Shown: one piece after another, positions 1-64,000 of the stretch
How positions within the stretch are numbered: the first letter of the stretch is position 1
Layout: every line of letters begins with the position of its first letter
Assembly: GCA_018653485.1 (NCBI GenBank)
Contig: JABHZE010000001.1
Location: 1 to 64,000 of the forward strand
Length of the DNA: 64,000 bases
Direction: 5' to 3'
Source of the DNA: an archaeon
GTDB lineage: Archaea; Nanobdellota; Nanobdellia; Pacearchaeales; GW2011-AR1
Notes under the pieces: model-generated
What the model saw: only the letters and a program-made list of their open reading frames with translations
Told to the model about the DNA's origin: nothing
The model's database searches: none
Program-made: the position numbers and the translations under genes

Positions 1-103
1 CATTCCAAACAATAACTACAGCTACAAGAACTACTAAAATAATTAACACAGTTGTTATAATCTGCGATTGTGCTTTCACCTTACCTCTTTTTATATTCAC
101 CAT
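1..103 (-). CDS. Type IV pilin-like protein, N-terminal fragment (cut by window edge)
   Basis: Only about 34 residues lie inside the window, starting MVNIKRGKVKAQSQIITTVL. The pattern is a short basic leader (KRGK..K), then QSQII, then an uninterrupted hydrophobic stretch (LIILVVLVAVVIV). This matches archaeal pilin/archaellin precursors, where a prepilin peptidase cleaves before the QSQ-type segment and the hydrophobic helix forms the filament core. I infer a secreted or filament-forming surface protein. The body of the gene lies off the left edge, so the pilin subtype cannot be determined. Confidence 0.6.
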   Translation of the reverse strand, partial: MVNIKRGKVKAQSQIITTVLIILVVLVAVVIVWN

Positions 104-279
104 CTTAATCAATATTATAATATTAATTTACAATTAAATAACTCCATTATACTATATAAATGTTTTTGAGAAAATATTTTAAAAATCAAAAAAATATTAA
201 TTATTTTTTATTCAAAACTCCACAATATCCTCAACACAGCATAACAAATTTACACATTTTCAGAAACCCAAATAAATAA

Positions 280-777
280 CTAAACACTAACAAACTCTTC
301 TTTAATCTCTCCAATATTTTCAAGAAGATAATTATGCATTCTTTGAATAATAATATCTTGCAACTCACCTTTCAAAACACCAGAACATTTTGAAACATCT
401 TCTTCAATAGTTTGACTATTTCCCTTAGAAACAATACAAACCATTTCTTTATTTTGTAATCTTTCAGAATCAATAGTCCCCTCTTTCATTTCAAGTAATC
501 TTACTTCAACTCTACAATTATCTCCTTCAGCATTACCAAGAACAATATACCTCCATCTTGCCTGACTATCATCTTTAACCCATGAAACTTTTTTACAATC
601 TTCAATAGCATTAACAAAACATTCACTATCTACACAAGGCTTTGCATGAAAAACTACAAACCAAAATGCAAAAACAATTAAAACAATAAATAATATAAGT
701 GCAGCCATACCAACTCGCAATTCTATTTTATCATAACCTTGTTTTTTCAAAAACTTCTGTATCCCTCTTTTAACCAT
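280..777 (-). CDS. Hypothetical single-pass membrane protein
   Basis: A 165-residue protein of unknown function. A basic N-terminus (MVKRGIQKFLKKQGYDKIEL) precedes one strong membrane helix at about residues 25-43. A mostly hydrophilic domain with five cysteines follows (PCVDSEC, EDCKK, NCRVE, MVCIV, SKCSG). The basic tail before the helix and the cysteines after it suggest that the C-terminal domain faces outside, where disulfides could form. It starts at an ATG. The next gene rightward (800-1225) is on the same strand and separated by 22 bp, so the two may be co-transcribed. I do not recognise the family. Confidence 0.55.
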   Translation of the reverse strand: MVKRGIQKFLKKQGYDKIELRVGMAALILFIVLIVFAFWFVVFHAKPCVDSECFVNAIEDCKKVSWVKDDSQARWRYIVLGNAEGDNCRVEVRLLEMKEGTIDSERLQNKEMVCIVSKGNSQTIEEDVSKCSGVLKGELQDIIIQRMHNYLLENIGEIKEEFVSV

Positions 778-799
778 AAGGTAAATAATCTAGAGAAGA

Positions 800-1225
800 T
801 TATAAATCTTTTGATGGATTATTATTTTTAGGAGATTTTATTTTTCTGATAATAAAACCCATTATTGCTCCAATAATAAATCCAATAAAAGCAAAGAAAA
901 GTTGTATGCCTAAAATCCATATAAAAAATTCTACATAAGGTATCTCTCTACTTGGCTCAACAATATTTATATCAGATATTTCTCTTATAAAACTCATAAA
1001 ACCAATTGCTATTGGGGAACTAATAAAAAACATTATTAAAGCCCCTTTAAATCCATGAGATTTAGAAGATTTTATTATTTGAATAATTGAATAGATTATT
1101 AATATTAAAAGTATTATAAATAAAGTTAGAGAACCAATTGAATCATCCAATTCAGTTACTGTTGAAATGATAGTAATTATAAATAATCCCAATATTATTA
1201 ACACCCATTTTATCCAAGCTTTCAT
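800..1225 (-). CDS. Hypothetical multi-pass membrane protein
   Basis: A 141-residue, very hydrophobic protein with about four membrane helices (approximately residues 5-22, 31-50, 63-80 and 101-125) and a basic, lysine-rich tail (IIRKIKSPKNNNPSKDL). The glycine-rich last helix (FIGFIIGAIMGFIIRK) resembles small integral membrane proteins of unknown role. It begins at ATG and probably leads a two-gene unit with 280-777. No catalytic motif is visible and I do not recognise the family. Confidence 0.5.
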   Translation of the reverse strand: MKAWIKWVLIILGLFIITIISTVTELDDSIGSLTLFIILLILIIYSIIQIIKSSKSHGFKGALIMFFISSPIAIGFMSFIREISDINIVEPSREIPYVEFFIWILGIQLFFAFIGFIIGAIMGFIIRKIKSPKNNNPSKDL

Positions 1226-1264
1226 AATCTAAATAATTCAAGAAAGATTATAAATGTTTTGAGT

Positions 1265-1416
1265 GATTGCGATGAACGTTTGCGGTTTAATATTGTTTTA
1301 TGAGCGAAGCGAGTAAAATTGGGATGAGCCGAGGCGAATGATTAAACCGCTGTTCAACGCCTCGTGAGAGTCGAGCAAATTCGAAGAATTTGTGAAGAAG
1401 TCCTAGATGTCAGTTT
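1265..1416 (+). ncRNA. Candidate structured RNA element A (strand uncertain)
   Basis: This intergenic segment is richer in G+C than its flanks and full of inverted repeats. GCGGTTTAA (1282-1290) pairs perfectly with TTAAACCGC (1342-1350). TGAAC (1273-1277) can close around it with GTTCA (1352-1356). CTCG (1361-1364) pairs with CGAG (1372-1375). CAAATTC (1376-1382) pairs with GAATTTG (1386-1392) across a GAA loop. It opens with GATTGCGATGAAC, a 13-mer that also opens the structured element at 1857, and ends in GATGTCAGTTT (1406-1416), whose inverse lies at 1844-1854. There is no convincing ORF. I do not recognise the RNA family; it could also be a DNA-level repeat. Confidence 0.4.
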
Positions 1417-1443
1417 GGAGGGGAAAGATAATCTAATAATTGT

Positions 1444-1731
1444 TTATTTTTTTAAAGTAGTATATTCTTCAATCATACAAGTACTAAAACGATGTACTTC
1501 ATGAACTTCTGGTATTATTTTTCCTTCTGAAGTTTGGAAACTATAAATCAAATGATCCCTGTTAATCCCAGCTACATAACAAATATTTTTTACATCTTCA
1601 TTATATCTAAATTCAGCTCTTTCAAAAATAGGCAAGGGATTATTAAGTGAAGTATCATTTAATTTAGGTAATCTTCTTTCTAATCCTTCTGGAATAGAAA
1701 CTTCTTCCGGTCTTGTTTTTTCTTTTGCCAT
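1444..1731 (-). CDS. Hypothetical protein
   Basis: A 95-residue hydrophilic protein of unknown function starting MAKEKTRPEEVSIPEGLERR. It has no membrane segment and no recognisable catalytic motif. A central segment (FERAEFRYNEDVKNICYVAG) precedes a C-terminal half rich in H, E and R (PEVHEVHRFSTCMIEEY). It sits alone between two structured intergenic elements that carry an 11-bp sequence in inverted orientation (1406-1416 and 1844-1854). Codon use looks like that of its neighbours. Function unknown. Confidence 0.5.
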   Translation of the reverse strand: MAKEKTRPEEVSIPEGLERRLPKLNDTSLNNPLPIFERAEFRYNEDVKNICYVAGINRDHLIYSFQTSEGKIIPEVHEVHRFSTCMIEEYTTLKK

Positions 1732-1856
1732 TTTATATTTATCACAGAACTCTTCTTCCCTTAGGCTAAAAAAACTACTCTTTGCTCCTATTTAAATCTT
1801 ACTCTCCCCGATTACTGCTACTCATCCTAGCCTTGGGGGTGGGAAACTGACATCAG

Positions 1857-2100
1857 GATTGCGATGAACATCGGGCTTAAGGGAAGTTTGGTTTTTTCAG
1901 AGCTGGAACGCAGATTTTTTGAGGCAACCCGCAAAAAATCAAGTGACCTCGAAAAAATCAAATTTGGGTCGGAGAAACCTGCAAGGTTTCGGAGCCCTTT
2001 AAGCCCTGTTAGTTTCGTCCGAATACTTGGAGGACTTGATTTTTAGTGCAACGATGCCGAAGGCAAAAAATCAAAGTTGCAAATTCTCGTTCATGTATTT
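1857..2100 (+). ncRNA. Candidate structured RNA element B (strand uncertain)
   Basis: This 240-bp stretch is clearly less AT-rich than the surroundings and folds into nested helices. ATGAAC (1864-1869) pairs with GTTCAT (2089-2094) as an outer stem. GGGCTTAAGGG (1873-1883) pairs with CCCTTTAAGCCC (1995-2006) with one bulge. GATTTTTTGAGG (1913-1924) pairs with CCTCGAAAAAATC (1947-1959) with one bulge. GAAACCT (1974-1980) pairs with AGGTTTC (1984-1990). GCAAC (2048-2052) pairs with GTTGC (2076-2080), enclosing GCC-GAA-GGC (2056-2064). A TATA-like CTATTTAAAT lies near 1787-1797 and T-runs follow at about 2160-2210, so a plus-strand transcript is plausible. It shares its first 13 bases with element A. 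I could not match it to RNase P or SRP RNA. A 60-codon ORF across it is probably spurious. Confidence 0.45.
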
Positions 2101-2177
2101 GAGAGGACACTTTAGGACGGCGGGACGCTGTCCTTATTAATAATAGAAATTGTTGTTGTTGTTTTTTGTGAGCCGCC
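2077..2177 (-). repeat. Dispersed inverted repeat, left copy
   Basis: Read on the minus strand, this segment carries in order GGCGGCTCAC, AACAACAATTTCTA, TAAAGTGTCCTCTC and GAATTTGCAA. The same four blocks in the same order occur on the plus strand at 3382-3491, with divergent spacers between them. The two copies therefore form an imperfect inverted pair around the two bPH2 genes at 2231-3268. In this copy the spacer contains GGACAGCGTCCCGCCGTCC, which can fold as a hairpin. The left copy overlaps the 3' end of structured element B. Confidence 0.6.
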
Positions 2178-2230
2178 GCCTTTTTTGCTTCTTTTTTTCT
2201 AAAAAAGAAGATAATATTTTCGGGGGAGAA

Positions 2231-2764
2231 TTATAATCCAGAACCATGAGTTTGCTTAACTCTTTTCATTACAAACTCTCTTATTTTTTCAGCACCATTA
2301 ACATCTATTGCTGGAAGATGTCCCTCACTTTGATATCTTCTGTTTCTTCTTCCATATCTACCATAACCGCCCCATCCTCCTGATTGCCCAGCAGTTTCAA
2401 TTTCAACAGTAGAAAATCCAAACATTCTTGCGATTATCCCCCTCTTAATATCTACATTCTGAACTCTCTCATAAGGAATAGAAGTGTATTTCTTCCAAAT
2501 TATACCTCTTTCTACTTTAACTCCGTCATGAGTTATCTCATATAAATATCTATTGTAAGACATACGAGCATAAATTTCTGCTACAATAATTACAAAGAAA
2601 ATGTAGAAAATAATTGCAAGAACAAAACCAATTCCTGCGGAACCTCCTGCGAAAAATCTTAAAATTTGAAAACTATAAATTGAAATAAAAAGTCCAACAA
2701 ACAATAAAGGATAATATGCCCGAAGTCTAAAAAGCCATCTTGCTCCAGGGTGCAATTTATCCAT
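2231..2764 (-). CDS. bPH2 (DUF304) domain membrane protein, paralog 1
   Basis: A 177-residue membrane protein of the bacterial PH 2 (DUF304, YdbS/YdbT-like) family. Two membrane helices occur at about residues 20-36 and 42-63. The family core follows: VKVERGIIWKKYTSIPYERVQNVDIKRGIIARMFGFSTVEIETAG, cited here as residues about 81-125. Family members are envelope proteins with a pleckstrin-like fold; their ligands are unclear. A Gly/Tyr/Arg-rich insert (GGWGGYGRYGRRNRRY) near residue 130 is absent from the neighbouring paralog. It starts 3 bp after the paralog at 2768-3268, so the two form a tandem duplicate operon. Confidence 0.8.
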   Translation of the reverse strand: MDKLHPGARWLFRLRAYYPLLFVGLFISIYSFQILRFFAGGSAGIGFVLAIIFYIFFVIIVAEIYARMSYNRYLYEITHDGVKVERGIIWKKYTSIPYERVQNVDIKRGIIARMFGFSTVEIETAGQSGGWGGYGRYGRRNRRYQSEGHLPAIDVNGAEKIREFVMKRVKQTHGSGL

Positions 2765-2767
2765 TTT

Positions 2768-3268
2768 TTATTTTCTCCTACTTGTAATTTTTTTCATTAC
2801 AAAATTTCTGATTTCTTCTGCATGTTTCATTTCAACAGCAGGAATATTTCCCTCTGCTCCTGCTGGTCCTGAAAATCCAGCAGTTTGAATCATCACACTT
2901 GAAAATCCAAACATTCTTGCGATTATTCCTCTATGAACATCAACATTTTGTATTCTTTCATAAGGAACATTGCTGTATCTTTTCCAGATTATACCTCTTT
3001 CTAATCTTAATCCCTCGTCGGTGAATTCGTAAAACCAACGATTATAAGACATCTGTGCATATATTTCACTTACAATTATCACAAAAAGGATATAGCCAAA
3101 AATTGAAAGTAAAACAACCGGCAAAAGAGAACTAGAACCTGCTAAACCAAGAAACAATCCAATAAGAGGAGCGATAATCCAAATTCCAAAAAATATTCCT
3201 AAAAATCCGAATAGAAAATATCCTCCTAGACGGAATTGCCATTTTGCCCCTGGATGTAGTTTGTTCAT
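2768..3268 (-). CDS. bPH2 (DUF304) domain membrane protein, paralog 2
   Basis: A 166-residue paralog of the downstream protein. Both begin with M-[DN]-KLHPGA[KR]W and share RGIIWKRYSNVPYERIQNVD and RGIIARMFGFS, the hallmark of the bPH2/DUF304 family. Two or three membrane helices lie within residues 15-70. It is first in the two-gene minus-strand operon. The C-terminus (EEIRNFVMKKITSRRK) is basic and probably cytoplasmic. The pair is flanked by inverted copies of a dispersed repeat. Likely role: cell-envelope protein of unknown specific function. Confidence 0.8.
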   Translation of the reverse strand: MNKLHPGAKWQFRLGGYFLFGFLGIFFGIWIIAPLIGLFLGLAGSSSLLPVVLLSIFGYILFVIIVSEIYAQMSYNRWFYEFTDEGLRLERGIIWKRYSNVPYERIQNVDVHRGIIARMFGFSSVMIQTAGFSGPAGAEGNIPAVEMKHAEEIRNFVMKKITSRRK

Positions 3269-3381
3269 GTTATATAATTAAATAAGAACTTATTTAAAAA
3301 GCTTTGCAAAATTTTTGGGGGTGGAGAAAATATTATCAATAAAATCTTTTGCGAAGCAAAACTATCTGTGCGAAGCACCAA

Positions 3382-3491
3382 GGCGGCTCACTTTTTATTA
3401 ACAACAATTTCTACATTTTAGGGGCGGGTGGTCGGGGGTTTTAAAGTGTCCTCTCCTATTTTTCAAACCCAACAATTTAGAGAATTTGCAA
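3382..3491 (+). repeat. Dispersed inverted repeat, right copy
   Basis: Plus-strand copy of the repeat described at 2077-2177: GGCGGCTCAC (3382-3391), AACAACAATTTCTA (3400-3413), TAAAGTGTCCTCTC (3442-3455), GAATTTGCAA (3482-3491). Just upstream are two mini-hairpins with the core GCGAAGC: TTTTGC-GAA-GCAAAA (3347-3361) and GTGC-GAA-GCAC (3368-3378). The remaining intergenic DNA to 3634 shows no ORF. Confidence 0.6.
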
Positions 3492-3634
3492 TTGAAATGA
3501 ACTATAGATTAAACGAAGTTTTATTCCTATAAACTCCCCTCACAACACATTAAACGAAATAACTCCTCATTATCAATTTATACAATTTCAGAATAATTCG
3601 TAATTTGGGTTAGACTTGTCTTCCCAAATTCCCA

Positions 3635-4870
3635 TCACATACTAACCAAATTCATATCAGTATCAGAAAAAACAAATGTTCTTGCAATTAAATTATGACA
3701 TCCTAACTTCTCACAATTCTCAACAACTTTAGGAGTTGCAGCACCATCAACAGCAATCACATAAGGATTATCATCTAACTTAACCATTCCTAATCTTCCA
3801 ATAGGAACTTTCCTAAGTTTCTCTAAATCTTTATTAAATATAATAGCTGCCTTTGTTCCAATTAATTCTTCAACATCTCCCTTAATCTTTTCTTTTTCCT
3901 CATCACTTAATTTTTGAATATCAGCTTTAGCAACTCTTTTAGAACTCTCATCAGAACTAGCTGAATTAGGGCTTACTCTATTATAAGAACCCCTACCATC
4001 TCTACTCCCTGTTCTTGAATCAGATCCATATCTTCTTACTCCTTTTCTTTGAGTCTTTTCTTTATATTCTGCAATAGGAACTTTTTTTCTTAATGCTTGT
4101 AAAATTTCTTTACCTGTTAATTCTTCAACTTCTTTTCCATCAGGAGCCATAGCTACAAAATCAATCTTTGCAACTTCCTTAACATTTTTAATAATTAAAA
4201 CTCCACCTCTATCACCATCAACAAACAAAGTAACTTCTCCTTTTTCTTTTGTAAGTTCTACAATTGTTTCAGGTAACTTTGCACCATTCATAGAGATAAC
4301 ATTCTTAATACTATTTTTTAATAAATTAACTACATCAGCTCTACCTTCAACAATAATTAATTCATCTCCAGAAATATCTCCACAAGGAAGATTTTCAGTC
4401 CCATAAGTTTGAATCTTAGAAATTCTTGCAGAATCTTTTATATCTTCTGTCATTTCACTTAAACTTTCTTCTCCACCTAATTTAGCCATTAATTTTTTTG
4501 CTCTTTCAAGAATATAATCTCTTTTACTTCCTCTAACATCTTCAATTTTTTCAATAGTAATTTTAGTATCACTTGGCCCTACTCTTTCAATTGTTTCCAA
4601 AGCAGCTGCAATAAGTGTAGTTTCAGTTTTATCCATTGCAGAAGGAACTTCTATCTCTCCAACAGTTTTCCCATCTTGATATTGAGTATTAACTTCTATT
4701 CTTCCAATTTTACCTGATTTTTGTAACTCTCTCATTTCTAAATCATCACCTAATAATCCTTCTGTTTGTCCAAATACAGCACCAATCATATCAGGTTTTT
4801 CAATTGCTCCGCTAGCTTCAAAATTCGCATGAATTATGTATTTTATTGATACCGGACTTATTTTTGCCAT
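3635..4870 (-). CDS. dnaG: Archaeal DnaG-type primase
   Basis: A 411-residue protein that is full length for archaeal DnaG. The N-terminal archaeal-specific region (SIKYIIHANFEASGAIEKPD) is followed by a TOPRIM domain. That domain has the catalytic glutamate motif IIVEGRADVVNLL at about 172-184 and the metal-binding FVDGDRGG at about 216-223. A low-complexity basic linker (RKGVRRYGSDSRTGSRDGRG) follows near residue 275, then a C-terminal helical region. Archaeal DnaG has RNA primase activity and also associates with the exosome; the archaeal PriS/PriL primase is not in this window. It is a single gene with its own upstream AT-rich promoter region. Confidence 0.95.
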   Translation of the reverse strand: MAKISPVSIKYIIHANFEASGAIEKPDMIGAVFGQTEGLLGDDLEMRELQKSGKIGRIEVNTQYQDGKTVGEIEVPSAMDKTETTLIAAALETIERVGPSDTKITIEKIEDVRGSKRDYILERAKKLMAKLGGEESLSEMTEDIKDSARISKIQTYGTENLPCGDISGDELIIVEGRADVVNLLKNSIKNVISMNGAKLPETIVELTKEKGEVTLFVDGDRGGVLIIKNVKEVAKIDFVAMAPDGKEVEELTGKEILQALRKKVPIAEYKEKTQRKGVRRYGSDSRTGSRDGRGSYNRVSPNSASSDESSKRVAKADIQKLSDEEKEKIKGDVEELIGTKAAIIFNKDLEKLRKVPIGRLGMVKLDDNPYVIAVDGAATPKVVENCEKLGCHNLIARTFVFSDTDMNLVSM

Positions 4871-5247
4871 TTGTTCAGTTTCCTTAATTTTATTTTAATA
4901 TTTAATTAAACACAAATACTATTCAGAAAAAGTTATTGTTCTTCTCACTTTTTAATATTTTTACTCTCTATACTATTCATTCTTAACTTAAATATGAATG
5001 TGAATGTAATATATAATCTGTGATTAGATAATATCTTTTAGTGATAATATCAGTTATTATTAATATTTTGAGAAGATATAGATTTATAAACCTTTCCCTA
5101 GTATAAAAATCAGACAAATTAGGAACACAAAAACAAAGAATTCATTCTTTTTAAATATTGTTCTCGTCGAGAATAATAAAAAAAACACAAAAACATTTAT
5201 ATAGTAAATAAATATTTATAAAATCATCAAAAAATGAGGGATAAAAG

Positions 5248-5307
5248 ATGTCTGATGAACTAATGGATGATATTGACGAGTTAGGCCTTGACGACGAAGA
5301 CGAGTAA
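5248..5307 (+). CDS. Very short acidic ORF (19 residues)
   Basis: ATG at 5248 opens a 19-residue reading frame, MSDELMDDIDELGLDDEDE, with 11 acidic residues. It is well framed as an expressed unit. A strong BRE/TATA (ACATTTATATAG) lies about 50-60 nt upstream, GAGGG lies about 8 nt before the ATG, and long T-runs follow the stop. The region from 4871 to 5247 is otherwise non-coding. A second tiny acidic ORF in the window (62614-62712) has a very similar promoter. I infer a real micro-protein or a small RNA with a short ORF; function unknown. Confidence 0.4.
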   Translation: MSDELMDDIDELGLDDEDE

Positions 5308-5319
5308 ATCTTCAACGCT

Positions 5320-5350
5320 TTATTTTTTTTATTTTTTTTTATTTTTTTTT
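5320..5350 (+). terminator. Poly-T transcription terminator
   Basis: Three consecutive T-runs of 8-9 bases, each separated by a single A, follow the short acidic ORF at 5248-5307 on the plus strand. Archaeal RNA polymerase terminates intrinsically at such U-tracts without needing a hairpin. Confidence 0.7.
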
Positions 5351-5407
5351 AATCGCCTTTGGCATTTTTCGAATCTCTATTATCTGAAGATAATAGGGTA
5401 CATTCCA

Positions 5408-5938
5408 TCAAGATCCAAAATAATTTCCATCAAATTCTTCCTGAGTACACAACTTAAGAGTTATTGGAGATTGCTTAAATGGATTAAACCAATTCTGATG
5501 AGGAATCAATTTTAATTCAGAATATTCTTCAGGATCTTGCCCAGTTTTATCTAAAATAAATCTCCTTCCATTATGTTCCAAACAAGGATGTAATTCCCCT
5601 TGATAGGGCACATGGTTTGTATTTTCTCTTATTCTTTTCCTAACTCTGGGCAATTCACTTTTATAAGTAAATGTACTAATTATTTCTAATTCTGGATAAG
5701 CCCGAGGATTCTGAGTCAAACAGCCCATAACAGCCATCCCAGATAAATAAAAATCATTACTCTTACTATTCACACCATTAACAAAATCCACAAACGCCCC
5801 TAAATTTTGCCTATCCCTCCATTTAACAGCTCTAGCAATATTTTCAGAATAATTAAATGGTAAAAATACTCCTTCTGGGGATTCAATTAAATGTGATTTA
5901 ATTTCTTCTTCACTCCATTTAGGATATCTATTACTCAT
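5408..5938 (-). CDS. Hypothetical protein
   Basis: A hydrophilic protein of 176 residues when read from the ATG at 5938 (MSNRYPKWSEEEIKS). I prefer this ATG over an upstream TTG because a TATA-like TTTATATTG sits about 25 nt before it, as in many leaderless genes here. There are no membrane segments. It contains WRDRQNLGAFVDFVNGVNSK and an HxxLEHNGRRFILDKTG segment. I do not recognise the family and can assign no function. Confidence 0.55.
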   Translation of the reverse strand: MSNRYPKWSEEEIKSHLIESPEGVFLPFNYSENIARAVKWRDRQNLGAFVDFVNGVNSKSNDFYLSGMAVMGCLTQNPRAYPELEIISTFTYKSELPRVRKRIRENTNHVPYQGELHPCLEHNGRRFILDKTGQDPEEYSELKLIPHQNWFNPFKQSPITLKLCTQEEFDGNYFGS

Positions 5939-6152
5939 AATATAAACAAAAAAATACAATATAAAAGAATTTAGGGGATAAAGTTATATTATATAACAAT
6001 TAAATACATTTCCAACAAATCCCAATTAACCTTTAACAATAAAAAATTATCCTCCCTTGCAGAGAATTCATTCACTATCAAACATCTCCCAACAGATTTC
6101 TCAATAACTCTCAACATCCTTAATTAAAATCTCCCCTCTAAATAAAAAATAT

Positions 6153-7448
6153 TTACTTAGATTCAAGTTTCTTAGCAACTACTTTTTGACAAACACCAGC
6201 AGCTACAGTAGCTCCAGCATCTCTAATAGCAAATCTTGCCATATGAGGATTTGTAGCTGATTCTTCAATTACTAAATTACCCATTGGTTTAAATTTACAG
6301 ATAGCAACATCTCCATTCTTCAAAAAGTCAACTGTTCCTTCCATAGGTTGTCCTGATGTAGGATCAATCTTATGAACAATTTCAGTTAATTGACAAGGTA
6401 CTTGTGCTGTGTGAACATGGAATACAGGTGTATATCCTTTTGCAACAACAGTTGGGTGATTAATAATAGCGATTTGTGCTGTAAATTCTTCAGCAATTGT
6501 TGGAGGTTTACCAGCGTCAGCAATAACATCTCCTCTTGCAATATCTTTCTTTCCTACTCCTCTAACATTTATACCAACATTAAATCCAGCAGGTGCTTCT
6601 TGAAATTGTTCATGGTGCATTTCAATAGATTTTACTTCTCCTTCAACACCAGTTCCACTTCTTCCTGGAAGAACAATAACTTTTTGCCCTATCTTCATAA
6701 TTCCAGTTTCAATTTTTCCTACAGGAACAGTTCCAATACCAGAGATATCATAAACATCTTGAACAGGCATTCTCATAGGTAAATCAGTAGGTTTCTTAGG
6801 TTCATCAAATAAATCTAATTGTTCTAATATTGTTGGACCTTTATACCAAGGAGTATTTTCAGATTTTTTACCAACATTATCTCCTTTTAATCCTGAAACA
6901 GCTAAGAAAGTAGTTTTTTCAGCATCAATTCCAACAGTTTTTAGTAAAGCTGAAATTTCATCTTTAACTTTATTAAAAGCATCTTCCTTAAAATCAACAG
7001 TATCCATTTTGTTAATTAATACAGCAATTTGTTGAACGCCCATTGTTCTTAATAACCATAAGTGTTCTTTAGTTTGAGGTTGAACTCCTTCTTTAGCAGC
7101 AATTGTTAAGAAAGCAGCATCTGCTTGTGAAGCACCAGTAATCATATTCTTTACAAAGTCCTTGTGTCCAGGTGCATCAATTATTGTAACCATTCTCTTT
7201 GGAGTTGGTAATTTTTGATAAGCTAGATCAATAGTAACTCCTCTTTCTCTTTCTTCTTTAATTTTATCCATAACATAAGCAAATTCAAAACCAGGCTTAC
7301 CTTGCTTTTGTGCTTCTTCAGTCAATTTCTTCATTTCTTGTTCTGGAATAACACCAGATTGGAACATAAGTTGACCTACACAAGTAGATTTACCGTGGTC
7401 TACATGACCTACAAATACAACATTCATTGTTGGTTTATCAATTGCCAT
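6153..7448 (-). CDS. tuf: Translation elongation factor 1-alpha (EF-1A/aEF-Tu)
   Basis: A 431-residue GTPase, full length for archaeal EF-1A, which delivers aminoacyl-tRNA to the ribosome. The P-loop GHVDHGKS is at about residues 14-21, followed by DAPGHKDFVKNMI (G3) and NKMD (G4). Beta-barrel domains 2 and 3 carry GVGKKDIARGDV and NPHMARFAIRDAGATVAAG. The 193-bp downstream gap shows no gene. The promoter core GGCTTTATAAATGTTTCTAT at 7505-7524 is identical to that of the rpoH-rpoB-rpoA operon. Confidence 0.97.
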   Translation of the reverse strand: MAIDKPTMNVVFVGHVDHGKSTCVGQLMFQSGVIPEQEMKKLTEEAQKQGKPGFEFAYVMDKIKEERERGVTIDLAYQKLPTPKRMVTIIDAPGHKDFVKNMITGASQADAAFLTIAAKEGVQPQTKEHLWLLRTMGVQQIAVLINKMDTVDFKEDAFNKVKDEISALLKTVGIDAEKTTFLAVSGLKGDNVGKKSENTPWYKGPTILEQLDLFDEPKKPTDLPMRMPVQDVYDISGIGTVPVGKIETGIMKIGQKVIVLPGRSGTGVEGEVKSIEMHHEQFQEAPAGFNVGINVRGVGKKDIARGDVIADAGKPPTIAEEFTAQIAIINHPTVVAKGYTPVFHVHTAQVPCQLTEIVHKIDPTSGQPMEGTVDFLKNGDVAICKFKPMGNLVIEESATNPHMARFAIRDAGATVAAGVCQKVVAKKLESK

Positions 7449-7504
7449 TTTTTATGTTTATTTTTTATAATATAAATTATTTAAGTAATATTATCTAAAA
7501 AAAA

Positions 7505-7524
7505 GGCTTTATAAATGTTTCTAT
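7505..7524 (-). promoter_or_regulatory. BRE/TATA promoter core of EF-1A
   Basis: On the minus strand this reads ATAGAAACATTTATAAAGCC, a TFB-recognition/TATA element about 65 nt before the EF-1A start codon, giving a leader of roughly 40 nt. The same 20-mer occurs at 26757-26776 before rpoH. Confidence 0.7.
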
Positions 7525-7602
7525 GCCCAACAATAACATTAAGTTTTATCGTCGAAAAAAAGAGAACAATACTCTTTTAAATTCATAAAACATATTTAAT
7601 AA

Positions 7603-8442
7603 ATGCAAGAAAAAAACAATAATTTAACACAAGAAATACTAAAAAAAGTAAAACAACATAAGAAATATAAATCAATTGCAGATGAAATCGTCGTCGAGGA
7701 AATCAATAAATACCTTAAATCAAATCCTTCTGAAAAAATAAATAAAGAAATGATAAAATCAATAAGAAAACAATTACATAGATTATATTCAAGTTATCAG
7801 ACAGGAAAAAAAACTAAAAGAGAAAAATATCTTGAAGAATTAAAAACAAACAAAAATAACCAAGAACTTCTAAATAATCTCTTATCAATAACAATTTCAA
7901 CAAAAGAACGATTAAATCAATACCCAGAACTATACAAACAAATTTTTAAAATAACAGGAAAGCCAAAAACAATTGTAGATTTGGGTTCAGGACTTAACCC
8001 ACTTTCATATCCTTTAATGAAAATAAAAACTCTCAATTATTATGCCTATGACATTGACGAAGAAGACATGAAATTTCTTAACAAATATTTTAAAATAATG
8101 AAACAGCAAGGATTAAATGGAAAAGCAGAGATCATTAATCTTCGAAAATTAGAAAATAATTCTAAACTAAAAAACTTACCAGAATCAGACATTATCCTAT
8201 TGCTCAAAGTTATTGATTTAATCGACGAGAAAAAGAAAAATATTTCAGAAGAATTAATCAAACAACTAATCAAGAAAACAAAATACATAGTAGCAAGTTT
8301 TGCAACAAAAACATTAACAAGAAAACCAATGAAGCTTCCACGAAGACAAGGTTTTGAAAAAATGCTAGAAAGAAATAATTTAAAAGCCCAAACAATAAAA
8401 ACAGATAATGAAATATTTTATATGATTTCAGAAAGTTTATAA
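7603..8442 (+). CDS. FmrO/ArmA/Rmt-like SAM-dependent rRNA methyltransferase
   Basis: A 279-residue protein. The N-terminal about 115 residues are a lysine-rich helical extension that ends in the signature STKERLNQYPELYKQIF at about 99-115. The Rossmann methyltransferase domain follows, with the SAM-binding motif VDLGSGLNPL at about 125-134 and the acidic YDID at about 148-151. This arrangement, with the S-T-x-E-R-L motif just before a GSGLNPL motif, is characteristic of the FmrO family of 16S rRNA m7G1405 methyltransferases (ArmA, Rmt, aminoglycoside-resistance enzymes). The family call is from motifs. The rRNA target in an archaeon is inference. It is divergent from EF-1A and just upstream of a small membrane protein. 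Confidence 0.7.
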   Translation: MQEKNNNLTQEILKKVKQHKKYKSIADEIVVEEINKYLKSNPSEKINKEMIKSIRKQLHRLYSSYQTGKKTKREKYLEELKTNKNNQELLNNLLSITISTKERLNQYPELYKQIFKITGKPKTIVDLGSGLNPLSYPLMKIKTLNYYAYDIDEEDMKFLNKYFKIMKQQGLNGKAEIINLRKLENNSKLKNLPESDIILLLKVIDLIDEKKKNISEELIKQLIKKTKYIVASFATKTLTRKPMKLPRRQGFEKMLERNNLKAQTIKTDNEIFYMISESL

Positions 8443-8464
8443 ACTTCTTATGATTAATTATTTT

Positions 8465-8716
8465 ATGGGAAAGAGGATAGGAATAATTGGTTTTATAATT
8501 TCAATAATTAGTTTAATCTCTATTTCTTTTTATCCTATTTTTGGAGTAATTTTAGGAATAATAGGGATGATACTTTGCATTATTCAATTAAAAAAAGAAA
8601 AAACAAAATTAGCAATCGCAGGATTAATTATTAGCATTATAGTAATTATAATTCCCTTAATTAATTTAATTTTTTCACTAATTATGGAAGACTGGTCTAA
8701 GGGATTTTTAGAATAA
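8465..8716 (+). CDS. DUF4190-like small membrane protein
   Basis: An 83-residue protein with two membrane helices, read from MGKRIGIIGF at 8465. A TATA-like GTTTATAAAC lies about 25 nt upstream, which favours this ATG over the one at 8450. The pattern GVILGIIGMILCIIQLKKEKTKLAIAGLI, about residues 25-53, resembles DUF4190-type proteins: a glycine-spaced helix pair with a short basic cytoplasmic loop. Function is unknown. It lies 22 bp after the methyltransferase. Confidence 0.5.
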   Translation: MGKRIGIIGFIISIISLISISFYPIFGVILGIIGMILCIIQLKKEKTKLAIAGLIISIIVIIIPLINLIFSLIMEDWSKGFLE

Positions 8717-8733
8717 AAAATTAATTTAAAAAT

Positions 8734-9483
8734 TCACCATCTCCAATTATAATGCCCTTTTTTGTCACTAAATCTAGCCTTGTAATAATAATTGTCATCA
8801 TCTCCATGTTTGTATCTTTCATTTTCACTCCATGTTTTACTATGCCCTCTATGAAACTTATTATTTTTATCCATCTTTACATCACCTTCCTTAAACCTAG
8901 CATAATCACTTCCCTTACTCTCCCAATAACCATGAACCCCTCCACGAAATTTAACATGACTCAAACCTTTTTTACTCTTCCCAGAATAATAACCATTAGC
9001 TTTCTTCCATGATTCATAATCTTCCTTATATCTCCAATAAGATTTATCAACACTATCTGAATCTTTTTTATCAACTACAACAACCATTCCAGAACCATAA
9101 TATGCTTGAGCCTTATTTTTAACATCTTTATCCTTATTATAACCAGGATAATAATTTAATTTCTTAATCAACTTATAATCATCTTTCTTTTTGTCTTTAT
9201 TATACTTCTTTTTCAACTCTACCTCTTTCTTCACAACCTTTTTATCAGAATATTTTTTATGATAATCCTTTTTATGCCCATCATCTTTATGATAATCACT
9301 ATCTCCATAATTCACATAAGTATAATCCTCACCATCATAATAGGTTTTATGACAATCATGATAATACCCATCATTACCTTTACAAAGAGCAGCACTAACA
9401 AATCCTAAACTTAAAACAATCCCCAACACAAAAAATAATCCTAAAACTAATTTCTTCTTTTGTTTATCAATAATTACATTCAT
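8734..9483 (-). CDS. Secreted Lys/Tyr/Asp-rich protein
   Basis: A 249-residue protein with a clear signal peptide (KQKKKLVLGLFFVLGIVLSLGFVSAALC). The mature part is extraordinarily rich in K, Y, D, H, G and W, as in DYHKDDGHKKDYHKKYSDKK. I chose ATG 9483 rather than the upstream 9504 because a TATA-like CTTATATAAT sits about 25 nt before 9483. The C-terminal half has spaced tryptophans (SYWRYKEDYESWKKANGYY, HGYWESKGSDYARFKEGDV), suggesting a poorly conserved extracellular repeat. The charge and aromatic content suggest interaction with polymers or a surface, but no family is recognised. Confidence 0.55.
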   Translation of the reverse strand: MNVIIDKQKKKLVLGLFFVLGIVLSLGFVSAALCKGNDGYYHDCHKTYYDGEDYTYVNYGDSDYHKDDGHKKDYHKKYSDKKVVKKEVELKKKYNKDKKKDDYKLIKKLNYYPGYNKDKDVKNKAQAYYGSGMVVVVDKKDSDSVDKSYWRYKEDYESWKKANGYYSGKSKKGLSHVKFRGGVHGYWESKGSDYARFKEGDVKMDKNNKFHRGHSKTWSENERYKHGDDDNYYYKARFSDKKGHYNWRW

Positions 9484-9521
9484 AAAAAACCAAGCAAAAT
9501 TCATTATATAAGAATTTAGAT

Positions 9522-9537
9522 AATTGAGTATTTATTA
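9522..9537 (+). repeat. 16-bp direct repeat flanking the RHH/760-residue cassette, left copy
   Basis: AATTGAGTATTTATTA occurs here and, exactly, at 12060-12075. The two copies bracket the two-gene unit at 9551-11976. It could mark the ends of a mobile cassette (attachment sites or target duplication) or be a shared upstream regulatory sequence, since both copies also lie 5' of minus-strand genes. Confidence 0.5.
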
Positions 9538-9550
9538 GATTTTAAAGAAA

Positions 9551-11833
9551 TCAAAGTCTTTTCCAACTAACAGTATTACCTTTACCCTTTTCATTAAGTG
9601 CATCTGAATAAAATTCTTCCCTACTAGAATGTATTTTTTGAACGGAGGTAAAATCAGGAGACCCTCCTGCATGGTCCCGAGCAGGATTATAACTATGATC
9701 ACTCATTAAACAATGTTGGAAATTAGATTGTTCAGCATAATCTCTGATAAATGAAATTGTTTCTAATAACACTTCCCCATAATGAGAATCTCTTTTAAGT
9801 TTATCAGAGGCTTCAATTGAATTAACTAATAAAACAGACTCATCTCTTTCATTTTTCCCAGCAAACATTAAAGCCATACCAATTCTATCATTCCCTCTAT
9901 AAATTTCTGCAAATTGTGTGGCTCTATCTTTTAAATAAAAAGGCATATAAATTCCATTTTCAGTAATTTCTGGAACTTCCCGAACACCTTCTCTTAAAAA
10001 CTTTTCAAACCTATCTACACAACCTTTCTCATATTCAAAAATCTCTGTTTGTTCATCTTCATAAATTCCTATGCAACATCCACCATCATTACCAATATCT
10101 ACATCATCTATAGGATCTTTAGAAGATACTTTAATAGAATATTTATTTGAAGTCTTTTCATCAACTTCTTTGTCCCCTCTTAAAAATCTATTTACACTTC
10201 TAAAGTGATGCACACTAGCATTAGCTCTTTGTGAATCTTTAACATTTTGAGGTTTTGAAGCATATTCAGAACAAACATTACAAACCCTTTTCAATGAATC
10301 TTCATCTTGTAATTCAAATAAATACTTTCTTTGTTCTTTATCAGGAACTTCTATTTCTTTTTTCTTTAATGTATCAATAATTTTCTTTTCTAATCTTTCT
10401 GCTCCATGAACAACTTCACCATCAAATATATGTTCTAAAGAAGACCTATATTCTGCAAGAAATCTTTCTTTAATTTCTGCAGGGCTAACACTTGCTCCAT
10501 CTTCAAAAACAAATTCTCTTACCGGAATTCCATTGTAAAACCTATCACAATCAACACCTAATTCTTCCAACTCCTCAGTTATTTTTTCATTTTCAGGAAG
10601 TCTTGCAACATATTCTCTATCTCTATTAATTTTTGCTTTAAGGTGTTCTTCAAATCCAGAATCAATATCTGCAAGCATTATTAATTTTTTTCTTTTAGAT
10701 TTAGAACCAACTAATTCCTCTAAATATGAATATTTATCAGGAATTTTTCTTTCAAAAATTTCTGGTCTTTCATATCTTTGTATTTTTTCTAATAAATTTC
10801 TTAAATTATTATCATTATATAAACTATAATCATCTGGGAGATAAGCTTCATTAGCAATAAGAGATAATGCAATGCCTTCTCCACTAGCAAGACCTTCTTC
10901 AAATTCTTCAACTGCCTTAGGAACATGATCCTTTAAATCTTCTTTTAAATTATCATTATAGTTTAACACACTCTCTCCCTGACAATGCCCTTCAGAATAA
11001 ATAAAATCAGCCAAATTCTCTAAATCCTCAAATCCATTATATCTTTCTATAAATTTTTCCCTTAAATCAAATAATTCTCTTCCCCAAAATTCAGCAGGAT
11101 CTTTCTCTCCAATTACAATTCTTCTAAATACATAACTCATAAATGGTCCCTGACTAGAAAAACTTCTAGGCCCATATTTTTTTTCAAAATCCCTTGTAAT
11201 ATTTTCTGGGATTTCATTAAAATTAAAATCTTCCCTAGCAGCTTGAAGAAATTGTTCTTCTTGATCTGCAAAATAATCATCAGAAAGGCTTTTATACACC
11301 CCATTTTCATAATACCATCCAGTAAAATAACTCTTAGCAGCCCGATCAATTATTTTAATACCCCATTCTCTTGGAAGTTCAGGCCTACCTTGAGCAAAAT
11401 CATTAACAGAATGCAAAAATCTAATTTGAGGCGCATCAATTACAGCTAAATCATCTAATTTTCCTGGGAAAGTATCTTTAAACCATTTTTTTAATCCTTC
11501 ATTAAGTTCCTTTTTCAAATCATTTGAAACAAATTTTTTAACAGGTTTTAATAATTTTTGATATTCCTCTTTTAATCTATCTTTAGCCTCCTGCTTTAGT
11601 TTTTTCATTTCCCTATCTGCTTCCCTTTCTCTTTCAGCATTTTCAAAATCCCAATTTCCATCTTCATCATATAATTCATGATTTCTCATTTCATCACCAC
11701 TATAATCATCATGAGCTGATTCACCAAGAGGCATAATTACCCCATTAACATTTTCATAACCTGCTCTTTCTAATAAATAGTCTGGAATTTCCTTAGCTTC
11801 CCCATACTCTTCAATTAAATCATTAATATCCAT
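9551..11833 (-). CDS. Large protein with GNAT-like C-terminal region, partner of an RHH protein
   Basis: A 760-residue soluble, highly charged protein with no membrane segments. Residues about 55-130 are a likely coiled coil. The middle is mostly helical, with an isolated CNVCSEYA. The C-terminal about 200 residues read like an acyltransferase (GNAT-like) fold: KVSSKDPIDDVDIGNDGGCC, then FAEIYRGNDRIGMALMFAG (strand and acyl-CoA-type loop), then LLETISFIRDYAEQ. The gene starts 2 bp after a ribbon-helix-helix gene, the arrangement of RHH-GNAT toxin-antitoxin pairs, although those toxins are usually under 200 residues. The unit is bracketed by a 16-bp direct repeat. The GNAT assignment is tentative. 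Confidence 0.5.
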   Translation of the reverse strand: MDINDLIEEYGEAKEIPDYLLERAGYENVNGVIMPLGESAHDDYSGDEMRNHELYDEDGNWDFENAEREREADREMKKLKQEAKDRLKEEYQKLLKPVKKFVSNDLKKELNEGLKKWFKDTFPGKLDDLAVIDAPQIRFLHSVNDFAQGRPELPREWGIKIIDRAAKSYFTGWYYENGVYKSLSDDYFADQEEQFLQAAREDFNFNEIPENITRDFEKKYGPRSFSSQGPFMSYVFRRIVIGEKDPAEFWGRELFDLREKFIERYNGFEDLENLADFIYSEGHCQGESVLNYNDNLKEDLKDHVPKAVEEFEEGLASGEGIALSLIANEAYLPDDYSLYNDNNLRNLLEKIQRYERPEIFERKIPDKYSYLEELVGSKSKRKKLIMLADIDSGFEEHLKAKINRDREYVARLPENEKITEELEELGVDCDRFYNGIPVREFVFEDGASVSPAEIKERFLAEYRSSLEHIFDGEVVHGAERLEKKIIDTLKKKEIEVPDKEQRKYLFELQDEDSLKRVCNVCSEYASKPQNVKDSQRANASVHHFRSVNRFLRGDKEVDEKTSNKYSIKVSSKDPIDDVDIGNDGGCCIGIYEDEQTEIFEYEKGCVDRFEKFLREGVREVPEITENGIYMPFYLKDRATQFAEIYRGNDRIGMALMFAGKNERDESVLLVNSIEASDKLKRDSHYGEVLLETISFIRDYAEQSNFQHCLMSDHSYNPARDHAGGSPDFTSVQKIHSSREEFYSDALNEKGKGNTVSWKRL

Positions 11834-11835
11834 TT

Positions 11836-11976
11836 TTATTCTTCCTCCTCTCTTAAAAATTTATTTATAGCAATTTCAATTATATGACTTTTATTTCTAA
11901 AAATTTCTTTTTTCAGACATTCGTCTAATTTTAAGATAGTCTCTTCTCCAATACTTATACTTATTTTTTGTTTCAT
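11836..11976 (-). CDS. Ribbon-helix-helix (CopG-type) DNA-binding protein
   Basis: A 46-residue protein from ATG 11976. The beta-strand KQKISISIGEE is followed by helix A (TILKLDECLKKE) and helix B (RNKSHIIEIAINKFLREEEE), a canonical MetJ/Arc/CopG ribbon-helix-helix. An in-frame ATG at 12033 would add 19 atypical residues and would place the start upstream of the apparent promoter, so I reject it. It directly precedes the 760-residue gene and probably autoregulates the pair through the tandem 10-bp repeats at 11991-12010. By analogy it may be an antitoxin. Confidence 0.75.
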   Translation of the reverse strand: MKQKISISIGEETILKLDECLKKEIFRNKSHIIEIAINKFLREEEE

Positions 11977-11990
11977 TTTATTTACATTTA

Positions 11991-12010
11991 GTAGTAAAAA
12001 GTAGTAAGAA
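11991..12010 (-). promoter_or_regulatory. Tandem 10-bp repeat, candidate RHH operator
   Basis: GTAGTAAAAA followed immediately by GTAGTAAGAA: two 10-bp direct repeats, one helical turn apart, 15 bp upstream of the RHH start codon and just downstream of a TATA-like element. RHH dimers commonly bind adjacent short repeats, so autorepression is likely. Confidence 0.5.
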
Positions 12011-12059
12011 TTATACCTTTTAAACCTTTGCATCTGTTACCATTTTAAAATAACTACAC

Positions 12060-12075
12060 AATTGAGTATTTATTA
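12060..12075 (+). repeat. 16-bp direct repeat, right copy
   Basis: Exact copy of AATTGAGTATTTATTA found at 9522-9537, on the other side of the RHH/760-residue gene pair. Confidence 0.5.
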
Positions 12076-12179
12076 AAAAACAACCCTCAAACAAAAAAAT
12101 CACACCCCCGACTCAAACAATTCACCTCAAAAACCTTATATATCTCAAACTCCTTTATCAACTATAAAACAAACCCAAA

Positions 12180-12845
12180 ATGCCATCTAAAACAACCATC
12201 ATTATACTCTCACTAATAATCCTCTCATTTATAGCAGGAATTTATTATTATCAAATTCTTCCTGAAGAAATAGCTTCTCATTGGAACTCAAAGGGAGAAG
12301 TAGATGGTTTTATGAATAAAACTTTAGGAATATTCCTTATACCAATTTTAACATTAATCTTTTTTTTAATATTTATTTTAGTCCCACAAATTGACCCATT
12401 AAGAAAAAACATAGCAAAATTCAGAAATCATTATAACACTTTTATTTTAGTATTTATGATTTTCATGTTCTATGTTTATCTATTAACACTTTCCTGGAAT
12501 TTAGGATATAGATTTAATATGTCTTTAATGATTCTTCCAGCATTAACTTTATTTTTTATTTACATTGGATTTTTATTAGAAAAAACAAAAAGAAATTGGT
12601 TTATAGGAATTAGAACTCCTTGGACACTCTCCTCAGATATTGTTTGGGATAAAACTCATAAACTAGGAGGATTATTATTTAAAATTTCAGGAGCAATTAT
12701 TTTATTCGGAGCATTCTTCCAAAAATATCTCACATGGTTTATAGTAATTCCTATTATAATCTCCACAATATTCTTATTAATTTATTCATATGTAATTTAT
12801 GAAAGATTAAAAAAGAATCCAAAAAATAAAAAAAAGAATTTGTAA
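12180..12845 (+). CDS. SdpI/DUF1648-family membrane protein
   Basis: A 221-residue protein with about six membrane helices. The N-terminal DUF1648 motif is present (LPEEIASHWNSKGEVDGFMNK, about residues 28-48). So is the SdpI motif RNWFIGIRTPWTLSSDIVWDKTHKLGG, about residues 138-164. In Bacillus, SdpI gives immunity to the SDP toxin and senses it. In archaea the family is widespread with unknown function. There is no SDP-like toxin gene nearby. It is probably leaderless, with TATA-like CCTTATATATC about 45 nt upstream. Confidence 0.85.
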   Translation: MPSKTTIIILSLIILSFIAGIYYYQILPEEIASHWNSKGEVDGFMNKTLGIFLIPILTLIFFLIFILVPQIDPLRKNIAKFRNHYNTFILVFMIFMFYVYLLTLSWNLGYRFNMSLMILPALTLFFIYIGFLLEKTKRNWFIGIRTPWTLSSDIVWDKTHKLGGLLFKISGAIILFGAFFQKYLTWFIVIPIIISTIFLLIYSYVIYERLKKNPKNKKKNL

Positions 12846-12855
12846 TTTCTAATTT

Positions 12856-13236
12856 CTAAAGTCCTTCAGGCAATAAATTAAGTTCCAATGTATCTGCTAA
12901 CATCTCAAGAGACTCTCTTTCCTCAGATTCAATTACTAACTGATAATTTGGAGCAAGTTTTGAATTTATTTTACTAGCAAGGGCGGTTAATTCATAAAAA
13001 CTAACTAAACATCCAGAATTAAGATAATGATTAGAATCATAATTTCCTTGCAAAGGAGGTCTTCCTTTCATACCCTCAATCTTAAAAAAATCCCATATTT
13101 CAAAACACTTTTCCAACTTCCTTAATTCATCACAACCCACCCTTATCCCCTCATTAAATTCAACCCCTTCATCAGAACAATACCATGATTCAGAATATCC
13201 TACAACTCTTCCTTTATCATTTGTTATTTCTTTCAT
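12856..13236 (-). CDS. Hypothetical protein
   Basis: A 126-residue soluble protein read from ATG 13236 (MKEITNDKGRVVGYSESWYC). An upstream TTG is less likely. It has an ESWYCSDEGVEFNEG segment and a hydrophilic C-terminus rich in leucine and glutamate (ESEERESLEMLADTLELNLL). No family or catalytic motif is recognised. Confidence 0.5.
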   Translation of the reverse strand: MKEITNDKGRVVGYSESWYCSDEGVEFNEGIRVGCDELRKLEKCFEIWDFFKIEGMKGRPPLQGNYDSNHYLNSGCLVSFYELTALASKINSKLAPNYQLVIESEERESLEMLADTLELNLLPEGL

Positions 13237-13324
13237 AATTAAAATCAATTTAGATTCTTTTTAAAATTATATGAACTAAAAAATATAACAACAATTATTT
13301 ATAATCTAATTTCTTAATAATTTT

Positions 13325-13606
13325 ATGAATAAAAGAGGGAAATCAAATATTTGGGATATTTTAGCATGGATAGCCTTAGCAGGAATTATAATTTGGGTTT
13401 TGTTAAAAATGTTTGGGATAATTAATACTCCTCTTTGGATTGAATATGCTCCTGTCTGGCCTGGAATTTATTTAATTGGATGGGCTGTTGAGAGATTAAG
13501 AAAAACAAATGAAGATTTAGTTCAGGTTAAAAAAAGTATGATTCGTATGAGTCAAGATATGAACAAATTAAAATATGGGGAATGCCCTGTATTAAAAGAA
13601 AAATAA
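13325..13606 (+). CDS. Small membrane protein
   Basis: A 93-residue protein with two hydrophobic helices (about residues 9-28 and 38-57) and a hydrophilic C-terminal tail (RKTNEDLVQVKKSMIRMSQDMNKLK) likely to form a coiled coil. The tryptophan-rich N-terminal segment (IWDILAWIALAGIIIWVLLK) is typical of small DPANN membrane proteins. It ends 7 bp before the convergent gene at 13614. Function unknown. Confidence 0.55.
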   Translation: MNKRGKSNIWDILAWIALAGIIIWVLLKMFGIINTPLWIEYAPVWPGIYLIGWAVERLRKTNEDLVQVKKSMIRMSQDMNKLKYGECPVLKEK

Positions 13607-13613
13607 AATCTTT

Positions 13614-14411
13614 TTATTCTATTTTAGGTTTTGATTCAAATTTCTTTTTTATCTTTTCTACATTAGCTAGAGTTTTTTTATTTTTAGAAATATCTTCTTC
13701 TAATTCTGTAACTGCATTAGAAATTGGAGGATCAAAATCATAATCTACTGAATTTAAATCTAATAATCTTGATATGTTTTCAACTTCATCTAGTCCTTCT
13801 TGATGTCTAAATCTCAAAATAACTGTTAGTTGAGGGTCATCCTCTTTAGTTACTCTTGCAACTAATATTCTTGAATTTGTATATACATCAAAAGTTTTAG
13901 GTTTATCTTGGTTTTCTCTTTGAGAAACATCATATCTGCAAGCAGTTAATACATCTAAGGCAGTAGTCTTATCTCTGCTGATTATCCAATAGTCTTGAAA
14001 AGGGGAATCTTCTGCATCTGGTTCTTTAGATTCTAATCTTCTTAGTCTTTTAAGAACTTTTGTTTTTTCAGTGATTTTCCCTTCTAATCCTTCAATTGTT
14101 TCATCAATTGGAGGCTCACAATCATAATCTTCTGAATTTAAATTTAAAAAATCCATAAATTGAGTAGCTTGAGTTATATTTTTGGGATCTGTAGGAGTAT
14201 ATTTAACGGTTATTTTAGGAAATTCTCCTGTTTGCATTTTACCAACTAATCCGTTTATGTGATTTGCCAGTTTATCAAATGAATGTATTAAATATGTTTG
14301 TGGAGGCCCATCTTGATTAACTATATAACCTTGAAGTTTTAAAGCACCACAAATATCATGAGTTTTAGGAATTCTCCAATGTGTTTGTTCTTGAGGAGTT
14401 TCTGGAGTCAT
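13614..14411 (-). CDS. Hypothetical protein with two copies of a lineage-specific domain
   Basis: A 265-residue protein. I start it at ATG 14411 (MTPETPQEQTHWRIPKTHDI) because a TATA-like CTTATAAATT lies about 27 nt upstream; a frame open to 14504 has no such support. It is an internal duplication. Each half has a W-x-I-(P/S) start, a central strand-rich part and the ending F/L-LNLNS-x-DYD-x-(E/D)PPI followed by a leucine-rich helix (NLNSEDYDCEPPI and DLNSVDYDFDPPI). One more copy of this unit makes up the 143-residue protein at 35184-35615. Function unknown. Confidence 0.6.
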   Translation of the reverse strand: MTPETPQEQTHWRIPKTHDICGALKLQGYIVNQDGPPQTYLIHSFDKLANHINGLVGKMQTGEFPKITVKYTPTDPKNITQATQFMDFLNLNSEDYDCEPPIDETIEGLEGKITEKTKVLKRLRRLESKEPDAEDSPFQDYWIISRDKTTALDVLTACRYDVSQRENQDKPKTFDVYTNSRILVARVTKEDDPQLTVILRFRHQEGLDEVENISRLLDLNSVDYDFDPPISNAVTELEEDISKNKKTLANVEKIKKKFESKPKIE

Positions 14412-14527
14412 AAAAATGAGGTGTAAGTGTAATTTATAAGAATTATTGTAATAGAATGCAAGTCTTAAATAATGGTTTGAGTCATTTTCAAAAGGAGGAT
14501 ACATCTAAGGAACCTTGGTTCCTTGGA

Positions 14528-16717
14528 TTATTCATTATCAGCCAAACCTTTTCTAGTTCTAATCTTTCTAATAATATCAGCTTGTAATCCTTGAGGAACT
14601 CTTTCAAAGCTCTGATCTACCATACTAAATGTTCCTCTACCTTCTGTTGAACTTCTAACATCTGAAGCCAAACCAATCATTTCAGCAACAGGCATTTTAG
14701 TCTTAATAGTAACATGTCCAGCACCTTGCTCAATATCTGCAACTTGCCCTCTCTTACTTTGAATTAACTTCGTTAAATTACCCATATTTTCTAATGGCCC
14801 TTCAATTGATAAAGTCTGTAAAGGTTCGAATAATGTAGGACTTGCAGACGCAATAGACATTCTAATAGAATCCCTTACAGCAGGATAAACTTGAGCAGGC
14901 CCTCTATGAATAGCATCCTCATGAAGTTTTAAATCAACTAAACTAATTTTTAATTTAGCGCAAGGTTCTCTTGATAATGTTCCAGCATCAATAACTTGCT
15001 CAATAGCATCCATTACCATTTCAATAACTTCTCCAATATGAACTTCTCCTTTTGTCTTATCTAAGAAAATACAATCTTTATAGATTTCCTTATATTGTCT
15101 TGCTTCAAGATTTGAAACACCTAATTCACTTAATGTAGCCCATAAATCTTCTTCCTTTTTCTTAAATCTTCTTTCAGGTAAATCTCCTTTCTTAATTGAT
15201 TCATAAACTTCATTTTCTAAAGGTTCAACTTCAATCCAGAAAAGATTATGCTTATTAGGAGATTTTCCTTCTCCAGCAACACCCGCCTTACCCACTGTTT
15301 CTCTATAAACAACAATAGGTTCAGAAGTTTTAACATCAACACCTTTTTCTTTCTTAATTCTATTTTCAATAATTTCTAAATGTAATTCCCCCATACCACT
15401 CATTAAATTTTCACCAGTTTCTTCATTAATTTCAATTTTTAAAGTAGGATCTTCTTTTGCTACTTTTTTCAAAACATCAATTAATTTTGGTAAATCTTGA
15501 GGTTTATGAACTGAAATAGATTTTGTGATTACAGGATCAAAAATATGTTTAATAGCTTCAAATGATTCTTGAGGAGCAATAGTCACTGTTTCTCCGGGTT
15601 GTCCATCAACCCCAGTAATTGCAATAACATTTCCAGCAGGAATTTCATCTAATTGTTCAGGTTTAATTCCATTATAAACCATAACTTGTTGGACTCTTTG
15701 TTTTTTCTTTTCATTATTTAAATAAACTTCCATACCTGGTTTTAATGTTCCTGAGAATAATCTTCCAGCAGAAATTTCTTTTCCTGAACGAGGCTCAATA
15801 ACAATTTTAGTAATTATAAATGCAGGCTCTCCATTAGGATCACAATTAATTAATGATTTTCCAAATTCACTTTCAACATCTCCTTGCCAAATTTTTGGAA
15901 TTCTATATTTTTGAGCTTCAACAGGAGAAGGTAAATGTTTAATAACCGAATCTAACAAGACTTCAAACAATGGTGCATTTTCCCAAACCCATTTTTTCTT
16001 TTCTTCTTCTTCTTTTTCATATAATTCAATAATATTTTTAAAACTAATTCCTTTTTTTTGCATATAAGCTGCTGACATTGCCCAATTATCTTTTGCACTT
16101 CCAAAAATAACACTACCATCTGCAACATTAACTTTCCATTCTTGCCTATATTCTTTTTCAGCAATTTGTTCAATTAATAAATTAAAATGCTCAATAATTT
16201 TCATAAATTTTTCTTGCATTCCTTCAGGAGTTAATTTTAATTCTTTAATCATTCTATCAACTTTGTTAATAAATAAAATAGGTTTTACTCTTTCTTTTAA
16301 TGCTTGTTTCATAACAGTTTCAGTTTGAGGCATTATTCCTTCACTAGCACAAACTAATACTATTGTTCCATCAATAGCTCTCATAGCTCTTGTAACATCT
16401 CCTGAGAAGTCAACATGCCCCGGAGTATCAATAAGATTAATTAAATATTCTTCGTCACCTAATTCATGAGCCATTGAAGTATTTGCAGCATCAACAGTTA
16501 GTAATCTTTCTTGCTCATCAGAGTGTTGCCATGTAGCCATACCACCATCTAAGTCACCTGCAAGCTTCTCACTCATTAATCCTGCTGCAGCTAATAGATT
16601 ATCAGTCAAAGCAGTTTTACCATGGTGAATATGCGCGCTTGTCGCTATGTTTCTTATATTCGCTTGATTTTTTGTCAATCTATTAATTTTTTCTAATGAT
16701 GTTTCTTTTTTTGCCAT
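14528..16717 (-). CDS. fusA: Translation elongation factor 2 (EF-2)
   Basis: A 729-residue, full-length archaeal EF-2, the translocation GTPase. It shows the P-loop region SAHIHHGKTALTDN (about residues 27-40), IDTPGHVDFSGDVTRAMRA (G3), NKVDR (G4), domain III/V motifs and the diphthamide-site loop DAIHRGPAQVYPAVR. The conserved histidine is present. It is last in the S12-S7-EF-2 order typical of archaea, 67 bp after rpsG, with an AT-rich gap in between. Confidence 0.97.
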   Translation of the reverse strand: MAKKETSLEKINRLTKNQANIRNIATSAHIHHGKTALTDNLLAAAGLMSEKLAGDLDGGMATWQHSDEQERLLTVDAANTSMAHELGDEEYLINLIDTPGHVDFSGDVTRAMRAIDGTIVLVCASEGIMPQTETVMKQALKERVKPILFINKVDRMIKELKLTPEGMQEKFMKIIEHFNLLIEQIAEKEYRQEWKVNVADGSVIFGSAKDNWAMSAAYMQKKGISFKNIIELYEKEEEEKKKWVWENAPLFEVLLDSVIKHLPSPVEAQKYRIPKIWQGDVESEFGKSLINCDPNGEPAFIITKIVIEPRSGKEISAGRLFSGTLKPGMEVYLNNEKKKQRVQQVMVYNGIKPEQLDEIPAGNVIAITGVDGQPGETVTIAPQESFEAIKHIFDPVITKSISVHKPQDLPKLIDVLKKVAKEDPTLKIEINEETGENLMSGMGELHLEIIENRIKKEKGVDVKTSEPIVVYRETVGKAGVAGEGKSPNKHNLFWIEVEPLENEVYESIKKGDLPERRFKKKEEDLWATLSELGVSNLEARQYKEIYKDCIFLDKTKGEVHIGEVIEMVMDAIEQVIDAGTLSREPCAKLKISLVDLKLHEDAIHRGPAQVYPAVRDSIRMSIASASPTLFEPLQTLSIEGPLENMGNLTKLIQSKRGQVADIEQGAGHVTIKTKMPVAEMIGLASDVRSSTEGRGTFSMVDQSFERVPQGLQADIIRKIRTRKGLADNE

Positions 16718-16784
16718 TTTATTAGTTTTTTAAATTTTGGATAATTAAATAATATAAAAGTTGGTTTAAAAACATTTCCCAATT

Positions 16785-17477
16785 TTATCTCGCACTATCT
16801 GCTTGTTTTTCACTATCTCTTTTTCTACCCATAGCAAAACTATCCATGTCATTATTAAACGCTTTAATAAGTTCATCTGCTAGAGCTTGTTCTATTTTTG
16901 TTTTTTTGTTAAATGATTTATCATAAGAACCTTGCACCATCATTCTTAGAGTCATTGTAACCCTTCTAACAGGAGATACATCAACTGCTTGAGGATATCT
17001 TGCTCCACCATATTCAATTACTGTAACACCATCTCTTGGCGCAGCATTTTCAACAGCTGTAACTAAAACTTGAACAGGATTTTGCTTTGTCTTTTCTTCA
17101 ACAATCTTTAAACATTTTAAAACTATCCTCATATTTTGAGAATACTTTCCAGCTTTCCATCCAGTTTGAATTTTATGTTTTTTTCCTCTATGTCCTGGAA
17201 CCGCAATAAGATTTGCTAATAGCTCAAGAATATTTATTTTACCTCTTGAGAATTTTTTCCTAATTCTACCCTGACTTTTTACAACAAGTTTAGGTTCTAA
17301 ATTAATATATCTTCTCATTCCAGGATCAACAACTTTAATTTCTGAAACATCATATAAATCAAATAATTTAAAATCATTTGATTTTTTTGCATCTTCTAAT
17401 TCTTGAACTTGATCAATTCCCTCGGTAATAGATTCAGCTATTTCATTATTTTCTGTTTGTAATTCTTGTTCTGTCAT
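16785..17477 (-). CDS. rpsG: 30S ribosomal protein uS7
   Basis: A 230-residue protein. The S7 core is obvious: KFSRGKINILELLANLIAVPGHRGKKHK, then NPVQVLVTAVENAAPRDGVTVIEYGGARYPQAVDVSPVRR, then ALADELIKAFNND. S7 binds the 3' major domain of 16S rRNA and initiates assembly of the small-subunit head. It has an acidic N-terminal extension of about 35 residues (MTEQELQTENNEIAESITEG). It lies between the 55-residue orphan and EF-2. Confidence 0.95.
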   Translation of the reverse strand: MTEQELQTENNEIAESITEGIDQVQELEDAKKSNDFKLFDLYDVSEIKVVDPGMRRYINLEPKLVVKSQGRIRKKFSRGKINILELLANLIAVPGHRGKKHKIQTGWKAGKYSQNMRIVLKCLKIVEEKTKQNPVQVLVTAVENAAPRDGVTVIEYGGARYPQAVDVSPVRRVTMTLRMMVQGSYDKSFNKKTKIEQALADELIKAFNNDMDSFAMGRKRDSEKQADSAR

Positions 17478-17485
17478 TTTATATC

Positions 17486-17653
17486 TTATTTTGGAAATCT
17501 CCTTGTTAATTTAGCTCCAACATTAGCTAATGGAATATCTCCCATTTTTTCTCTTGCTTCAAAATCCCATTCAGAAGATTGATATGCATGAGCATCTTTA
17601 AAACTTTCTAAAGGATCAATATCTCCCGCATCACCAATATAATCTTCAGCCAT
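17486..17653 (-). CDS. Small conserved-position orphan between rpsL and rpsG
   Basis: A 55-residue protein from ATG 17653 (MAEDYIGDAGDIDPLESFKD), 1 bp after the uS12 stop codon and 8 bp before uS7. The N-terminal half is acidic and the C-terminus is basic (ANVGAKLTRRFPK). The tight packing inside the ribosomal operon shows it is translated with S12 and S7. No known ribosomal protein is recognised. A translation-related role is only an inference from position. Confidence 0.65.
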   Translation of the reverse strand: MAEDYIGDAGDIDPLESFKDAHAYQSSEWDFEAREKMGDIPLANVGAKLTRRFPK

Positions 17654-17654
17654 T

Positions 17655-18077
17655 TTATCTTCTTCCCTTCTCAATCTTACCCATCCACAATCTTGCTAAA
17701 GGCTGATCATTTACTTTAATAACTTTCCATCTAACACCAGGAATATCTCCCTTACTTCTCCCTTGCTTACCACCAATTCTTTCAATTAAAACTTCATCAT
17801 GTTCATCAACAAATTTTTGTGCTAAATTTCCAGGAATAAATGCAGTTACAATTTTAGAATTTTTTATTAATTGAACTTTGCAACATTTTCTCATTGCAGA
17901 ATTTGGCTGTTTTGCTTCTTTTTGAACTTTTTCAGTAACAATTCCTTTAGCTTGGTTCTTACCACCAAGAGGATCAGACTTCTTAAACAAGTCAAGAGTC
18001 TTCACTTTATATTTACGATCTTTCCATCGGAATTTTCTTCGATTCTTTAATAGTTTTGTAGCATTTCTTAAGCCCAT
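17655..18077 (-). CDS. rpsL: 30S ribosomal protein uS12
   Basis: A 140-residue protein with the archaeal/eukaryal S12 (S23e) sequence: [26 protein letters not shown]-type loop [11 protein letters not shown], and the decoding-centre segment [28 protein letters not shown] is replaced here by [16 protein letters not shown]12 controls decoding accuracy. It is the first gene of the S12-orphan-S7-EF-2 string, with a TATA-like element upstream near 18110. Confidence 0.96.
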
Positions 18078-18191
18078 TTTAATGAGTAATTAATTAGATT
18101 AATTATAATATATCCTGAATTCAAGGGTTTTTAAAGGTTTTCCTAAGATAATATTATATTGACGAGATTAGACAATCATTCAACAAAAAAG

Positions 18192-18614
18192 TTATTCTTT
18201 AGGATTATAAATCTCTGGGAAGTCTTTTTTTAATTCAGGGGTTGAAGGAGAAAAATGCCAGAATTGTCTTTCAGTTTCTTCTGAATCTCCTCTTATTTTT
18301 ATAGCATCAAATAAAAATTCTATTCCCAATTTGTTTTTAAAATAAGGATCTTCTACATTTGGTCTAGAAAATACCACATGACATTGATTTTTAGAAACCC
18401 AAATTCCTGGACCATTAAGGTTTTCTCCTTCAAATTCAACTAATTCTCCAGGAACTATTTTTATAGCTTGATATATCCCTCGTGCTAATTTAACACTATA
18501 ATCCGCAAGCTTTTCAGGTAATCTTGGATCAAATACTATAGTTTCTACACGAAAGCCATCACCAATAAGTTTTTTACTAATTCCCTGAATATTTTCCATA
18601 TATGAACAAGTCAT
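18192..18614 (-). CDS. Hypothetical protein
   Basis: A 140-residue soluble protein from ATG 18614 (MTCSYMENIQGISKKLIGDG). A TATA-like ATTATAAACC lies about 25 nt before that ATG. The upstream extension to 18671 is low-complexity (YNNNYKPN) and probably leader sequence. It has an early helix-strand pattern (GISKKLIGDGFRVETIVFDPRLP) and a strand-rich middle (PGELVEFEGENLNGPGIWVS). It lies between nusA-like and rpsL but with its own promoter. Family unknown. Confidence 0.5.
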   Translation of the reverse strand: MTCSYMENIQGISKKLIGDGFRVETIVFDPRLPEKLADYSVKLARGIYQAIKIVPGELVEFEGENLNGPGIWVSKNQCHVVFSRPNVEDPYFKNKLGIEFLFDAIKIRGDSEETERQFWHFSPSTPELKKDFPEIYNPKE

Positions 18615-18676
18615 AAAAATAATAATCCTATTTGGTTTATAATTATTATTATAATCAATTATATTTTTCAAAAGAA

Positions 18677-19096
18677 TTACTTAACCCTAACTTTACGAAT
18701 ATTAAAATATTGTCCAAGAATATTTTGCATTTCTTCTAACCTAACTTTATTCCTTCCAATCAACGCCGCCTTATTTTGAGTCGCAGCAGTTATTATAGCT
18801 TCACTATCTTTTATTTCAATTCCCCTAAATTTTACAGGACGAGTAATTATAGTAACAAAATTTTCAATATCTTCTTTTCCTTGAGGTATTGCAACAATTT
18901 TAATTCTCTTTCCAATTACATGATTTAATTTTTCAAGATTTCTATTATCTGCTCCAATAGATTTTGCAACAAATTTTCTTGGAACAACAAAAATAATATT
19001 ATTATTATATTCAAAACAATGATTAGACCTTACATGAGTAATCTTATTAAAAAGATTCGCATACCTTATAAATTTCATATCTAAAACTTTTACCAT
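18677..19096 (-). CDS. nusA: NusA-like KH-domain protein
   Basis: A 139-residue protein, the usual length for the archaeal NusA-like factor, which has only the two KH domains of bacterial NusA. KH1 includes NNNIIFVVPRKFVAKSIGADNRNLEKLNHVIGKRIKIV and KH2 includes NKAALIGRNKVRLEEMQNILG, each with a GXXG-type loop. It is probably an RNA-binding transcription elongation or termination factor. Its place downstream of the RNA polymerase genes and upstream of rpsL matches the archaeal gene order. Confidence 0.9.
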   Translation of the reverse strand: MVKVLDMKFIRYANLFNKITHVRSNHCFEYNNNIIFVVPRKFVAKSIGADNRNLEKLNHVIGKRIKIVAIPQGKEDIENFVTIITRPVKFRGIEIKDSEAIITAATQNKAALIGRNKVRLEEMQNILGQYFNIRKVRVK

Positions 19097-19288
19097 ATTT
19101 CTAAATTATGTTTTTTTAATTATATAAACTTTGAAAGTCTATTATACTCCAGAAATATTTTGCAAAGCAAAATTTTCTTGAATCATTACAACCTCAAACT
19201 TTTAAGAAGTTTATATAGTTTGTTATTGTATAGTCTCTTTTTAAATCTTTGGTTTAATTTATCGTCGAGAAAATTTTCTTAAACTTTT

Positions 19289-22200
19289 TTATTCTTCTTT
19301 TGGTTTAATAGAATGACTTGAAGTATCTTTTGTATTTTTTGTTAATCTTTTTACTTCTTTATCTTGTTTTGGTTTTTTATCTGTTAAAGGTCCTGTAACT
19401 TCAACCATTAATCCAGGTAATCCTGTTCCAACAGGAACTGGTTGATTCAAAATTATATTTTCAATAACTGAATTTAATTCATCCTTATTATCTTTTAATG
19501 TAGCATTAACAAATTGTTTAACAGGTGTCTCAAAACTAGCTCTAGCTAAAATAGAAGATTTCTGTGAAATAATTCCCATTCTTGTAATTCCTTTAACAAC
19601 TCCTGTTGAAGTCATAGCATCTGCAATTAACCTTGAATGTCTTATATCAATATCTAATCCTTGGGAACCTGTAACTTTATTTATTTCCCTAATAATTGTT
19701 TCTCTTGCAACTTCAATTCCAAAAATATCTGAAACTTCATGGATATCATTACTAATTGTTTTTACAGGATCAACACCTTTGAAATGAATAATATCTTTCA
19801 AATTTGTTCCAGCAGTTAAAATAACAAATCCTTCAGGTCTCTTTACAACCAATATTTGTTCAATTCCTTTAACTCCAGAAATTATAAGTTCTTTAATTCT
19901 TTCTTTTAATTTATATAATTCTTTAAAATTAAAATCATTTCCTGAAAACACAATAGAGTTTCCAACAGCTTTTCCAGTTTCATTAAATCTTGGATTATCA
20001 TTCATTCTTTTTACAATTGTTTCAAGAGAAGAATGAACTCTCTTAATAGCATCTGTATCTACTATTGCTTCAATTTTTTTATTTGAAAAATTAATTTTAA
20101 TTTCTTTAACAATATCTTTTAATTTTATTTCTTGGATTTTTTCTGCAATTACTTTAGCATCCTTTTCATTATCATGTTGTTTATCAAGAAAAATTTCCAT
20201 AGTTGGTGTTGAAGGTGTTCTTCTTGCATCAAAGATTTCAATTAATCTTGGAAGACCTGAAGTAACTGACATCTCTGAAACACCTGCAAAGTGGAAAGTA
20301 TTCAATGCCATCTGTGTTGAAGGTTCTCCAAATGATTGCGCAGTTAATATACCAATAGCTTCTCCAGCAGATATCTCTCTATCTTGATGTAATTTTGAAA
20401 CTTCTTTCCCATCTTCACCATATTTAAACTGGATAATTTTTCCACTTCCATCTCTAACAGTCTTATCATATTCTACTCTAATATCTTGAAGTGCATTTGC
20501 AAGTCTTCTGTATAAATAACCTGACTTAGGTGTTCTTAAAGCAGTATCCATTAAAGCATCTCTACCAGTTATTGCTCCAAAAAAGAATTCATAAGGTTTT
20601 AATCCACCTAAGAATGAACTATAAATAAATCCTCTAGCTTTTGGGGATAAATCTCCTTCTTTAAAGAAACTTAATGTTCTGTTACTATATCCAATTCCAA
20701 TTCTTTTAGCCCATAAAGCCTGCTGTCCTACACAACATGCCATCTGTGTAATATTCAAAACACTTCCACCAGAACCAGAATCCATCATAACACTAACTGG
20801 ATTAGATTTAGGAACTTCTTTACCAACTACTTTTCCAATCTGAGTTCTAATTCCATTCAAAGTTTGAAGAATCTTAATTTCTCTTGTTTCTTCAGCAGTT
20901 TTTCCAGGAATAATTTCTAGTTTATCTGAATTAAATTCATCAATAATTTGATTAGTTTCTTCTTCTGCCTTTGAAATAATGTCCTGAGTTGATTTTTTAA
21001 CTTTCTCACTAACATTTAAATCATTTACAGAGATTGTAAAACCATAACCACTTAGATAATTAGTTCCAAGCATAAATGCATTTTCTAATGCTTCAATTGT
21101 TTTTGTTCTTCCGATTTCTTTATCAAGAATTTTTATTAAATCTCCTGCTTCAACACCAAAGATATTTTCATCAACAACTCCTGATTCTATCTTTCCATTT
21201 TTAACAACAAATGCGCCACCATCTCTATTCTTTCCTTTAAAGTCTACTTTTGGAATTATAGTAGAAATTATTTCATTTCCTTTAGAATTTTTCTTTAATG
21301 AGTCAGAATCTATCCCAGAATTATATAATAATTGTGAAGCATCTGCTTTAGATACATCCATATTACTTAAAATATAATTTCCAGTAACTGCATCTGAAAT
21401 ACAACCAAGAGCATTACTATTATCTTTTGAAGAAATTAAATTTTCATTAACATCCATAAGGATTTTTGCCTCAGCTCTTGCTTCCTCTGTTTGAGGAACA
21501 TGAATATTCATCTCGTCCCCATCAAAGTCTGCATTATAAGGTGGTGCAGTAGCTGGATGAATTCTAAATGTTTTGTAAGGAAGAACTTTCACAAAATGAG
21601 CCATTAAACTAGCTTTGTGTAATGATGGGTGTCTATTAAATAAAACAACATCTCCATCAATTAATTGTCTTTCAACAACATAACCTTGTTCTAATTCAAC
21701 TAAAATTTCTTCTTTAAGTTCAGGAGTAATTCTTTTTCTTCTTCCATCAGGTCTAATAACATAATTAGCCATAGGATACTTTTCATTCATAATTATTTTC
21801 TTTAATTTTTCTAGATTCATTGAATTAACTTTTTCATTAACAGTTAAGATTCCAGCAATTTCATATGGAACACCAACTTCATTTAATTTAAGTTGAGGGT
21901 CTGGAGAAATAACAGTTCTAGAAGAGAAATTAACTCTCTTCCCCGCCAAGTTATGTCTTATTCTTCCTTCCTTACCTTTAATTCTTTCAGTAATTGTTTT
22001 CAAAGGTTGTCCACTTCTATGTCTTGCAGGTGGAATCTTTGTAATAGAGTTATCAAAGAATGTTGTAACATGATATTGTAGTAAATCCCATAAGTCTTCA
22101 ATAATAACTTCTGGTGCCCCTGCATTCAAGTTCTCCCATAGTCTCTGATTTGCTCTGATTATATCTGATAACTTATGTGTTAAGTCATCTTCACTTCTTT

Positions 22201-22837
22201 CACCAGATTCTAAAGTAATAGAAGGACGAACAGTTACAGGCGGAACTAATAATAAAGTTAAAATTGCCCATTCAGGTCTAAATATGCTTGGATTAATTCC
22301 AGCAAGTTTTAATTCTTCTTCAGGAATTCTAACTAATCTTTCTCTAATATCTCCAGGAAATAATCTTCTCTTACCAATTCTAAATGTAGTTGGTTTGTCT
22401 AACTTAACTTTTTCTTGTTCTGATTGACAATGAGGACATTTCTTAGAATCTTTAGCTCTCTTAACTCTATCTTTAACAGTTTTATATTTCTCTAAATCTT
22501 TATCCTTAATCATTAATCTATGACATTCAGAACAAAAACTTCTTAAAAATAATTCAATAATTGGAATATACTTAATATGAATTAAAGGCCTAGCAAGTTC
22601 AATACTTCCAGGGTGTCCTAAACATTCTTTTAATCTTCCACCACAAGTTCTACATCTTACACCAGGATCAATCGCACCTAATCTTAAATCCATTAATCCA
22701 CCATCAACAGGATAACCATCTACATCATAAAGTTCAGGAGTGATAATTCTAGCCTTACTCATCTTCTTGATTTCTTCTGGGGCTAACAATGTAAATTGTA
22801 AGCTTGCTACTTGTTTTTTTACAGATTTTTTCATCAT
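19289..22837 (-). CDS. rpoA: DNA-directed RNA polymerase subunit A, A' and A'' fused
   Basis: A single 1182-residue ORF. The N-terminal zinc-binding part (CRTCGGRLKECLGHPGSIEL) is followed by the catalytic metal motif NADFDGDEMNIHVPQ, which corresponds to archaeal A'. The A'' region then begins near SAGEAIGILTAQSFGEPSTQ and continues in frame through the trigger-loop/cleft end (GITRMGIISQKSSILARASF) to the C-terminus. In most archaea these are two genes, rpoA1 and rpoA2; here they are continuous without stop or frameshift. The C-terminal tail is lysine-rich. It is co-directional with rpoH and rpoB, with a 109-codon ORF between rpoB and this gene. Confidence 0.96.
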   Translation of the reverse strand: MMKKSVKKQVASLQFTLLAPEEIKKMSKARIITPELYDVDGYPVDGGLMDLRLGAIDPGVRCRTCGGRLKECLGHPGSIELARPLIHIKYIPIIELFLRSFCSECHRLMIKDKDLEKYKTVKDRVKRAKDSKKCPHCQSEQEKVKLDKPTTFRIGKRRLFPGDIRERLVRIPEEELKLAGINPSIFRPEWAILTLLLVPPVTVRPSITLESGERSEDDLTHKLSDIIRANQRLWENLNAGAPEVIIEDLWDLLQYHVTTFFDNSITKIPPARHRSGQPLKTITERIKGKEGRIRHNLAGKRVNFSSRTVISPDPQLKLNEVGVPYEIAGILTVNEKVNSMNLEKLKKIIMNEKYPMANYVIRPDGRRKRITPELKEEILVELEQGYVVERQLIDGDVVLFNRHPSLHKASLMAHFVKVLPYKTFRIHPATAPPYNADFDGDEMNIHVPQTEEARAEAKILMDVNENLISSKDNSNALGCISDAVTGNYILSNMDVSKADASQLLYNSGIDSDSLKKNSKGNEIISTIIPKVDFKGKNRDGGAFVVKNGKIESGVVDENIFGVEAGDLIKILDKEIGRTKTIEALENAFMLGTNYLSGYGFTISVNDLNVSEKVKKSTQDIISKAEEETNQIIDEFNSDKLEIIPGKTAEETREIKILQTLNGIRTQIGKVVGKEVPKSNPVSVMMDSGSGGSVLNITQMACCVGQQALWAKRIGIGYSNRTLSFFKEGDLSPKARGFIYSSFLGGLKPYEFFFGAITGRDALMDTALRTPKSGYLYRRLANALQDIRVEYDKTVRDGSGKIIQFKYGEDGKEVSKLHQDREISAGEAIGILTAQSFGEPSTQMALNTFHFAGVSEMSVTSGLPRLIEIFDARRTPSTPTMEIFLDKQHDNEKDAKVIAEKIQEIKLKDIVKEIKINFSNKKIEAIVDTDAIKRVHSSLETIVKRMNDNPRFNETGKAVGNSIVFSGNDFNFKELYKLKERIKELIISGVKGIEQILVVKRPEGFVILTAGTNLKDIIHFKGVDPVKTISNDIHEVSDIFGIEVARETIIREINKVTGSQGLDIDIRHSRLIADAMTSTGVVKGITRMGIISQKSSILARASFETPVKQFVNATLKDNKDELNSVIENIILNQPVPVGTGLPGLMVEVTGPLTDKKPKQDKEVKRLTKNTKDTSSHSIKPKEE

Positions 22838-22864
22838 TTTATTTTAGTGTTTTATATTATTAAT

Positions 22865-23185
22865 TTATTTTAATTTAAATCTATCTGGGAATTTCAAAAA
22901 AAGTGGATAATGATCCAAACCTTGTTCTGCCTTTATTTGTTGCATTTCAGCAAAATATTCAGGAAATTCACCATTCCTTATTTTACCATAATGTGCATGT
23001 CCTTGAGTAATCTCATCAACTCTTCCAAGACAAGATCTTATTAAACTAGGACTAGGAACTCTTTGTAATCCTGAAGACCTCTCTATAAATTCTCTTTTTG
23101 CTAAACTTGAATCTTCTGCAGTAGGAGGGCACATATTACCACTAAATATTCCTACTCTAGTACCTTGAATTTTATCTTTTCCCAT
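22865..23185 (-). CDS. Orphan ORF inserted between rpoB and rpoA
   Basis: A 106-residue protein from ATG 23185, which follows the rpoB stop by 1 bp (an in-frame ATG at 23194 overlaps rpoB). Sequence: GKDKIQGTRVGIFSGNMCPP, then a helical part and ITQGHAHYGKIRNGEFPEYF. No known family is recognised and archaea normally have rpoA directly after rpoB. It has no membrane segment. The tight junction on the rpoB side implies translation from the polymerase mRNA. Confidence 0.6.
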   Translation of the reverse strand: MGKDKIQGTRVGIFSGNMCPPTAEDSSLAKREFIERSSGLQRVPSPSLIRSCLGRVDEITQGHAHYGKIRNGEFPEYFAEMQQIKAEQGLDHYPLFLKFPDRFKLK

Positions 23186-23186
23186 T

Positions 23187-26100
23187 TTATTCATACTTAT
23201 TTTTCATATTAAATTTAGTTTTAATGTGAAGTGATTGAATCTCATCAACTAATAACTTAAATGCATAAGATATCTCAACAGGTTCGATATCTTGTGAATT
23301 ACACATTGGGCAGATTATCTTTCCTCTAATACTATCTTCAACTGCAACAGCACCACACTTAGTACATAATTGTAAAACAACTTTATCTGAATCATATCTT
23401 TCTTTTAATAATAAACTAGCACCATGTGCAACTAAAGCTTGTTGCTCCATTTCTCCTAATCTTAATGCACCACCTTTAGCTCTCCCTTCAATTGGCTGTC
23501 TTGTTAACAAAGTAACTTTTCCAGAAGCTCTAGCATGCATTTTATTACTTACCATATATTTTAATTTAAGGTAGTACATATTTCCAATATAAATTTTAAG
23601 ATTCATCATCTTTCCAGTAACACCATTATAAACAGTCTCCTTACCATCCATTCTAAATCCAATATCTTGTAATTGTTTTTCAAAGTTTTCTATTTTTTGT
23701 CCTGAAAAACCAGTTCCATCAATAATTTTTCCAGATAAACATCCAACCTTACCAGCAAGTAATTCAATTAGATAACCAACAGTCATACGTCCAGGGATAC
23801 TATGTGGATTAAATAAAACATCAGGTTTAATTCCCTTTGATGTAAACGGAACATCATTTTCAGGAATAATACAACCAATAATTCCTTTCTGTCCGTGTGA
23901 TGTTGCAAATTTATCTCCTAATTCAGGAGTTCTCAAATCTCTAGTTTTAATTCTTATAACTTTATTTCCTTGACTATCTTCTGTAACAAAAACACTATCC
24001 ACAGTTCCATGTTCTTCTTGTCTAATTACTGAACTTGCTTCTTTCTTTGCCTTAATTGAAATTTCTCTAACTTCTGATAAGAATTTAGGAGGTGAAGTTT
24101 TTCCAATAACAACTTCACCAGATTTTAATTTAGCTTCAGGATAAACAATTCCATCATCTTCTAAAAATCTATAACTTTCTTCAGTTCTATAACCAGAAAC
24201 ATCTTTTTCAGGGATTGTAATTTCATCTCTTAATCCACCTGCATAATTTAATTCAATAGAAGTATAAGGTCTAAAATAAGTACTTCTTCCAAATCCTCTA
24301 TCTACTGAACCTTTATTTAAAATTAAAGCGTCTTCAATGTTATAACCTTCATGAGTCATAACAGCAACAATAACATTTTGTCCAGCAGGATGAACATTCA
24401 AAGTATCATAAACAAAACTTCTAACAATAGGTCTTTGAGGATAGTGTAATATATTTACATCAGTATCAATTCTACATAAAAAGTTAGCAGCATATAATCC
24501 TAAACCTTGCTTCTGAGTTTTACTTCCTCTATTTAATCTAGAAGACTGATCATAATTAGCATATGGAACTAACGAAGTAACAACCCCTAATAAATCAATC
24601 TTATCAATCTCCAAATGAGTATTTTCTTCAGTAAGATCATCTTCAGTTAATGCAATTAAAGCATTTTCTTCTTCAGCAGCATCTAAATATTCAATAACAC
24701 CATTCTTAATTAAATCATCCCATTTTAATGAATCTTCTTTCAATAAATCCATATGTTCATCAGTTAATTTGCTTTCACCATTTTCTACAATTATAACAGG
24801 CCTCATAACTCTTCCAACTTCTGTTGATAACAATACATTATCTAATGATTTATCATGTCTAATACTTAATTCTAATGGAAGTTCTCCCTTTCTCTTTAAT
24901 CCCTTTAATGTTTGAATAAAATTATTTAACTCTTCTACATGCCCTACAAATCTTCCATTAAGGAAAACTTCTTTCCCTTCACTTTCAATTTCTTTTTTCA
25001 TTCCAGACTCTTCTAAAACATTAATTAATTTTTCATTTGTTAATTCAATTCTAGTAGATATTTTTGCTAATAATGCAAGATTTTTTCTTAATCCAATTTC
25101 AGTTCCTTCAGGAGTTTCAACAGGACAGAATCTTCCATAGTGTGTTGGATGTAATGTTCTTGCTAAAAAGTTTTCTTGTTCTCCAGGAAGCATCGAAGAA
25201 ACTCTTTGCAATTGAGATAAAATAGCAAGATAATTAGTCTTATCCATATTCTGTGTAACACCACTTCTTTCACCAATCCAATTACCAGTTGCAATTGCTG
25301 ATTCAATTCTATGAGTAAACAATGTAGATTTAGCAATTGTTTTTATTGAATAAAACTTCTTTCTCTTCTGAACTTTTTGAAGAGAGTGTTGAATATCTCT
25401 CAATAAAATATTAACATTTATTCTAAATAAATCAGATAACAAATCCCCACTCATTCTAACTCTCTTATTTGCATAATGGTCTTTATCAGTTAAATTACTA
25501 GGATTTTCTTTAGCAATAAAAAATTGTTTTATAAATTTACATAATGTAACTGCTTTTTCAATTCTATCTTCTTTTTTCAATCCAATATGAGGTAAAAAAT
25601 ATGAATCCAATCTTTGTTTTATTCTATCTAAAATTTCTTTCTCAGTTCCTTGAAGAGAAGTTAATTCTGCAATAGCCATCATAGCATCTTTTTCATTTTG
25701 TAAATGAGCATATTCATAAAGATTTACAATTAAACTATCATTTTCTTTTCCAATATATTTTGCAATATCACTTTCCTTAACCATCCCTAATGCTTTTAAT
25801 ATAACTACAATAGGCATGTTTCTAAATCTTGAAAAACTAACTTCAACAATTCCTTCATTAGTATCAGTTATTGAAACAGGAATTCTATAACTTCCTCTCT
25901 TTGAAAAAAGTCTTAGCATAAGGTTACCTTTTGCATTCTCAATAAAAGGTTGATTCTCTGCTAAATCTTCAGTCATAACAATAACTCTTTCATTACCATT
26001 AATAATAAAATATCCCCCAGGCTCTAATGGATCAATATAATTTTCAATTAATTCTTCTTTATTCATTTCTGACAAATTACAAACATCACTTTTAACAATA

Positions 26101-26459
26101 ACAGGTAATCTTCCAATTTCTACTTCATGGCTTTCTAATTGTTCCATTTGCTTAATAGTAATTTCAACACTAACAGGCGCAGAATATGTTAACCCTCTTA
26201 TCCTTGCTTCAGCAGGAGTAATCTCATGAGAACTTCCATCAGCCTCAAAAATATTAGGCTTACCAACTCTAATTTTACCTAATCTAATTTCAATATCTTC
26301 TCTAGGCATATTTTCATTTAACTCATCAATAATTTCTTGAATTCTATGATTAATAAAATTATTAAAAGAAGTAATATTTGATTCAACTAAACTATGATTC
26401 TCTAAATATTTTTTCACTAACAAATGCTCTTCTTTTTGTTGTTTTTGTTCTAATAGCAT
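23187..26459 (-). CDS. rpoB: DNA-directed RNA polymerase subunit B (unsplit)
   Basis: A 1090-residue protein containing both B'' and B' parts in one ORF. Landmarks: the N-terminal lobe (VDSLEPGG-type loop as YIDPLEPGGYFIINGNERVI), the fork region (HPTHYGRFCPVETPEGTEIG), the hybrid-binding part (GDKFATSHGQKGIIGCI), the switch region (GKVGCLSGKIIDGTGF) and the C-terminal zinc site (LCTKCGAVAVEDSIRGKIICP followed by MCNSQ). It follows rpoH with 1 bp between the genes and is the second gene of the operon. Confidence 0.97.
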   Translation of the reverse strand: MLLEQKQQKEEHLLVKKYLENHSLVESNITSFNNFINHRIQEIIDELNENMPREDIEIRLGKIRVGKPNIFEADGSSHEITPAEARIRGLTYSAPVSVEITIKQMEQLESHEVEIGRLPVIVKSDVCNLSEMNKEELIENYIDPLEPGGYFIINGNERVIVMTEDLAENQPFIENAKGNLMLRLFSKRGSYRIPVSITDTNEGIVEVSFSRFRNMPIVVILKALGMVKESDIAKYIGKENDSLIVNLYEYAHLQNEKDAMMAIAELTSLQGTEKEILDRIKQRLDSYFLPHIGLKKEDRIEKAVTLCKFIKQFFIAKENPSNLTDKDHYANKRVRMSGDLLSDLFRINVNILLRDIQHSLQKVQKRKKFYSIKTIAKSTLFTHRIESAIATGNWIGERSGVTQNMDKTNYLAILSQLQRVSSMLPGEQENFLARTLHPTHYGRFCPVETPEGTEIGLRKNLALLAKISTRIELTNEKLINVLEESGMKKEIESEGKEVFLNGRFVGHVEELNNFIQTLKGLKRKGELPLELSIRHDKSLDNVLLSTEVGRVMRPVIIVENGESKLTDEHMDLLKEDSLKWDDLIKNGVIEYLDAAEEENALIALTEDDLTEENTHLEIDKIDLLGVVTSLVPYANYDQSSRLNRGSKTQKQGLGLYAANFLCRIDTDVNILHYPQRPIVRSFVYDTLNVHPAGQNVIVAVMTHEGYNIEDALILNKGSVDRGFGRSTYFRPYTSIELNYAGGLRDEITIPEKDVSGYRTEESYRFLEDDGIVYPEAKLKSGEVVIGKTSPPKFLSEVREISIKAKKEASSVIRQEEHGTVDSVFVTEDSQGNKVIRIKTRDLRTPELGDKFATSHGQKGIIGCIIPENDVPFTSKGIKPDVLFNPHSIPGRMTVGYLIELLAGKVGCLSGKIIDGTGFSGQKIENFEKQLQDIGFRMDGKETVYNGVTGKMMNLKIYIGNMYYLKLKYMVSNKMHARASGKVTLLTRQPIEGRAKGGALRLGEMEQQALVAHGASLLLKERYDSDKVVLQLCTKCGAVAVEDSIRGKIICPMCNSQDIEPVEISYAFKLLVDEIQSLHIKTKFNMKNKYE

Positions 26460-26460
26460 A

Positions 26461-26673
26461 TTAAATACTCACCACCCTATAATAAATAACTGTTTTACCT
26501 TCAGAGATTCTTTCAATCTTAACAACATCAGAAACTTCATATTCACCTTCTTCTAAAGTCGCATCTTTAATTTTAATTTTTGGTAATTGTGCAAGAGAAA
26601 TATTAAACTCACTAAGAACTTTTTCAACCTCTTCAGGTTTTAATTTTGTTTGTTTGGGTTGTAATACATGCAT
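26461..26673 (-). CDS. rpoH: DNA-directed RNA polymerase subunit H (Rpo5)
   Basis: A 70-residue protein from ATG 26673 (MHVLQPKQTKLKPEEVEKVL), the archaeal counterpart of the C-terminal assembly domain of eukaryotic RPB5. The signature LSEFNISLAQLPKIKIKDAT and the final VVKIERISEGKTVIYYRVV are typical. An upstream TTG start is less likely. It is the first gene of the rpoH-rpoB-orphan-rpoA operon. Confidence 0.93.
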   Translation of the reverse strand: MHVLQPKQTKLKPEEVEKVLSEFNISLAQLPKIKIKDATLEEGEYEVSDVVKIERISEGKTVIYYRVVSI

Positions 26674-26756
26674 TTTACAGAGTATAATCAAAAGGCTAAA
26701 ATACGAATGAGATATTTACCTTTAACGACTTTATAATAATAAATAAATCAAGAATT

Positions 26757-26776
26757 GGCTTTATAAATGTTTCTAT
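26757..26776 (-). promoter_or_regulatory. BRE/TATA promoter core of the RNA polymerase operon
   Basis: Minus-strand ATAGAAACATTTATAAAGCC, identical over 20 bases to the EF-1A promoter at 7505-7524. It lies about 90 nt before the rpoH ATG, so the leader is roughly 60 nt. Confidence 0.65.
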
Positions 26777-26896
26777 TATTCTCCAAAATATGTGTTAAAA
26801 TGATAATTTCAGAGAAACTCTAAAAAAACATCTTTTAGTCAGATAATAGCAATTAAACCCTATAAAATTTATAAACTAGACGAGATTATTCTTGTT

Positions 26897-27199
26897 ATGG
26901 AAACAAAAAATCCCACAAAAAGACCCTCACTTAAAAAACTTATCACTCAAACAATCTTAGATGCTAGCGAGCTTTTTGATAAAGGGCCTCATGTTCCTCA
27001 CGTAAGAGGTTGTACAATTGTGGATAATCTAGTTCAATATGGTAAAGAAAATATTATAGCAAAGACAGAATATGTAGCATTAGCAGTTAGACAAGAATTA
27101 GCTGAAATGGTTTCTGCTGGCCAACTTAGTTATGATTTTTGTGCAGATCATAAGTGTTATGGTTTAGTTCAAGATTCTCCTAAACAAGAAGTAGCTTGA
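26897..27199 (+). CDS. Hypothetical protein
   Basis: A 100-residue soluble protein, METKNPTKRPSLKKLITQTI. It has a CTIVDNLVQYGKENIIAKTE segment and a cysteine/histidine patch near the C-terminus (YDFCADHKCYGLV) that might bind a metal. It has the look of a small winged-helix-like domain, but I cannot show it. A TATA-like ATTTATAAAC lies about 27 nt before the ATG, so it is probably leaderless. It is divergent from the rpoH operon. Confidence 0.5.
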   Translation: METKNPTKRPSLKKLITQTILDASELFDKGPHVPHVRGCTIVDNLVQYGKENIIAKTEYVALAVRQELAEMVSAGQLSYDFCADHKCYGLVQDSPKQEVA

Positions 27200-27371
27200 T
27201 TAATCAATAAAAATTCTCTAAACCAAATCTTTCCAATTATTTTTTAATAAATATTAATATTCTCGACTTATAAAAACAATCTCATAATAATTTTTCACAA
27301 TATCATCAACACAGCATCTCAAATTTACTACATTTCAAAATAATAAAAAATTTAGAAACATTTAAATACTA

Positions 27372-27389
27372 GGATATCCATGGATATCC
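27372..27389. promoter_or_regulatory. 18-bp perfect palindrome, candidate operator
   Basis: GGATATCCATGGATATCC is a perfect palindrome, also a 10-bp direct repeat of GGATATCCAT. It lies between the TATA-like CATTTAAATA (27356-27367 region) and the ATG at 27398 of the DUF2080 gene, so a bound dimer would block initiation. Confidence 0.55.
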
Positions 27390-27397
27390 ATAACAAA

Positions 27398-27580
27398 ATG
27401 ATAACAGTAAATTCAACATCAGCAAAAAAATTAATGCTTAAGGCAGACTATGATTCTGTTTATACTTCTGAAGTAAAATCCAATGGAGGAAATTCTGCAA
27501 AGATAAATTGTAAAAAAGAATTTCTTGGAAAGGAAGTTATGATTTTTGTTTTGAAAGGAGGAAAGAAAAAGAAAAAATGA
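27398..27580 (+). CDS. DUF2080-family transposase-associated protein
   Basis: A 60-residue protein from ATG 27398 (MITVNSTSAKKLMLKADYDS). The core SEVKSNGGNSAKINCKKEFLGKEVMIFVLKGGKKKKK matches DUF2080, a small archaeal AbrB/SpoVT-like protein often encoded beside IS transposases. An earlier in-frame ATG at 27380 lies within the 18-bp palindrome and is too close to the TATA-like element. No transposase is present here. The stop codon overlaps the start of the next short ORF (ATGA), so the two are translationally coupled. Confidence 0.6.
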   Translation: MITVNSTSAKKLMLKADYDSVYTSEVKSNGGNSAKINCKKEFLGKEVMIFVLKGGKKKKK

Positions 27581-27714
27581 CTCCAGATTTATTAAAAGCA
27601 ATTCAGTTATTTAAAAAATTAGAATCTAAAAAACTAAATCTCTCTCAATCACAAAAAGATATTTTAATTAGTAAAATTTCTGAGACAAAAAAACAGCTAA
27701 ACATCAATTATTAA
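27577..27714 (+). CDS. Short helical ORF coupled to DUF2080
   Basis: A 45-residue frame, MTPDLLKAIQLFKKLESKKL then NLSQSQKDILISKISETKKQ. It starts at the ATGA overlap with the DUF2080 gene and has an AGGAGG Shine-Dalgarno sequence about 15-20 nt upstream. The sequence is a lysine-rich amphipathic helix pair. Overlap and ribosome site support translation. Function unknown; it may be a toxin/antitoxin-type partner or a leftover of a transposon accessory gene. Confidence 0.45.
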   Translation: MTPDLLKAIQLFKKLESKKLNLSQSQKDILISKISETKKQLNINY

Positions 27715-27736
27715 TAATCTTTTGATTAATTAATAC

Positions 27737-28111
27737 TTAGCATTCACTCAAAACATAACCTGCTTCAATAGCTTCATTACCACTTGAAAAACAAACTATA
27801 TTATCTGTGCTAATACTATTAGCATAATGACAATCACAAGGATAAAATTTATCAGAGTTAATACTCCCAACAAATTTTGTCTCCACAGAACATCCTAATT
27901 CAACACAAGAACCTTCTTCAATTAAATCTTCAGGACATTGTTCAAATTCACAACTAGGAGGAACCCTCACCACACTACTTCCATCAGAACACAGCCGAGC
28001 ATCTTCAGTACATCCAACTAATTCTTCATCATAAATAAAAAAATAAACAGCTCCCAAAACAAGTAAAACAGCAATAGATACAATTAACAAATTTGACACA
28101 ATCTTTTTCAT
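27737..28111 (-). CDS. Membrane-anchored cysteine-rich protein
   Basis: A 124-residue protein with an N-terminal membrane anchor or signal (residues 7-28). Two extracellular-type segments follow. The first, CTEDARLCSDGSSVVRVPPS followed by CEFEQCP, is a motif seen repeatedly in DPANN and CPR secreted proteins. The second, FVGSINSDKFYPCDCHYANSI then VCFSSGNEAIEAGY, resembles the Ada-type metal-binding module (CKYA..I) fused to secreted proteins. Ten cysteines suggest disulfides. Function unknown. Confidence 0.6.
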   Translation of the reverse strand: MKKIVSNLLIVSIAVLLVLGAVYFFIYDEELVGCTEDARLCSDGSSVVRVPPSCEFEQCPEDLIEEGSCVELGCSVETKFVGSINSDKFYPCDCHYANSISTDNIVCFSSGNEAIEAGYVLSEC

Positions 28112-28167
28112 AAAAATAAGAAGTGAAAGAAGTTTTTAAAATATACTTTTAACAAACAACAATCAAT

Positions 28168-28995
28168 CTAAAACCCAATTTCTTTTGGTTTTATAAACTT
28201 CTTCATGAATGAGAATTTCAATGTTCCAAACATTCCTATATCTTCTTCACATCCCCTTAAACTTTTAACTTTTATTCCTGAATCCTCTGCACAATCTAAT
28301 AATTTATTAAAATCTTCAATAGACAAATCCCAATAACCAGGATTATTATTAATTCCATGAAGCACAAGAATCAACCATTTATTTTTTTTCTGTGCATCAG
28401 CAATTTTTTCACAAAGCTCATCTATATTTGTAGTACTAAAAACACCTTCAGAATTATGTAAAAATCCGCCAGTATCAATATTATAATTATCCCTAACAAT
28501 ATTGTAATGCATATTTGCTTGTTCTAAGATATCATCATCATAATTCCTATAGGGAAAAGAAAAAGAGTCAACAACAAAACCATTTTCTTCTAATATTCTT
28601 TTTGATTCCTTAAGTTCTTTTTCAAGTTCTTTAGCTTCTAATTCAGTTGATTTTTGGTGAGTTAATGTATGAGAACCAATTTCAAATCCATTATCTTGCA
28701 TTTCCATCATTTCTTCTATACTCATTAAATCTCTATCCTCAAATTGAGTTAAATTCATAATAACAAAAAATGTACCTCCAAAATTTCTTTCTTTTAATAA
28801 TGGATAAACATTATCATAATGAGATTCTAATCTATCATCAAAAGTAAAAGACAAACAACTATCATTTCTCGGATTATCAAAATTTGTTGCATCAATAAAA
28901 ACTATTACCCCTAAAAAAATAGATAATAAAACTATAATCATAGACACAAATAACATACTCTTTTTTAGATTCTGTTTAATCCCTCTTTCCACCAT
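28168..28995 (-). CDS. Membrane-anchored polysaccharide deacetylase (NodB domain)
   Basis: A 275-residue protein with one N-terminal membrane helix (about residues 13-34). The NodB homology domain follows: metal/catalytic motif 1 SFTFDDR (D53, D54), motif 2 HTLTH (H109, H113), and FSFPYRNYDDDIL as motif 3. Family 4 carbohydrate esterases remove acetyl groups from chitin-, peptidoglycan- or exopolysaccharide-like polymers. In an archaeon without peptidoglycan the substrate is probably a surface glycan. It acts outside the cell. Single gene, minus strand. Confidence 0.85.
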   Translation of the reverse strand: MVERGIKQNLKKSMLFVSMIIVLLSIFLGVIVFIDATNFDNPRNDSCLSFTFDDRLESHYDNVYPLLKERNFGGTFFVIMNLTQFEDRDLMSIEEMMEMQDNGFEIGSHTLTHQKSTELEAKELEKELKESKRILEENGFVVDSFSFPYRNYDDDILEQANMHYNIVRDNYNIDTGGFLHNSEGVFSTTNIDELCEKIADAQKKNKWLILVLHGINNNPGYWDLSIEDFNKLLDCAEDSGIKVKSLRGCEEDIGMFGTLKFSFMKKFIKPKEIGF

Positions 28996-29033
28996 AGAAT
29001 ATCATAATAATCAAGATATTTAAAATATAGTAA

Positions 29034-29117
29034 ATGCCCCCAGAGAGATTTTATTCGTTTCCAGATTTTAAATAACAAAATACAATTTTATAAAATCTAA
29101 AAACTCACTCCCGACAC
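29034..29117 (-). pseudogene. Broken tRNA-Lys 3' part with a hairpin insertion
   Basis: ATGCCCCCAGAGAGATTT (29034-29051) is identical to the 3' end of the intact tRNA at 29146-29163. CTCCCGACAC (29108-29117) matches 29167-29176. Between them are 56 extra bases (29052-29107) replacing GAA in the intact gene, with inverted repeats AGATTTTA/TAAAATCT. Together with 29322-29485 this looks like the other half of a disrupted tRNA-Lys. Confidence 0.6.
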
Positions 29118-29146
29118 ATCGCTAGTTCAAATCTAATTAAAAAGAA

Positions 29147-29221
29147 TGCCCCCAGAGAGATTTGAACTCCCGACACCTGGCTTAAAAGGCCAGTGCTCTA
29201 ACCGGACTGAGCTATAAGGGC
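29147..29221 (-). tRNA. tRNA-Lys(UUU)
   Basis: Minus-strand 75-nt cloverleaf. Acceptor GCCCTTA pairs with TGGGGGC with two G-U pairs. D stem GCTC/GAGC. Anticodon stem CTGGC/GCCAG with loop CTTTTAA, giving anticodon TTT. Variable GTGTC. T stem GGGAG/CTCTC with loop TTCAAAT. Discriminator A; CCA is not encoded. It is intact and is surrounded on both sides by partial copies of itself. The 70 bp from 29215, which include its 5' end and 5' flank, recur at 29480-29549. Confidence 0.96.
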
Positions 29222-29321
29222 ATATCAGAGTCGCCTCTGATAATCATTAATATTAACTGGCATTAATGATACAAACAATAAAAATTATTACTTTAAAAAC
29301 TTTTGTAATTGAAGAAATAAG

Positions 29322-29485
29322 TAAAAGGCCAGTGATGTCAAAAACCCATATCAAGAAAGGTTTTTGATACCCCAAGAATTTAAAAAATTCTTGATGTCTA
29401 ACCGGACTGAGCCGAGTATTTACATCTTGACCAATTATTATAAAACAAAATCAAATAACAAGATGCAAATAGGAGCTTGTAAGGG
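29322..29485 (-). pseudogene. Broken tRNA-Lys 5' part with two hairpin insertions
   Basis: Fragments identical to the intact tRNA appear in order: TAAAAGGCCAGTG (29322-29334), TCTAACCGGACTGAGC (29397-29412) and TAAGGGC (29480-29486). They are separated by extra segments of 62 bp (29335-29396) and 67 bp (29413-29479). The first insertion holds TCAAAAACC/GGTTTTTGA and CAAGAATTT/AAATTCTTG hairpins and the second holds ATTTACATCTTG/CAAGATGCAAAT (11 of 12 pairs). It is too disrupted to give a cloverleaf unless the segments were spliced out; I see no obvious bulge-helix-bulge. Confidence 0.65.
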
Positions 29486-29641
29486 CATATCAGAGTCGCC
29501 TCTGATAATCATTAATATTAACTGGCATTAATGATACAAACAATAAAAACCAAAAAAACAATGTACTTTCAGCACTTGTTTTTAGGGTGTTCAAGGATAG
29601 AAAATATCCTTGACATAATTACTTTAAAAACTTTTGTAATT
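29480..29641 (+). repeat. Duplicated tRNA-flank block with a third hairpin insertion
   Basis: 29480-29549 repeats 29215-29284 exactly over 70 bp, and 29618-29641 repeats 29287-29310. A 68-bp segment (29550-29617) separates the two blocks in this copy only. It contains the perfect 9-bp hairpin TCAAGGATA-GAAAA-TATCCTTGA (29591-29613). The duplicated unit, without insertions, is about 139 bp long. Confidence 0.75.
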
Positions 29642-29674
29642 CAAAAAAAAGATAAATTATTGCATATAAACAAA

Positions 29675-30658
29675 TTAATTCTTACACTTATTATAGTCTG
29701 GATCTTTAATTAATTTCTCTTGAGTCTCTATAATTGTATCAACAAATCCTTCCCACATAGGAGTACCTTCAACAAATACTCTGCCATCCATTGGTCTTTC
29801 CTTCATATTTTTAATATGCCCCTTATATTCCTCTAAATAATTTCCATAAATATGTAATGAATCAGAAACATCTTTATAACTTCCAACTTTAACTTCTTTA
29901 CCAATTCTTTTAGATAAATCTTCAGCAACTTTTCCTTGTAAATCCGTAATCGCATAAGAATTCATAAACCAAGCTTTAGCTAAATCTCTACTTCTCCAAT
30001 GGCTATTTAGATTTAATACTACATCTCCCTCATTATTTTCTAATGCCCTAAACCATAATCTTTGTAAACAAGGACGGTTACTTTCTAATAATGGATCTGC
30101 ACTAGGAATCCAAGTAGTTGCTTGCGCACCTTTACTAGTAATATCTCTTTCTAAATCTTTAACAACTAATTCAATTTGATCAACACCTTCAGGTAACATT
30201 AATCCCCTATTTTTTGCATTAAGATCAACGCTAGGATTCCAATTAAACAATCTTTCATGATAAGTATAAGTCCATTTTTTTTCTTGAGGGTTTATCCAAT
30301 GATCATGAATTCCTTCAACAACTTCTTGTCGATAAACTTCTAAATGTTCAGCACCACCAGGAATATTTTTATGAATTTTAGGGTTACCTAATGGGTTTGC
30401 AACATTAATCATAACAGTAGCCTCAATACTTTTTGGATCTCCAGGTTTGTCATAGTGAGTTGCAATTTTGATTCCATGATCATAAACACCCAACATAGCT
30501 AACTCCCAAGCACCAGGAAGTGAATCAGAATAAACCGCAATTGCTGGAAGATTCCCATCTCGAGTTTTATCAACAACATAACATCCTCTAGAATCTGAAA
30601 ATGTTTTTACAAAATCATTTTCATAAACTTCCGCATGATTACCACTTTTTTCTTCCAT
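29675..30658 (-). CDS. Thymidylate synthase (ThyA)-like protein
   Basis: A 327-residue protein. The C-terminal two-thirds has the ThyA fold signatures: ESNRPCLQRLWFR with the catalytic-type cysteine at about residue 197, VLNLNSHWRSRDLAKAWFMN (corresponding to the FRSxD substrate-binding region) and SLHIYG at about 267-272. The family methylates dUMP to dTMP with methylene-tetrahydrofolate; related enzymes hydroxymethylate dCMP. The classical Asn of the LGxPFNI loop is not obvious (FMNSYA occurs instead), so the exact substrate is uncertain. It lies with thioredoxin, ribonucleotide reductase and NrdR, which fits dNTP synthesis. Confidence 0.75.
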   Translation of the reverse strand: MEEKSGNHAEVYENDFVKTFSDSRGCYVVDKTRDGNLPAIAVYSDSLPGAWELAMLGVYDHGIKIATHYDKPGDPKSIEATVMINVANPLGNPKIHKNIPGGAEHLEVYRQEVVEGIHDHWINPQEKKWTYTYHERLFNWNPSVDLNAKNRGLMLPEGVDQIELVVKDLERDITSKGAQATTWIPSADPLLESNRPCLQRLWFRALENNEGDVVLNLNSHWRSRDLAKAWFMNSYAITDLQGKVAEDLSKRIGKEVKVGSYKDVSDSLHIYGNYLEEYKGHIKNMKERPMDGRVFVEGTPMWEGFVDTIIETQEKLIKDPDYNKCKN

Positions 30659-30737
30659 AAATATTTTCCATTTCTAAACTTTATAAACATAATTACACTA
30701 AAAAATATAATTTACTAGAACATTAATCCAACAAAAA

Positions 30738-31067
30738 TCAAAGAAACTCATTAACTTTCTCTTCAATATCTTCTTTACTTTGATTTCCAACAAGTCTATC
30801 AACTTCTTTCCCATCTTTTATAATAACTAAACAAGGAATGCTAGAAACATTATACTTTCCTGCTAAATCAGAATTATCATCAACATTTAATTTAACAAAT
30901 TTAACATTTTTCATCTCCTCACCTAACTCTTCTAAAACAGGAGCCAACATTAAACAAGGCATACACCATTCAGCAAAAAAATCAGCAACAACTAATTTAG
31001 AACTATTAATTATTTCAGGGAATTCTTTTTCTGTAATTTCCATGTTTGAATCATTCCTAGCAACCAT
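30738..31067 (-). CDS. trxA: Thioredoxin
   Basis: A 109-residue thioredoxin-fold protein with the redox motif FFAEWCMPCLMLAPVLEEL (CMPC at about residues 36-39), the conserved cis-proline segment VSSIPCLVIIKDGKEVDRLVG and normal thioredoxin length. It lies between the ThyA-like gene and the class II ribonucleotide reductase, for which it is the likely electron donor. It has a TATA-like element (rc near 31080). Confidence 0.92.
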   Translation of the reverse strand: MVARNDSNMEITEKEFPEIINSSKLVVADFFAEWCMPCLMLAPVLEELGEEMKNVKFVKLNVDDNSDLAGKYNVSSIPCLVIIKDGKEVDRLVGNQSKEDIEEKVNEFL

Positions 31068-31196
31068 TTTGTATATACACTATTTAACACACACTCTCTC
31101 ATGAATTTTACTAGGACTATCTATTAATAAATGTTTTGGGGGATTTTAGGGTTATTCTAAGTTATGATTTTCTTAATTCTTTTAGATTATTTTTGA

Positions 31197-31230
31197 TTTT
31201 CTCTCCCCCTAGTGAGAGAGAATTAATCAT
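31197..31230. terminator. Hairpin downstream of the ribonucleotide reductase gene
   Basis: TTCTCTC and GAGAGAA arms surround a C-rich loop between the reductase stop codon (31261) and the thioredoxin start. It could terminate or protect the nrdR-nrdJ mRNA on the minus strand. Confidence 0.35.
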
Positions 31231-31260
31231 TAAAATTAGATAAAAATCCAATTTTGGGGA

Positions 31261-34179
31261 TTATCCGCAACCTTCTGCATCACCACAATTAGGACACTTC
31301 TTACAATTAGCTCCATTAAATTCAGTTAATGAACCACACTTTTTACAAATATCACTACTTATTGGAAGATCTCCTTTCTTTACATCATCTTGATAAAGAG
31401 GTTTTATTTCAGTTAATTCCCCTTTGTTCATTACACTATCAATAAATTCAATTCTGGACTTAAAATGTTCTTCCCTTCTTCTTTGTGCTAATTGATTACA
31501 TCTTAAATCTCCTATTTCATCAGGAGTAATTTTATCAGGATCCATACATACAGAAGTATCTCCAAAATATTCTAATTGAATTAATTTTGCAGTAAAATCT
31601 TCAATTGAAGTACAACTTCTAATATGGGAATGATTTGTAAATCCTCCAATACTTCCTCTTGCACCAAGATTATGCTTAATAAATTCATCTAATGTTTCTC
31701 CACTTTGTCGAAGTCTTGAAGCATTTTTCATCATGGTTTCATAGGCAGCAGCATACTGAGAACCAGAACTTCCAAACAAAACAAAATAATCTGCAGGAGA
31801 ATCTTGAGGAGGTCTATTAGTATACTCTCCAACCATTATTTGAACTCCTTGCCCTCCAATGTCTACATTCCATCTCATTAATTCCCCTCTTTTCCCAGGT
31901 TTTATTCTCTCACCCCATTTCGGTCCATCATTAGATTCTATTTTTTGAATTGCAGTTATTGGTTGAATTCCTTTAGCACCATCAACATAAAGACTAACTG
32001 ATTTTAATCCTAATCTCCATCCTTCAATATAGGTTTGCTTTATTGTTTCAATATCAGAACCCTTAGGTAAATTAACTGTCTTTGAAATTGCTCCTGACAA
32101 AAATGGTTGAGTAGCAGCCATCATTTTTAGATGCCCTTTATAATGAATTGTGTTCCCATCATTTCCAAATGCAGTTGCAAAAACTTTATGATGTTCCTTA
32201 TTTAATTTTGGAGCACCAACAACACTACCAGTTTCATCTATGTGCCCTAATATTCTTTCTAAAGTTTCTCCAGAATAACCTAATTTTTCTAATCCTCCAG
32301 AAATACAATCAGGAATATTAAGATCTAATTTTCCTCCTCCTGCTAAACCTTTCTGTACTTTCAAAGCACTCATAGGTTCAATTCCAGTACAATCAACACC
32401 CATCATAAATCCAATAGTTCCAGTAGGCGCTAACAAAGTAGTTTGCGCATTTCTAAAACCATATTCTGCACCTAATTCTAAAACTTCATCCCAAACAGAT
32501 TTTGCTTCATCAAGAATACTTCCTAATCCTTCAACACCATCTACATTAATTTTATGTGTTTCATCTTTATGCATTTCTAAAACTTTCAACATCGGTTCTC
32601 TGTTTTGATCAAATCCTTCAAAAGCACCAATTTTTTTAGCAAGTTCAGCAGAGGTCTTATATGCATAAGCAGTCATTAAAGAAGTTACTGCAGAAGCAAT
32701 AGCTCTCCCTTCATCAGAATCATAAGCAACACCTTGTTCCATTATTAAGGCCCCTAAATTGGTATAACCTAATCCTAATGGTCTAAACTTATGAGAGTTC
32801 TCAGCTATTTCTTTAGAAGGATATGAAGAAGAATCAACTAATGTTTCTTGAGCCTTAATAGAATGAGTCACTAAATCTTCTAATTTTTTAGCATTAATTA
32901 TGGTTTTACCATCTCTTACTTTTTTTAAATTAATTGAAGCAAGATTACAAGCAGAATCATCTATAAACATATATTCTGAACAAGGATTACTTGCAACTAT
33001 TTTTCCAGAATTTGGACAAGTATGCCATTTATTTATCGCCCCATCATACTGTAATGCAGGATCACCTGTAACTGCAGCAGCTCTAGCAATATGTTCTAAA
33101 AGTTCTCCAGCATTAACAACTTTCTTTTTATTAGTAACCTTACTTACAAACCTTTTATCAGGAAGATACCTATCATCGGCATATTCATCTAAAGGAACTT
33201 CTTTTTCTTCAACACTATCATCAGTTTTTCTAAAATTTAATACCCAATTGGATTCATTTATCGCAGCCTCCATAAACTCATCTGTAACTCTTACACTATT
33301 ATTTCCATTTTGTCCATTTACAGTTCTTACAGCTTCACTTTCTAAATCAGCATTATCTGTTGGACCCCATTGAGGCATTGAAGATAACCATAACGATTTT
33401 TTTTCTTCATTAGCTTTCCAATAAACAAATCTAAATATATCCGGATGATTAACATCTAAAATTACCATTTTAGCCGCTCTTCTTGTTTTACCTCCAGACC
33501 TTACTCCTCCAGCAATTTCATCATAAATTCCCATAAAAGACATAACACCTGAAGCAACCCCTCCCCCACTTAAAGGTTCATTTGCACCACGAATATTAGA
33601 ATAATTTGAACCCGTTCCAGATCCAAATTTAAAAAGCATTCCTTCTTTGTAAGCATGCCTAAGAATACCTTCCATATTGTCCCCAATAGATTGTATAAAA
33701 CAAGCAGAACCTTGAGGCCTTTCATAAGCATCAATTTTATTTGTAAAATCTCCTTCAGGGGTCACAGCCCAATGAGAAGATTCTTCTCCATCCTCACTAA
33801 CACCATATTTTTCATTTAAACCTACATTAAACCAAACAGGAGAATTAAAAGCATGTTCTTGATTTAATACCATTCTAGAAAGAGTAGTATTAAATTCAGT
33901 AGACTCATCCTCACTTACCACTCCTTGACTTACTGCATGCCCTGTTAAAGTATCTGTAACTCTTGATACTAATTGACCAAGACTATTTTCTAAATGTGTT
34001 TCTCCATCACCTCCAAAAAAATATTTTTGTGCAACAACATTTGCAGCCTGATCAGTCCAACTAGTTGGAAATTCTACACCCTTTGCTTGATAAATAACAT
34101 CTCCACTAACAGTATTAATTTCAAGATTTCTTTTAGCCCATTCAAATTCATTATATGGCTTTGATTTTAAGTCTACCAT
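31261..34179 (-). CDS. nrdJ: Class II (adenosylcobalamin-dependent) ribonucleotide reductase
   Basis: A 972-residue NrdJ-type enzyme reducing ribonucleotides to deoxyribonucleotides. Landmarks: GSACFIQSIGDNMEGIL, KFGSGTGSNYSNIRG, RSGGKTRRAAKMVILDVNHPD, the active-site NPCSEYMFIDDSACNLASINL, TLLAPTGTIGFMMGVDCTGIEP, and a C-terminal cysteine cluster (ICKKCGSL, CKKCPNCGDAEGCG) that shuttles electrons. No intein is present. A strong Shine-Dalgarno GAGGTGAT precedes the ATG and the gene starts 17 bp after nrdR, so the two form an operon. It needs B12, so the cell must take up or make cobalamin. Confidence 0.95.
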   Translation of the reverse strand: MVDLKSKPYNEFEWAKRNLEINTVSGDVIYQAKGVEFPTSWTDQAANVVAQKYFFGGDGETHLENSLGQLVSRVTDTLTGHAVSQGVVSEDESTEFNTTLSRMVLNQEHAFNSPVWFNVGLNEKYGVSEDGEESSHWAVTPEGDFTNKIDAYERPQGSACFIQSIGDNMEGILRHAYKEGMLFKFGSGTGSNYSNIRGANEPLSGGGVASGVMSFMGIYDEIAGGVRSGGKTRRAAKMVILDVNHPDIFRFVYWKANEEKKSLWLSSMPQWGPTDNADLESEAVRTVNGQNGNNSVRVTDEFMEAAINESNWVLNFRKTDDSVEEKEVPLDEYADDRYLPDKRFVSKVTNKKKVVNAGELLEHIARAAAVTGDPALQYDGAINKWHTCPNSGKIVASNPCSEYMFIDDSACNLASINLKKVRDGKTIINAKKLEDLVTHSIKAQETLVDSSSYPSKEIAENSHKFRPLGLGYTNLGALIMEQGVAYDSDEGRAIASAVTSLMTAYAYKTSAELAKKIGAFEGFDQNREPMLKVLEMHKDETHKINVDGVEGLGSILDEAKSVWDEVLELGAEYGFRNAQTTLLAPTGTIGFMMGVDCTGIEPMSALKVQKGLAGGGKLDLNIPDCISGGLEKLGYSGETLERILGHIDETGSVVGAPKLNKEHHKVFATAFGNDGNTIHYKGHLKMMAATQPFLSGAISKTVNLPKGSDIETIKQTYIEGWRLGLKSVSLYVDGAKGIQPITAIQKIESNDGPKWGERIKPGKRGELMRWNVDIGGQGVQIMVGEYTNRPPQDSPADYFVLFGSSGSQYAAAYETMMKNASRLRQSGETLDEFIKHNLGARGSIGGFTNHSHIRSCTSIEDFTAKLIQLEYFGDTSVCMDPDKITPDEIGDLRCNQLAQRRREEHFKSRIEFIDSVMNKGELTEIKPLYQDDVKKGDLPISSDICKKCGSLTEFNGANCKKCPNCGDAEGCG

Positions 34180-34196
34180 CTTATCACCTCAAGAGC

Positions 34197-34628
34197 TTAC
34201 AACTCCTTAATTTCCTCCTTAAAATCTTCAATGTCTTTAAAATCTCTATATACAGAAGCAAATCTAATATATGCAACTTTATCCAACCTCTTTAATTTTG
34301 TCATTATCATTTTTCCTATAACCTCACTTTTTATTTCCTTACCTTTTCGCCTTAACTTTTCCTCAACTTCTCCAACAGTCTTATCTATTTTTTCAATAGG
34401 CACTGGTCTTTTTTCACAAGCTTTCATCAACCCATTTCTAAGTTTTTCTTTTGAAAACCTTTCCCGCCTACCATCCTTTTTTACAAGGATAATATCATTT
34501 TTTTCAGATCTTTCATAAGTAGTGAATCTTTTTTTACATTTAAGACACTCACGTCTCCTTCGAACATCATCACCAGATTCCCTCTTATTTGTGACCCGCG
34601 TATAATCACCACAATATACACATTTCAT
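34197..34628 (-). CDS. nrdR: Transcriptional repressor NrdR
   Basis: A 143-residue protein of normal NrdR length. The N-terminal zinc ribbon has C3, C6, C28 and C31 (MKCVYCGDYTRV, RRECLKCKKRFTTYER). The ATP-cone domain follows (VKKDGRRERFSKEKLRNGLM, then VGEVEEKLRRKGKEIKSEVI). NrdR senses ATP/dATP and represses ribonucleotide reductase genes. It is upstream of nrdJ on the same mRNA. Two inverted repeats of TACAAc-type with centres 32 bp apart lie upstream (34644-34689), as expected of paired NrdR boxes. Confidence 0.93.
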   Translation of the reverse strand: MKCVYCGDYTRVTNKRESGDDVRRRRECLKCKKRFTTYERSEKNDIILVKKDGRRERFSKEKLRNGLMKACEKRPVPIEKIDKTVGEVEEKLRRKGKEIKSEVIGKMIMTKLKRLDKVAYIRFASVYRDFKDIEDFKEEIKEL

Positions 34629-34643
34629 GATTTTTTGAGAACA

Positions 34644-34689
34644 TACAACATCTTGTACCCTCTTTTTTCACAAACTACAACAAGTTGTA
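34644..34689 (-). promoter_or_regulatory. Pair of candidate NrdR boxes
   Basis: TACAA-CATC-TTGTA (34644-34657) and TACAAC-AA-GTTGTA (34676-34689). Their centres are 32 bp apart, about three helical turns, the spacing known for paired NrdR boxes in bacteria. They lie between the minus-strand TATA-like CTTTTATAAAG (about 34713-34724) and the nrdR start codon. Confidence 0.7.
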
Positions 34690-34834
34690 TTTTGTATCTT
34701 TATCAAAACTCTCCACTTTATAAAAGTTTTTATCCTAGAGTATATAATTAACAACTAAAACAAGTAAAAACACTTATAAACTTTAAACAACTTAACAATT
34801 TATAAATAAATATTAACAAAAAAGAGATATAAAA

Positions 34835-35149
34835 ATGGCATTAGACCTTTCATCATCAGCAGCATTAGAATCATTAGCAGGACAGTTAGGATTATCTTTA
34901 GAAACCTTAATTGTAGTATTTATCGCAGTTCTATTATGGAAATTAATCTGGTATGGATTAGCTTTATTTAGAACAATTGAGAAAAAACATAAAGCATGGT
35001 TTGTAGTTTTATTTGCCGCAGTCTTTTTATTAAATGATTTAGGAATCTTAGCAATCTTATATTTAATTATAACTAGAAAGAAAAAGAAGAAAGCTAAAAA
35101 AGAAAAAAAAGAAGAGAAACTAGAAAAAACTTCTAAAAAGAAAAAATAA
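34835..35149 (+). CDS. DUF5652-like membrane protein
   Basis: A 104-residue protein with two membrane helices (about residues 22-46 and 53-78). The pattern LLWKLIWYGLALFRTIEKKHKAWFVVLFAAVFLLNDLGILAILYL, around residues 38-82, matches the small DUF5652 family common in DPANN archaea and CPR bacteria. A very lysine-rich tail follows (RKKKKKAKKEKKEEKLEKTSKKKK region). It is divergent from nrdR and has TATA-like elements upstream. Function unknown. Confidence 0.7.
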   Translation: MALDLSSSAALESLAGQLGLSLETLIVVFIAVLLWKLIWYGLALFRTIEKKHKAWFVVLFAAVFLLNDLGILAILYLIITRKKKKKAKKEKKEEKLEKTSKKKK

Positions 35150-35183
35150 TTCTTTATTTTAATTAAAAATTTTATGAATATTA

Positions 35184-35615
35184 TTATTTCAAATCAATTC
35201 TTTCTGCTAAAGTATTAAGATTTTTTCTAGTTCTTAATCCCTCACGTTGAGCCACATTTCCTTGTTCTTCAGCCTCACTCCCTAATTCTCTAAGTTTTTT
35301 AGATACTTTTTCACGAGCAGGAATTTCTTGATATCTAATATTATTAACATCAAGTAATCTTCTTAACTTTAAAGCCTGACCAATTTGAAGTCCATTCTCA
35401 ACCTCATACTTAATAAAAACTTGATAATCACTAGATTCAGGCCTATGCATTTGTCCAAGAGTTCTTCCACTCTTTAAAATATCAAAAGGCCCTTTATCAG
35501 AAGTAGAATTTGAAGAAGGAACCTTATAGCCCGCAGCCTTTAAAAATTCAGGTAAACCCATATCATCTCCAGGAATCATCCAATATTCTCTAGATTCTGG
35601 TTTATCATTTCCCAT
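35184..35615 (-). CDS. Single-copy relative of the two-domain protein at 13614
   Basis: A 143-residue protein beginning MGNDKPESREYWMIPGDDMG. It has the same unit as the 265-residue protein at 13614-14411: a Y-W-x-I-P start, a helix with LKAAGY, a strand-rich middle and LRRLLDVNNIRYQEIPAREK, then a leucine-spaced helix. In the other protein the corresponding segments are DYWIISRD and ISRLLDLNSVDYDFDPPI. I do not recognise a wider family. A regulatory or small-molecule-binding domain is possible. Confidence 0.55.
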   Translation of the reverse strand: MGNDKPESREYWMIPGDDMGLPEFLKAAGYKVPSSNSTSDKGPFDILKSGRTLGQMHRPESSDYQVFIKYEVENGLQIGQALKLRRLLDVNNIRYQEIPAREKVSKKLRELGSEAEEQGNVAQREGLRTRKNLNTLAERIDLK

Positions 35616-35679
35616 AACTCTTCAACTCCCTCAACACTTAATAAAGATTATCAAATCAAAAAATATATTTTGGAATACA

Positions 35680-36249
35680 TCACTTACCCCTTAACTTTAC
35701 CAAAACAAAAGTTGCACTTCCTAAAACTCCTAAAATTAAATCAGTCATTGTATCAGAAATCCTACTTTGCAAAACTTGTACATCTCCACTAGCTATTTTA
35801 AATGTTCCACCAACATCTCCTGCAAAAACTCCTTGCAAGTTTAAATCAAAAAGCCAATCTAAAATAAATTCTGCAATTTCTGAGAATGTAATCAGAGTAA
35901 TCATAATACTAAAAGAAAACATAAGTTTTGTTCTTAAGTCCAATTCTAATTTATTTACAATATAAAATATTAAAAAACAACCTAAGAAAGGAAATGTAAA
36001 ATGCAATACCTTATCATACCCAGGAAATAACAAATATAATGGGCTAAATAAAACTCCAAAAAGAGCCATAAAAATTAAGGCTACATAATGGTAATATTTA
36101 AACTTAAATTTAAAAATCCTATCTCCAACCCAAAAAAATGAAACAATAAATACAAAAGCAAGAACTCCTGCAAAATGTTCTGAATCTCTAAAATAAGTAT
36201 AAAAATAAAAGCGATGATTCCATAAACCCAATATGTTCCCTTTTTCATA
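35680..36249 (-). CDS. DUF2238/VanZ-like membrane protein with a probable N-terminal frameshift
   Basis: The long frame (to a TTG at 36270) codes for a multi-pass membrane protein with LHFTFPFLGCFLIFYIVNKL, SEIAEFILDWLFDLN and ISDTMTDLILGVLGSATFVL, the conserved D/H/E pattern of DUF2238 (YjdF-like) proteins. The N-terminus of that frame is unnatural. The ATG at 36249, about 26 nt after a TATA element, opens another frame, MKKGTYWVYGIIAFIFILI. That frame joins the main one (FRDSEHFAGVLAFVF) if one T is added to the T4 run at 36190-36193. It is a frameshifted gene or a sequence error. Function unknown. Confidence 0.55.
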   Translation of the reverse strand, partial: YEKGNILGLWNHRFYFYTYFRDSEHFAGVLAFVFIVSFFWVGDRIFKFKFKYYHYVALIFMALFGVLFSPLYLLFPGYDKVLHFTFPFLGCFLIFYIVNKLELDLRTKLMFSFSIMITLITFSEIAEFILDWLFDLNLQGVFAGDVGGTFKIASGDVQVLQSRISDTMTDLILGVLGSATFVLVKLRGK

Positions 36250-36289
36250 ATTCCTAAAAGAATTTGTCAATTATAAATCTTATCCCTAA

Positions 36290-36341
36290 CTGATGATAAA
36301 TCATCAGCATTTTTCATGCCTCCAACTTTTCAGGAGTTGGA
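36290..36341. terminator. Two tandem hairpins at the end of the isc operon
   Basis: CTGATGAT-AA-ATCATCAG (36290-36307) is a perfect 8-bp inverted repeat. TCCAACT (36321-36327) pairs with AGTTGGA (36335-36341) across the IscU stop codon. They separate the isc genes from the membrane protein downstream and probably end or stabilise the mRNA. Confidence 0.5.
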
Positions 36342-36722
36342 ATTCCCTTTCTCTTCGTAGTTTTTAATAGCCTTCTTCAAAGCACCAGCACCTAAAACAG
36401 AACAATGTTCTTTTATTGAGGGCATACCTTTTAATTCTTTTATAATCTCTGCATTACTTATTTTTTTAGCTTCTTCAATAGTTTTACCTTTTGCTAATTC
36501 ACATAAAACATCTGATGAAGCAATAGCTGCAACACATCCAAATGTTTTAAATTTGATATTAGAAATTTTATCATTTTTAACCTTCAAAGAAATTCTTAAA
36601 ACATCTCCACATTTCATATTTCCAATTTCCCCTACTCCATCTGGATTTTTTATTTCCCCAACAAATTTAGGATCAGTAAAATGCCTCATTATTTCCTTGC
36701 TATAATTTCCAAATCCTTTCAT
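36330..36722 (-). CDS. iscU: Iron-sulfur cluster scaffold IscU/NifU-like
   Basis: A 130-residue IscU scaffold, of normal length. The three ligand cysteines are in place: MKCGDVLRISLKVK (C38), FKTFGCVAAIASSD (C63) and IKEHCSVLGAGAL (C107). The aspartate of the usual C-G-D is also present. The LPPVK recognition motif for the Hsc chaperones is absent, as in archaeal IscU-type proteins. The ATG at 36722 overlaps the stop of the DUF1858 gene (ATGA). It receives sulfur from IscS encoded two genes upstream. Confidence 0.93.
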   Translation of the reverse strand: MKGFGNYSKEIMRHFTDPKFVGEIKNPDGVGEIGNMKCGDVLRISLKVKNDKISNIKFKTFGCVAAIASSDVLCELAKGKTIEEAKKISNAEIIKELKGMPSIKEHCSVLGAGALKKAIKNYEEKGNSNS

Positions 36723-37060
36723 TTTTCTCTCCTCCATACTTTTCCTAGTTTAGGTTTTTTAGTTTCTTTTTTCAAGGGTTTCTTTTTAGATTTTTTCTTC
36801 CCATCCTTAGTTCTTTTCTTCCCGAGGGTTCTTTTCTTTCTAAGAAAAGAAGGCTCTCTCCCCTCCAACCGAGAATTAAGCTCATCCACTAACTCATCAA
36901 TATCCATTCCATGAGCTAAAGCTCCTTGCTCAATACTTTCCATACTAGCCATTCCACACCCAACACAATGCATTCCTTTTTCAAATAAAATCTCCGCTAC
37001 TTCTGGGTGTTTTTCAATGATTTCCAAAAACGTCATGTCCTTTGTTATCTTCTTTATCAT
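36719..37060 (-). CDS. DUF1858 redox-disulfide domain protein with a lysine-rich tail
   Basis: A 113-residue protein from ATG 37060 (MIKKITKDMTFLEIIEKHPE), 1 bp after the previous stop. Residues 1-65 are a DUF1858/hybrid-cluster-associated redox disulfide domain with GMHCVGCGMASMESIEQGA, the CxxC motif. The tail (about residues 70-113) is extremely basic (RKKRTLGKKRTKDGKKKSKK), unlike most family members. Its place between IscS and IscU suggests a sulfur- or redox-carrying role in cluster assembly. This is inference. Confidence 0.75.
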   Translation of the reverse strand: MIKKITKDMTFLEIIEKHPEVAEILFEKGMHCVGCGMASMESIEQGALAHGMDIDELVDELNSRLEGREPSFLRKKRTLGKKRTKDGKKKSKKKPLKKETKKPKLGKVWRREK

Positions 37061-37061
37061 A

Positions 37062-37193
37062 TTATAGCTCCAAATCTTCGCCAAAATGATTAGCTTCTGC
37101 GTCTTTTAAATTCACGCCTCTATCATCTAATCTTTCTTCACATTCTTCACTTCCTATAAAATCACAAGCTTCTTCTTCATATTTATTTTTCAT
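37062..37193 (-). CDS. 43-residue acidic protein in the isc operon
   Basis: Frame MKNKYEEEACDFIGSEECEE then RLDDRGVNLKDAEANHFGEDLEL. It has a Shine-Dalgarno TAGGAGGT before the ATG and sits 29 bp after iscS and 1 bp before the DUF1858 gene. It contains two cysteines and one histidine in an acidic context (C10, C18, H36). Spacing and ribosome site make translation convincing. A small partner of IscS/IscU or an iron-sensing peptide is conceivable; no family is recognised. Confidence 0.6.
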   Translation of the reverse strand: MKNKYEEEACDFIGSEECEERLDDRGVNLKDAEANHFGEDLEL

Positions 37194-37222
37194 TTTAACC
37201 TCCTAATTTATTTAATTTTTTA

Positions 37223-38368
37223 TCATAATTTAATCGGAGTCATCTTACGCAATTTCTCAACAATTTTGGGAAGGATTTCTAAAACATAATCTATTTCTTT
37301 TTTTGTATTAAATTTACTAATACTCAATCTTATAGAAGTATTAATTTGTTCATGACTTAATCCAATTGCTTTCAAAACATGACTCACATCTAAAGTATTT
37401 GAAGAACATGCAGAACCTGTTGAACTTGAAATCCCATAAGCATCTAAATATCCTCCAATAGCCTCTCCTTCAATATCATTAAAACTAACATTAATATTAT
37501 TACATAATCTTTCATCACCCTTAGAACCATTTAAAGTTACATTTGGAATCTTTAACAAACCATCAATCAACTTTGCTCGAAGTTTATTCATATATCTAAT
37601 ATCAGAATTTCCAGCAACTTGAACAGCTTTTGCAAATCCAACAACTCCAGAAATATTTTCAGTAGTGCTTCTTAATCCAAACTCATGTCCCCCTCCATGT
37701 AATAATGGAGTAATCTTACTATCTTTACGAATATATAATGCACCAACTCCTTTAGGCCCATGAATCTTATGAGAATTCAATGTAACAAAATCTAAATTCA
37801 TTTTATCAACATTTATTAAAACCTTAGTATAACTTTGGCAAGCATCTGTATGAAACATAATTCCCTTTTCTTTACAAACTTCCCCTATTTTCACCAAATC
37901 CTGAACAGTACCAATTTCATTATTTCCATGGATAATACTTACTAAAAATGTCTCAGGTCTCAAAGCACCTTTAAGTTCATCAACACTTACAAAACCCTCT
38001 TCATCAACATTAAGATAAGTTACTTCACAACCCTGTTTCTCTAACCATTTACAAGAATTAAGAACACAATCATGTTCGATCTTTGTGGTTATAATGTGCC
38101 CTTTATTTCCTTCTGCAAAAAAACATCCCTTCAGACAAAAATTATTCGCCTCAGTCCCACCAGCAGTAAAAATAATCTCTTCTCTTTTAGCACCAATAGA
38201 TTTAGCAATAACACTTCGGGAATCTTCAAGAGCTCTTTTAGCTTCTTGCCCCATCACATGTTGAGAACTAGCATTTCCATATTTTTCTGTAAAATAAGGT
38301 AGCATCGCTTTCAAAACCTTTTCATCAACTTGAGTTGTTGCAGCGTTGTCTAAATATATAGGGTTCAT
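37223..38368 (-). CDS. iscS: Cysteine desulfurase IscS/NifS
   Basis: A 381-residue PLP enzyme that removes sulfur from cysteine for iron-sulfur and thio-modification pathways. N-terminus MNPIYLDNAATTQVDEKVL. The PLP lysine is in LNSHKIHGPKG (K201). The sulfur-carrying loop is SSSTGSACSSNTLDVSHVL (C321). Length and motifs fit the IscS/NifS group. Its ATG overlaps the stop of the ArsR-type regulator (ATGA), so the regulator controls its own operon. Confidence 0.95.
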   Translation of the reverse strand: MNPIYLDNAATTQVDEKVLKAMLPYFTEKYGNASSQHVMGQEAKRALEDSRSVIAKSIGAKREEIIFTAGGTEANNFCLKGCFFAEGNKGHIITTKIEHDCVLNSCKWLEKQGCEVTYLNVDEEGFVSVDELKGALRPETFLVSIIHGNNEIGTVQDLVKIGEVCKEKGIMFHTDACQSYTKVLINVDKMNLDFVTLNSHKIHGPKGVGALYIRKDSKITPLLHGGGHEFGLRSTTENISGVVGFAKAVQVAGNSDIRYMNKLRAKLIDGLLKIPNVTLNGSKGDERLCNNINVSFNDIEGEAIGGYLDAYGISSSTGSACSSNTLDVSHVLKAIGLSHEQINTSIRLSISKFNTKKEIDYVLEILPKIVEKLRKMTPIKL

Positions 38369-38676
38369 TTTTTCCTAGCCTCCATAGCCTTACATTCTTT
38401 ACAAAATTTACTTTCATGTTTATCAATTATTTCAAGCATAGGCAAAATTGTTTCTTTATTCAAACTATAAATTCTTTTCTTACCTTCTTGTTTAACATTA
38501 ACAATAGAACAATGTTTCAATGACTTAAGTGCATGACTTAACTTAGATTGTTCAACATCTAATTTCTTAGCTAACTCTAAAACACTCATTTCATTTTCTT
38601 TTAATTCACTAATTATCTCTACCTTAAGAGGATTAGCAAGATTTCCAAAAAATATATAATATTTATTTTGATTCAT
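38365..38676 (-). CDS. ArsR-type transcriptional regulator of the isc operon
   Basis: A 103-residue winged-helix protein of the ArsR/HTH_20 type: NPLKVEIISELKENEMSVLE, LAKKLDVEQSKLSHALKSLK (recognition helix) and a beta-wing GKKRIYSLN. The C-terminus carries FCKECKAME, a CxxC that, with the cysteine in KHCSIVN, could ligate a metal or iron-sulfur cluster. It is first in the operon with IscS. A perfect palindrome ATGAAAT-CT-ATTTCAT overlaps its start codon, so it probably represses itself and the isc genes in response to cluster or iron status. Confidence 0.85.
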   Translation of the reverse strand: MNQNKYYIFFGNLANPLKVEIISELKENEMSVLELAKKLDVEQSKLSHALKSLKHCSIVNVKQEGKKRIYSLNKETILPMLEIIDKHESKFCKECKAMEARKK

Positions 38677-38693
38677 ATGAAATCTATTTCATA
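38676..38693 (-). promoter_or_regulatory. Palindromic operator of the isc operon
   Basis: TATGAAAT-CT-ATTTCATA, a perfect 8-2-8 inverted repeat abutting the regulator start codon and directly downstream of the minus-strand TATA element (ACATTTATATAG). A dimeric ArsR-type repressor bound here would block RNA polymerase. Confidence 0.75.
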
Positions 38694-38747
38694 CATCTAT
38701 ATAAATGTTTCTGTGATATAATATATAATTAAAAACAAAAAATTTAT

Positions 38748-38918
38748 TTAACTAATTGCATCCACAGGACATGCATCTGTTGCTTCTTTAACACAAGGTT
38801 TTGAAGTATCTGCACCAGCTTTTACTTCTGCTTTTCCATCTTTCATCTCAAAAACATCTCCACAAATAGCAGAACAACTTCCACATCCAATACATGTTTC
38901 TTTATTAACACTAACCAT
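38748..38918 (-). CDS. Small [4Fe-4S] ferredoxin
   Basis: A 56-residue protein, MVSVNKETCIGCGSCSAICG, with CxxCxxC (C9, C12, C15) and a distant CPVDAIS (C50). This is a single [4Fe-4S] cluster of the one-cluster ferredoxin type. The second CxxxCP half is reduced, and C43 in KPCVKE may be extra. It has a TAGGAGGT Shine-Dalgarno sequence 6 nt before the ATG. It lies just upstream of the isc operon promoter and likely receives or passes electrons for cluster assembly. Confidence 0.85.
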   Translation of the reverse strand: MVSVNKETCIGCGSCSAICGDVFEMKDGKAEVKAGADTSKPCVKEATDACPVDAIS

Positions 38919-38935
38919 TTTAACCTCCTATTATT

Positions 38936-39328
38936 TTAAATAAATCTACATCCAGAATATTCTGTTAATTCTTGGAATGAAATATCCTTATCAATTTTCC
39001 TATCATTTATTATCCAACTAGGATAAATCCCCACACCATTTTCCTCACAAATACTATTATCATTAACACAATTAACAATCTCAAAATACTTTAAATGTCT
39101 CTCCAACTTCAACTCCTGCAAACTATCTAAAGCAACATCACTATTAACATTAATATAAACAGTAATATCTTTCTCAATCAAACACTTCTCAAAATCATCA
39201 TTTTTCTCAGGAGAAATAGAATAACCAGTATATTTAGTTATATTACTTGTAATTAAATAAAATCCTGCAACTAAAACAATCCCGATTATAGCAGTTATTA
39301 ATACTCTTTTTTTAATATCACTCACCAT
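38936..39328 (-). CDS. Membrane-anchored thioredoxin-fold-like protein
   Basis: A 130-residue protein with one N-terminal membrane helix (about residues 9-26) and a periplasm-type domain. YINVNSDVALDSLQELKLER followed by VNCVNDNSICEENGVGIYPS and WIINDRKI resembles the C-terminal half of the thioredoxin domains fused to VKOR or DsbD (the cis-proline strand is GVGIYPSW). No CxxC redox pair stands at the expected position; cysteines occur singly. It is perhaps a non-catalytic or disulfide-stabilised relative. It is 17 bp upstream of the ferredoxin start and may share its mRNA. Confidence 0.5.
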   Translation of the reverse strand: MVSDIKKRVLITAIIGIVLVAGFYLITSNITKYTGYSISPEKNDDFEKCLIEKDITVYINVNSDVALDSLQELKLERHLKYFEIVNCVNDNSICEENGVGIYPSWIINDRKIDKDISFQELTEYSGCRFI

Positions 39329-39486
39329 CTTAAGTCTTGATCCTCTTAAAGAATCAAATACATTCTAATTTTTAAACTTTATGTAAATATAGAGATATCA
39401 ATATAGCAATTTAATGATATCATCTAACAATTAAAACATCATCTTCCAGACTCCCAAATAAACCTAACACATTTTCAATATCATAG

Positions 39487-39519
39487 AAAAATTAGGTTAG
39501 CGAAAGCTTCCTAATTTTT
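39487..39519. other. Strong hairpin with GAAA loop
   Basis: AAAAATTAGG (39487-39496) pairs perfectly with CCTAATTTTT (39510-39519), and inside it AGC-GAAA-GCT forms a GNRA-capped helix. It lies in the 280-bp gap between two divergent genes, where a terminator is not expected. No ORF is visible in the gap. It could be part of a small RNA or a long leader of LemA. Confidence 0.5.
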
Positions 39520-39610
39520 AGTAGTCTATCAACCAACCCAACCCCCTCTTATCTTCAAACCTCCACCACCACACCATCAAATTTATAAACTTACCAAAAC
39601 AATATATTTT

Positions 39611-40168
39611 ATGGCATTAGGATTAACAATAGCAATTATAGCAATCATAGCAGTAATAGCATTTATCTTCATATACTACTTCAACAGATTTGTTGTTCTT
39701 GGTAATAGAATTAAAAACTCTTTAGCACAAATTGATGTTCAATTAAGAAAAAGAGCAGATTTAGTTCCAAGCTTAGTAAAAGTTGTAAAAGCATATGCAA
39801 AGCATGAAAGCAAAATAATGGAACAAGTTACTAAAGCTCGTTCAGAAATGCTAAAATCAACAAATGTTCAATCAAAGGTTAAAGCAGGAGACAAATTACA
39901 AGACGCATTAAAATCTATCTTTGCAATAGCAGAAAATTATCCTCAATTAAAAGCAAATGAAAATTACTTACATCTTCAACAAGAATTATCAGCAATAGAA
40001 GACAAGGTAGCTTATGCAAGACAATACTACAATGATTCAGTATTAGATTTAGAAAATGCTTCACAAAAATTCCCTGGAGTTTTATTCTTCAAATTATATG
40101 GAAGGGAAAGTAAAGAATATCTTAAGATTCCAGAAGCAAGTAGAGCAATGCCTAAAATAGACTTATAA
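39611..40168 (+). CDS. lemA: LemA-family membrane protein
   Basis: A 185-residue protein of usual LemA length. One N-terminal membrane helix (about residues 3-25) is followed by the family signature NRIKNSLAQIDVQLRKRADLVPSLV, antiparallel helices, and VLDLENASQKFPGVLFFKLY. LemA proteins sit in the cytoplasmic membrane with the helical domain outside or inside depending on species; function unknown. It is often linked to HtpX, which is encoded three genes later. The last 19 bp of the gene are duplicated downstream (40187-40205). Confidence 0.92.
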   Translation: MALGLTIAIIAIIAVIAFIFIYYFNRFVVLGNRIKNSLAQIDVQLRKRADLVPSLVKVVKAYAKHESKIMEQVTKARSEMLKSTNVQSKVKAGDKLQDALKSIFAIAENYPQLKANENYLHLQQELSAIEDKVAYARQYYNDSVLDLENASQKFPGVLFFKLYGRESKEYLKIPEASRAMPKIDL

Positions 40169-40250
40169 TCTGTTTTAATTCCTTCTCCTAAAATAGACTT
40201 ATAATTTATTTTTCCAAAACTCTTATATACTTCTTCAGATTATTATTACA

Positions 40251-41813
40251 ATGGAAAAAAGTGGTGGTTACTTAGTTTTAGTAGTATTATTTGGATTAGT
40301 CAGTTTAACATTTGTTTTAGCATTACCAACAATTACCATTTCAACAGGAGAATCTTCTTTTAATTTTAATGATAGTATTTCAAATTTTTATAACATTTCA
40401 GTTAATAATTCAGATATAGGATTAACAGCCAATATTAGCCAAGTAAATATAACACTCTGGGGAAACCTAAATTTTACAACAGGAACAAATGGCACTGATG
40501 CAAGTTTAGTAACATTCTCAAATACAAGCACAGTTTTATCTTGGACTAATTCATCCACAACAGCATTAATTAATGCAAGTGAAGAAATAAAATATTTTTG
40601 GTTTAATGCATCCTCAAATACTCCTGGAACATATAATATATCAATAATAACAAGAAATCTTACTGGCACTTCAACAACAAACATTTCTGTAACAATAAAT
40701 GATACAACATCCCCATCTTTAGTTGAATTTGTTTCTCCAACAGAGACTCATAATTCAAATAATTCTCAAACTTATATTAATTATAATATATCTGTAATAG
40801 ACAATGGAGCAATAAGCACTATATTTGTTAAATTATATAATTCAACAAATGACGAAATAAATTCAAGCAATTCTACTTCATCTCCTTTTACAGGAAATTT
40901 CTCAAGTTTGGCAAATGGAGTTTATTATATCAATGCAACAGTTAATGATACATTTAATAATTTAAACACCACAGTTCAAACAAGAAATATTACTTTAGAT
41001 ACTGTTGCTCCTTCAATTGGATTTACTTGTTCTCCAACATCAGTTTCCACAGGAGCAACAATAACTTGTTCTTGTTCTGCAACAGACACTTATACTTCAA
41101 ATGTAACTCCTTCTTTTACTACAAGTCCTTCAACATCAGACACTGGAACATATTCAACAACATGCACTGCAACAGATTCTGCAGGAAACTCTGCTTCCTC
41201 TTCTATAAGTTATACTGTTGAAATAGCAGGAACTAGTTCAGGAACAACTACAACAACTACTACAACTACAACAACAGTCTCTGATGCAGATATCCAAGCA
41301 GGTTCAACAAAAAATATTGCAGTAAATACCAAATTAACTTTTAATATTAAAAACGAATCTCATTCATTAACTCTTAAAGAATTAACTTCAACAACTGCAA
41401 AGATAGATGTTGCAAGCACAACTCAAACAGTTACAATGAGTATTAATGAAACAAAGAGATTTGAAATAAGTAATGACACATTCTATGATTTAAAGGTTAC
41501 ACTTAATTCAATAGCAAACAATAAAGCAAATTTTACAATAATAGAAATTCATGAAGAAGTTCCTATTGAAGAAAGAACTCAAACTCCAGAAGCAGGAGCA
41601 GACGCAGATGCAACAGCAGACGATGGAACAGACTTATCAGAAACAACAACTAACATAGGATTTTGGGTTATAATTATTATCGGAGTTATAATACTATTAG
41701 CAATCATAGGATATTTTTTAAAAAAAGAAAAAACCAAAGATACAAATAATAATTTTAACAATCCAATTCCTAAAAGGAAGACAAAGAAAGAAAATAATAA
41801 AAAGAAGAAATAA
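40251..41813 (+). CDS. Surface protein with Ig-like domains and C-terminal anchor
   Basis: A 520-residue protein with an N-terminal signal helix (GYLVLVVLFGLVSLTFVLA). A long Asn/Thr/Ser-rich extracellular part has many N-x-S/T sequons and repeated Ig-like/HYR-type strands (SPSLVEFVSPTETHNSNNSQ; GFTCSPTSVSTGATITCSCS). A threonine-rich linker (11 consecutive T near residue 335) precedes a further domain. A C-terminal membrane helix (about residues 474-492) and a basic tail (KRKTKKENNKKKK) follow. It is probably a heavily N-glycosylated, S-layer-like or adhesin protein anchored by its C-terminus. It has its own TATA element. Confidence 0.7.
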   Translation: MEKSGGYLVLVVLFGLVSLTFVLALPTITISTGESSFNFNDSISNFYNISVNNSDIGLTANISQVNITLWGNLNFTTGTNGTDASLVTFSNTSTVLSWTNSSTTALINASEEIKYFWFNASSNTPGTYNISIITRNLTGTSTTNISVTINDTTSPSLVEFVSPTETHNSNNSQTYINYNISVIDNGAISTIFVKLYNSTNDEINSSNSTSSPFTGNFSSLANGVYYINATVNDTFNNLNTTVQTRNITLDTVAPSIGFTCSPTSVSTGATITCSCSATDTYTSNVTPSFTTSPSTSDTGTYSTTCTATDSAGNSASSSISYTVEIAGTSSGTTTTTTTTTTTVSDADIQAGSTKNIAVNTKLTFNIKNESHSLTLKELTSTTAKIDVASTTQTVTMSINETKRFEISNDTFYDLKVTLNSIANNKANFTIIEIHEEVPIEERTQTPEAGADADATADDGTDLSETTTNIGFWVIIIIGVIILLAIIGYFLKKEKTKDTNNNFNNPIPKRKTKKENNKKKK

Positions 41814-41887
41814 TCCAAAATTCTTATAAATTAATTCTACAACCAAAAAACTTATAAAGTGTAGTAACTACTCAATTGTAACATAAA

Positions 41888-43009
41888 ATGAAATATAATA
41901 CTGTAGCAAAAATAGCATGTATCGGAGCATTAATTGGCGGAGCGTTTTTATGGAATCAAAGGAATAATAATAGATTTGAAGACCTTGAATCTAATTTAAT
42001 CCAAAGCTCAAGAACAACTTCAGTACAAGCTTATGATGAAAACAACAAACCTTATGATTTAGACAATGATGGAAGAAAAGGAGACTTAATTCTAGGAAAT
42101 GGAAGAGGAGTTAAACAACCAATTTTCAGACAAAAAGATGGAAATTATTTAACAGGAGAACAAATCAGTAGAAACGCAAAAGATCTTGTAAAAGATGCAG
42201 AAGATAATGCTAATTCAGTAGCAGAACAATATCAAGGAATAGAAAAAAACCTTAATAATCCTAACACAAAACCAAGCAAACTTGAAGAAAAAGCAGAAAC
42301 AAAAGAACTTACTTCAAAAACTAGTGAGTTAAGACCGCTTCCTAGAATTCAAGAAGAACCAAGATTTAAAGAACCAGTAGTAAGAACACCTTATGAACAA
42401 ACAGAACCTGTTCCACAATATACAGAACCTCAACCTCAATTAACACCTTCCCCATTAGAAATCAATCCACCAAAACATAATAATGCAGGATGGGAATCAT
42501 TACCTTCAGTTTTAGTAAAACCAGAGTCTCAAAGAATTGAACTTCCAGGACATAAACCATTTCCAAATTCTTCAGCTCAACATTTAACACCAGAACCTCA
42601 AATACAATCACCAAACACTAGTCCTGTTCCACCTGCACCAATGGCAGAAAGATGGCAAGAAGTAAGACCTACAATTCCTGAACCACCAATACATCAAGAA
42701 ATCTTACCTGTAATTCCACACCCTTCAAAACCAACAAAACCAACATGTTCACCAATCCCAAGAAATTGCACAAGAAATCAAATTCCAGGATTAACAATAT
42801 CAAGAGAAGCAGTTTATGAATATAAAGATGGAGTTCCAGGATTAAGCATAGTAACACCTGGATTCTTTTGCCAACCTCATGAAGTTCCACTTACACTTCC
42901 AATTGCAAGAAAAGAATTTGTAGGATTCACATTCCCAGAAGTTAATCTTTCAGAAACTCAATTAAGACAAAAGGGTTGCGCTCAATGTCATAATATTAGA
43001 GATAGATAA
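41888..43009 (+). CDS. Secreted proline-rich protein ending in a CxxCH motif
   Basis: A 373-residue protein with an N-terminal signal or anchor helix (KYNTVAKIACIGALIGGAFL). The middle, about residues 120-300, is proline/glutamate-rich and disordered-looking (VPQYTEPQPQLTPSPLEINP). The last about 90 residues are more ordered, with KPTCSPIPRNCTRNQIPGLT and TPGFFCQPHEVPLTLP, and end in LRQKGCAQCHNIRDR. CAQCH fits the covalent c-type heme motif CxxCH at the very C-terminus. A metal site is an alternative. No cytochrome maturation genes are in the window. It sits between the surface protein and HtpX. Confidence 0.6.
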   Translation: MKYNTVAKIACIGALIGGAFLWNQRNNNRFEDLESNLIQSSRTTSVQAYDENNKPYDLDNDGRKGDLILGNGRGVKQPIFRQKDGNYLTGEQISRNAKDLVKDAEDNANSVAEQYQGIEKNLNNPNTKPSKLEEKAETKELTSKTSELRPLPRIQEEPRFKEPVVRTPYEQTEPVPQYTEPQPQLTPSPLEINPPKHNNAGWESLPSVLVKPESQRIELPGHKPFPNSSAQHLTPEPQIQSPNTSPVPPAPMAERWQEVRPTIPEPPIHQEILPVIPHPSKPTKPTCSPIPRNCTRNQIPGLTISREAVYEYKDGVPGLSIVTPGFFCQPHEVPLTLPIARKEFVGFTFPEVNLSETQLRQKGCAQCHNIRDR

Positions 43010-43083
43010 TTCTTAGACCCTATAATTTATCAAAACATTTAACCCACCCTTAATTTTAAAAACACCTATATCTTCTCAGATAC

Positions 43084-43995
43084 ATGTCACAAAGAATATC
43101 TTTCCACGACCAAATAAATAAAAACATCTGGAAATCTGTTTTCTTAATGATTATAATCTTTGCAGTTTTTATTGTTCTAGGAGTTGTAATCGGCTTTATT
43201 GCAGGCCCAACTTATTTTACAATGATTATGATTCTAGCAGTAATAATCTCCCTAGTCTATCTTGTAACAGGTTACTACAACTCTGATAAAATTGCATTAG
43301 CATCTGTAAATGCAAAACCTGCTTCACAAACACAATACAGACAATATCATAATATTGTAGAAGGACTTTGTTTAGCATCAGGATTACCAAAACCAAGATT
43401 ATTTGTTATGAAATCTTCAAACATAAATGCATTTGCATCAGGCAGAGACCCACAACATGCAGTCTTATGTTTCACAACAGGAGCATTAGAAAGATTAGAC
43501 AAACACGAACTAGAGGGAGTAATCGGACACGAACTTTCTCATATAGCAAATTATGATATTAGATTTATGACACTAACAGCAGTCCTTGTTGGAATGATTG
43601 CAATAGTTTCAGAAATATTTTTAAGAAGTTTATTTTGGAGCTCATTTTCAGGAGGCAGAAGTAAAGATGGTAAGGCACAAATAATTTTTATGATAATAGG
43701 AATAGTATTAGCAATATTAGCACCTATTGTTGTAGCAATGATTCAATTTTCAATTTCAAGAAAAAGAGAATTCACAGCAGATGCTTCTGCAGTTAAATTC
43801 ATACGAAGTCCAACTGGATTAAAAAATGCCCTACAAAAAATAGAAAACGAAAGCTCTCAAACCAATGAAAAACAAAGAGCAACAAAAGCAATAGCCCCAT
43901 TATTCATCTCAGACCCATTTAAGAGAAAAATCAATAATTTATTTTCTACACATCCTCCTTTAGAAAAAAGGATAAAGATTTTAGAAAGAATGTAA
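43084..43995 (+). CDS. htpX: HtpX-type M48 membrane metalloprotease
   Basis: A 303-residue protease with two N-terminal membrane helices (about residues 15-60). The zinc motif is GHELSH (H149, E150, H153), followed by two further helices (around 162-185 and 197-225) and the third-ligand region KREFTADASAVKF. It ends in FSTHPPLEKRIKILER, characteristic of HtpX, which degrades misfolded membrane proteins. It is in the same cluster and direction as LemA, a common genomic companion. Confidence 0.93.
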   Translation: MSQRISFHDQINKNIWKSVFLMIIIFAVFIVLGVVIGFIAGPTYFTMIMILAVIISLVYLVTGYYNSDKIALASVNAKPASQTQYRQYHNIVEGLCLASGLPKPRLFVMKSSNINAFASGRDPQHAVLCFTTGALERLDKHELEGVIGHELSHIANYDIRFMTLTAVLVGMIAIVSEIFLRSLFWSSFSGGRSKDGKAQIIFMIIGIVLAILAPIVVAMIQFSISRKREFTADASAVKFIRSPTGLKNALQKIENESSQTNEKQRATKAIAPLFISDPFKRKINNLFSTHPPLEKRIKILERM

Positions 43996-44040
43996 TAATT
44001 TTAACAAATAATTTAAAAAGATTCTCTACATTTAACATTA

Positions 44041-44358
44041 ATGAAATATGCAGTTTATATGACTGATAATTTTAGAAAAGAGATGAATAAAATTTCTAGT
44101 GTTGAACAGAAAAAAATTCAAAATATTTTCATACAATTAAAAGAAAATCCTTATGCAGGAAATCAATTACAAATTAAAATTTTAAGAGAGAAAAGATTAG
44201 AAGAAAAAAGAATTTATTATCTTGTTTTTGAACATTTAAACTCAGTTTTAATGGTAGCCATGAGTAATAAAAGAACTCAACAGAAAACAATTAATTATAT
44301 ATTAGGATCTCTGGAGGATTATAGAATTTATTTAGAAAAAATTTTATCAAAGGATTAA
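44041..44358 (+). CDS. RelE/ParE-superfamily toxin-like protein
   Basis: A 105-residue protein with the RelE-type core: MKYAVYMTDNFRKEMNKISS, then KIQNIFIQLKENPYAGNQLQ, then KRIYYLVFEHLNSVLMVAMSNKRTQQK. These are the helix hairpin and beta-sheet of ribosome-dependent mRNA interferases or ParE-type toxins. A basic-residue cluster near the C-terminus (SNKRTQQK) is consistent with activity. The expected upstream antitoxin is absent. A short candidate is encoded tail-to-tail on the opposite strand (44355-44510), the two stop codons sharing bases. Confidence 0.75.
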   Translation: MKYAVYMTDNFRKEMNKISSVEQKKIQNIFIQLKENPYAGNQLQIKILREKRLEEKRIYYLVFEHLNSVLMVAMSNKRTQQKTINYILGSLEDYRIYLEKILSKD

Positions 44359-44510
44359 GCAACTCTTTGGATGTTTCCTACCTTCACATCTTCTAGACTT
44401 TCCTTAAATTGCCTTACTAAATCCCAATCTACTTCCTTTAATTCTCTTAATGATTCAAGTTCTTTTAACATTTTATAATATTTTTCTTTAGATATTTCTA
44501 TTGTTTCCAT
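44355..44510 (-). CDS. Candidate antitoxin, convergent with the RelE-like gene
   Basis: A 51-residue frame, METIEISKEKYYKMLKELES then LRELKEVDWDLVRQFKESLE. This is the pattern of archaeal RelB-type antitoxins: a short strand, SKEKYxxML helix, then an amphipathic helix rich in L and E that wraps around the toxin. The stop TAA at 44355-44357 overlaps the toxin stop on the other strand. Separate promoters would set the toxin:antitoxin ratio. Confidence 0.65.
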   Translation of the reverse strand: METIEISKEKYYKMLKELESLRELKEVDWDLVRQFKESLEDVKVGNIQRVA

Positions 44511-44651
44511 ATCTAATTTCAGTTTTATGATTTTAAATAGTTTATTGTTTTGTTTTTATTCTTATTTATTATCTAAATTATTATTCTTAGTTAAATATTT
44601 CTTAGAACATAAAGTTTATATGATATTAAAACCTTAATATATTGTTAATCG

Positions 44652-44680
44652 CTCAGTATGGTCTTTTAGGCAATACTGAG
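44652..44680. other. 8-bp hairpin with 13-nt loop
   Basis: CTCAGTAT (44652-44659) pairs with ATACTGAG (44673-44680). It is isolated in the 44511-44903 intergenic region, upstream of the promoter for the zinc-finger gene. It could be a terminator or a protein-binding site. Confidence 0.4.
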
Positions 44681-44778
44681 TATCCCCTTACATTTCTGTC
44701 ACTACTCTTAAATAATCCTCGACGATAAAAAGCTATATAAATACTATTTACTTATATAAAACATGAAATTTAATAGAA

Positions 44779-44887
44779 ATTTAATGGCCGGGAACTCCTT
44801 AGGGAGAAACTTCATTTGTGTCAAACCTATTTATTTCATTAAATGCTTTCTGACGATTTAAGTTTTCTGATTTTTTCTGAAAAACTT
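44779..44887 (+). promoter_or_regulatory. Structured leader of the zinc-finger gene
   Basis: Downstream of TATA elements at about 44732-44740 and 44750-44758 is a leader of more than 100 nt. ATTTAATG (44779-44786) pairs with CATTAAAT (44837-44844), enclosing CTCC-TTAG-GGAG (44795-44806). A second hairpin, AAGTTTT (44860-44866) with AAAACTT (44881-44887), comes just before the ATG at 44904. Most genes here are leaderless, so this stands out. Confidence 0.4.
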
Positions 44888-44903
44888 GAATTCATTCTTT
44901 AAA

Positions 44904-45293
44904 ATGATAAAACAAAACAACTTATTTTCTGAAGCACACTATATGTGTGGTGTTTGTAGTGAGGCAGTTACAAATCCTCTTTGCCCAATATGTCTTACTA
45001 CAGAGATAGAAGCATGGTTAACACTTTACCCAGACTTAGGAGAGAAATTATTACCAAAACTAAAAACTTATATCTATAATCTAAAAAATAACCTAGTAGA
45101 GTCAACTCAGTGTATAAAGTGTAAAGATAAGAAAGCAGAAGTATGCCCTTATTGTTTCACAGAGTTAGTCCTAGGAGAACTTAAAAAAATAAATGCAAGT
45201 CCTTTCATACTTAGAGAATTCTTTGAATTCTTTAATTTTGATTTACATCATAGGGGATATTCAAAGGAAGCAGAAGCTTTAGGAGTAATATAA
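44904..45293 (+). CDS. Zinc-ribbon protein with three CxxC-type pairs
   Basis: A 129-residue protein from ATG 44904 (MIKQNNLFSEAHYMCGVCSE). Knuckles: CGVC, CPIC (NPLCPICLTTEIEAWL), CIKCKDKKAEVCPYC. These can hold two zinc ions. A C-terminal helical segment follows (FILREFFEFFNFDLHHRGYS). An upstream TTG (44886) is less likely as the start. The protein may bind nucleic acid, but no precise family is recognised. It follows a structured leader RNA. Confidence 0.6.
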   Translation: MIKQNNLFSEAHYMCGVCSEAVTNPLCPICLTTEIEAWLTLYPDLGEKLLPKLKTYIYNLKNNLVESTQCIKCKDKKAEVCPYCFTELVLGELKKINASPFILREFFEFFNFDLHHRGYSKEAEALGVI

Positions 45294-45335
45294 TGAAACA
45301 TATCAATAAACAGGTTTATTTTAGTTTATTGCTGC

Positions 45336-45382
45336 TAGAGAAATCATCTGTCAATCACTACTTAAAAACAGAGATTTCTCTA
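45336..45382. other. 10-bp inverted repeat with 27-nt loop
   Basis: TAGAGAAATC (45336-45345) and GATTTCTCTA (45373-45382) are perfect complements. They lie between the two zinc-finger genes, before a TATA element (GGTTATAAACC at about 45408-45418). It may be a terminator of the first gene or an operator. Confidence 0.4.
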
Positions 45383-45430
45383 AGATTAATAACACTGAAA
45401 GGAGGAAGGTTATAAACCAACATAAGAAAA

Positions 45431-45637
45431 ATGATGGATACATGTCCAAATTGTGGAATAAACTTAAAACAACCCCCATTTAATAACAGAAATACTAATG
45501 AGGTAATGATAGTCCTAAATTATCGTAAATTTATGGATAATGATCAACCAATTGGTAGTTTTGAAGATCTAGGAGTTTGTGAAGTTTGTGATGCAACTAA
45601 ACAAGACGTAGTAGAGCAGAAGAATCATTCTGATTAA
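45431..45637 (+). CDS. Small zinc-finger protein
   Basis: A 68-residue protein: MMDTCPNCGINLKQPPFNNR with CxxC, and later LGVCEVCDATKQDVVEQKNH with a second CxxC, enough to bind one zinc. The GGTTATAAACC TATA element about 20 nt upstream indicates a leaderless transcript. The intervening segment TNEVMIVLNYRKFMDND is strand-like. Function unknown. It lies near another zinc-finger gene and a coiled-coil gene on the same strand. Confidence 0.55.
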   Translation: MMDTCPNCGINLKQPPFNNRNTNEVMIVLNYRKFMDNDQPIGSFEDLGVCEVCDATKQDVVEQKNHSD

Positions 45638-45677
45638 TCTCATATAATTTTAAAACAAGCAATTTCTTAGTTATTTT

Positions 45678-46874
45678 ATGGGATTATTAGACTTTTTCAA
45701 GAAAAAACCTCCAATTGAGATAGAAGCTCAGAAAGTGAATCTTTCAGAATTTAAAGATTGGCTAACCTTAGAGCAAACTGAAAACCAGAATAAAAAAAAG
45801 GATTTCTTAAAACAAATAAAAACAATATTGTCAGAATCTCTAAAAGACCTTAAAGAAAAAACACAAGCTCTTGAAAACACAGATTTAGAGTCAAAAAAAG
45901 TAGATGAAAGAGCTAAATTTATCATAAAAGAAAATCTAAATTATTATTTAACCCATTTAAAAAATTTAACAAAAAATTTAGAAAATTTAAAAGAAGAAGA
46001 ACCAACAGATTTAATTCAAAAAATTGATTTAGAATTTACTAATTTCCAAAAAAAATCAACAACAAATTTCCAAAAAATAACTTTTCTAATAGGTAAGGAA
46101 GTAGAAGACATCATGAGCACAACAAGCAAACTTTTCAAAGAATTAAAACAAACAAATGATGAAAACCAAGAAATAATAAACACCTCAAATACATTATCAG
46201 ATATTGAATCAAAATTTAATGAATTAAATAATATAGATAATCTAAAAAAACAAATAAAAGGAGAATCAACAGAAATATCTAAAAAAATAGAAACATTACA
46301 AAAAGAAAAACAAGATTTAAAAGATAAATTAAATCAAATAAAAGAATCAGAAGAATACGAAGAAATTCAAATAAAGATCAAAGAATATGGAGAAAAGAAT
46401 AATGAACTAGAAAATCAGATTAATCAATTAAAACAAATTATAGACTTTAAAAAACTAGCAGATATCTTTCATTCAGATAAAAAAGAAATGCAATTAGTAA
46501 AAGAATATAAAAATAATTTTACAGAAGCATTTAATAAAGATAATGGAATAAAACTTTTGAAAATTATTCAAACAGCAAACCTTAATGCTTCAATTATTTC
46601 AGAAGAAATAAATGAAATTCTAGAAACTAAAGAACAAATAAATAAAGAAAAACCCAAACAAAACCCTACAAACCAAATTGAAAAAGATATAGAAAAGATA
46701 GATTCTCAAATAGAAGATTTGAATATTCAAAAAGTAAAAGAAGGCCATAAAAAAGATAAATTCTCAGAAACAAAACAAGAGAAAATACAAATATTAAAAC
46801 AAGAGTTAACAAAGATAAATGTTGAGCTAGATACAAATGATTTCAAAGAAAATAATTCTTCAACTAAAGAATAA
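45678..46874 (+). CDS. Coiled-coil protein
   Basis: A 398-residue protein, MGLLDFFKKKPPIEIEAQKV, almost wholly helical and extremely rich in K, E, N and Q. Heptad repeats occur through residues 30-330 (ESTEISKKIETLQKEKQDLK, DKLNQIKESEEYEEIQIKIK). The N-terminal LLDFFKKK could be a membrane-associating amphipathic helix. There is no ATPase or DNA-binding motif. Its 3' end overlaps the convergent HtrA gene by 11 bp. A structural or scaffold role is plausible. Confidence 0.55.
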   Translation: MGLLDFFKKKPPIEIEAQKVNLSEFKDWLTLEQTENQNKKKDFLKQIKTILSESLKDLKEKTQALENTDLESKKVDERAKFIIKENLNYYLTHLKNLTKNLENLKEEEPTDLIQKIDLEFTNFQKKSTTNFQKITFLIGKEVEDIMSTTSKLFKELKQTNDENQEIINTSNTLSDIESKFNELNNIDNLKKQIKGESTEISKKIETLQKEKQDLKDKLNQIKESEEYEEIQIKIKEYGEKNNELENQINQLKQIIDFKKLADIFHSDKKEMQLVKEYKNNFTEAFNKDNGIKLLKIIQTANLNASIISEEINEILETKEQINKEKPKQNPTNQIEKDIEKIDSQIEDLNIQKVKEGHKKDKFSETKQEKIQILKQELTKINVELDTNDFKENNSSTKE

Positions 46875-47736
46875 TCTCATCTAATCTCTCAAGACTAATC
46901 TCATTAACAGAATCTTCAATATAATTACTTTCTAAAGAAAATCCTAAATTTTCTCCACCTGCAATTTTAAAATTATTTATCCCAATAACCTCACCATCTG
47001 TATTAATTAAAGGCCCTCCAGAATTCCCAGGATTTAATGCAGTATCTGTTTGAATATAATAAGGCAAACCATTACTCCCTTCCCTATTAACTGCTGAAAC
47101 AATTCCTTCTGAAACAGAAAAAGATAATCCTAATGGATTACCAATAGCAATAACTTTCTCACCTATTTGAACATCATCAGAATTTCCAATTGGAAGAGAA
47201 TCATAATTTCCTTCTATTTTTAATAATGCAATATCTAACGGAATATCATAACCAATTAAAGTCATTGGTTTTGATCGTTGATCAGATAAAATAGCATTAG
47301 CATAAGTTGCACCTGCAAAAACATGAGCATTTGTAATAACATATCCATCAGAAGTTAAAATAAATCCACTTCCTTGTCCTGCATCAGTTTGAATAGTAAC
47401 AACAGAATCAACAACATCTTCAATTATCCCAGAAAAATCAGCACTTGTCTCTGCTTTCAAACTAACAATCTCCTTACCTAATTCTGTTTCAACATCACTT
47501 AACTCACTACTCAACCCACTTATCTTGCCCTCAAGATCTTGCTTTCCACTAGCAATCTCCATCCCCAATTCTTCTTTAGCATCATCCAAGTCAGCAGACA
47601 AAATATTTAATCTATCATTAATAGAAATAAGATACGCAGACTGAATAGATATTACAACAACTAATACAATTAATATAGCACCTAACAAAATAAATTTTCC
47701 CTTTCCAGTATTTTCCTTATTTCTTAGTTTTGCCAT
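46864..47736 (-). CDS. HtrA/DegP-like membrane-anchored serine protease
   Basis: A 290-residue protein from ATG 47736 (MAKLRNKENTGKGKFILLGA). The extension to a TTG at 47832 is unlikely. There is one membrane helix (about residues 15-35), then a coiled-coil stalk (ILSADLDDAKEELGMEIASG and ISGLSSELSDVETELG). The trypsin-like domain follows with triad His in VITNAHVF, Asp in DIALLKI and Ser in LNPGNSGGPL. There is no PDZ domain. It is probably an extracytoplasmic quality-control protease. It complements HtpX and LemA nearby as an envelope maintenance set. Confidence 0.85.
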   Translation of the reverse strand: MAKLRNKENTGKGKFILLGAILIVLVVVISIQSAYLISINDRLNILSADLDDAKEELGMEIASGKQDLEGKISGLSSELSDVETELGKEIVSLKAETSADFSGIIEDVVDSVVTIQTDAGQGSGFILTSDGYVITNAHVFAGATYANAILSDQRSKPMTLIGYDIPLDIALLKIEGNYDSLPIGNSDDVQIGEKVIAIGNPLGLSFSVSEGIVSAVNREGSNGLPYYIQTDTALNPGNSGGPLINTDGEVIGINNFKIAGGENLGFSLESNYIEDSVNEISLERLDEIIL

Positions 47737-47867
47737 GATTTTAATCCATCCCCTAAGTCTAATATTATATTCTTTATCACTAAAACAATTAATAAAATAC
47801 TCTTTTAAAATCTTTGGTATATACAAATCCAAACAAATTTAAATAACAATTTCTTAATAATAATACA

Positions 47868-47984
47868 ATGCCTACTAAATCCAAACCAAACAAAAAATCA
47901 AATCCTGCCACAGAAAAATCAAAGAAAAGCGAGGCATATATTAGGGCTAAAAAGGCACTGAGTAGATTGAGAAGCAGAAACTAG
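47868..47984 (+). CDS. Short basic ORF (38 residues)
   Basis: Frame MPTKSKPNKKSNPATEKSKK then SEAYIRAKKALSRLRSRN. It is highly basic with a helical C-terminal half and no membrane segment. A TATA-like ATTTAAATAAC stands about 30 nt upstream, so it is likely a leaderless message. The stop is 1 bp before the next gene (47986), supporting a two-gene unit. Nucleic-acid binding is possible but unproven. Confidence 0.5.
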   Translation: MPTKSKPNKKSNPATEKSKKSEAYIRAKKALSRLRSRN

Positions 47985-47985
47985 A

Positions 47986-48264
47986 ATGAGAGTTCAAGAA
48001 CATAACGTAGAAGTTATTATGATTATCACCGCTTCTATGACTACTATTCTTGCACTAATTTTAAGTTTTAATTACCCTGAGTTACAAATCTTAATATTAA
48101 CTATTTTAACAATATTGCTCCCAGTAATTTATCAAGTAGGGCATATATACTCCAAAGAATTAATTAAAGAGAAAAATGAACAGGATTTTCTTATATTAGA
48201 ACATAATATAGAATTCTTAGAATCTCAAAATAATTTATTAAAACAACAGATTAACAAAAAATAA
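47986..48264 (+). CDS. Small membrane protein with coiled-coil tail
   Basis: A 92-residue protein, MRVQEHNVEVIMIITASMTT, with two membrane helices (about residues 10-27 and 31-49). A cytoplasmic-type coiled coil follows (ELIKEKNEQDFLILEHNIEF and LESQNNLLKQQINKK). It follows the 38-residue basic ORF with a 1-bp gap. It ends 2 bp before the convergent PEP-CTERM-like gene. Function unknown. Confidence 0.5.
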   Translation: MRVQEHNVEVIMIITASMTTILALILSFNYPELQILILTILTILLPVIYQVGHIYSKELIKEKNEQDFLILEHNIEFLESQNNLLKQQINKK

Positions 48265-48266
48265 AA

Positions 48267-48842
48267 TCAATTATCTTCCTTTCTTCTACCTAACATCCTA
48301 CTAGCACCATATGCACCACATCCAAAAAGACCCAAACAAGCCAAAGCACCACTATTAGGTTCTGGAATTGGAACATCAATTGAAACTTGATCATAACTTA
48401 CTCCATCAGGAGTTCTTGCATTAGCATAACCTACTCCAGAAGTTTCACCAACATCATCAACATATAATGCAAATGTTTTTGGAAATGAAGAAATAGAATA
48501 AAGCATTTGATTACTAGCATTAGTTGTAAAACTTGTTAAATCATTTCCAATAGTAGTGTTCCATCCAAATGGAGCATCAGAACTTAAAACTCCTTCATTT
48601 AATCCCGCAGAAATTTCAAAATAATTTATAGGCTCAGTTAAAGGAGCATCATTATTAGTAACATTATATTCATATCTAGAAACGGTTTTAGGCTCACCTA
48701 ACACACTAATTTCTTCATCAACTCTAATATCATCAACAATCATAATATGTCCAGCATTAGCTTCTCTAACACTTCCTAAGTTCATAGGAATTAACGAAAG
48801 CATTCCCATTCCAATAATTTTTGCTAAATTTTTTGTTACCAT
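48267..48842 (-). CDS. Secreted protein with a PEP-CTERM-like sorting signal
   Basis: A 191-residue protein with an N-terminal signal peptide (AKIIGMGMLSLIPMNLGSVR). The single extracellular domain contains NYFEISAGLNEGVLSSDAPF. A C-terminal tail PIPEPNSGALACLGLFGCGA, then YGASRMLGRRKEDN, has the PEP motif, hydrophobic helix and basic end of PEP-CTERM proteins processed by exosortase. Archaea more often have PGF- or PEF-CTERM. No exosortase gene is in the window. It is last in the surface-protein block. Confidence 0.65.
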   Translation of the reverse strand: MVTKNLAKIIGMGMLSLIPMNLGSVREANAGHIMIVDDIRVDEEISVLGEPKTVSRYEYNVTNNDAPLTEPINYFEISAGLNEGVLSSDAPFGWNTTIGNDLTSFTTNASNQMLYSISSFPKTFALYVDDVGETSGVGYANARTPDGVSYDQVSIDVPIPEPNSGALACLGLFGCGAYGASRMLGRRKEDN

Positions 48843-48864
48843 TTTAGTTTTTTCTTCCCTTATC

Positions 48865-51075
48865 TCAGCCTAATAGCCTTTTAATAATATACCAAAGCAT
48901 TATTATTAATATTATTAAAAATATGATTAATAATGAGTATATAAAGATTGTTGAACTAGGGACTATCATATTACTCTTAGAAGATGAATCTCTTAAAACA
49001 ATAGCTTCTGAAGCTATATCTGAATCTTTAGAATTTCCCAATTCTAAAATACTCTCTGATTCAGAAATACATTCCTTAACAATCAGAACAACTTCCTCAC
49101 TAATAACTTCCCTATCAAATAAAACTTTAACATCTAAGATATACTCTCCAGCTTCAACATTATCTAAAATATCAAAACCAAATTCAATACTTTCACTATC
49201 TTCTTCATCAAATTCTTCTAATTCAAATTCTTCACTCTCAACATCAATATCTAATTTGCTATTTTCTACACTTATTCGCACTACTTGGTCCTCACTACCT
49301 TGATTTTTTACCTCAACATCAATACTAAAAGAATCACCACAAGTCAAATCCTCAAAAATATCTAAACTAATCTTATCTATAATAACATCAATTTCCTTTC
49401 TTTCAATATCAATTAAAACATAATCTTCATTATAATAACCATCTCCTTCTGCTTTAACAAAAATAGCATAATCATTATCTGCATCAACATCACTAGGAAC
49501 CGTTATAACAAAATCAACATCTTCATCTCTTTTCTTTTTTATTTCAACTTCATCTTCAACTCTTTCAACAATCCTATTTTTATCTAAATTATATAAATAA
49601 GCATCTACATCAAAATCAATTTCTTCATTAAAATCATTTTCTATATTAACTTCAATTTTAATTTCTTCATTAATTTCAAACTCATCATCTTCATCAGGCT
49701 CAGTTATCTTCACATTTATATTTTTATTTAAAATTCCATCTCTTTTAATTTTACTAAATTGAGGAGGTCCATCAACACAAACTCCTTGACAACATCTATC
49801 ACTATTTCTAACATTAAATAAATCTCCTTCACATATTTCATCTACAACACAAATCACACCATTAATTTCAGAACATGTAAAATTATCAAAATCATCAACT
49901 AAAACTTCCCATTCACTTTCAACACTATATTCAGAATCCTCAACAATACATTTTAAATCATAATTTCCTTTTTCTTCTTCAAATAAATAGTCTTCTCCAA
50001 CCCCAACTAATTCATCATTAATAAACCAACTAAGGCTAAATCCACTATCATCTAAAACATTCACCCTAAATAATTTACTTGTTCCTTGTAAAATTCTTAC
50101 AAAACCTAAAGAAGGATTTGTAGATACAATATTAGGAGCATCATTAACATTTTCAATTTCAACTTCAAATAAATGCTCACTATATCCAAATTCATCACTT
50201 ACTTTTATTAAACAACTAGCATCTCCAAAATAATCTTCTTCCCCAGAATAACTCAAAGTATTTCCATCAATACTACACTCTAGATTTTCCCCATTAACAA
50301 TACTAAATTCAAAATCATCACTTTCCTCATCACTCCCCTCTAACTCACAAGAATATTCACTATCTTCTAAAATCTCACTAACACAATCTAATTCCTCAAA
50401 TTCAGGAGGCTCATTAATTGTTACTTCATCAGGCCCGTTAATTAACCACTCAATTGAATTTTTAAATAATTCTTTACTTTCAGGAGTCCAATATTCACTT
50501 TCAGTAATACCAAAAAAAACTCTTTTAGGATCTCCTTTAACACCTATAACAAATTGACCTAACCCCACGCCAGAGCCACTCTTACTAATAATTCTTTGAG
50601 TATCATATTTTCTTCCAGTCAGAGTATAAACTGGCAAATCAATTTTCTCAAAACAACAAGAAGTATAAATATCAAAATCTTCTTCAACATTTAAATCTCC
50701 AACAATAAAATTAGGATTAGGAGCATAAGCAGATAATGGATAATTACTAACAAAATGAAGAAGATTACCACTAAATTCCTTATAATGATTAGGATTAACA
50801 ATTAATGATTTATATTCATGAACAGGAGCATTGTAAATATTTTCATTACCAATTAAAATCATTTCATAATCTGAAAAATCCACCCCACCTGCATCCCTAT
50901 CGCCTATTACTTCATAACTATATCCTAATTCATTTATCGCTGTAATAAAATTACTATCAAGATGACTAGAGTCTGCAACAACATAAGCAATATCTTCTGC
51001 ACAAACATTTCCAACAAAAACCATAACTAATAATAAACCTAGAATCCCCAAAAGAAGGCTCTTATTATTTATCAT
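48865..51075 (-). CDS. Membrane-anchored surface protein
   Basis: A 736-residue protein with an N-terminal signal helix (LLLGILGLLLVMVFVGNVCA). An N-terminal domain (DIAYVVADSSHLDSNFITAI, DYEMILIGNENI) is shared with the 1990-residue protein at 55898 and looks like a Rossmann/ThuA-like fold. Ig/cadherin-like strands follow (EDSEYSCELEGSDEESDDFE; NVNDAPNIVS), then a cysteine pair block (CSEINGVICVVDEICEGDLF) and a CARDB-like part (VEVKNQGSEDQVVRISVENS). It ends in a C-terminal membrane helix and KRLLG tail. Its ATG overlaps the stop of the upstream 280-residue gene (ATGA). Confidence 0.7.
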   Translation of the reverse strand: MINNKSLLLGILGLLLVMVFVGNVCAEDIAYVVADSSHLDSNFITAINELGYSYEVIGDRDAGGVDFSDYEMILIGNENIYNAPVHEYKSLIVNPNHYKEFSGNLLHFVSNYPLSAYAPNPNFIVGDLNVEEDFDIYTSCCFEKIDLPVYTLTGRKYDTQRIISKSGSGVGLGQFVIGVKGDPKRVFFGITESEYWTPESKELFKNSIEWLINGPDEVTINEPPEFEELDCVSEILEDSEYSCELEGSDEESDDFEFSIVNGENLECSIDGNTLSYSGEEDYFGDASCLIKVSDEFGYSEHLFEVEIENVNDAPNIVSTNPSLGFVRILQGTSKLFRVNVLDDSGFSLSWFINDELVGVGEDYLFEEEKGNYDLKCIVEDSEYSVESEWEVLVDDFDNFTCSEINGVICVVDEICEGDLFNVRNSDRCCQGVCVDGPPQFSKIKRDGILNKNINVKITEPDEDDEFEINEEIKIEVNIENDFNEEIDFDVDAYLYNLDKNRIVERVEDEVEIKKKRDEDVDFVITVPSDVDADNDYAIFVKAEGDGYYNEDYVLIDIERKEIDVIIDKISLDIFEDLTCGDSFSIDVEVKNQGSEDQVVRISVENSKLDIDVESEEFELEEFDEEDSESIEFGFDILDNVEAGEYILDVKVLFDREVISEEVVLIVKECISESESILELGNSKDSDIASEAIVLRDSSSKSNMIVPSSTIFIYSLLIIFLIILIIMLWYIIKRLLG

Positions 51076-51914
51076 TTCTTCTTAACACTCTTTTTTGGTT
51101 TAGTTCCCACATCTTTTTTAATATCATTCTTCACTTCAACCATATCGTTGATAACTACACCTGCATTTTGTTTTCTAGAAGCAATAGATAATACTACTAA
51201 AAATCCTGCAAAAACTCCAGCAGTTAAAAGTAATAAAATCGGAACAACTCCAAAGTTAGATGATTTATCATCATCTGAGTCATCATTGCCATTTAAATTA
51301 ACATTCACAGAGTTATCTATATTAGTTTCATTATTTATATTATTTATAATATTTGCATCATTATCACCAGAATCACTATCATCGTCATCTGAATCATCAT
51401 CATCATCGTCATCATCACTATCATCGTCATCATCATCTGAATCATCATCGTCATCATCTCCATCATCAGGATCCCATCCATTATTAGGGTCTCCACCTTC
51501 ACCACTAAGAATAATAATTGTAGAAGTTAACCCCACACCATTTCCACCATCAACAGGAGTAAAGGCAACATTAACATTCCCTTCATGAACTCCTCCCTCT
51601 CTAACCTCTATACTAATATGCGCATTCCTTTCTTGATTAGGCGCTAATTCAAATTCTGTTTCATCAATATCAATCCAACTAGCAATTTCTCCTTCAGAAA
51701 AAAGCTCTATAGTCACCGCAACATCATTCACATTTCTAACAAGAATATTTCTTTCAATTACCTCTCCAACTTCAACATCTCTTAAAATCATTCTAGAACT
51801 TCCAATTGTTCCAGTTATAGCATAAGCACTTCCAACTAAACTAAAAGCCATTAACAACAATAAAAAAACCCCAATTAATTTTTTATCAAAGATTTTATCA
51901 AATATATTAACCAT
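51072..51914 (-). CDS. Surface protein with Asp/Ser-rich stalk
   Basis: A 280-residue protein with a signal helix (KLIGVFLLLLMAFSLVGSAY) and a beta-sandwich resembling NPCBM/CARDB or DUF11-like domains (VEVGEVIERNILVRNVNDVA). A stalk of almost pure D and S (about residues 150-185) is followed by an Asn-rich part (NIINNINNETNIDNSVNVNL). A C-terminal membrane helix and basic tail (KPKKSVKKK) complete it. The acidic stalk could bind calcium or keep the domain away from the membrane. It is translationally coupled to the 736-residue gene. Confidence 0.65.
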   Translation of the reverse strand: MVNIFDKIFDKKLIGVFLLLLMAFSLVGSAYAITGTIGSSRMILRDVEVGEVIERNILVRNVNDVAVTIELFSEGEIASWIDIDETEFELAPNQERNAHISIEVREGGVHEGNVNVAFTPVDGGNGVGLTSTIIILSGEGGDPNNGWDPDDGDDDDDDSDDDDDDSDDDDDDDDSDDDDSDSGDNDANIINNINNETNIDNSVNVNLNGNDDSDDDKSSNFGVVPILLLLTAGVFAGFLVVLSIASRKQNAGVVINDMVEVKNDIKKDVGTKPKKSVKKK

Positions 51915-52027
51915 TTTAACATAACAAATTAAACAGTTTTACTTTTAAACATTATCAAGCTCAAAAAATACTTATGGAATATAGTATATGGGAGGAGAAT
52001 TAGAAGATATACAAACATTTAATCAAT

Positions 52028-55015
52028 TCATCTCAAAACATTTGTACTAACAACATTACTATCAAACATTTCAAATTGAGGACAATACCAATCAGGACTA
52101 TTAGATGCTAAAGTGCAAGCCTTTGTCAAAAAACTATGTTTAAATGAAGCTTTATTTTCAAATCCATTCCCCTGGAATTCTTTCCCAAAATCATCATCAA
52201 AATCAAATCCTAAATTATAAGTTAAAACAGGAACATTAACTCCAATAGGTTCAACATCACATTGAACATTCTCTCCTTCTTCATAACATTCAGGACTACT
52301 TTCAGAAGAATTAAAAATCAATCCTTCAGGTATTTTATCATAAATTCTTCCTAAACCAAAATAATCAGGATTAGGACTTTTAACAGTTATATTATAAATA
52401 ATCATCTCTCCAAAATCAACATTTTCAGGTCCTGTTTTAATAATATAAGGACTAGGTTCATCAATACACTCTCCATCATAACATCCAAATTCGCATGAAC
52501 TTACTAAGTTCTCAAAAACTTGTTCTTCACAAATACCCTCAATTAAACACCCAAAATCATGAACTTTATCATAAACATCGCCATCCATACAAATTCTATC
52601 CTCATAATCTTCACCACAATCCTCATCAATCACACATTCAGGTTCATCCTTACACTCCCCATCTTCACAACCATATTCACAACTCTCTATTAATTTCTCT
52701 TCAACACTAGAAGAGCATTCATTATTACCACAATCAAACTCTTTATAATTTTGATAAATATTTTCATCTACACAAAACCTTTCTCCCACATAACCATCAT
52801 CCCCACAATCATCATCTTCAACACATTCAGGTTCATCAGTACACTCACCATCTTCACATCCAAATTCGCAATCTTCAATAATTTTAAAACCCGCATCAAA
52901 ACTACAACTTGCATCAGCTAATCCAGGATTATTACAAATAGGAGTAAAATGATTTTGATAAACTGTGCTATTTTCACAAAACTTGTTTGCTCCCAACCAA
53001 CTCACACCACAATCAGAATCTTTAGAACAAGCAGGTTCAATAGGTTCATCAGTACACTCACCATCTTCACATCCAAATTCGCAAGCATTTATCACATCGT
53101 GAAGAGACTCTTCACAAAAACCATCAACACACCCAAAATCATGGAATCTAGTAAAAACACTACTTTCTCCTGTGTTAATTTCATTAATACAATAACTATC
53201 TTCATAATAATCTTCCCCACAATCAGAATCTTCAACACACTCTGGTTCAACAGGTTCATCTTTACACTCTCCATTCTCACACCCAAATTCACATTCATCA
53301 ATTAATTCAGATGTTGTTTCTAATTCACATTCACTTCCAACCCTACATCCAAAATCATTAAAATCCCTATAAACCTCATTACCAACACAATACAATCCAG
53401 AATAAAAGTCTTCACCACATTCATCACATTTAGGAGTTATAGGCTCATCATTACAAACTCCGTTTGTACACCCAAATTCACAATCTTCCATCAATTTATG
53501 AAGAATATTTTCTTCACAATTCCCATCAACACATCCAAAGTCATGATAAAAAGCATAAACATCTCCACATAAACAATAACCAGGTTCATAATAATCTTCT
53601 CCACAATCATCATCAATCACACATTCAGGATTCACAGGTTCATCTTTACATTCACCATTCTCACATCCAAATTCACAAGCAAATATAAATTCGTCAAGAA
53701 CTTGTTCTTGACAACTTCCATCATCACATCCAAAATCATGTAATGTTCTATAAATATCATCATCAACACAATAATTATCCTCATAATAATCATCTTCACA
53801 TTCATTATCTTCAACACATTCAGGTTCATTACAAATTCCATCTGAACATCCAAAAGCACACTCTTCAACTCTTCTCTCATCAATCTCAGAAGAACATTCA
53901 TTATTACCGCAACTAAATTCTTCATATTCTTGATAAGCATCTTCGCCTATACAAAACCTATCACCAATAAAACCATCTGTACCACAATCATCATCAATCA
54001 CACATTCAGGTTCTAAACACACTCCATTTTCACAACCATAATCACAACTATCAATAAATTCCTCAAAAATTTCTTCAAAACATTCTCCAACCCCACACCC
54101 AAAAACATGCAATGTTCTGTAAATATCATCATCAACACAATATCTATCCTCAGAATAATTATCACCACAATCAGAATCTAAAACACATTCAGGTTCATTA
54201 CAAATTCCATCTGAACATCCAAATGCACAATTCTCTACTTTTCTTTCATTAATTTCACTCTCACAACTACCACTACTACATTCAAAATCTTCATATTCTT
54301 GATAAGCATCTTCGCCTATACAAAACCTATCACCAATAAAACCATCATCTCCACAATCATCATCAATCACACACTCCTCCATACAATCACCATTAGCACA
54401 ACCATACACACAACTTTCAATAAATTCATTCACAATTAATTCTTCACAAACCCCATTATTTAATTCACATCCAAAATCATGTAATGTTCTATAGATATCA
54501 TCACCAACACAAAAATCATCAGAGTAGTAATCACATCCACAATCACTATCTTCATCACATTCACGCTCAGGAACAGGATCAGAACTTTCAACTCTTTCAC
54601 ATTGATAATTAATACAATACTCACCATAATTACAATCATTATCTATTAAACATTCAGCATCAGAATTATTATTTAAAAAATCATTAAATTCATCTTCATC
54701 AGAACCATCTCTAAATGGACTATCTGAACTATCTCCACTCTCAAATCTATTTTCAGAATAATTATTATTTGAATCACTACTTAATAAAATAGTCTCATCG
54801 TCATCATCATCTAAATTTGAATCCTTAAATTCTAAACTCTCATCAGATTCAAAAACATTCTCAACAAATAATCCTTCATTTTCTTTATCAACATCAGAAT
54901 ACTTAACACTCTCAACATCAAAAACTCCAAAGCCATCATTCAAATATACTACACCAGAAAATATAACTACCATTACTAATAATACTAAAAGTATTGATGC
55001 AGTGTTATTTTTCAT
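52028..55015 (-). CDS. Giant cysteine-rich repeat surface protein, about 995 residues
   Basis: Starts at ATG 55015 (MKNNTASILLVLLVMVVIFS), with TATA-like CTTTAAAAG about 27 nt upstream and a signal helix. An acidic linker is followed by 11 cysteine-rich modules of about 60-70 residues. Two flavours recur: DGFIGDRFCIGEDAYQEYED and YCVDDDIYRTLHDFGC, each ending CxFGCxxGxC. The C-terminal about 140 residues (SPNPDYFGLGRIYDKIPEGL, HSFLTKACTLASN) form a DUF11-like domain shared with the protein at 55898. There is no C-terminal membrane helix. Each module has about eight cysteines, so extracellular disulfides are expected. It is likely an adhesin or coat protein. Confidence 0.75.
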   Translation of the reverse strand: MKNNTASILLVLLVMVVIFSGVVYLNDGFGVFDVESVKYSDVDKENEGLFVENVFESDESLEFKDSNLDDDDDETILLSSDSNNNYSENRFESGDSSDSPFRDGSDEDEFNDFLNNNSDAECLIDNDCNYGEYCINYQCERVESSDPVPERECDEDSDCGCDYYSDDFCVGDDIYRTLHDFGCELNNGVCEELIVNEFIESCVYGCANGDCMEECVIDDDCGDDGFIGDRFCIGEDAYQEYEDFECSSGSCESEINERKVENCAFGCSDGICNEPECVLDSDCGDNYSEDRYCVDDDIYRTLHVFGCGVGECFEEIFEEFIDSCDYGCENGVCLEPECVIDDDCGTDGFIGDRFCIGEDAYQEYEEFSCGNNECSSEIDERRVEECAFGCSDGICNEPECVEDNECEDDYYEDNYCVDDDIYRTLHDFGCDDGSCQEQVLDEFIFACEFGCENGECKDEPVNPECVIDDDCGEDYYEPGYCLCGDVYAFYHDFGCVDGNCEENILHKLMEDCEFGCTNGVCNDEPITPKCDECGEDFYSGLYCVGNEVYRDFNDFGCRVGSECELETTSELIDECEFGCENGECKDEPVEPECVEDSDCGEDYYEDSYCINEINTGESSVFTRFHDFGCVDGFCEESLHDVINACEFGCEDGECTDEPIEPACSKDSDCGVSWLGANKFCENSTVYQNHFTPICNNPGLADASCSFDAGFKIIEDCEFGCEDGECTDEPECVEDDDCGDDGYVGERFCVDENIYQNYKEFDCGNNECSSSVEEKLIESCEYGCEDGECKDEPECVIDEDCGEDYEDRICMDGDVYDKVHDFGCLIEGICEEQVFENLVSSCEFGCYDGECIDEPSPYIIKTGPENVDFGEMIIYNITVKSPNPDYFGLGRIYDKIPEGLIFNSSESSPECYEEGENVQCDVEPIGVNVPVLTYNLGFDFDDDFGKEFQGNGFENKASFKHSFLTKACTLASNSPDWYCPQFEMFDSNVVSTNVLR

Positions 55016-55162
55016 AACCACTGATGAGCGACATGACTTTTAAAGCTTATTATACTCCTAACTATAAGTTATTTTACTACCGATTAGTTTAACAAATTAA
55101 AAAAAAGAGTGAAAAAATTAAATCACAATAAAATTTATAAACAATTTATACCTACTCCAATC

Positions 55163-55579
55163 ATGAAAACAAATACTATTGAGCTACAAAAACCAGAAAT
55201 ATTAAGGGCTAATAAAACATTAAGATTAGTCAATAGTTTAATTTTACCTAGGGATTTCGCAGTTGTTGGAAGTTTTGCTAGAATGACATTAGGAAATCCT
55301 GCAAACCCATTTTGTAATAAATCAGATATTGACTTTGCAGTATACAATAAGGCTACAGAAGAAATTGCAAGAAAATTAATGAATTCTTCTTATTTTGAAG
55401 GATTATTAGAAACTGATGATTATAGGCTTAATCCGGGCTCACATTTAGAATTTAAAATTAGAGGCCCAGACACAACACCAGTCCATATTATAGGTTCATT
55501 AAAACCTCATCATTTTAGAACAGCTAAAAATATTGGCGGAGTTAATTATATTGCAACAGATTATTTTCAATTAAGATAA
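55163..55579 (+). CDS. Nucleotidyltransferase-fold protein
   Basis: A 138-residue protein from ATG 55163 (MKTNTIELQKPEILRANKTL), with TATA-like ATTTATAAAC about 26 nt upstream. An upstream start at 55109 is in the promoter region. It carries the Pol-beta/NTase signature DFAVVGSFARMTLGNPANPF followed by NKSDIDFAVY, where G-S and D-x-D are the nucleotide and metal-binding motifs. A strand HLEFKIRGPDTTPVHIIGS carries the likely third acidic residue. Relatives include MNT-type antitoxins and small NTases, but no HEPN partner is adjacent. The substrate is unknown. Confidence 0.7.
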   Translation: MKTNTIELQKPEILRANKTLRLVNSLILPRDFAVVGSFARMTLGNPANPFCNKSDIDFAVYNKATEEIARKLMNSSYFEGLLETDDYRLNPGSHLEFKIRGPDTTPVHIIGSLKPHHFRTAKNIGGVNYIATDYFQLR

Positions 55580-55593
55580 TCTATTTTAAAATA

Positions 55594-55842
55594 TCAATCT
55601 CCACTTCTTCTAACAGCTTCTCTTGCTTCAAGTTCTGTATCTATACAATACTCTCTAAATCTATAAAATTCTCCCATCACAGGCATTTTTTTAACAAATT
55701 TTACAAAAGTAGAGGATTGATAATCTTCTCTAATTCCTTCAAGCGTCTCATCAGATTTAGATTTTAAATGTCTACGACTATAGTCTAACACTTTACCAAT
55801 ATCTCTTACAATTCTTCTAGCTTTATTTTTTCTTCCAAACAT
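55594..55842 (-). CDS. Hypothetical basic protein
   Basis: An 82-residue protein, MFGRKNKARRIVRDIGKVLD, rich in R and K, mainly helical, without membrane segments or cysteine pairs. The C-terminal half contains FVKKMPVMGEFYRFREYCID and TELEAREAVRRSGD. It lies between the NTase gene and the giant surface protein gene and has no recognised family. Confidence 0.5.
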   Translation of the reverse strand: MFGRKNKARRIVRDIGKVLDYSRRHLKSKSDETLEGIREDYQSSTFVKFVKKMPVMGEFYRFREYCIDTELEAREAVRRSGD

Positions 55843-55897
55843 ATTAGAGAATTAAAATAGTAACTTAAAAACCTTCCCCCCACAAACCCAAACACCA

Positions 55898-58800
55898 CTA
55901 ACAACCATAACTAGTCTTAACAACACTACTCTCAAAAATCTCAAATTGAGGGCAAAGCCAATCATCATTATTATTAGATGCGAGAGTGCAAGCCTTTGTT
56001 AAAAAACTATGTTTAAATGATGCTCTATTCTCAAATGAATCACCTTCAAACCCCTTAACTAAATCAAATACTAATTGAAAACTTACAGAATCAATATCAA
56101 CACCAATTACCTCAACATCACAAACAACTTCATTACCTTCTTTACTACATTCAGGACTACTTTCAGCAGAATCAAAAATCAATCCTTCAGGTATTTCATC
56201 ATAAACTTTTCCAAAACCAAAATAAGCAATATTAGGACTCTTCACAGTTATATCATAAATTATTTTATTCCCACAACCAATATCACTAGGCCCTCTTTTG
56301 ATAATATTACCGTTATTATCACTAGGTTCAGATTTACCATTAATATTAACTTCCTTACAATCAGGATCATGCTTTTTCTCTGAATTATCATCAGGAGTTG
56401 CACAACCATCATCTTCAGGATAATCTATCTTACCATCTCCATCATTATCTTTTCCATCAGAACATTCAGGTATCTTTCCCTTACAGACTAAATCAGTAAT
56501 CCAACTATTTTTATCTTTAGCAGAATCTGAATTAGTATATTGAAACTCTGAACCATCCCAGTAAAATACACAATTATTATGAGGAGTATGATAATTACAT
56601 TTACCAGAAGGATATAAGGGCTTTCTTTCACCATCATGACATCCCGCATCAATTGCATCATAATAACCAAAAATATTACAAACTTTTTCAGTAGTTACAT
56701 GCAATCTATCTTTAGCAATATTTTCACTCCATCCATTACTATTAGAACGCAAGATTCCACCATAACTTCCAGTTAATGAGCACTTTAAATCATATTCAGA
56801 TTTATTAGCAATTAATGTTGAAATAGTTCCAGGAGCAGTATTTCCAAAAGATTCTTGGAAATTATTATCACGACTTAATTCAGTCAAACCATCAATTAAT
56901 CCATCTCCATCATCATCTATTCCATTATCACAAATCTCACAAACACCATCATCAATTAATCCATTACAATCATTATCTTTTCCATCACAAACTTCAACCT
57001 CACCAGGATTTATTTCATCATCTCTATCATTACAATCTTTTTCTTTTCCATCATCTCCAGTCTCTCCAGGATTACAATCATCATAATTGTCATCATCATC
57101 ATCTTCACAATCACTTAAAATACACTCACTATCTGCACAACCAAATTCACATTCTTCAATAATTTTCTTAGTAACTTCTGAAGAACACATTTTTGAATTA
57201 CACTCAAACTCTCTAAAAAGTTGACGAACATCATTATTTTCACAAAACCTTTCTCCAATAAACCCATCATCACCACAATCAGAATCAATATCACATTCAT
57301 TCAAACATTCACCATTAGCACAATCATGCGCACATTCTTCTATCTTTCTTATACCACCCATAGAAGTACAACTTGAATCAATAGTCCCAGGATTATTACA
57401 GATTTTAGAAGCATATCTTTGATAAATATCATCACCAATACATATAAATGGATCTGCCCAACTATCACCACAATCTAAATCTCTAAAACAAGCAATACTG
57501 TAATCTCCTTCATAATCATCTTGAGGATTATATGTTCCAGAGTCATAAGGGTCATCCCAACAACCAGGATCTTGCTCATCAATTAATTCATCTCTATCAT
57601 TATCTGTATCATCACTACATTGATAGATAATTTCAATACATTCTCCATCAACACAAGTATCTGCACACTCTTCTACTCTTCTTTCATCAATATCACTTTC
57701 ACAACTTCCCTGATTACAACTAAAATCTTCATATTCTTGATAAGCATCATCACCTATACAAAATCTATCTCCTATAAACCCATCATTACCACAATCAGAA
57801 TCTCTAACACATTCATCTAAACAATCACTTCCAGCACAACCATATTCACATTCTTCAACTAGGCTATTCTCAACTTCTTGATTTTCAAAACAAGAACTGC
57901 CTCCACTTCCACTACACCCTCTATCATAACAATTCCTATTATGATAAAGATTATCACCTACACAATGATTACCACCCCAAGCATCACACTCATCTTCCCC
58001 ACAATCTTCAATTAAATTATTATCAAAACTAATATCACAAAAACTATCCACTTCCCCAGCATTCACACAAATAGATGTTTGAAATCTTCCAAATATATCA
58101 TCCCCAGAACAAAATTCATTTCCAACAATACCATTAATACCACAATCAGAATTTAAAGAACATTCAATATCAACACAATCTCCATCAACACAAGTATCTG
58201 CACAATCCTCTACTTTTCTATCATCAACTTCAGAAGAGCATTCCCCACTTAGACTACATTCAAAATCTTCATATTCTTGATAAGCATCATCCCCTATACA
58301 AAATCTATCACCAATAAAACCATCTGTACCACAATCTGAATCAAGTCTACATTCATTATTACAATCTCCATTAGCACAACCATATTCACATATTTCAACT
58401 AAGCTATTTTCCAAATTTGTCTCACCCACACAACGATTTCCTAAACAACTATTATCATGGCAATTTCTATCATGATAAACATCATCTCCTACACAATAAT
58501 CATTACCCCAAGCATCACAATAATCTGCATCACAATCAGAATCTAAAACACATTCAGGTTCATTACAAATTCCATCTGAACATCCAAAAGCACAATCCTC
58601 TACTAGATTCTCTGTAATGCTCGAAGAGCATTCCCCACCCTGACAACTAAAATCTTCATATTCTTGATAAGCATCATCGCCTATACAAAATCTATCACCA
58701 ATAAAACCATCATTACCACAATCAGAATCTCTAGAACATTCATCTAAACAATCTCCATTAAAACAACCATAAACACATTCATCTATTTTCTCACTATCAA

Positions 58801-61800
58801 CACTCAAATCACTTTCACAAGCATTATTAATACAACCATTATCATAACAATCTCTATCACGATAAACATCATTTCCTATACAATAACTAGCTTCCCAGGC
58901 ATCGCAGTAGTCCGCATCACAATCAGTATTTCTAGAACATTCAGGATCTAAACAATCACCATTAGCACAACCAAACTCACACTCTTCAATTAATTCATCA
59001 GAAACACCATCAAAACACATACTCAAACTAGTCCCAGGATTAGAACATGTAAACTCTTCATAATCTTGATACAAATCATCCCCAACACAATATCTATCAT
59101 CAATAAACCCATCATCACCACAATCTAATTTACTAAAACAATTAATACACTCACCACTAACACACCTGAAATCACAAATATCTTGCCTAACAGCTTCTCT
59201 ATCTTCTTCACAACGACTATTAGCACTTCCAGCATTTATACATTGATAACTTAAATAATCTTCATAAGAATTTTCATTTATACAATATTTATTTCCAGTA
59301 AAACCATTTATACCACAATCAGAATTTAAAGAACATTCAACATCAACACAATCTCCATCAACACAAGTATCTGCGCAATCCTCTACTTTTCTTTCATCAA
59401 TTTCACTTTCACAAACACCACCAATTATATCACAACTAAAATCTTCATATTCTTGATAAGCATCATCACCTATACAAAATCTATCACCAATAAAACCATC
59501 TGCACTACAATCTGAATCTCTTACACATTCAGGTTCATTACAAATTCCATCTGAACATCCAAAAGCACACTCTTCAACTCTCCTTTCATCAATTTCACTT
59601 TCACAAACACCACCAATTATATCACAACTAAAATCTTCATATTCTTGATAAGCATCATCACCTATACAAAATCTATCACCAATAAAACCATCATTACCAC
59701 AATCAGAATCAAGCCTACATTCAGGATCTAAACAATCTCCATTAGCACAGCCATATTCACATATTTCAATCTTCTCACTATCTGGAATTGTTTCCATTCC
59801 ACAAGTGCCTCCATTACAACTATTATCATAACAATTTCTATCATGATGTAAATCATCACCTATACAATAACTAGCTTCCCAAGCATCACAATAATCAGCA
59901 TCACAATCAGCATCACGAACACATTCAGGACAAAGAACATTAATATTTCTAATAACAATATTATCTAAAGGATTAACATCTCCAATAATAGAACCTTCAA
60001 TAGTCACATCAAAATTACCTTCTCCAGAAAGAGTAATATAAGGAGATAAAGAACTCCTATAAGAACTACTACCTGAATTTAAATCATCAATATTACTTAT
60101 CGAAAAACCATCACCATTAACATCACCTGTTAAACTAACATCTTCTTGATAATCACCTTTATTTTCAACTTTTATTTTTGCCTTAATAACATCCCCACAC
60201 ATTAAAACATCTCCATCTAAAATATCACTTCCATTTACATATTCTAAAAAAATACCATTAACAGAATCTGTAAAATCAACAAAACCAACATCATGTTCTC
60301 CATCAATACAATCACCATTAACACAACCAAAAGCACATACTTCAACTAAGCTAGATTCTACCTCTTCCTCCTCAAAGCAAGTGCTTCCACTACAACCCCT
60401 ATCATAACAATTTCTATTATGATAAACATCATCACCTAAACAATAATCAGCTTCCCAAGCATCACAAGAATCAACACCACAATCTAAACTTAATTGAGGA
60501 GTAGTTGTATTTACACAAACAGCATTTAACTTACCTGCATTAACACATTCATAATCAACAAAAACATCAAATACGTTTTCCCCAGAACAAAACAAATCTC
60601 CAATAACACCATCAACACCGCATTCTAAATCATTAAAACATTCAATCTCAGGGTCTGTTTCATTATTATCTAAAGGATCATATGTTGAAGAATCACTAGG
60701 ATCAACCCAACAACCAATATCACTTGCATCAATATCACTATCACCATCATTATCTACACCATCTTGACATTGAGTAGTTGCATCACCTTCATCATCATCT
60801 AAAGGATTACAACTCAAAGGATTATTAATATCACTCCAACAACCAGGATCTAAACAATCAATTAAATTATCTCCCTCATTATCAATACCATCATTACATT
60901 CTGGTTCAATACATGCACCATTTTCACAATCAAAACTACATTCTTCTACCAATTCAGCCCTTTCCTCAACAACACATTCAGATATCACACTACCAGGATT
61001 TTCACAAACACTTCCACTAATAGTTCTATAAACATCCTCACCAATACAAAACTCATCACCAACAACCTCTTCACCACATTCAGAATTATCATTACAACTT
61101 ATAGAAACATAACCTATACAATCTTCAAATAAACCTACAGCTTCAGGAGTCCAAAAATTACTACTAGTTTGTCTCTCTTGATATGCAGTTAAACCAAAAA
61201 AACATAATTTCTCATTTATTGTCTTACCATTATATAATTCTCCACCTAAATTACCATAAGCAATCACAGCACCTAAATCACGCCCATTCCCAGTATATGA
61301 ACCAGCAATATTTACTAATCCCGGAGCCATCCAATCTTGTTCACTAGTATTTGCTAGATAATAATAAGGAATAGAAACAGTGCTTCCAAGCCTATAAAAA
61401 GCATTTGTATAAACTTGTTTTATTTGTCCTGTTTCTTGCATCCTAACTTCTAATTCATCTGTTCCAGCCAAACTAGAAACCCTATTATTAACCAATCCCC
61501 ATTCTTGAACATAAAAACTATTTGCAATAACAACTGGGAAATCACCCACAGGAATATACTCTTCTTTTTTTAATCTCTCATCACCAACAAAAATAAACTT
61601 ATAATTTGAAAAATCATAATTTCTAGAAATATCACTCTCTTCAATTAATTCAACCTCAAGCCCCATATTCTCCATAACATTAATAGCATTATTATCTAAC
61701 TTGAAATCTTTTCTATAGACATAAGCAACATCAGAAGCAGAAACAAAATCTACAAAAATAATCATTAACATCAAACATAAAATTAAAACAAGAAAAAATT

Positions 61801-61870
61801 TTTTATAATTAACATCCTCGACGCAATTAATACCATTATTTACAGCAATTTTATTTGCACCTTTTTTCAT
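55898..61870 (-). CDS. Giant cysteine-rich repeat surface protein, about 1990 residues
   Basis: Starts at ATG 61870, about 27 nt after a TATA element (ACTTTATATAG); the frame open to 61885 would begin with GTG. Order: signal/membrane helix (KKFFLVLILCLMLMIIFVDF); N-terminal domain shared with the 736-residue protein (DVAYVYRKDF, YKFIFVGDERL); about 17 cysteine-rich modules, including near-identical DGFIGDRFCIGDDAYQEYED units and YCDAWEASYCIGDDLHHDRN units; a CARDB-like insertion around residues 520-640; DNDGDGLID-type calcium-binding repeats (VCDGKDNDCNGLIDDGVCE); and the C-terminal domain (FGFGKVYDEIPEGLIFD, HSFLTKACTLASNN). It is probably an extracellular adhesin. It occupies nearly 6 kb of the window. 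Confidence 0.75.
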   Translation of the reverse strand: MKKGANKIAVNNGINCVEDVNYKKFFLVLILCLMLMIIFVDFVSASDVAYVYRKDFKLDNNAINVMENMGLEVELIEESDISRNYDFSNYKFIFVGDERLKKEEYIPVGDFPVVIANSFYVQEWGLVNNRVSSLAGTDELEVRMQETGQIKQVYTNAFYRLGSTVSIPYYYLANTSEQDWMAPGLVNIAGSYTGNGRDLGAVIAYGNLGGELYNGKTINEKLCFFGLTAYQERQTSSNFWTPEAVGLFEDCIGYVSISCNDNSECGEEVVGDEFCIGEDVYRTISGSVCENPGSVISECVVEERAELVEECSFDCENGACIEPECNDGIDNEGDNLIDCLDPGCWSDINNPLSCNPLDDDEGDATTQCQDGVDNDGDSDIDASDIGCWVDPSDSSTYDPLDNNETDPEIECFNDLECGVDGVIGDLFCSGENVFDVFVDYECVNAGKLNAVCVNTTTPQLSLDCGVDSCDAWEADYCLGDDVYHNRNCYDRGCSGSTCFEEEEVESSLVEVCAFGCVNGDCIDGEHDVGFVDFTDSVNGIFLEYVNGSDILDGDVLMCGDVIKAKIKVENKGDYQEDVSLTGDVNGDGFSISNIDDLNSGSSSYRSSLSPYITLSGEGNFDVTIEGSIIGDVNPLDNIVIRNINVLCPECVRDADCDADYCDAWEASYCIGDDLHHDRNCYDNSCNGGTCGMETIPDSEKIEICEYGCANGDCLDPECRLDSDCGNDGFIGDRFCIGDDAYQEYEDFSCDIIGGVCESEIDERRVEECAFGCSDGICNEPECVRDSDCSADGFIGDRFCIGDDAYQEYEDFSCDIIGGVCESEIDERKVEDCADTCVDGDCVDVECSLNSDCGINGFTGNKYCINENSYEDYLSYQCINAGSANSRCEEDREAVRQDICDFRCVSGECINCFSKLDCGDDGFIDDRYCVGDDLYQDYEEFTCSNPGTSLSMCFDGVSDELIEECEFGCANGDCLDPECSRNTDCDADYCDAWEASYCIGNDVYRDRDCYDNGCINNACESDLSVDSEKIDECVYGCFNGDCLDECSRDSDCGNDGFIGDRFCIGDDAYQEYEDFSCQGGECSSSITENLVEDCAFGCSDGICNEPECVLDSDCDADYCDAWGNDYCVGDDVYHDRNCHDNSCLGNRCVGETNLENSLVEICEYGCANGDCNNECRLDSDCGTDGFIGDRFCIGDDAYQEYEDFECSLSGECSSEVDDRKVEDCADTCVDGDCVDIECSLNSDCGINGIVGNEFCSGDDIFGRFQTSICVNAGEVDSFCDISFDNNLIEDCGEDECDAWGGNHCVGDNLYHNRNCYDRGCSGSGGSSCFENQEVENSLVEECEYGCAGSDCLDECVRDSDCGNDGFIGDRFCIGDDAYQEYEDFSCNQGSCESDIDERRVEECADTCVDGECIEIIYQCSDDTDNDRDELIDEQDPGCWDDPYDSGTYNPQDDYEGDYSIACFRDLDCGDSWADPFICIGDDIYQRYASKICNNPGTIDSSCTSMGGIRKIEECAHDCANGECLNECDIDSDCGDDGFIGERFCENNDVRQLFREFECNSKMCSSEVTKKIIEECEFGCADSECILSDCEDDDDDNYDDCNPGETGDDGKEKDCNDRDDEINPGEVEVCDGKDNDCNGLIDDGVCEICDNGIDDDGDGLIDGLTELSRDNNFQESFGNTAPGTISTLIANKSEYDLKCSLTGSYGGILRSNSNGWSENIAKDRLHVTTEKVCNIFGYYDAIDAGCHDGERKPLYPSGKCNYHTPHNNCVFYWDGSEFQYTNSDSAKDKNSWITDLVCKGKIPECSDGKDNDGDGKIDYPEDDGCATPDDNSEKKHDPDCKEVNINGKSEPSDNNGNIIKRGPSDIGCGNKIIYDITVKSPNIAYFGFGKVYDEIPEGLIFDSAESSPECSKEGNEVVCDVEVIGVDIDSVSFQLVFDLVKGFEGDSFENRASFKHSFLTKACTLASNNNDDWLCPQFEIFESSVVKTSYGC

Positions 61871-61987
61871 AAAATAAATAGACACAACTTCTATATAAAG
61901 TTAGGTTACCACTTTATGTCGGTAAAGTGAAAAAATAAATATAGCTACAAAATAAAATATAATCCCCAAAACAAATCCTAAACCCTA

Positions 61988-62404
61988 TTAAGAAAATCGT
62001 GGTTGAGAATAAACTTCCCGACTAAACCCAAATAATAATTTTCCATCCTTAAAATGTAATTTATCCTGAGGATCTTCAGGATTATTATGAAGAATCATAA
62101 TTTCTTGTTTTACTTCTGTTACATATCTATCAATAGATCCTTCAGCCCAGCCTCTTCCCCTCTCCCTATGATGCCCAGAATTTACTTTTTCCATCCATCC
62201 TCCCTCAACAGTCCTAAACCCTGCTCTCTCTTTTCTAGCCCGTAATCTTTTTTCATCATGTTTTGCAGCTTTTAAATTAGTATAATAAGTAAATGATGGA
62301 TCTCCTGTTCCTTCGCTTAATTCATATATAAAAAAACTTCTAGGCCCTTCTTCTAATCCTAGTTCTTCAATTGTTTTTTTACCTATTCCCCTAGTCTTTC
62401 CCAT
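61988..62404 (-). CDS. Hypothetical basic protein
   Basis: A 138-residue protein, MGKTRGIGKKTIEELGLEEG, with a basic centre (RLRARKERAGFRTVEGGWME, SGHHRERGRGWAEGS) and no membrane segment. An N-terminal FIYELSEGTGDPSFTYYTNL strand pattern is present. Histidines and arginines in HHRERGRGWAEG suggest nucleic acid or phosphate contact, which is an inference. No family is recognised. Confidence 0.5.
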   Translation of the reverse strand: MGKTRGIGKKTIEELGLEEGPRSFFIYELSEGTGDPSFTYYTNLKAAKHDEKRLRARKERAGFRTVEGGWMEKVNSGHHRERGRGWAEGSIDRYVTEVKQEIMILHNNPEDPQDKLHFKDGKLLFGFSREVYSQPRFS

Positions 62405-62500
62405 AACTCCAAGTTAAATCAATACTTTAAAAACCTTTTCTTATTCAGGCGCTGTCTGAAAAGACTTAATTTAACTTAGAACTACTTGAATTTATATTTC

Positions 62501-62525
62501 TTCTCCCTCATAAATAGGGGGAGAA
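62501..62525. terminator. GC-rich stem-loop in the 62.4-62.9 kb gap
   Basis: TTCTCCC (62501-62507) pairs with GGGAGAA (62519-62525), flanked by T and A runs on both sides. It could terminate the 32-residue acidic ORF message (minus) or be bidirectional. The rest of 62405-62613 shows no ORF. Confidence 0.4.
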
Positions 62526-62613
62526 AAATTAAATTCTCCAAAAAGTTTACCAAAAAAACACTGTAAGCTAATAACCTCTAACTCAACCCTCTTCTCAAAT
62601 CCAACAACAATTG

Positions 62614-62712
62614 CTAAAGACTTAGCTCATCGTCATCTTCTTCTTCAAGTGCTTCAAAGACTTCTTCGTCATCTTCTTCGTGAAGCTCTGTATTAGACAT
62701 TTCATCTTTCAT
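62614..62712 (-). CDS. 32-residue acidic ORF
   Basis: Frame MKDEMSNTELHEEDDEEVFE then ALEEEDDDELSL, 17 of 32 residues acidic. A second in-frame ATG (62700) would give 28 residues. The promoter (minus-strand AGCTTTATATAGTAAAT at about 62794-62810) closely resembles that of the 19-residue acidic ORF at 5248. The leader carries a perfect 12-bp hairpin. Translation is probable; function unknown. Confidence 0.45.
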   Translation of the reverse strand: MKDEMSNTELHEEDDEEVFEALEEEDDDELSL

Positions 62713-62748
62713 TTTGAATATAATAACTAATTTTTAGCTATTTTCCAA

Positions 62749-62775
62749 CAATTAACTATTTTCAATAGTTAATTG
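62749..62775 (-). promoter_or_regulatory. 12-bp perfect hairpin in the leader of the acidic ORF
   Basis: CAATTAACTATT (62749-62760) and AATAGTTAATTG (62764-62775) pair perfectly around a 3-nt loop. On the minus strand this lies just downstream of the predicted transcription start and about 37 nt before the ATG at 62712. It may protect the 5' end, control translation or bind a regulator. Confidence 0.55.
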
Positions 62776-62934
62776 ACACCCTTAAATAAAAAAAATTTAC
62801 TATATAAAGCTTGTTTTTCACTAATCAGTGAGGTTAAACCACAACAACATTTTTAAATGCAATTTTTAAAAAAAACAAAAAAACCATATCACTATTCAAT
62901 AACTTTTTAAACCCAATCATACAACAATTCTTAC

Positions 62935-63975
62935 ATGAACAAAGAAACACAAAGAGAAACAGAATATCCAACATCATTAGCAGATATTTTAGATTCAAGT
63001 GAATTAATTTTAATAGATGGAAGTATTAATAGTACAGAATCATTCTTACCTTCAATCTATGATGCAAGAACTTTTTCAGGTTTAGATTTAGATTTATTAG
63101 AAAATGAAACTGATGCATTAAGATTAGTTATAGAATTTTTAAGAAATCCTAATGTATTCACAATTCCAGAAATAACACAAGAATCAAGAGGATATCATGA
63201 AGGAATACAAAGTAAAATAGAATTTCTTGCAATAAGAGAAAGAGAATTAAAAAAACCTCTTGGAAAAGTAAATAGGAATTATAAAAAATTTAAAAAACAA
63301 AAATGGAATAATTCAGACAGAAAAAATAGGAAAAGACAAGCATTAGAAGATTTAAGCATCCTAACCCAACAATTAACCCAAGGGCTTGAAAGAAGTGAAT
63401 TAAGAATACAAGACCCAAGATATCAGCCATTAGTAGATATGGTAACATTTCTTTCAAAAGAATTAGATTTAAAGAACCCTACAAAAGATCATTATTATGA
63501 TAATGTTCTTAAAAATCCTTATAATTCAAATGTAGATGAAAAATTAATTGCAACAGCATATTTAATTGCATTAAATTCTGTCTTACCACTAAAATCAACC
63601 CCACAAAACCAAAATAATGGTAATCCCCACAATAATGGCCATTCTAAAAATACTCCCTTACCCACAATTCAAAAAAGCATAACAATAATGACTGCAGATG
63701 GCGATTTAAAAAGATTATTAGGAGTTACTCCAGGACCCATGGCATCACCTGAGTTTTCTCCATATAATGGCAGTTTTAGAAGAGCAATAAAAGAACATAA
63801 ATTTATGTTTCATTTTGGAGCTACAAACTATTATACTCCTCAAAAAGAATTTGAAATACATCTTACAGATACTCCTTTCAGAGTTTATAGGGGAAAAACT
63901 CAACAACAAAGCAATCAAATAAGAAACCAATTAGCAGATATGTGGAGAGATTTTGCAAGAGCTTATACTAGATAA
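62935..63975 (+). CDS. PIN-like domain protein
   Basis: A 346-residue protein. The acidic residues of a PIN nuclease can be placed in order: D in LILIDGSINS (about residue 28), E in FTIPEITQESRGY (about residue 79), D in SNVDEKLIATAYLIAL (about residue 200), and D in TIMTADGDLKRLLG (about residue 255). A long basic helical segment (NRNYKKFKKQKWNNSDRKNR) is inserted between the second and third motifs. The C-terminal about 70 residues are extra. PIN domains cut RNA and often act as toxins; no antitoxin gene is adjacent. It is a single gene with the window ending 25 bp after its stop. Confidence 0.55.
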   Translation: MNKETQRETEYPTSLADILDSSELILIDGSINSTESFLPSIYDARTFSGLDLDLLENETDALRLVIEFLRNPNVFTIPEITQESRGYHEGIQSKIEFLAIRERELKKPLGKVNRNYKKFKKQKWNNSDRKNRKRQALEDLSILTQQLTQGLERSELRIQDPRYQPLVDMVTFLSKELDLKNPTKDHYYDNVLKNPYNSNVDEKLIATAYLIALNSVLPLKSTPQNQNNGNPHNNGHSKNTPLPTIQKSITIMTADGDLKRLLGVTPGPMASPEFSPYNGSFRRAIKEHKFMFHFGATNYYTPQKEFEIHLTDTPFRVYRGKTQQQSNQIRNQLADMWRDFARAYTR

Positions 63976-64000
63976 TAAAATAACTAATAAAAATAATTCT

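Follow-up and report, generated by a model that had tools for sequence, protein, structure and literature searches.

A complete tRNA-Lys gene with the anticodon TTT (UUU in the RNA) lies on the minus strand at 29146-29222 of the window, the 64,000-nucleotide stretch of archaeal DNA analyzed here (ARAGORN; Rfam RF00005, 68.8 bits). Ordered pieces of a second copy of this tRNA flank it on both sides and are interrupted by four inserts, within a base or two of the positions given in the original prediction, which had described a tRNA-Lys embedded in a broken copy of itself. On the 3' side, the order along the tRNA strand is: intact tRNA-Lys, spacer, antisense T-arm, a copy of the variable region and T-stem 5' strand, a hairpin insert, and a copy of the T-loop end, T-stem 3' strand and acceptor 3' strand. 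The antisense T-arm, a reverse-complement copy from the same tRNA (29119-29134, plus strand; inverted repeat I5, 88% with 29158-29173), was overlooked in the otherwise correct description. The direct copy of the variable region and T-stem 5' strand (29107-29123, minus; repeat D5, 15/17) is separated from the copy of the T-loop end, T-stem 3' strand and acceptor 3' strand (29033-29051, minus; repeat D3, 19/19) by insert 1 (29052-29107, minus, 56 bp), a hairpin with GA/GA at its base that sits within the outer T-loop. The trailer, the antisense T-arm, the second variable region, T-arm and acceptor 3' strand, and the T-loop hairpin insert together form a 3' unit of class A (29034-29145, minus), which the covariance model R2, partly built from this very unit, matches at 29035-29145. 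The GA/GA hairpin base was considered by eye as a K-turn or H/ACA motif and discarded, as Rfam lends it no support.

On the 5' side, the intact gene is adjoined by the first copy of its upstream flank (29215-29325; repeats D1 and D2). Leader hairpins, the first with a CCAGTT-type loop, precede tRNA-Lys here (29223-29290) and at three further loci (L050, L048, L079); they recur in relatives, some of which have no broken copy. The outer 5' half starts with the anticodon-loop side (29322-29334, minus; repeat D8, 13/13), followed by insert 2 (29335-29396, 62 bp), which comprises two hairpins and carries GATGTC at both edges (29334 and 29393), i.e., the GACATC that had been predicted at both ends of one insert, read on the other strand. 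A D-arm piece (29397-29412, minus; repeat D4, 16/16) comes next, then insert 3 (29413-29479, 67 bp), a hairpin within the outer D-arm, and then the outer acceptor 5' strand with a duplicated upstream flank (29480-29549; repeat D1), identical to 29215-29284 at 70/70 positions, as predicted. The array ends in insert 4 (29550-29614, about 65-68 bp), a dispersed two-hairpin repeat ATCAAAAAAACAATG...TTGTTTTTAGGATGTTCAAGGATAG...CTATCCTTGACAT, whose empty site is the AAAAA/TTATTAC junction near 29284 in the duplicated flank. Both quoted inverted repeats, CAAGAATTT/AAATTCTTG and TCAAGGATA/TATCCTTGA, were found in the window.

A family of tiny mobile elements had been offered as one reading of the inserts, and it is supported in part. 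Inserts 1 and 4 do have relatives elsewhere, but the four are not one family. Insert 1, of the T-loop type, has structured relatives at six other tRNA-Lys loci, with which it forms a family. Insert 3, of the D-arm type, is matched in position and edge at the other Lys locus of the genome: its junction on the tRNA strand, ACTCG or CTCG followed by GCTCAG, is identical at tRNA-Lys(CTT) and in the sister genome G010. By eye, insert 2 looks like the two-hairpin type of tRNA-Gln and tRNA-Ser. Insert 4 is a dispersed repeat unrelated to inserts 1-3, with five other copies in the same genome (C6:86143, C6:64809, C3:226729, C2:17582 and C5:174176) and one in the sister genome (G010:C6:38624); its exact pattern is absent from the other 24 relatives searched. 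Judging from the surrounding sequence, the copy at C5:174176-174223 (L008, L013) appears to sit inside a 23S rRNA gene, and the rRNA of this genome may thus carry insertions too. Relatives also have tRNA-Lys sites that are empty.

The genome is a 930 kb draft in 6 contigs, of which the stretches around tRNAs and around matches were examined. A genome search with the locus finds the same layout at tRNA-Lys(CTT) (anticodon CUU) on contig C3, where the outer fragments match tRNA-Lys(CTT) and not the window's tRNA: each outer copy fits its own tRNA. More broadly, many different tRNAs are followed immediately by conserved cores (3' units), and some are preceded by structured units of a similar kind (5' units). 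Almost every 3' unit closes with a copy of the end of the tRNA next to it, and that tRNA itself stays intact. Fragments of a tRNA's own 3' end lie downstream in about a third of the 30 tRNAs of this genome retrieved with flanks (32 score above the Rfam cut-off): Phe, both Lys, Gly-GCC, both Gln, Arg-CCT, Asp, Cys, Glu-CTC, Ser and Leu-CAA. A search with the window's RNA polymerase subunit places the organism close to the Pacearchaeota, within DPANN, and yields 80 loci, many with a syntenic tRNA-Lys; about 10 of about 40 syntenic tRNA-Lys loci hold 3' units and others are empty, and genomes of the same genus add more occupied and empty sites. Two public MAGs (L109, L125), labeled Patescibacteria and bacterium, look mislabeled: their RNA polymerase genes are archaeal and share 66% and 82% identity with that of the window.

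Further away, no convincing 3' unit turned up in 37 tRNAs, most of them sampled from families elsewhere in the class or order. The exact class D pattern (see below) has no match in 56 genomes of the family, one per genus, or in viral contigs; at this strictness class D was met only in the genus and in one genome of the same order (G023, L138). In phage records, tRNA genes alone were matched. Matches of R2 in other genomes of the family are a mix of real units (e.g., in G045, G047 and G073) and hairpin-only matches that probably arise by chance. In another genus of the same family (G031, L261), tRNA-Cys is preceded by two tandem 5' units.

To what extent tRNAs are flanked by pieces of themselves was counted in a sample of 205 distinct tRNAs from the window's genome, G010, G012, G015, part of G022 and the polymerase-linked loci, against a control that gave each tRNA the flanks of tRNAs for other amino acids. 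In 40 of 201 tRNAs, a stretch of at least 10 nt from the tRNA's last 24 nt is found again within 300 nt downstream, vs. 8 of 1005 (0.8%) in the control, and these repeats are therefore not due to chance. For the 5' end, a stretch of at least 12 nt from the first 26 nt is found again upstream in 18 of 199 tRNAs, vs. 12 of 995. Copies on the wrong side, a 3' end upstream or a 5' end downstream, stay at the control level. Fragments of the 3' end are thus a downstream feature and those of the 5' end an upstream one, and the intact gene lies inside. Few decayed own-end repeats are seen.

Class D was traced without recourse to the own-end repeat, with the covariance model R1, built from six units and run on 15 genomes of the genus. 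Fourteen matches with E≤3.5e-5 were examined (two more of similar strength, both in G012:C70, lie outside this set): in 13 of them the distance to the same-strand tRNA in front is 9-48 nt, in the remaining one it is 182 nt. These tRNAs include Lys, Ile, Leu, Met, Gly and Arg, among others; the two-hairpin core is conserved. At least 10 nt of the adjoining tRNA's own 3' end closes the core in 11 of the 14, or 12 counting L301; as four of the matches are among the six seed units, this agreement is partly by construction; the remainder, in G009, G011 and G013 along with one in G008, do not depend on the seeds. Two loci do not fit fully: L286 lacks the own-end repeat, and in L301 only the T-loop piece reached the count. 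A weaker match behind tRNA-His is closed by the same kind of own-end repeat. Some tRNA names come from ARAGORN intron calls and may be off, e.g., L285 and L293 are called Ser-GGA, yet their ends match Ile-GAT.

The clearest junctions have the form A-insert-A (L282, L284, L285, L292, L293, L295, L300), where A starts at tRNA position 61 (near it in L292), spans 23-44 nt and reaches into the trailer. Across 55 units, the start of the repeat lies 8-21 nt ahead of the tRNA end (mode, 14), and its right edge falls anywhere from 2 nt short of the tRNA end to 46 nt past it. In most members of class D the left edge of the repeat coincides with position 60/61 of the tRNA, where T-loop and T-stem meet. 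This edge is thus largely constant in class D, and the other varies (about 10-46 nt), giving repeats of 10 to over 40 nt, as would be produced if the first cut were precise and the second variable.

The units are folded as well as bounded. Structure is much stronger in 3' units than in trailers that lack a unit (mean z of -2.9 vs. -0.4), and in 31 of 40 cases their sense strand gives a better fold than the antisense strand (p=2.5e-4), as holds for the tRNA itself; the 5' units are structured, with z of -3.5, but without strand bias. In class A, represented by seven aligned units, all at tRNA-Lys loci and the window's included, 13 of 22 pairs have changed on both sides, with U-G pairs contributing to the covariation. 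The covariation score of 0.548 compares with 0.211 in shuffles, none of 500 shuffles reaches it, and it drops to 0.05-0.14 when the structure is slid along the alignment. The middle of a 3' unit is complementary to the T-arm of its own tRNA more than units of other tRNAs are (Fisher, 2.9e-7), and the direct T-arm piece is likewise specific to the own tRNA (1.6e-4). The corresponding antisense test in 5' units gives no significance, partly because most of the 5' units found sit at tRNA-Lys. Rfam 15 reports only tRNA above the gathering score in the window and at five unit-bearing loci. A switch to a "long tRNA", in which the 5' acceptor strand pairs with the outer copy, was entertained on the grounds that the partition-function fold prefers it in nearly all combinations of a tRNA and a 3' unit; units with a shuffled middle behave alike (206/216), and the claim is withdrawn as an effect of the energy model.

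Occupancy differs between close relatives. Among 25 isoacceptors that the window's genome shares with G010, seven are occupied in the former only and three in both, and tRNA-Lys(TTT) holds different unit classes in different species. Units also occur in tandem, at tRNA-Gln, at tRNA-Lys(CTT) of G010 and at tRNA-Asp of the window's genome. The tRNA-Asp array (L033) runs through tRNA, unit, a 234-codon ORF (631-1335 of the locus, minus strand), repeat, second unit, repeat, a near-copy of the first unit and repeat; it is the sole array with an ORF in this genome, and its order is that of integron-like cassettes placed at a tRNA. In G014 (L141, 1609-2442), a tRNA-Lys is followed by a 152-codon ORF, a 42-nt copy running from the anticodon loop to the 3' end, and a class A-like unit; from its layout this may be a small integrated element with an SSV-like repeat. 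Neither ORF has a match in Pfam. The window's genome encodes three tyrosine recombinases (C4:140279, C5:7621 and C3:313668), all outside units. One of them, 351 aa long, is found beside tRNA-Glu(TTC) (C3:313668-314156, L129), with no repeat of that tRNA's end within 1.5 kb.

The broken copy is read here, with modest confidence, as the footprint of miniature insertion elements, gene-less and hairpin-forming, which target the ends of tRNA genes in Pacearchaeota. This reading is favored by conserved cores behind unrelated tRNAs, repeats matched to each tRNA, empty sites, tandem arrays and the switching of classes at one locus; the cores span about 55-105 bp and the units mostly 55-130 bp. The strand-biased structure, the covariation and the antisense T-arm suggest that a folded single strand, RNA or ssDNA, matters. 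A putative recombinase or endonuclease would recognize the T-arm (3' units) or the acceptor/D-arm end (5' units), and the element itself would be recognized as a folded single strand of DNA or RNA; one of its ends would be joined precisely at the tRNA junction and the other at a variable place, duplicating the tRNA end. In the window, a 3' insertion would have been accompanied by a tandem duplication of the promoter and the 5' half, and the outer 5' copy would also have received an insertion in its D-arm, a second one of the two-hairpin type and the dispersed repeat, producing the nesting. A more specific version, a tRNA-seeded integron-like or target-primed system, is entertained only tentatively: gene-less folded-strand elements would be aimed by pairing of the antisense T-arm with the tRNA gene, insert at a fixed position, and build arrays before or behind tRNAs, occasionally with a gene. 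Several points weigh against insertion elements: no mobilizing enzyme is linked to the units, the three tyrosine recombinases included; a free or excised form is not seen; and an internal antisense T-arm that matches each tRNA is hard to obtain by plain insertion. The strand bias suggests RNA or one DNA strand rather than ordinary double-stranded transposition, the 5' units being unbiased.

The main rival, somewhat unlikely but to be taken seriously, holds that the units are functional RNAs, i.e., structured pre-tRNA leaders and trailers with a role in regulation or processing, selected to keep the tRNA-end copy and the antisense T-arm. Strong structure, a sense-strand bias like that of tRNA, covariation with U-G pairs, and T-arm pieces, both antisense and direct, that specifically match the adjoining tRNA all speak for it. 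The scarcity of decayed copies fits selection for function and, equally, fast turnover. A functional RNA is harder to reconcile with the patchy presence among sister genomes, the different classes at one tRNA and the tandem copies, or with repeats that extend past the tRNA end; the fold preference for a long tRNA, reproduced by shuffled controls, gives it no evidence, and the five unit-bearing loci yield no Rfam match to such an RNA. Local replication errors, partial tandem duplication combined with template switching at the palindromic T-arm and no mobile element at all, would account for the direct-inverted-direct order of copies, the tandem partial copies at tRNA-Gly and the recent flank duplication in the window. 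This origin is doubtful, given homologous non-tRNA cores behind different tRNAs in different genomes, the precise right junction, and sampled tRNAs from other families of the class in which no units are found.

Noncanonical introns of archaeal tRNAs are known at D-arm, anticodon-side and T-arm positions, and inserts in the window lie at such positions (for reviews, see PMC4090602; PMC4033280). The original prediction had offered an exotic multi-intron tRNA as its second option; on an intron reading, the outer copy would be the true exon and the hairpins would be spliced from a nested pre-tRNA. This is very improbable: the inner gene, complete and continuous, can do without splicing, insert 4 is located beyond the tRNA, and at most affected tRNAs only one end, 3' or 5', has left a fragment. 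No bulge-helix-bulge was recognized in the partition-function fold, judged by eye only. An assembly artefact or a mixture of strains is less probable still. Repeats are prone to misassembly, and this assembly is a draft of 6 contigs, but covariation is conserved, and the recurrence of the same architecture on contig C3 and in MAGs assembled independently by other groups excludes an artefact of the window's contig.

tRNA genes are favorite landing sites of archaeal mobile DNA, and the small DPANN genomes are usually seen as streamlined. In this lineage of tiny, symbiotic archaea, hairpin families that recur and come and go between species suggest an undescribed class of miniature tRNA-end elements that spare the tRNA. 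If mobile, the units are among the smallest site-specific elements known, with an antisense T-arm that hints at base pairing as the means of targeting; if functional RNAs, they represent an overlooked layer of pre-tRNA biology in DPANN archaea. In either case they bear on the origin of disrupted, split and permuted tRNA genes, and the junction at tRNA position 60/61 together with pairs of occupied and empty sites makes the question directly testable. Novelty is provisional: the open-access literature (most subscription papers lie outside it) holds related ideas, above all in Caldiarchaeum, where an integrating element left fragments of tRNA 5' or 3' ends (PMC3293823), and nothing on such units.

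Several known systems share features with the units. Archaeal integrative elements that target tRNAs with SSV-type or pNOB8-type tyrosine integrases similarly duplicate the tRNA end and leave the tRNA intact, and the combination by which they are recognized, a direct repeat of the tRNA end beside an intact gene, is seen at the units. By contrast, these elements carry integrase genes, extend over kilobases and have repeats such as the 44 bp of SSV1, while the units are gene-less, built of hairpins and endowed with an antisense T-arm; an integrase inside the unit is ruled out, as 55-130 bp leave no room for a gene. Most casposons of family 2 insert in tRNA genes, and the 14-15 bp target duplication in A. 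boonei (PMC6614799) resembles the 14-nt repeat frequent in class D units, which prompted a casposon origin to be considered. The A. boonei casposase recognizes TCAAATC, located 8 bp upstream of the duplicated segment (PMC6614799), whereas the class D repeat begins directly after the T-loop and its other edge varies. Cas1 (PF01867) is absent from the window's genome and 13 other genomes of the genus and present only in G011 (the genomes are 60-87% complete, so absence is no proof); a casposon origin was rejected on this geometry and the missing Cas1. MITE-like elements are, like the units, short, gene-less, palindromic and recurring, with target duplications; the units differ in lacking conserved terminal inverted repeats (by eye), in targeting tRNA ends and in having a repeat of variable length on one side. 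A MITE was set aside since the left ends of class D differ (by eye) and the repeat length is not constant. Integrons, which include archaeal ones (PMC9668308), offer an analogy. Their attC sites are structured recombination sites, conserved in structure more than in sequence, that form tandem arrays. The units may work in a like manner. In integrons, the insertion site is attI; in the units, this place is taken by the tRNA end, with an ORF in a single array of the window's genome, that at tRNA-Asp.
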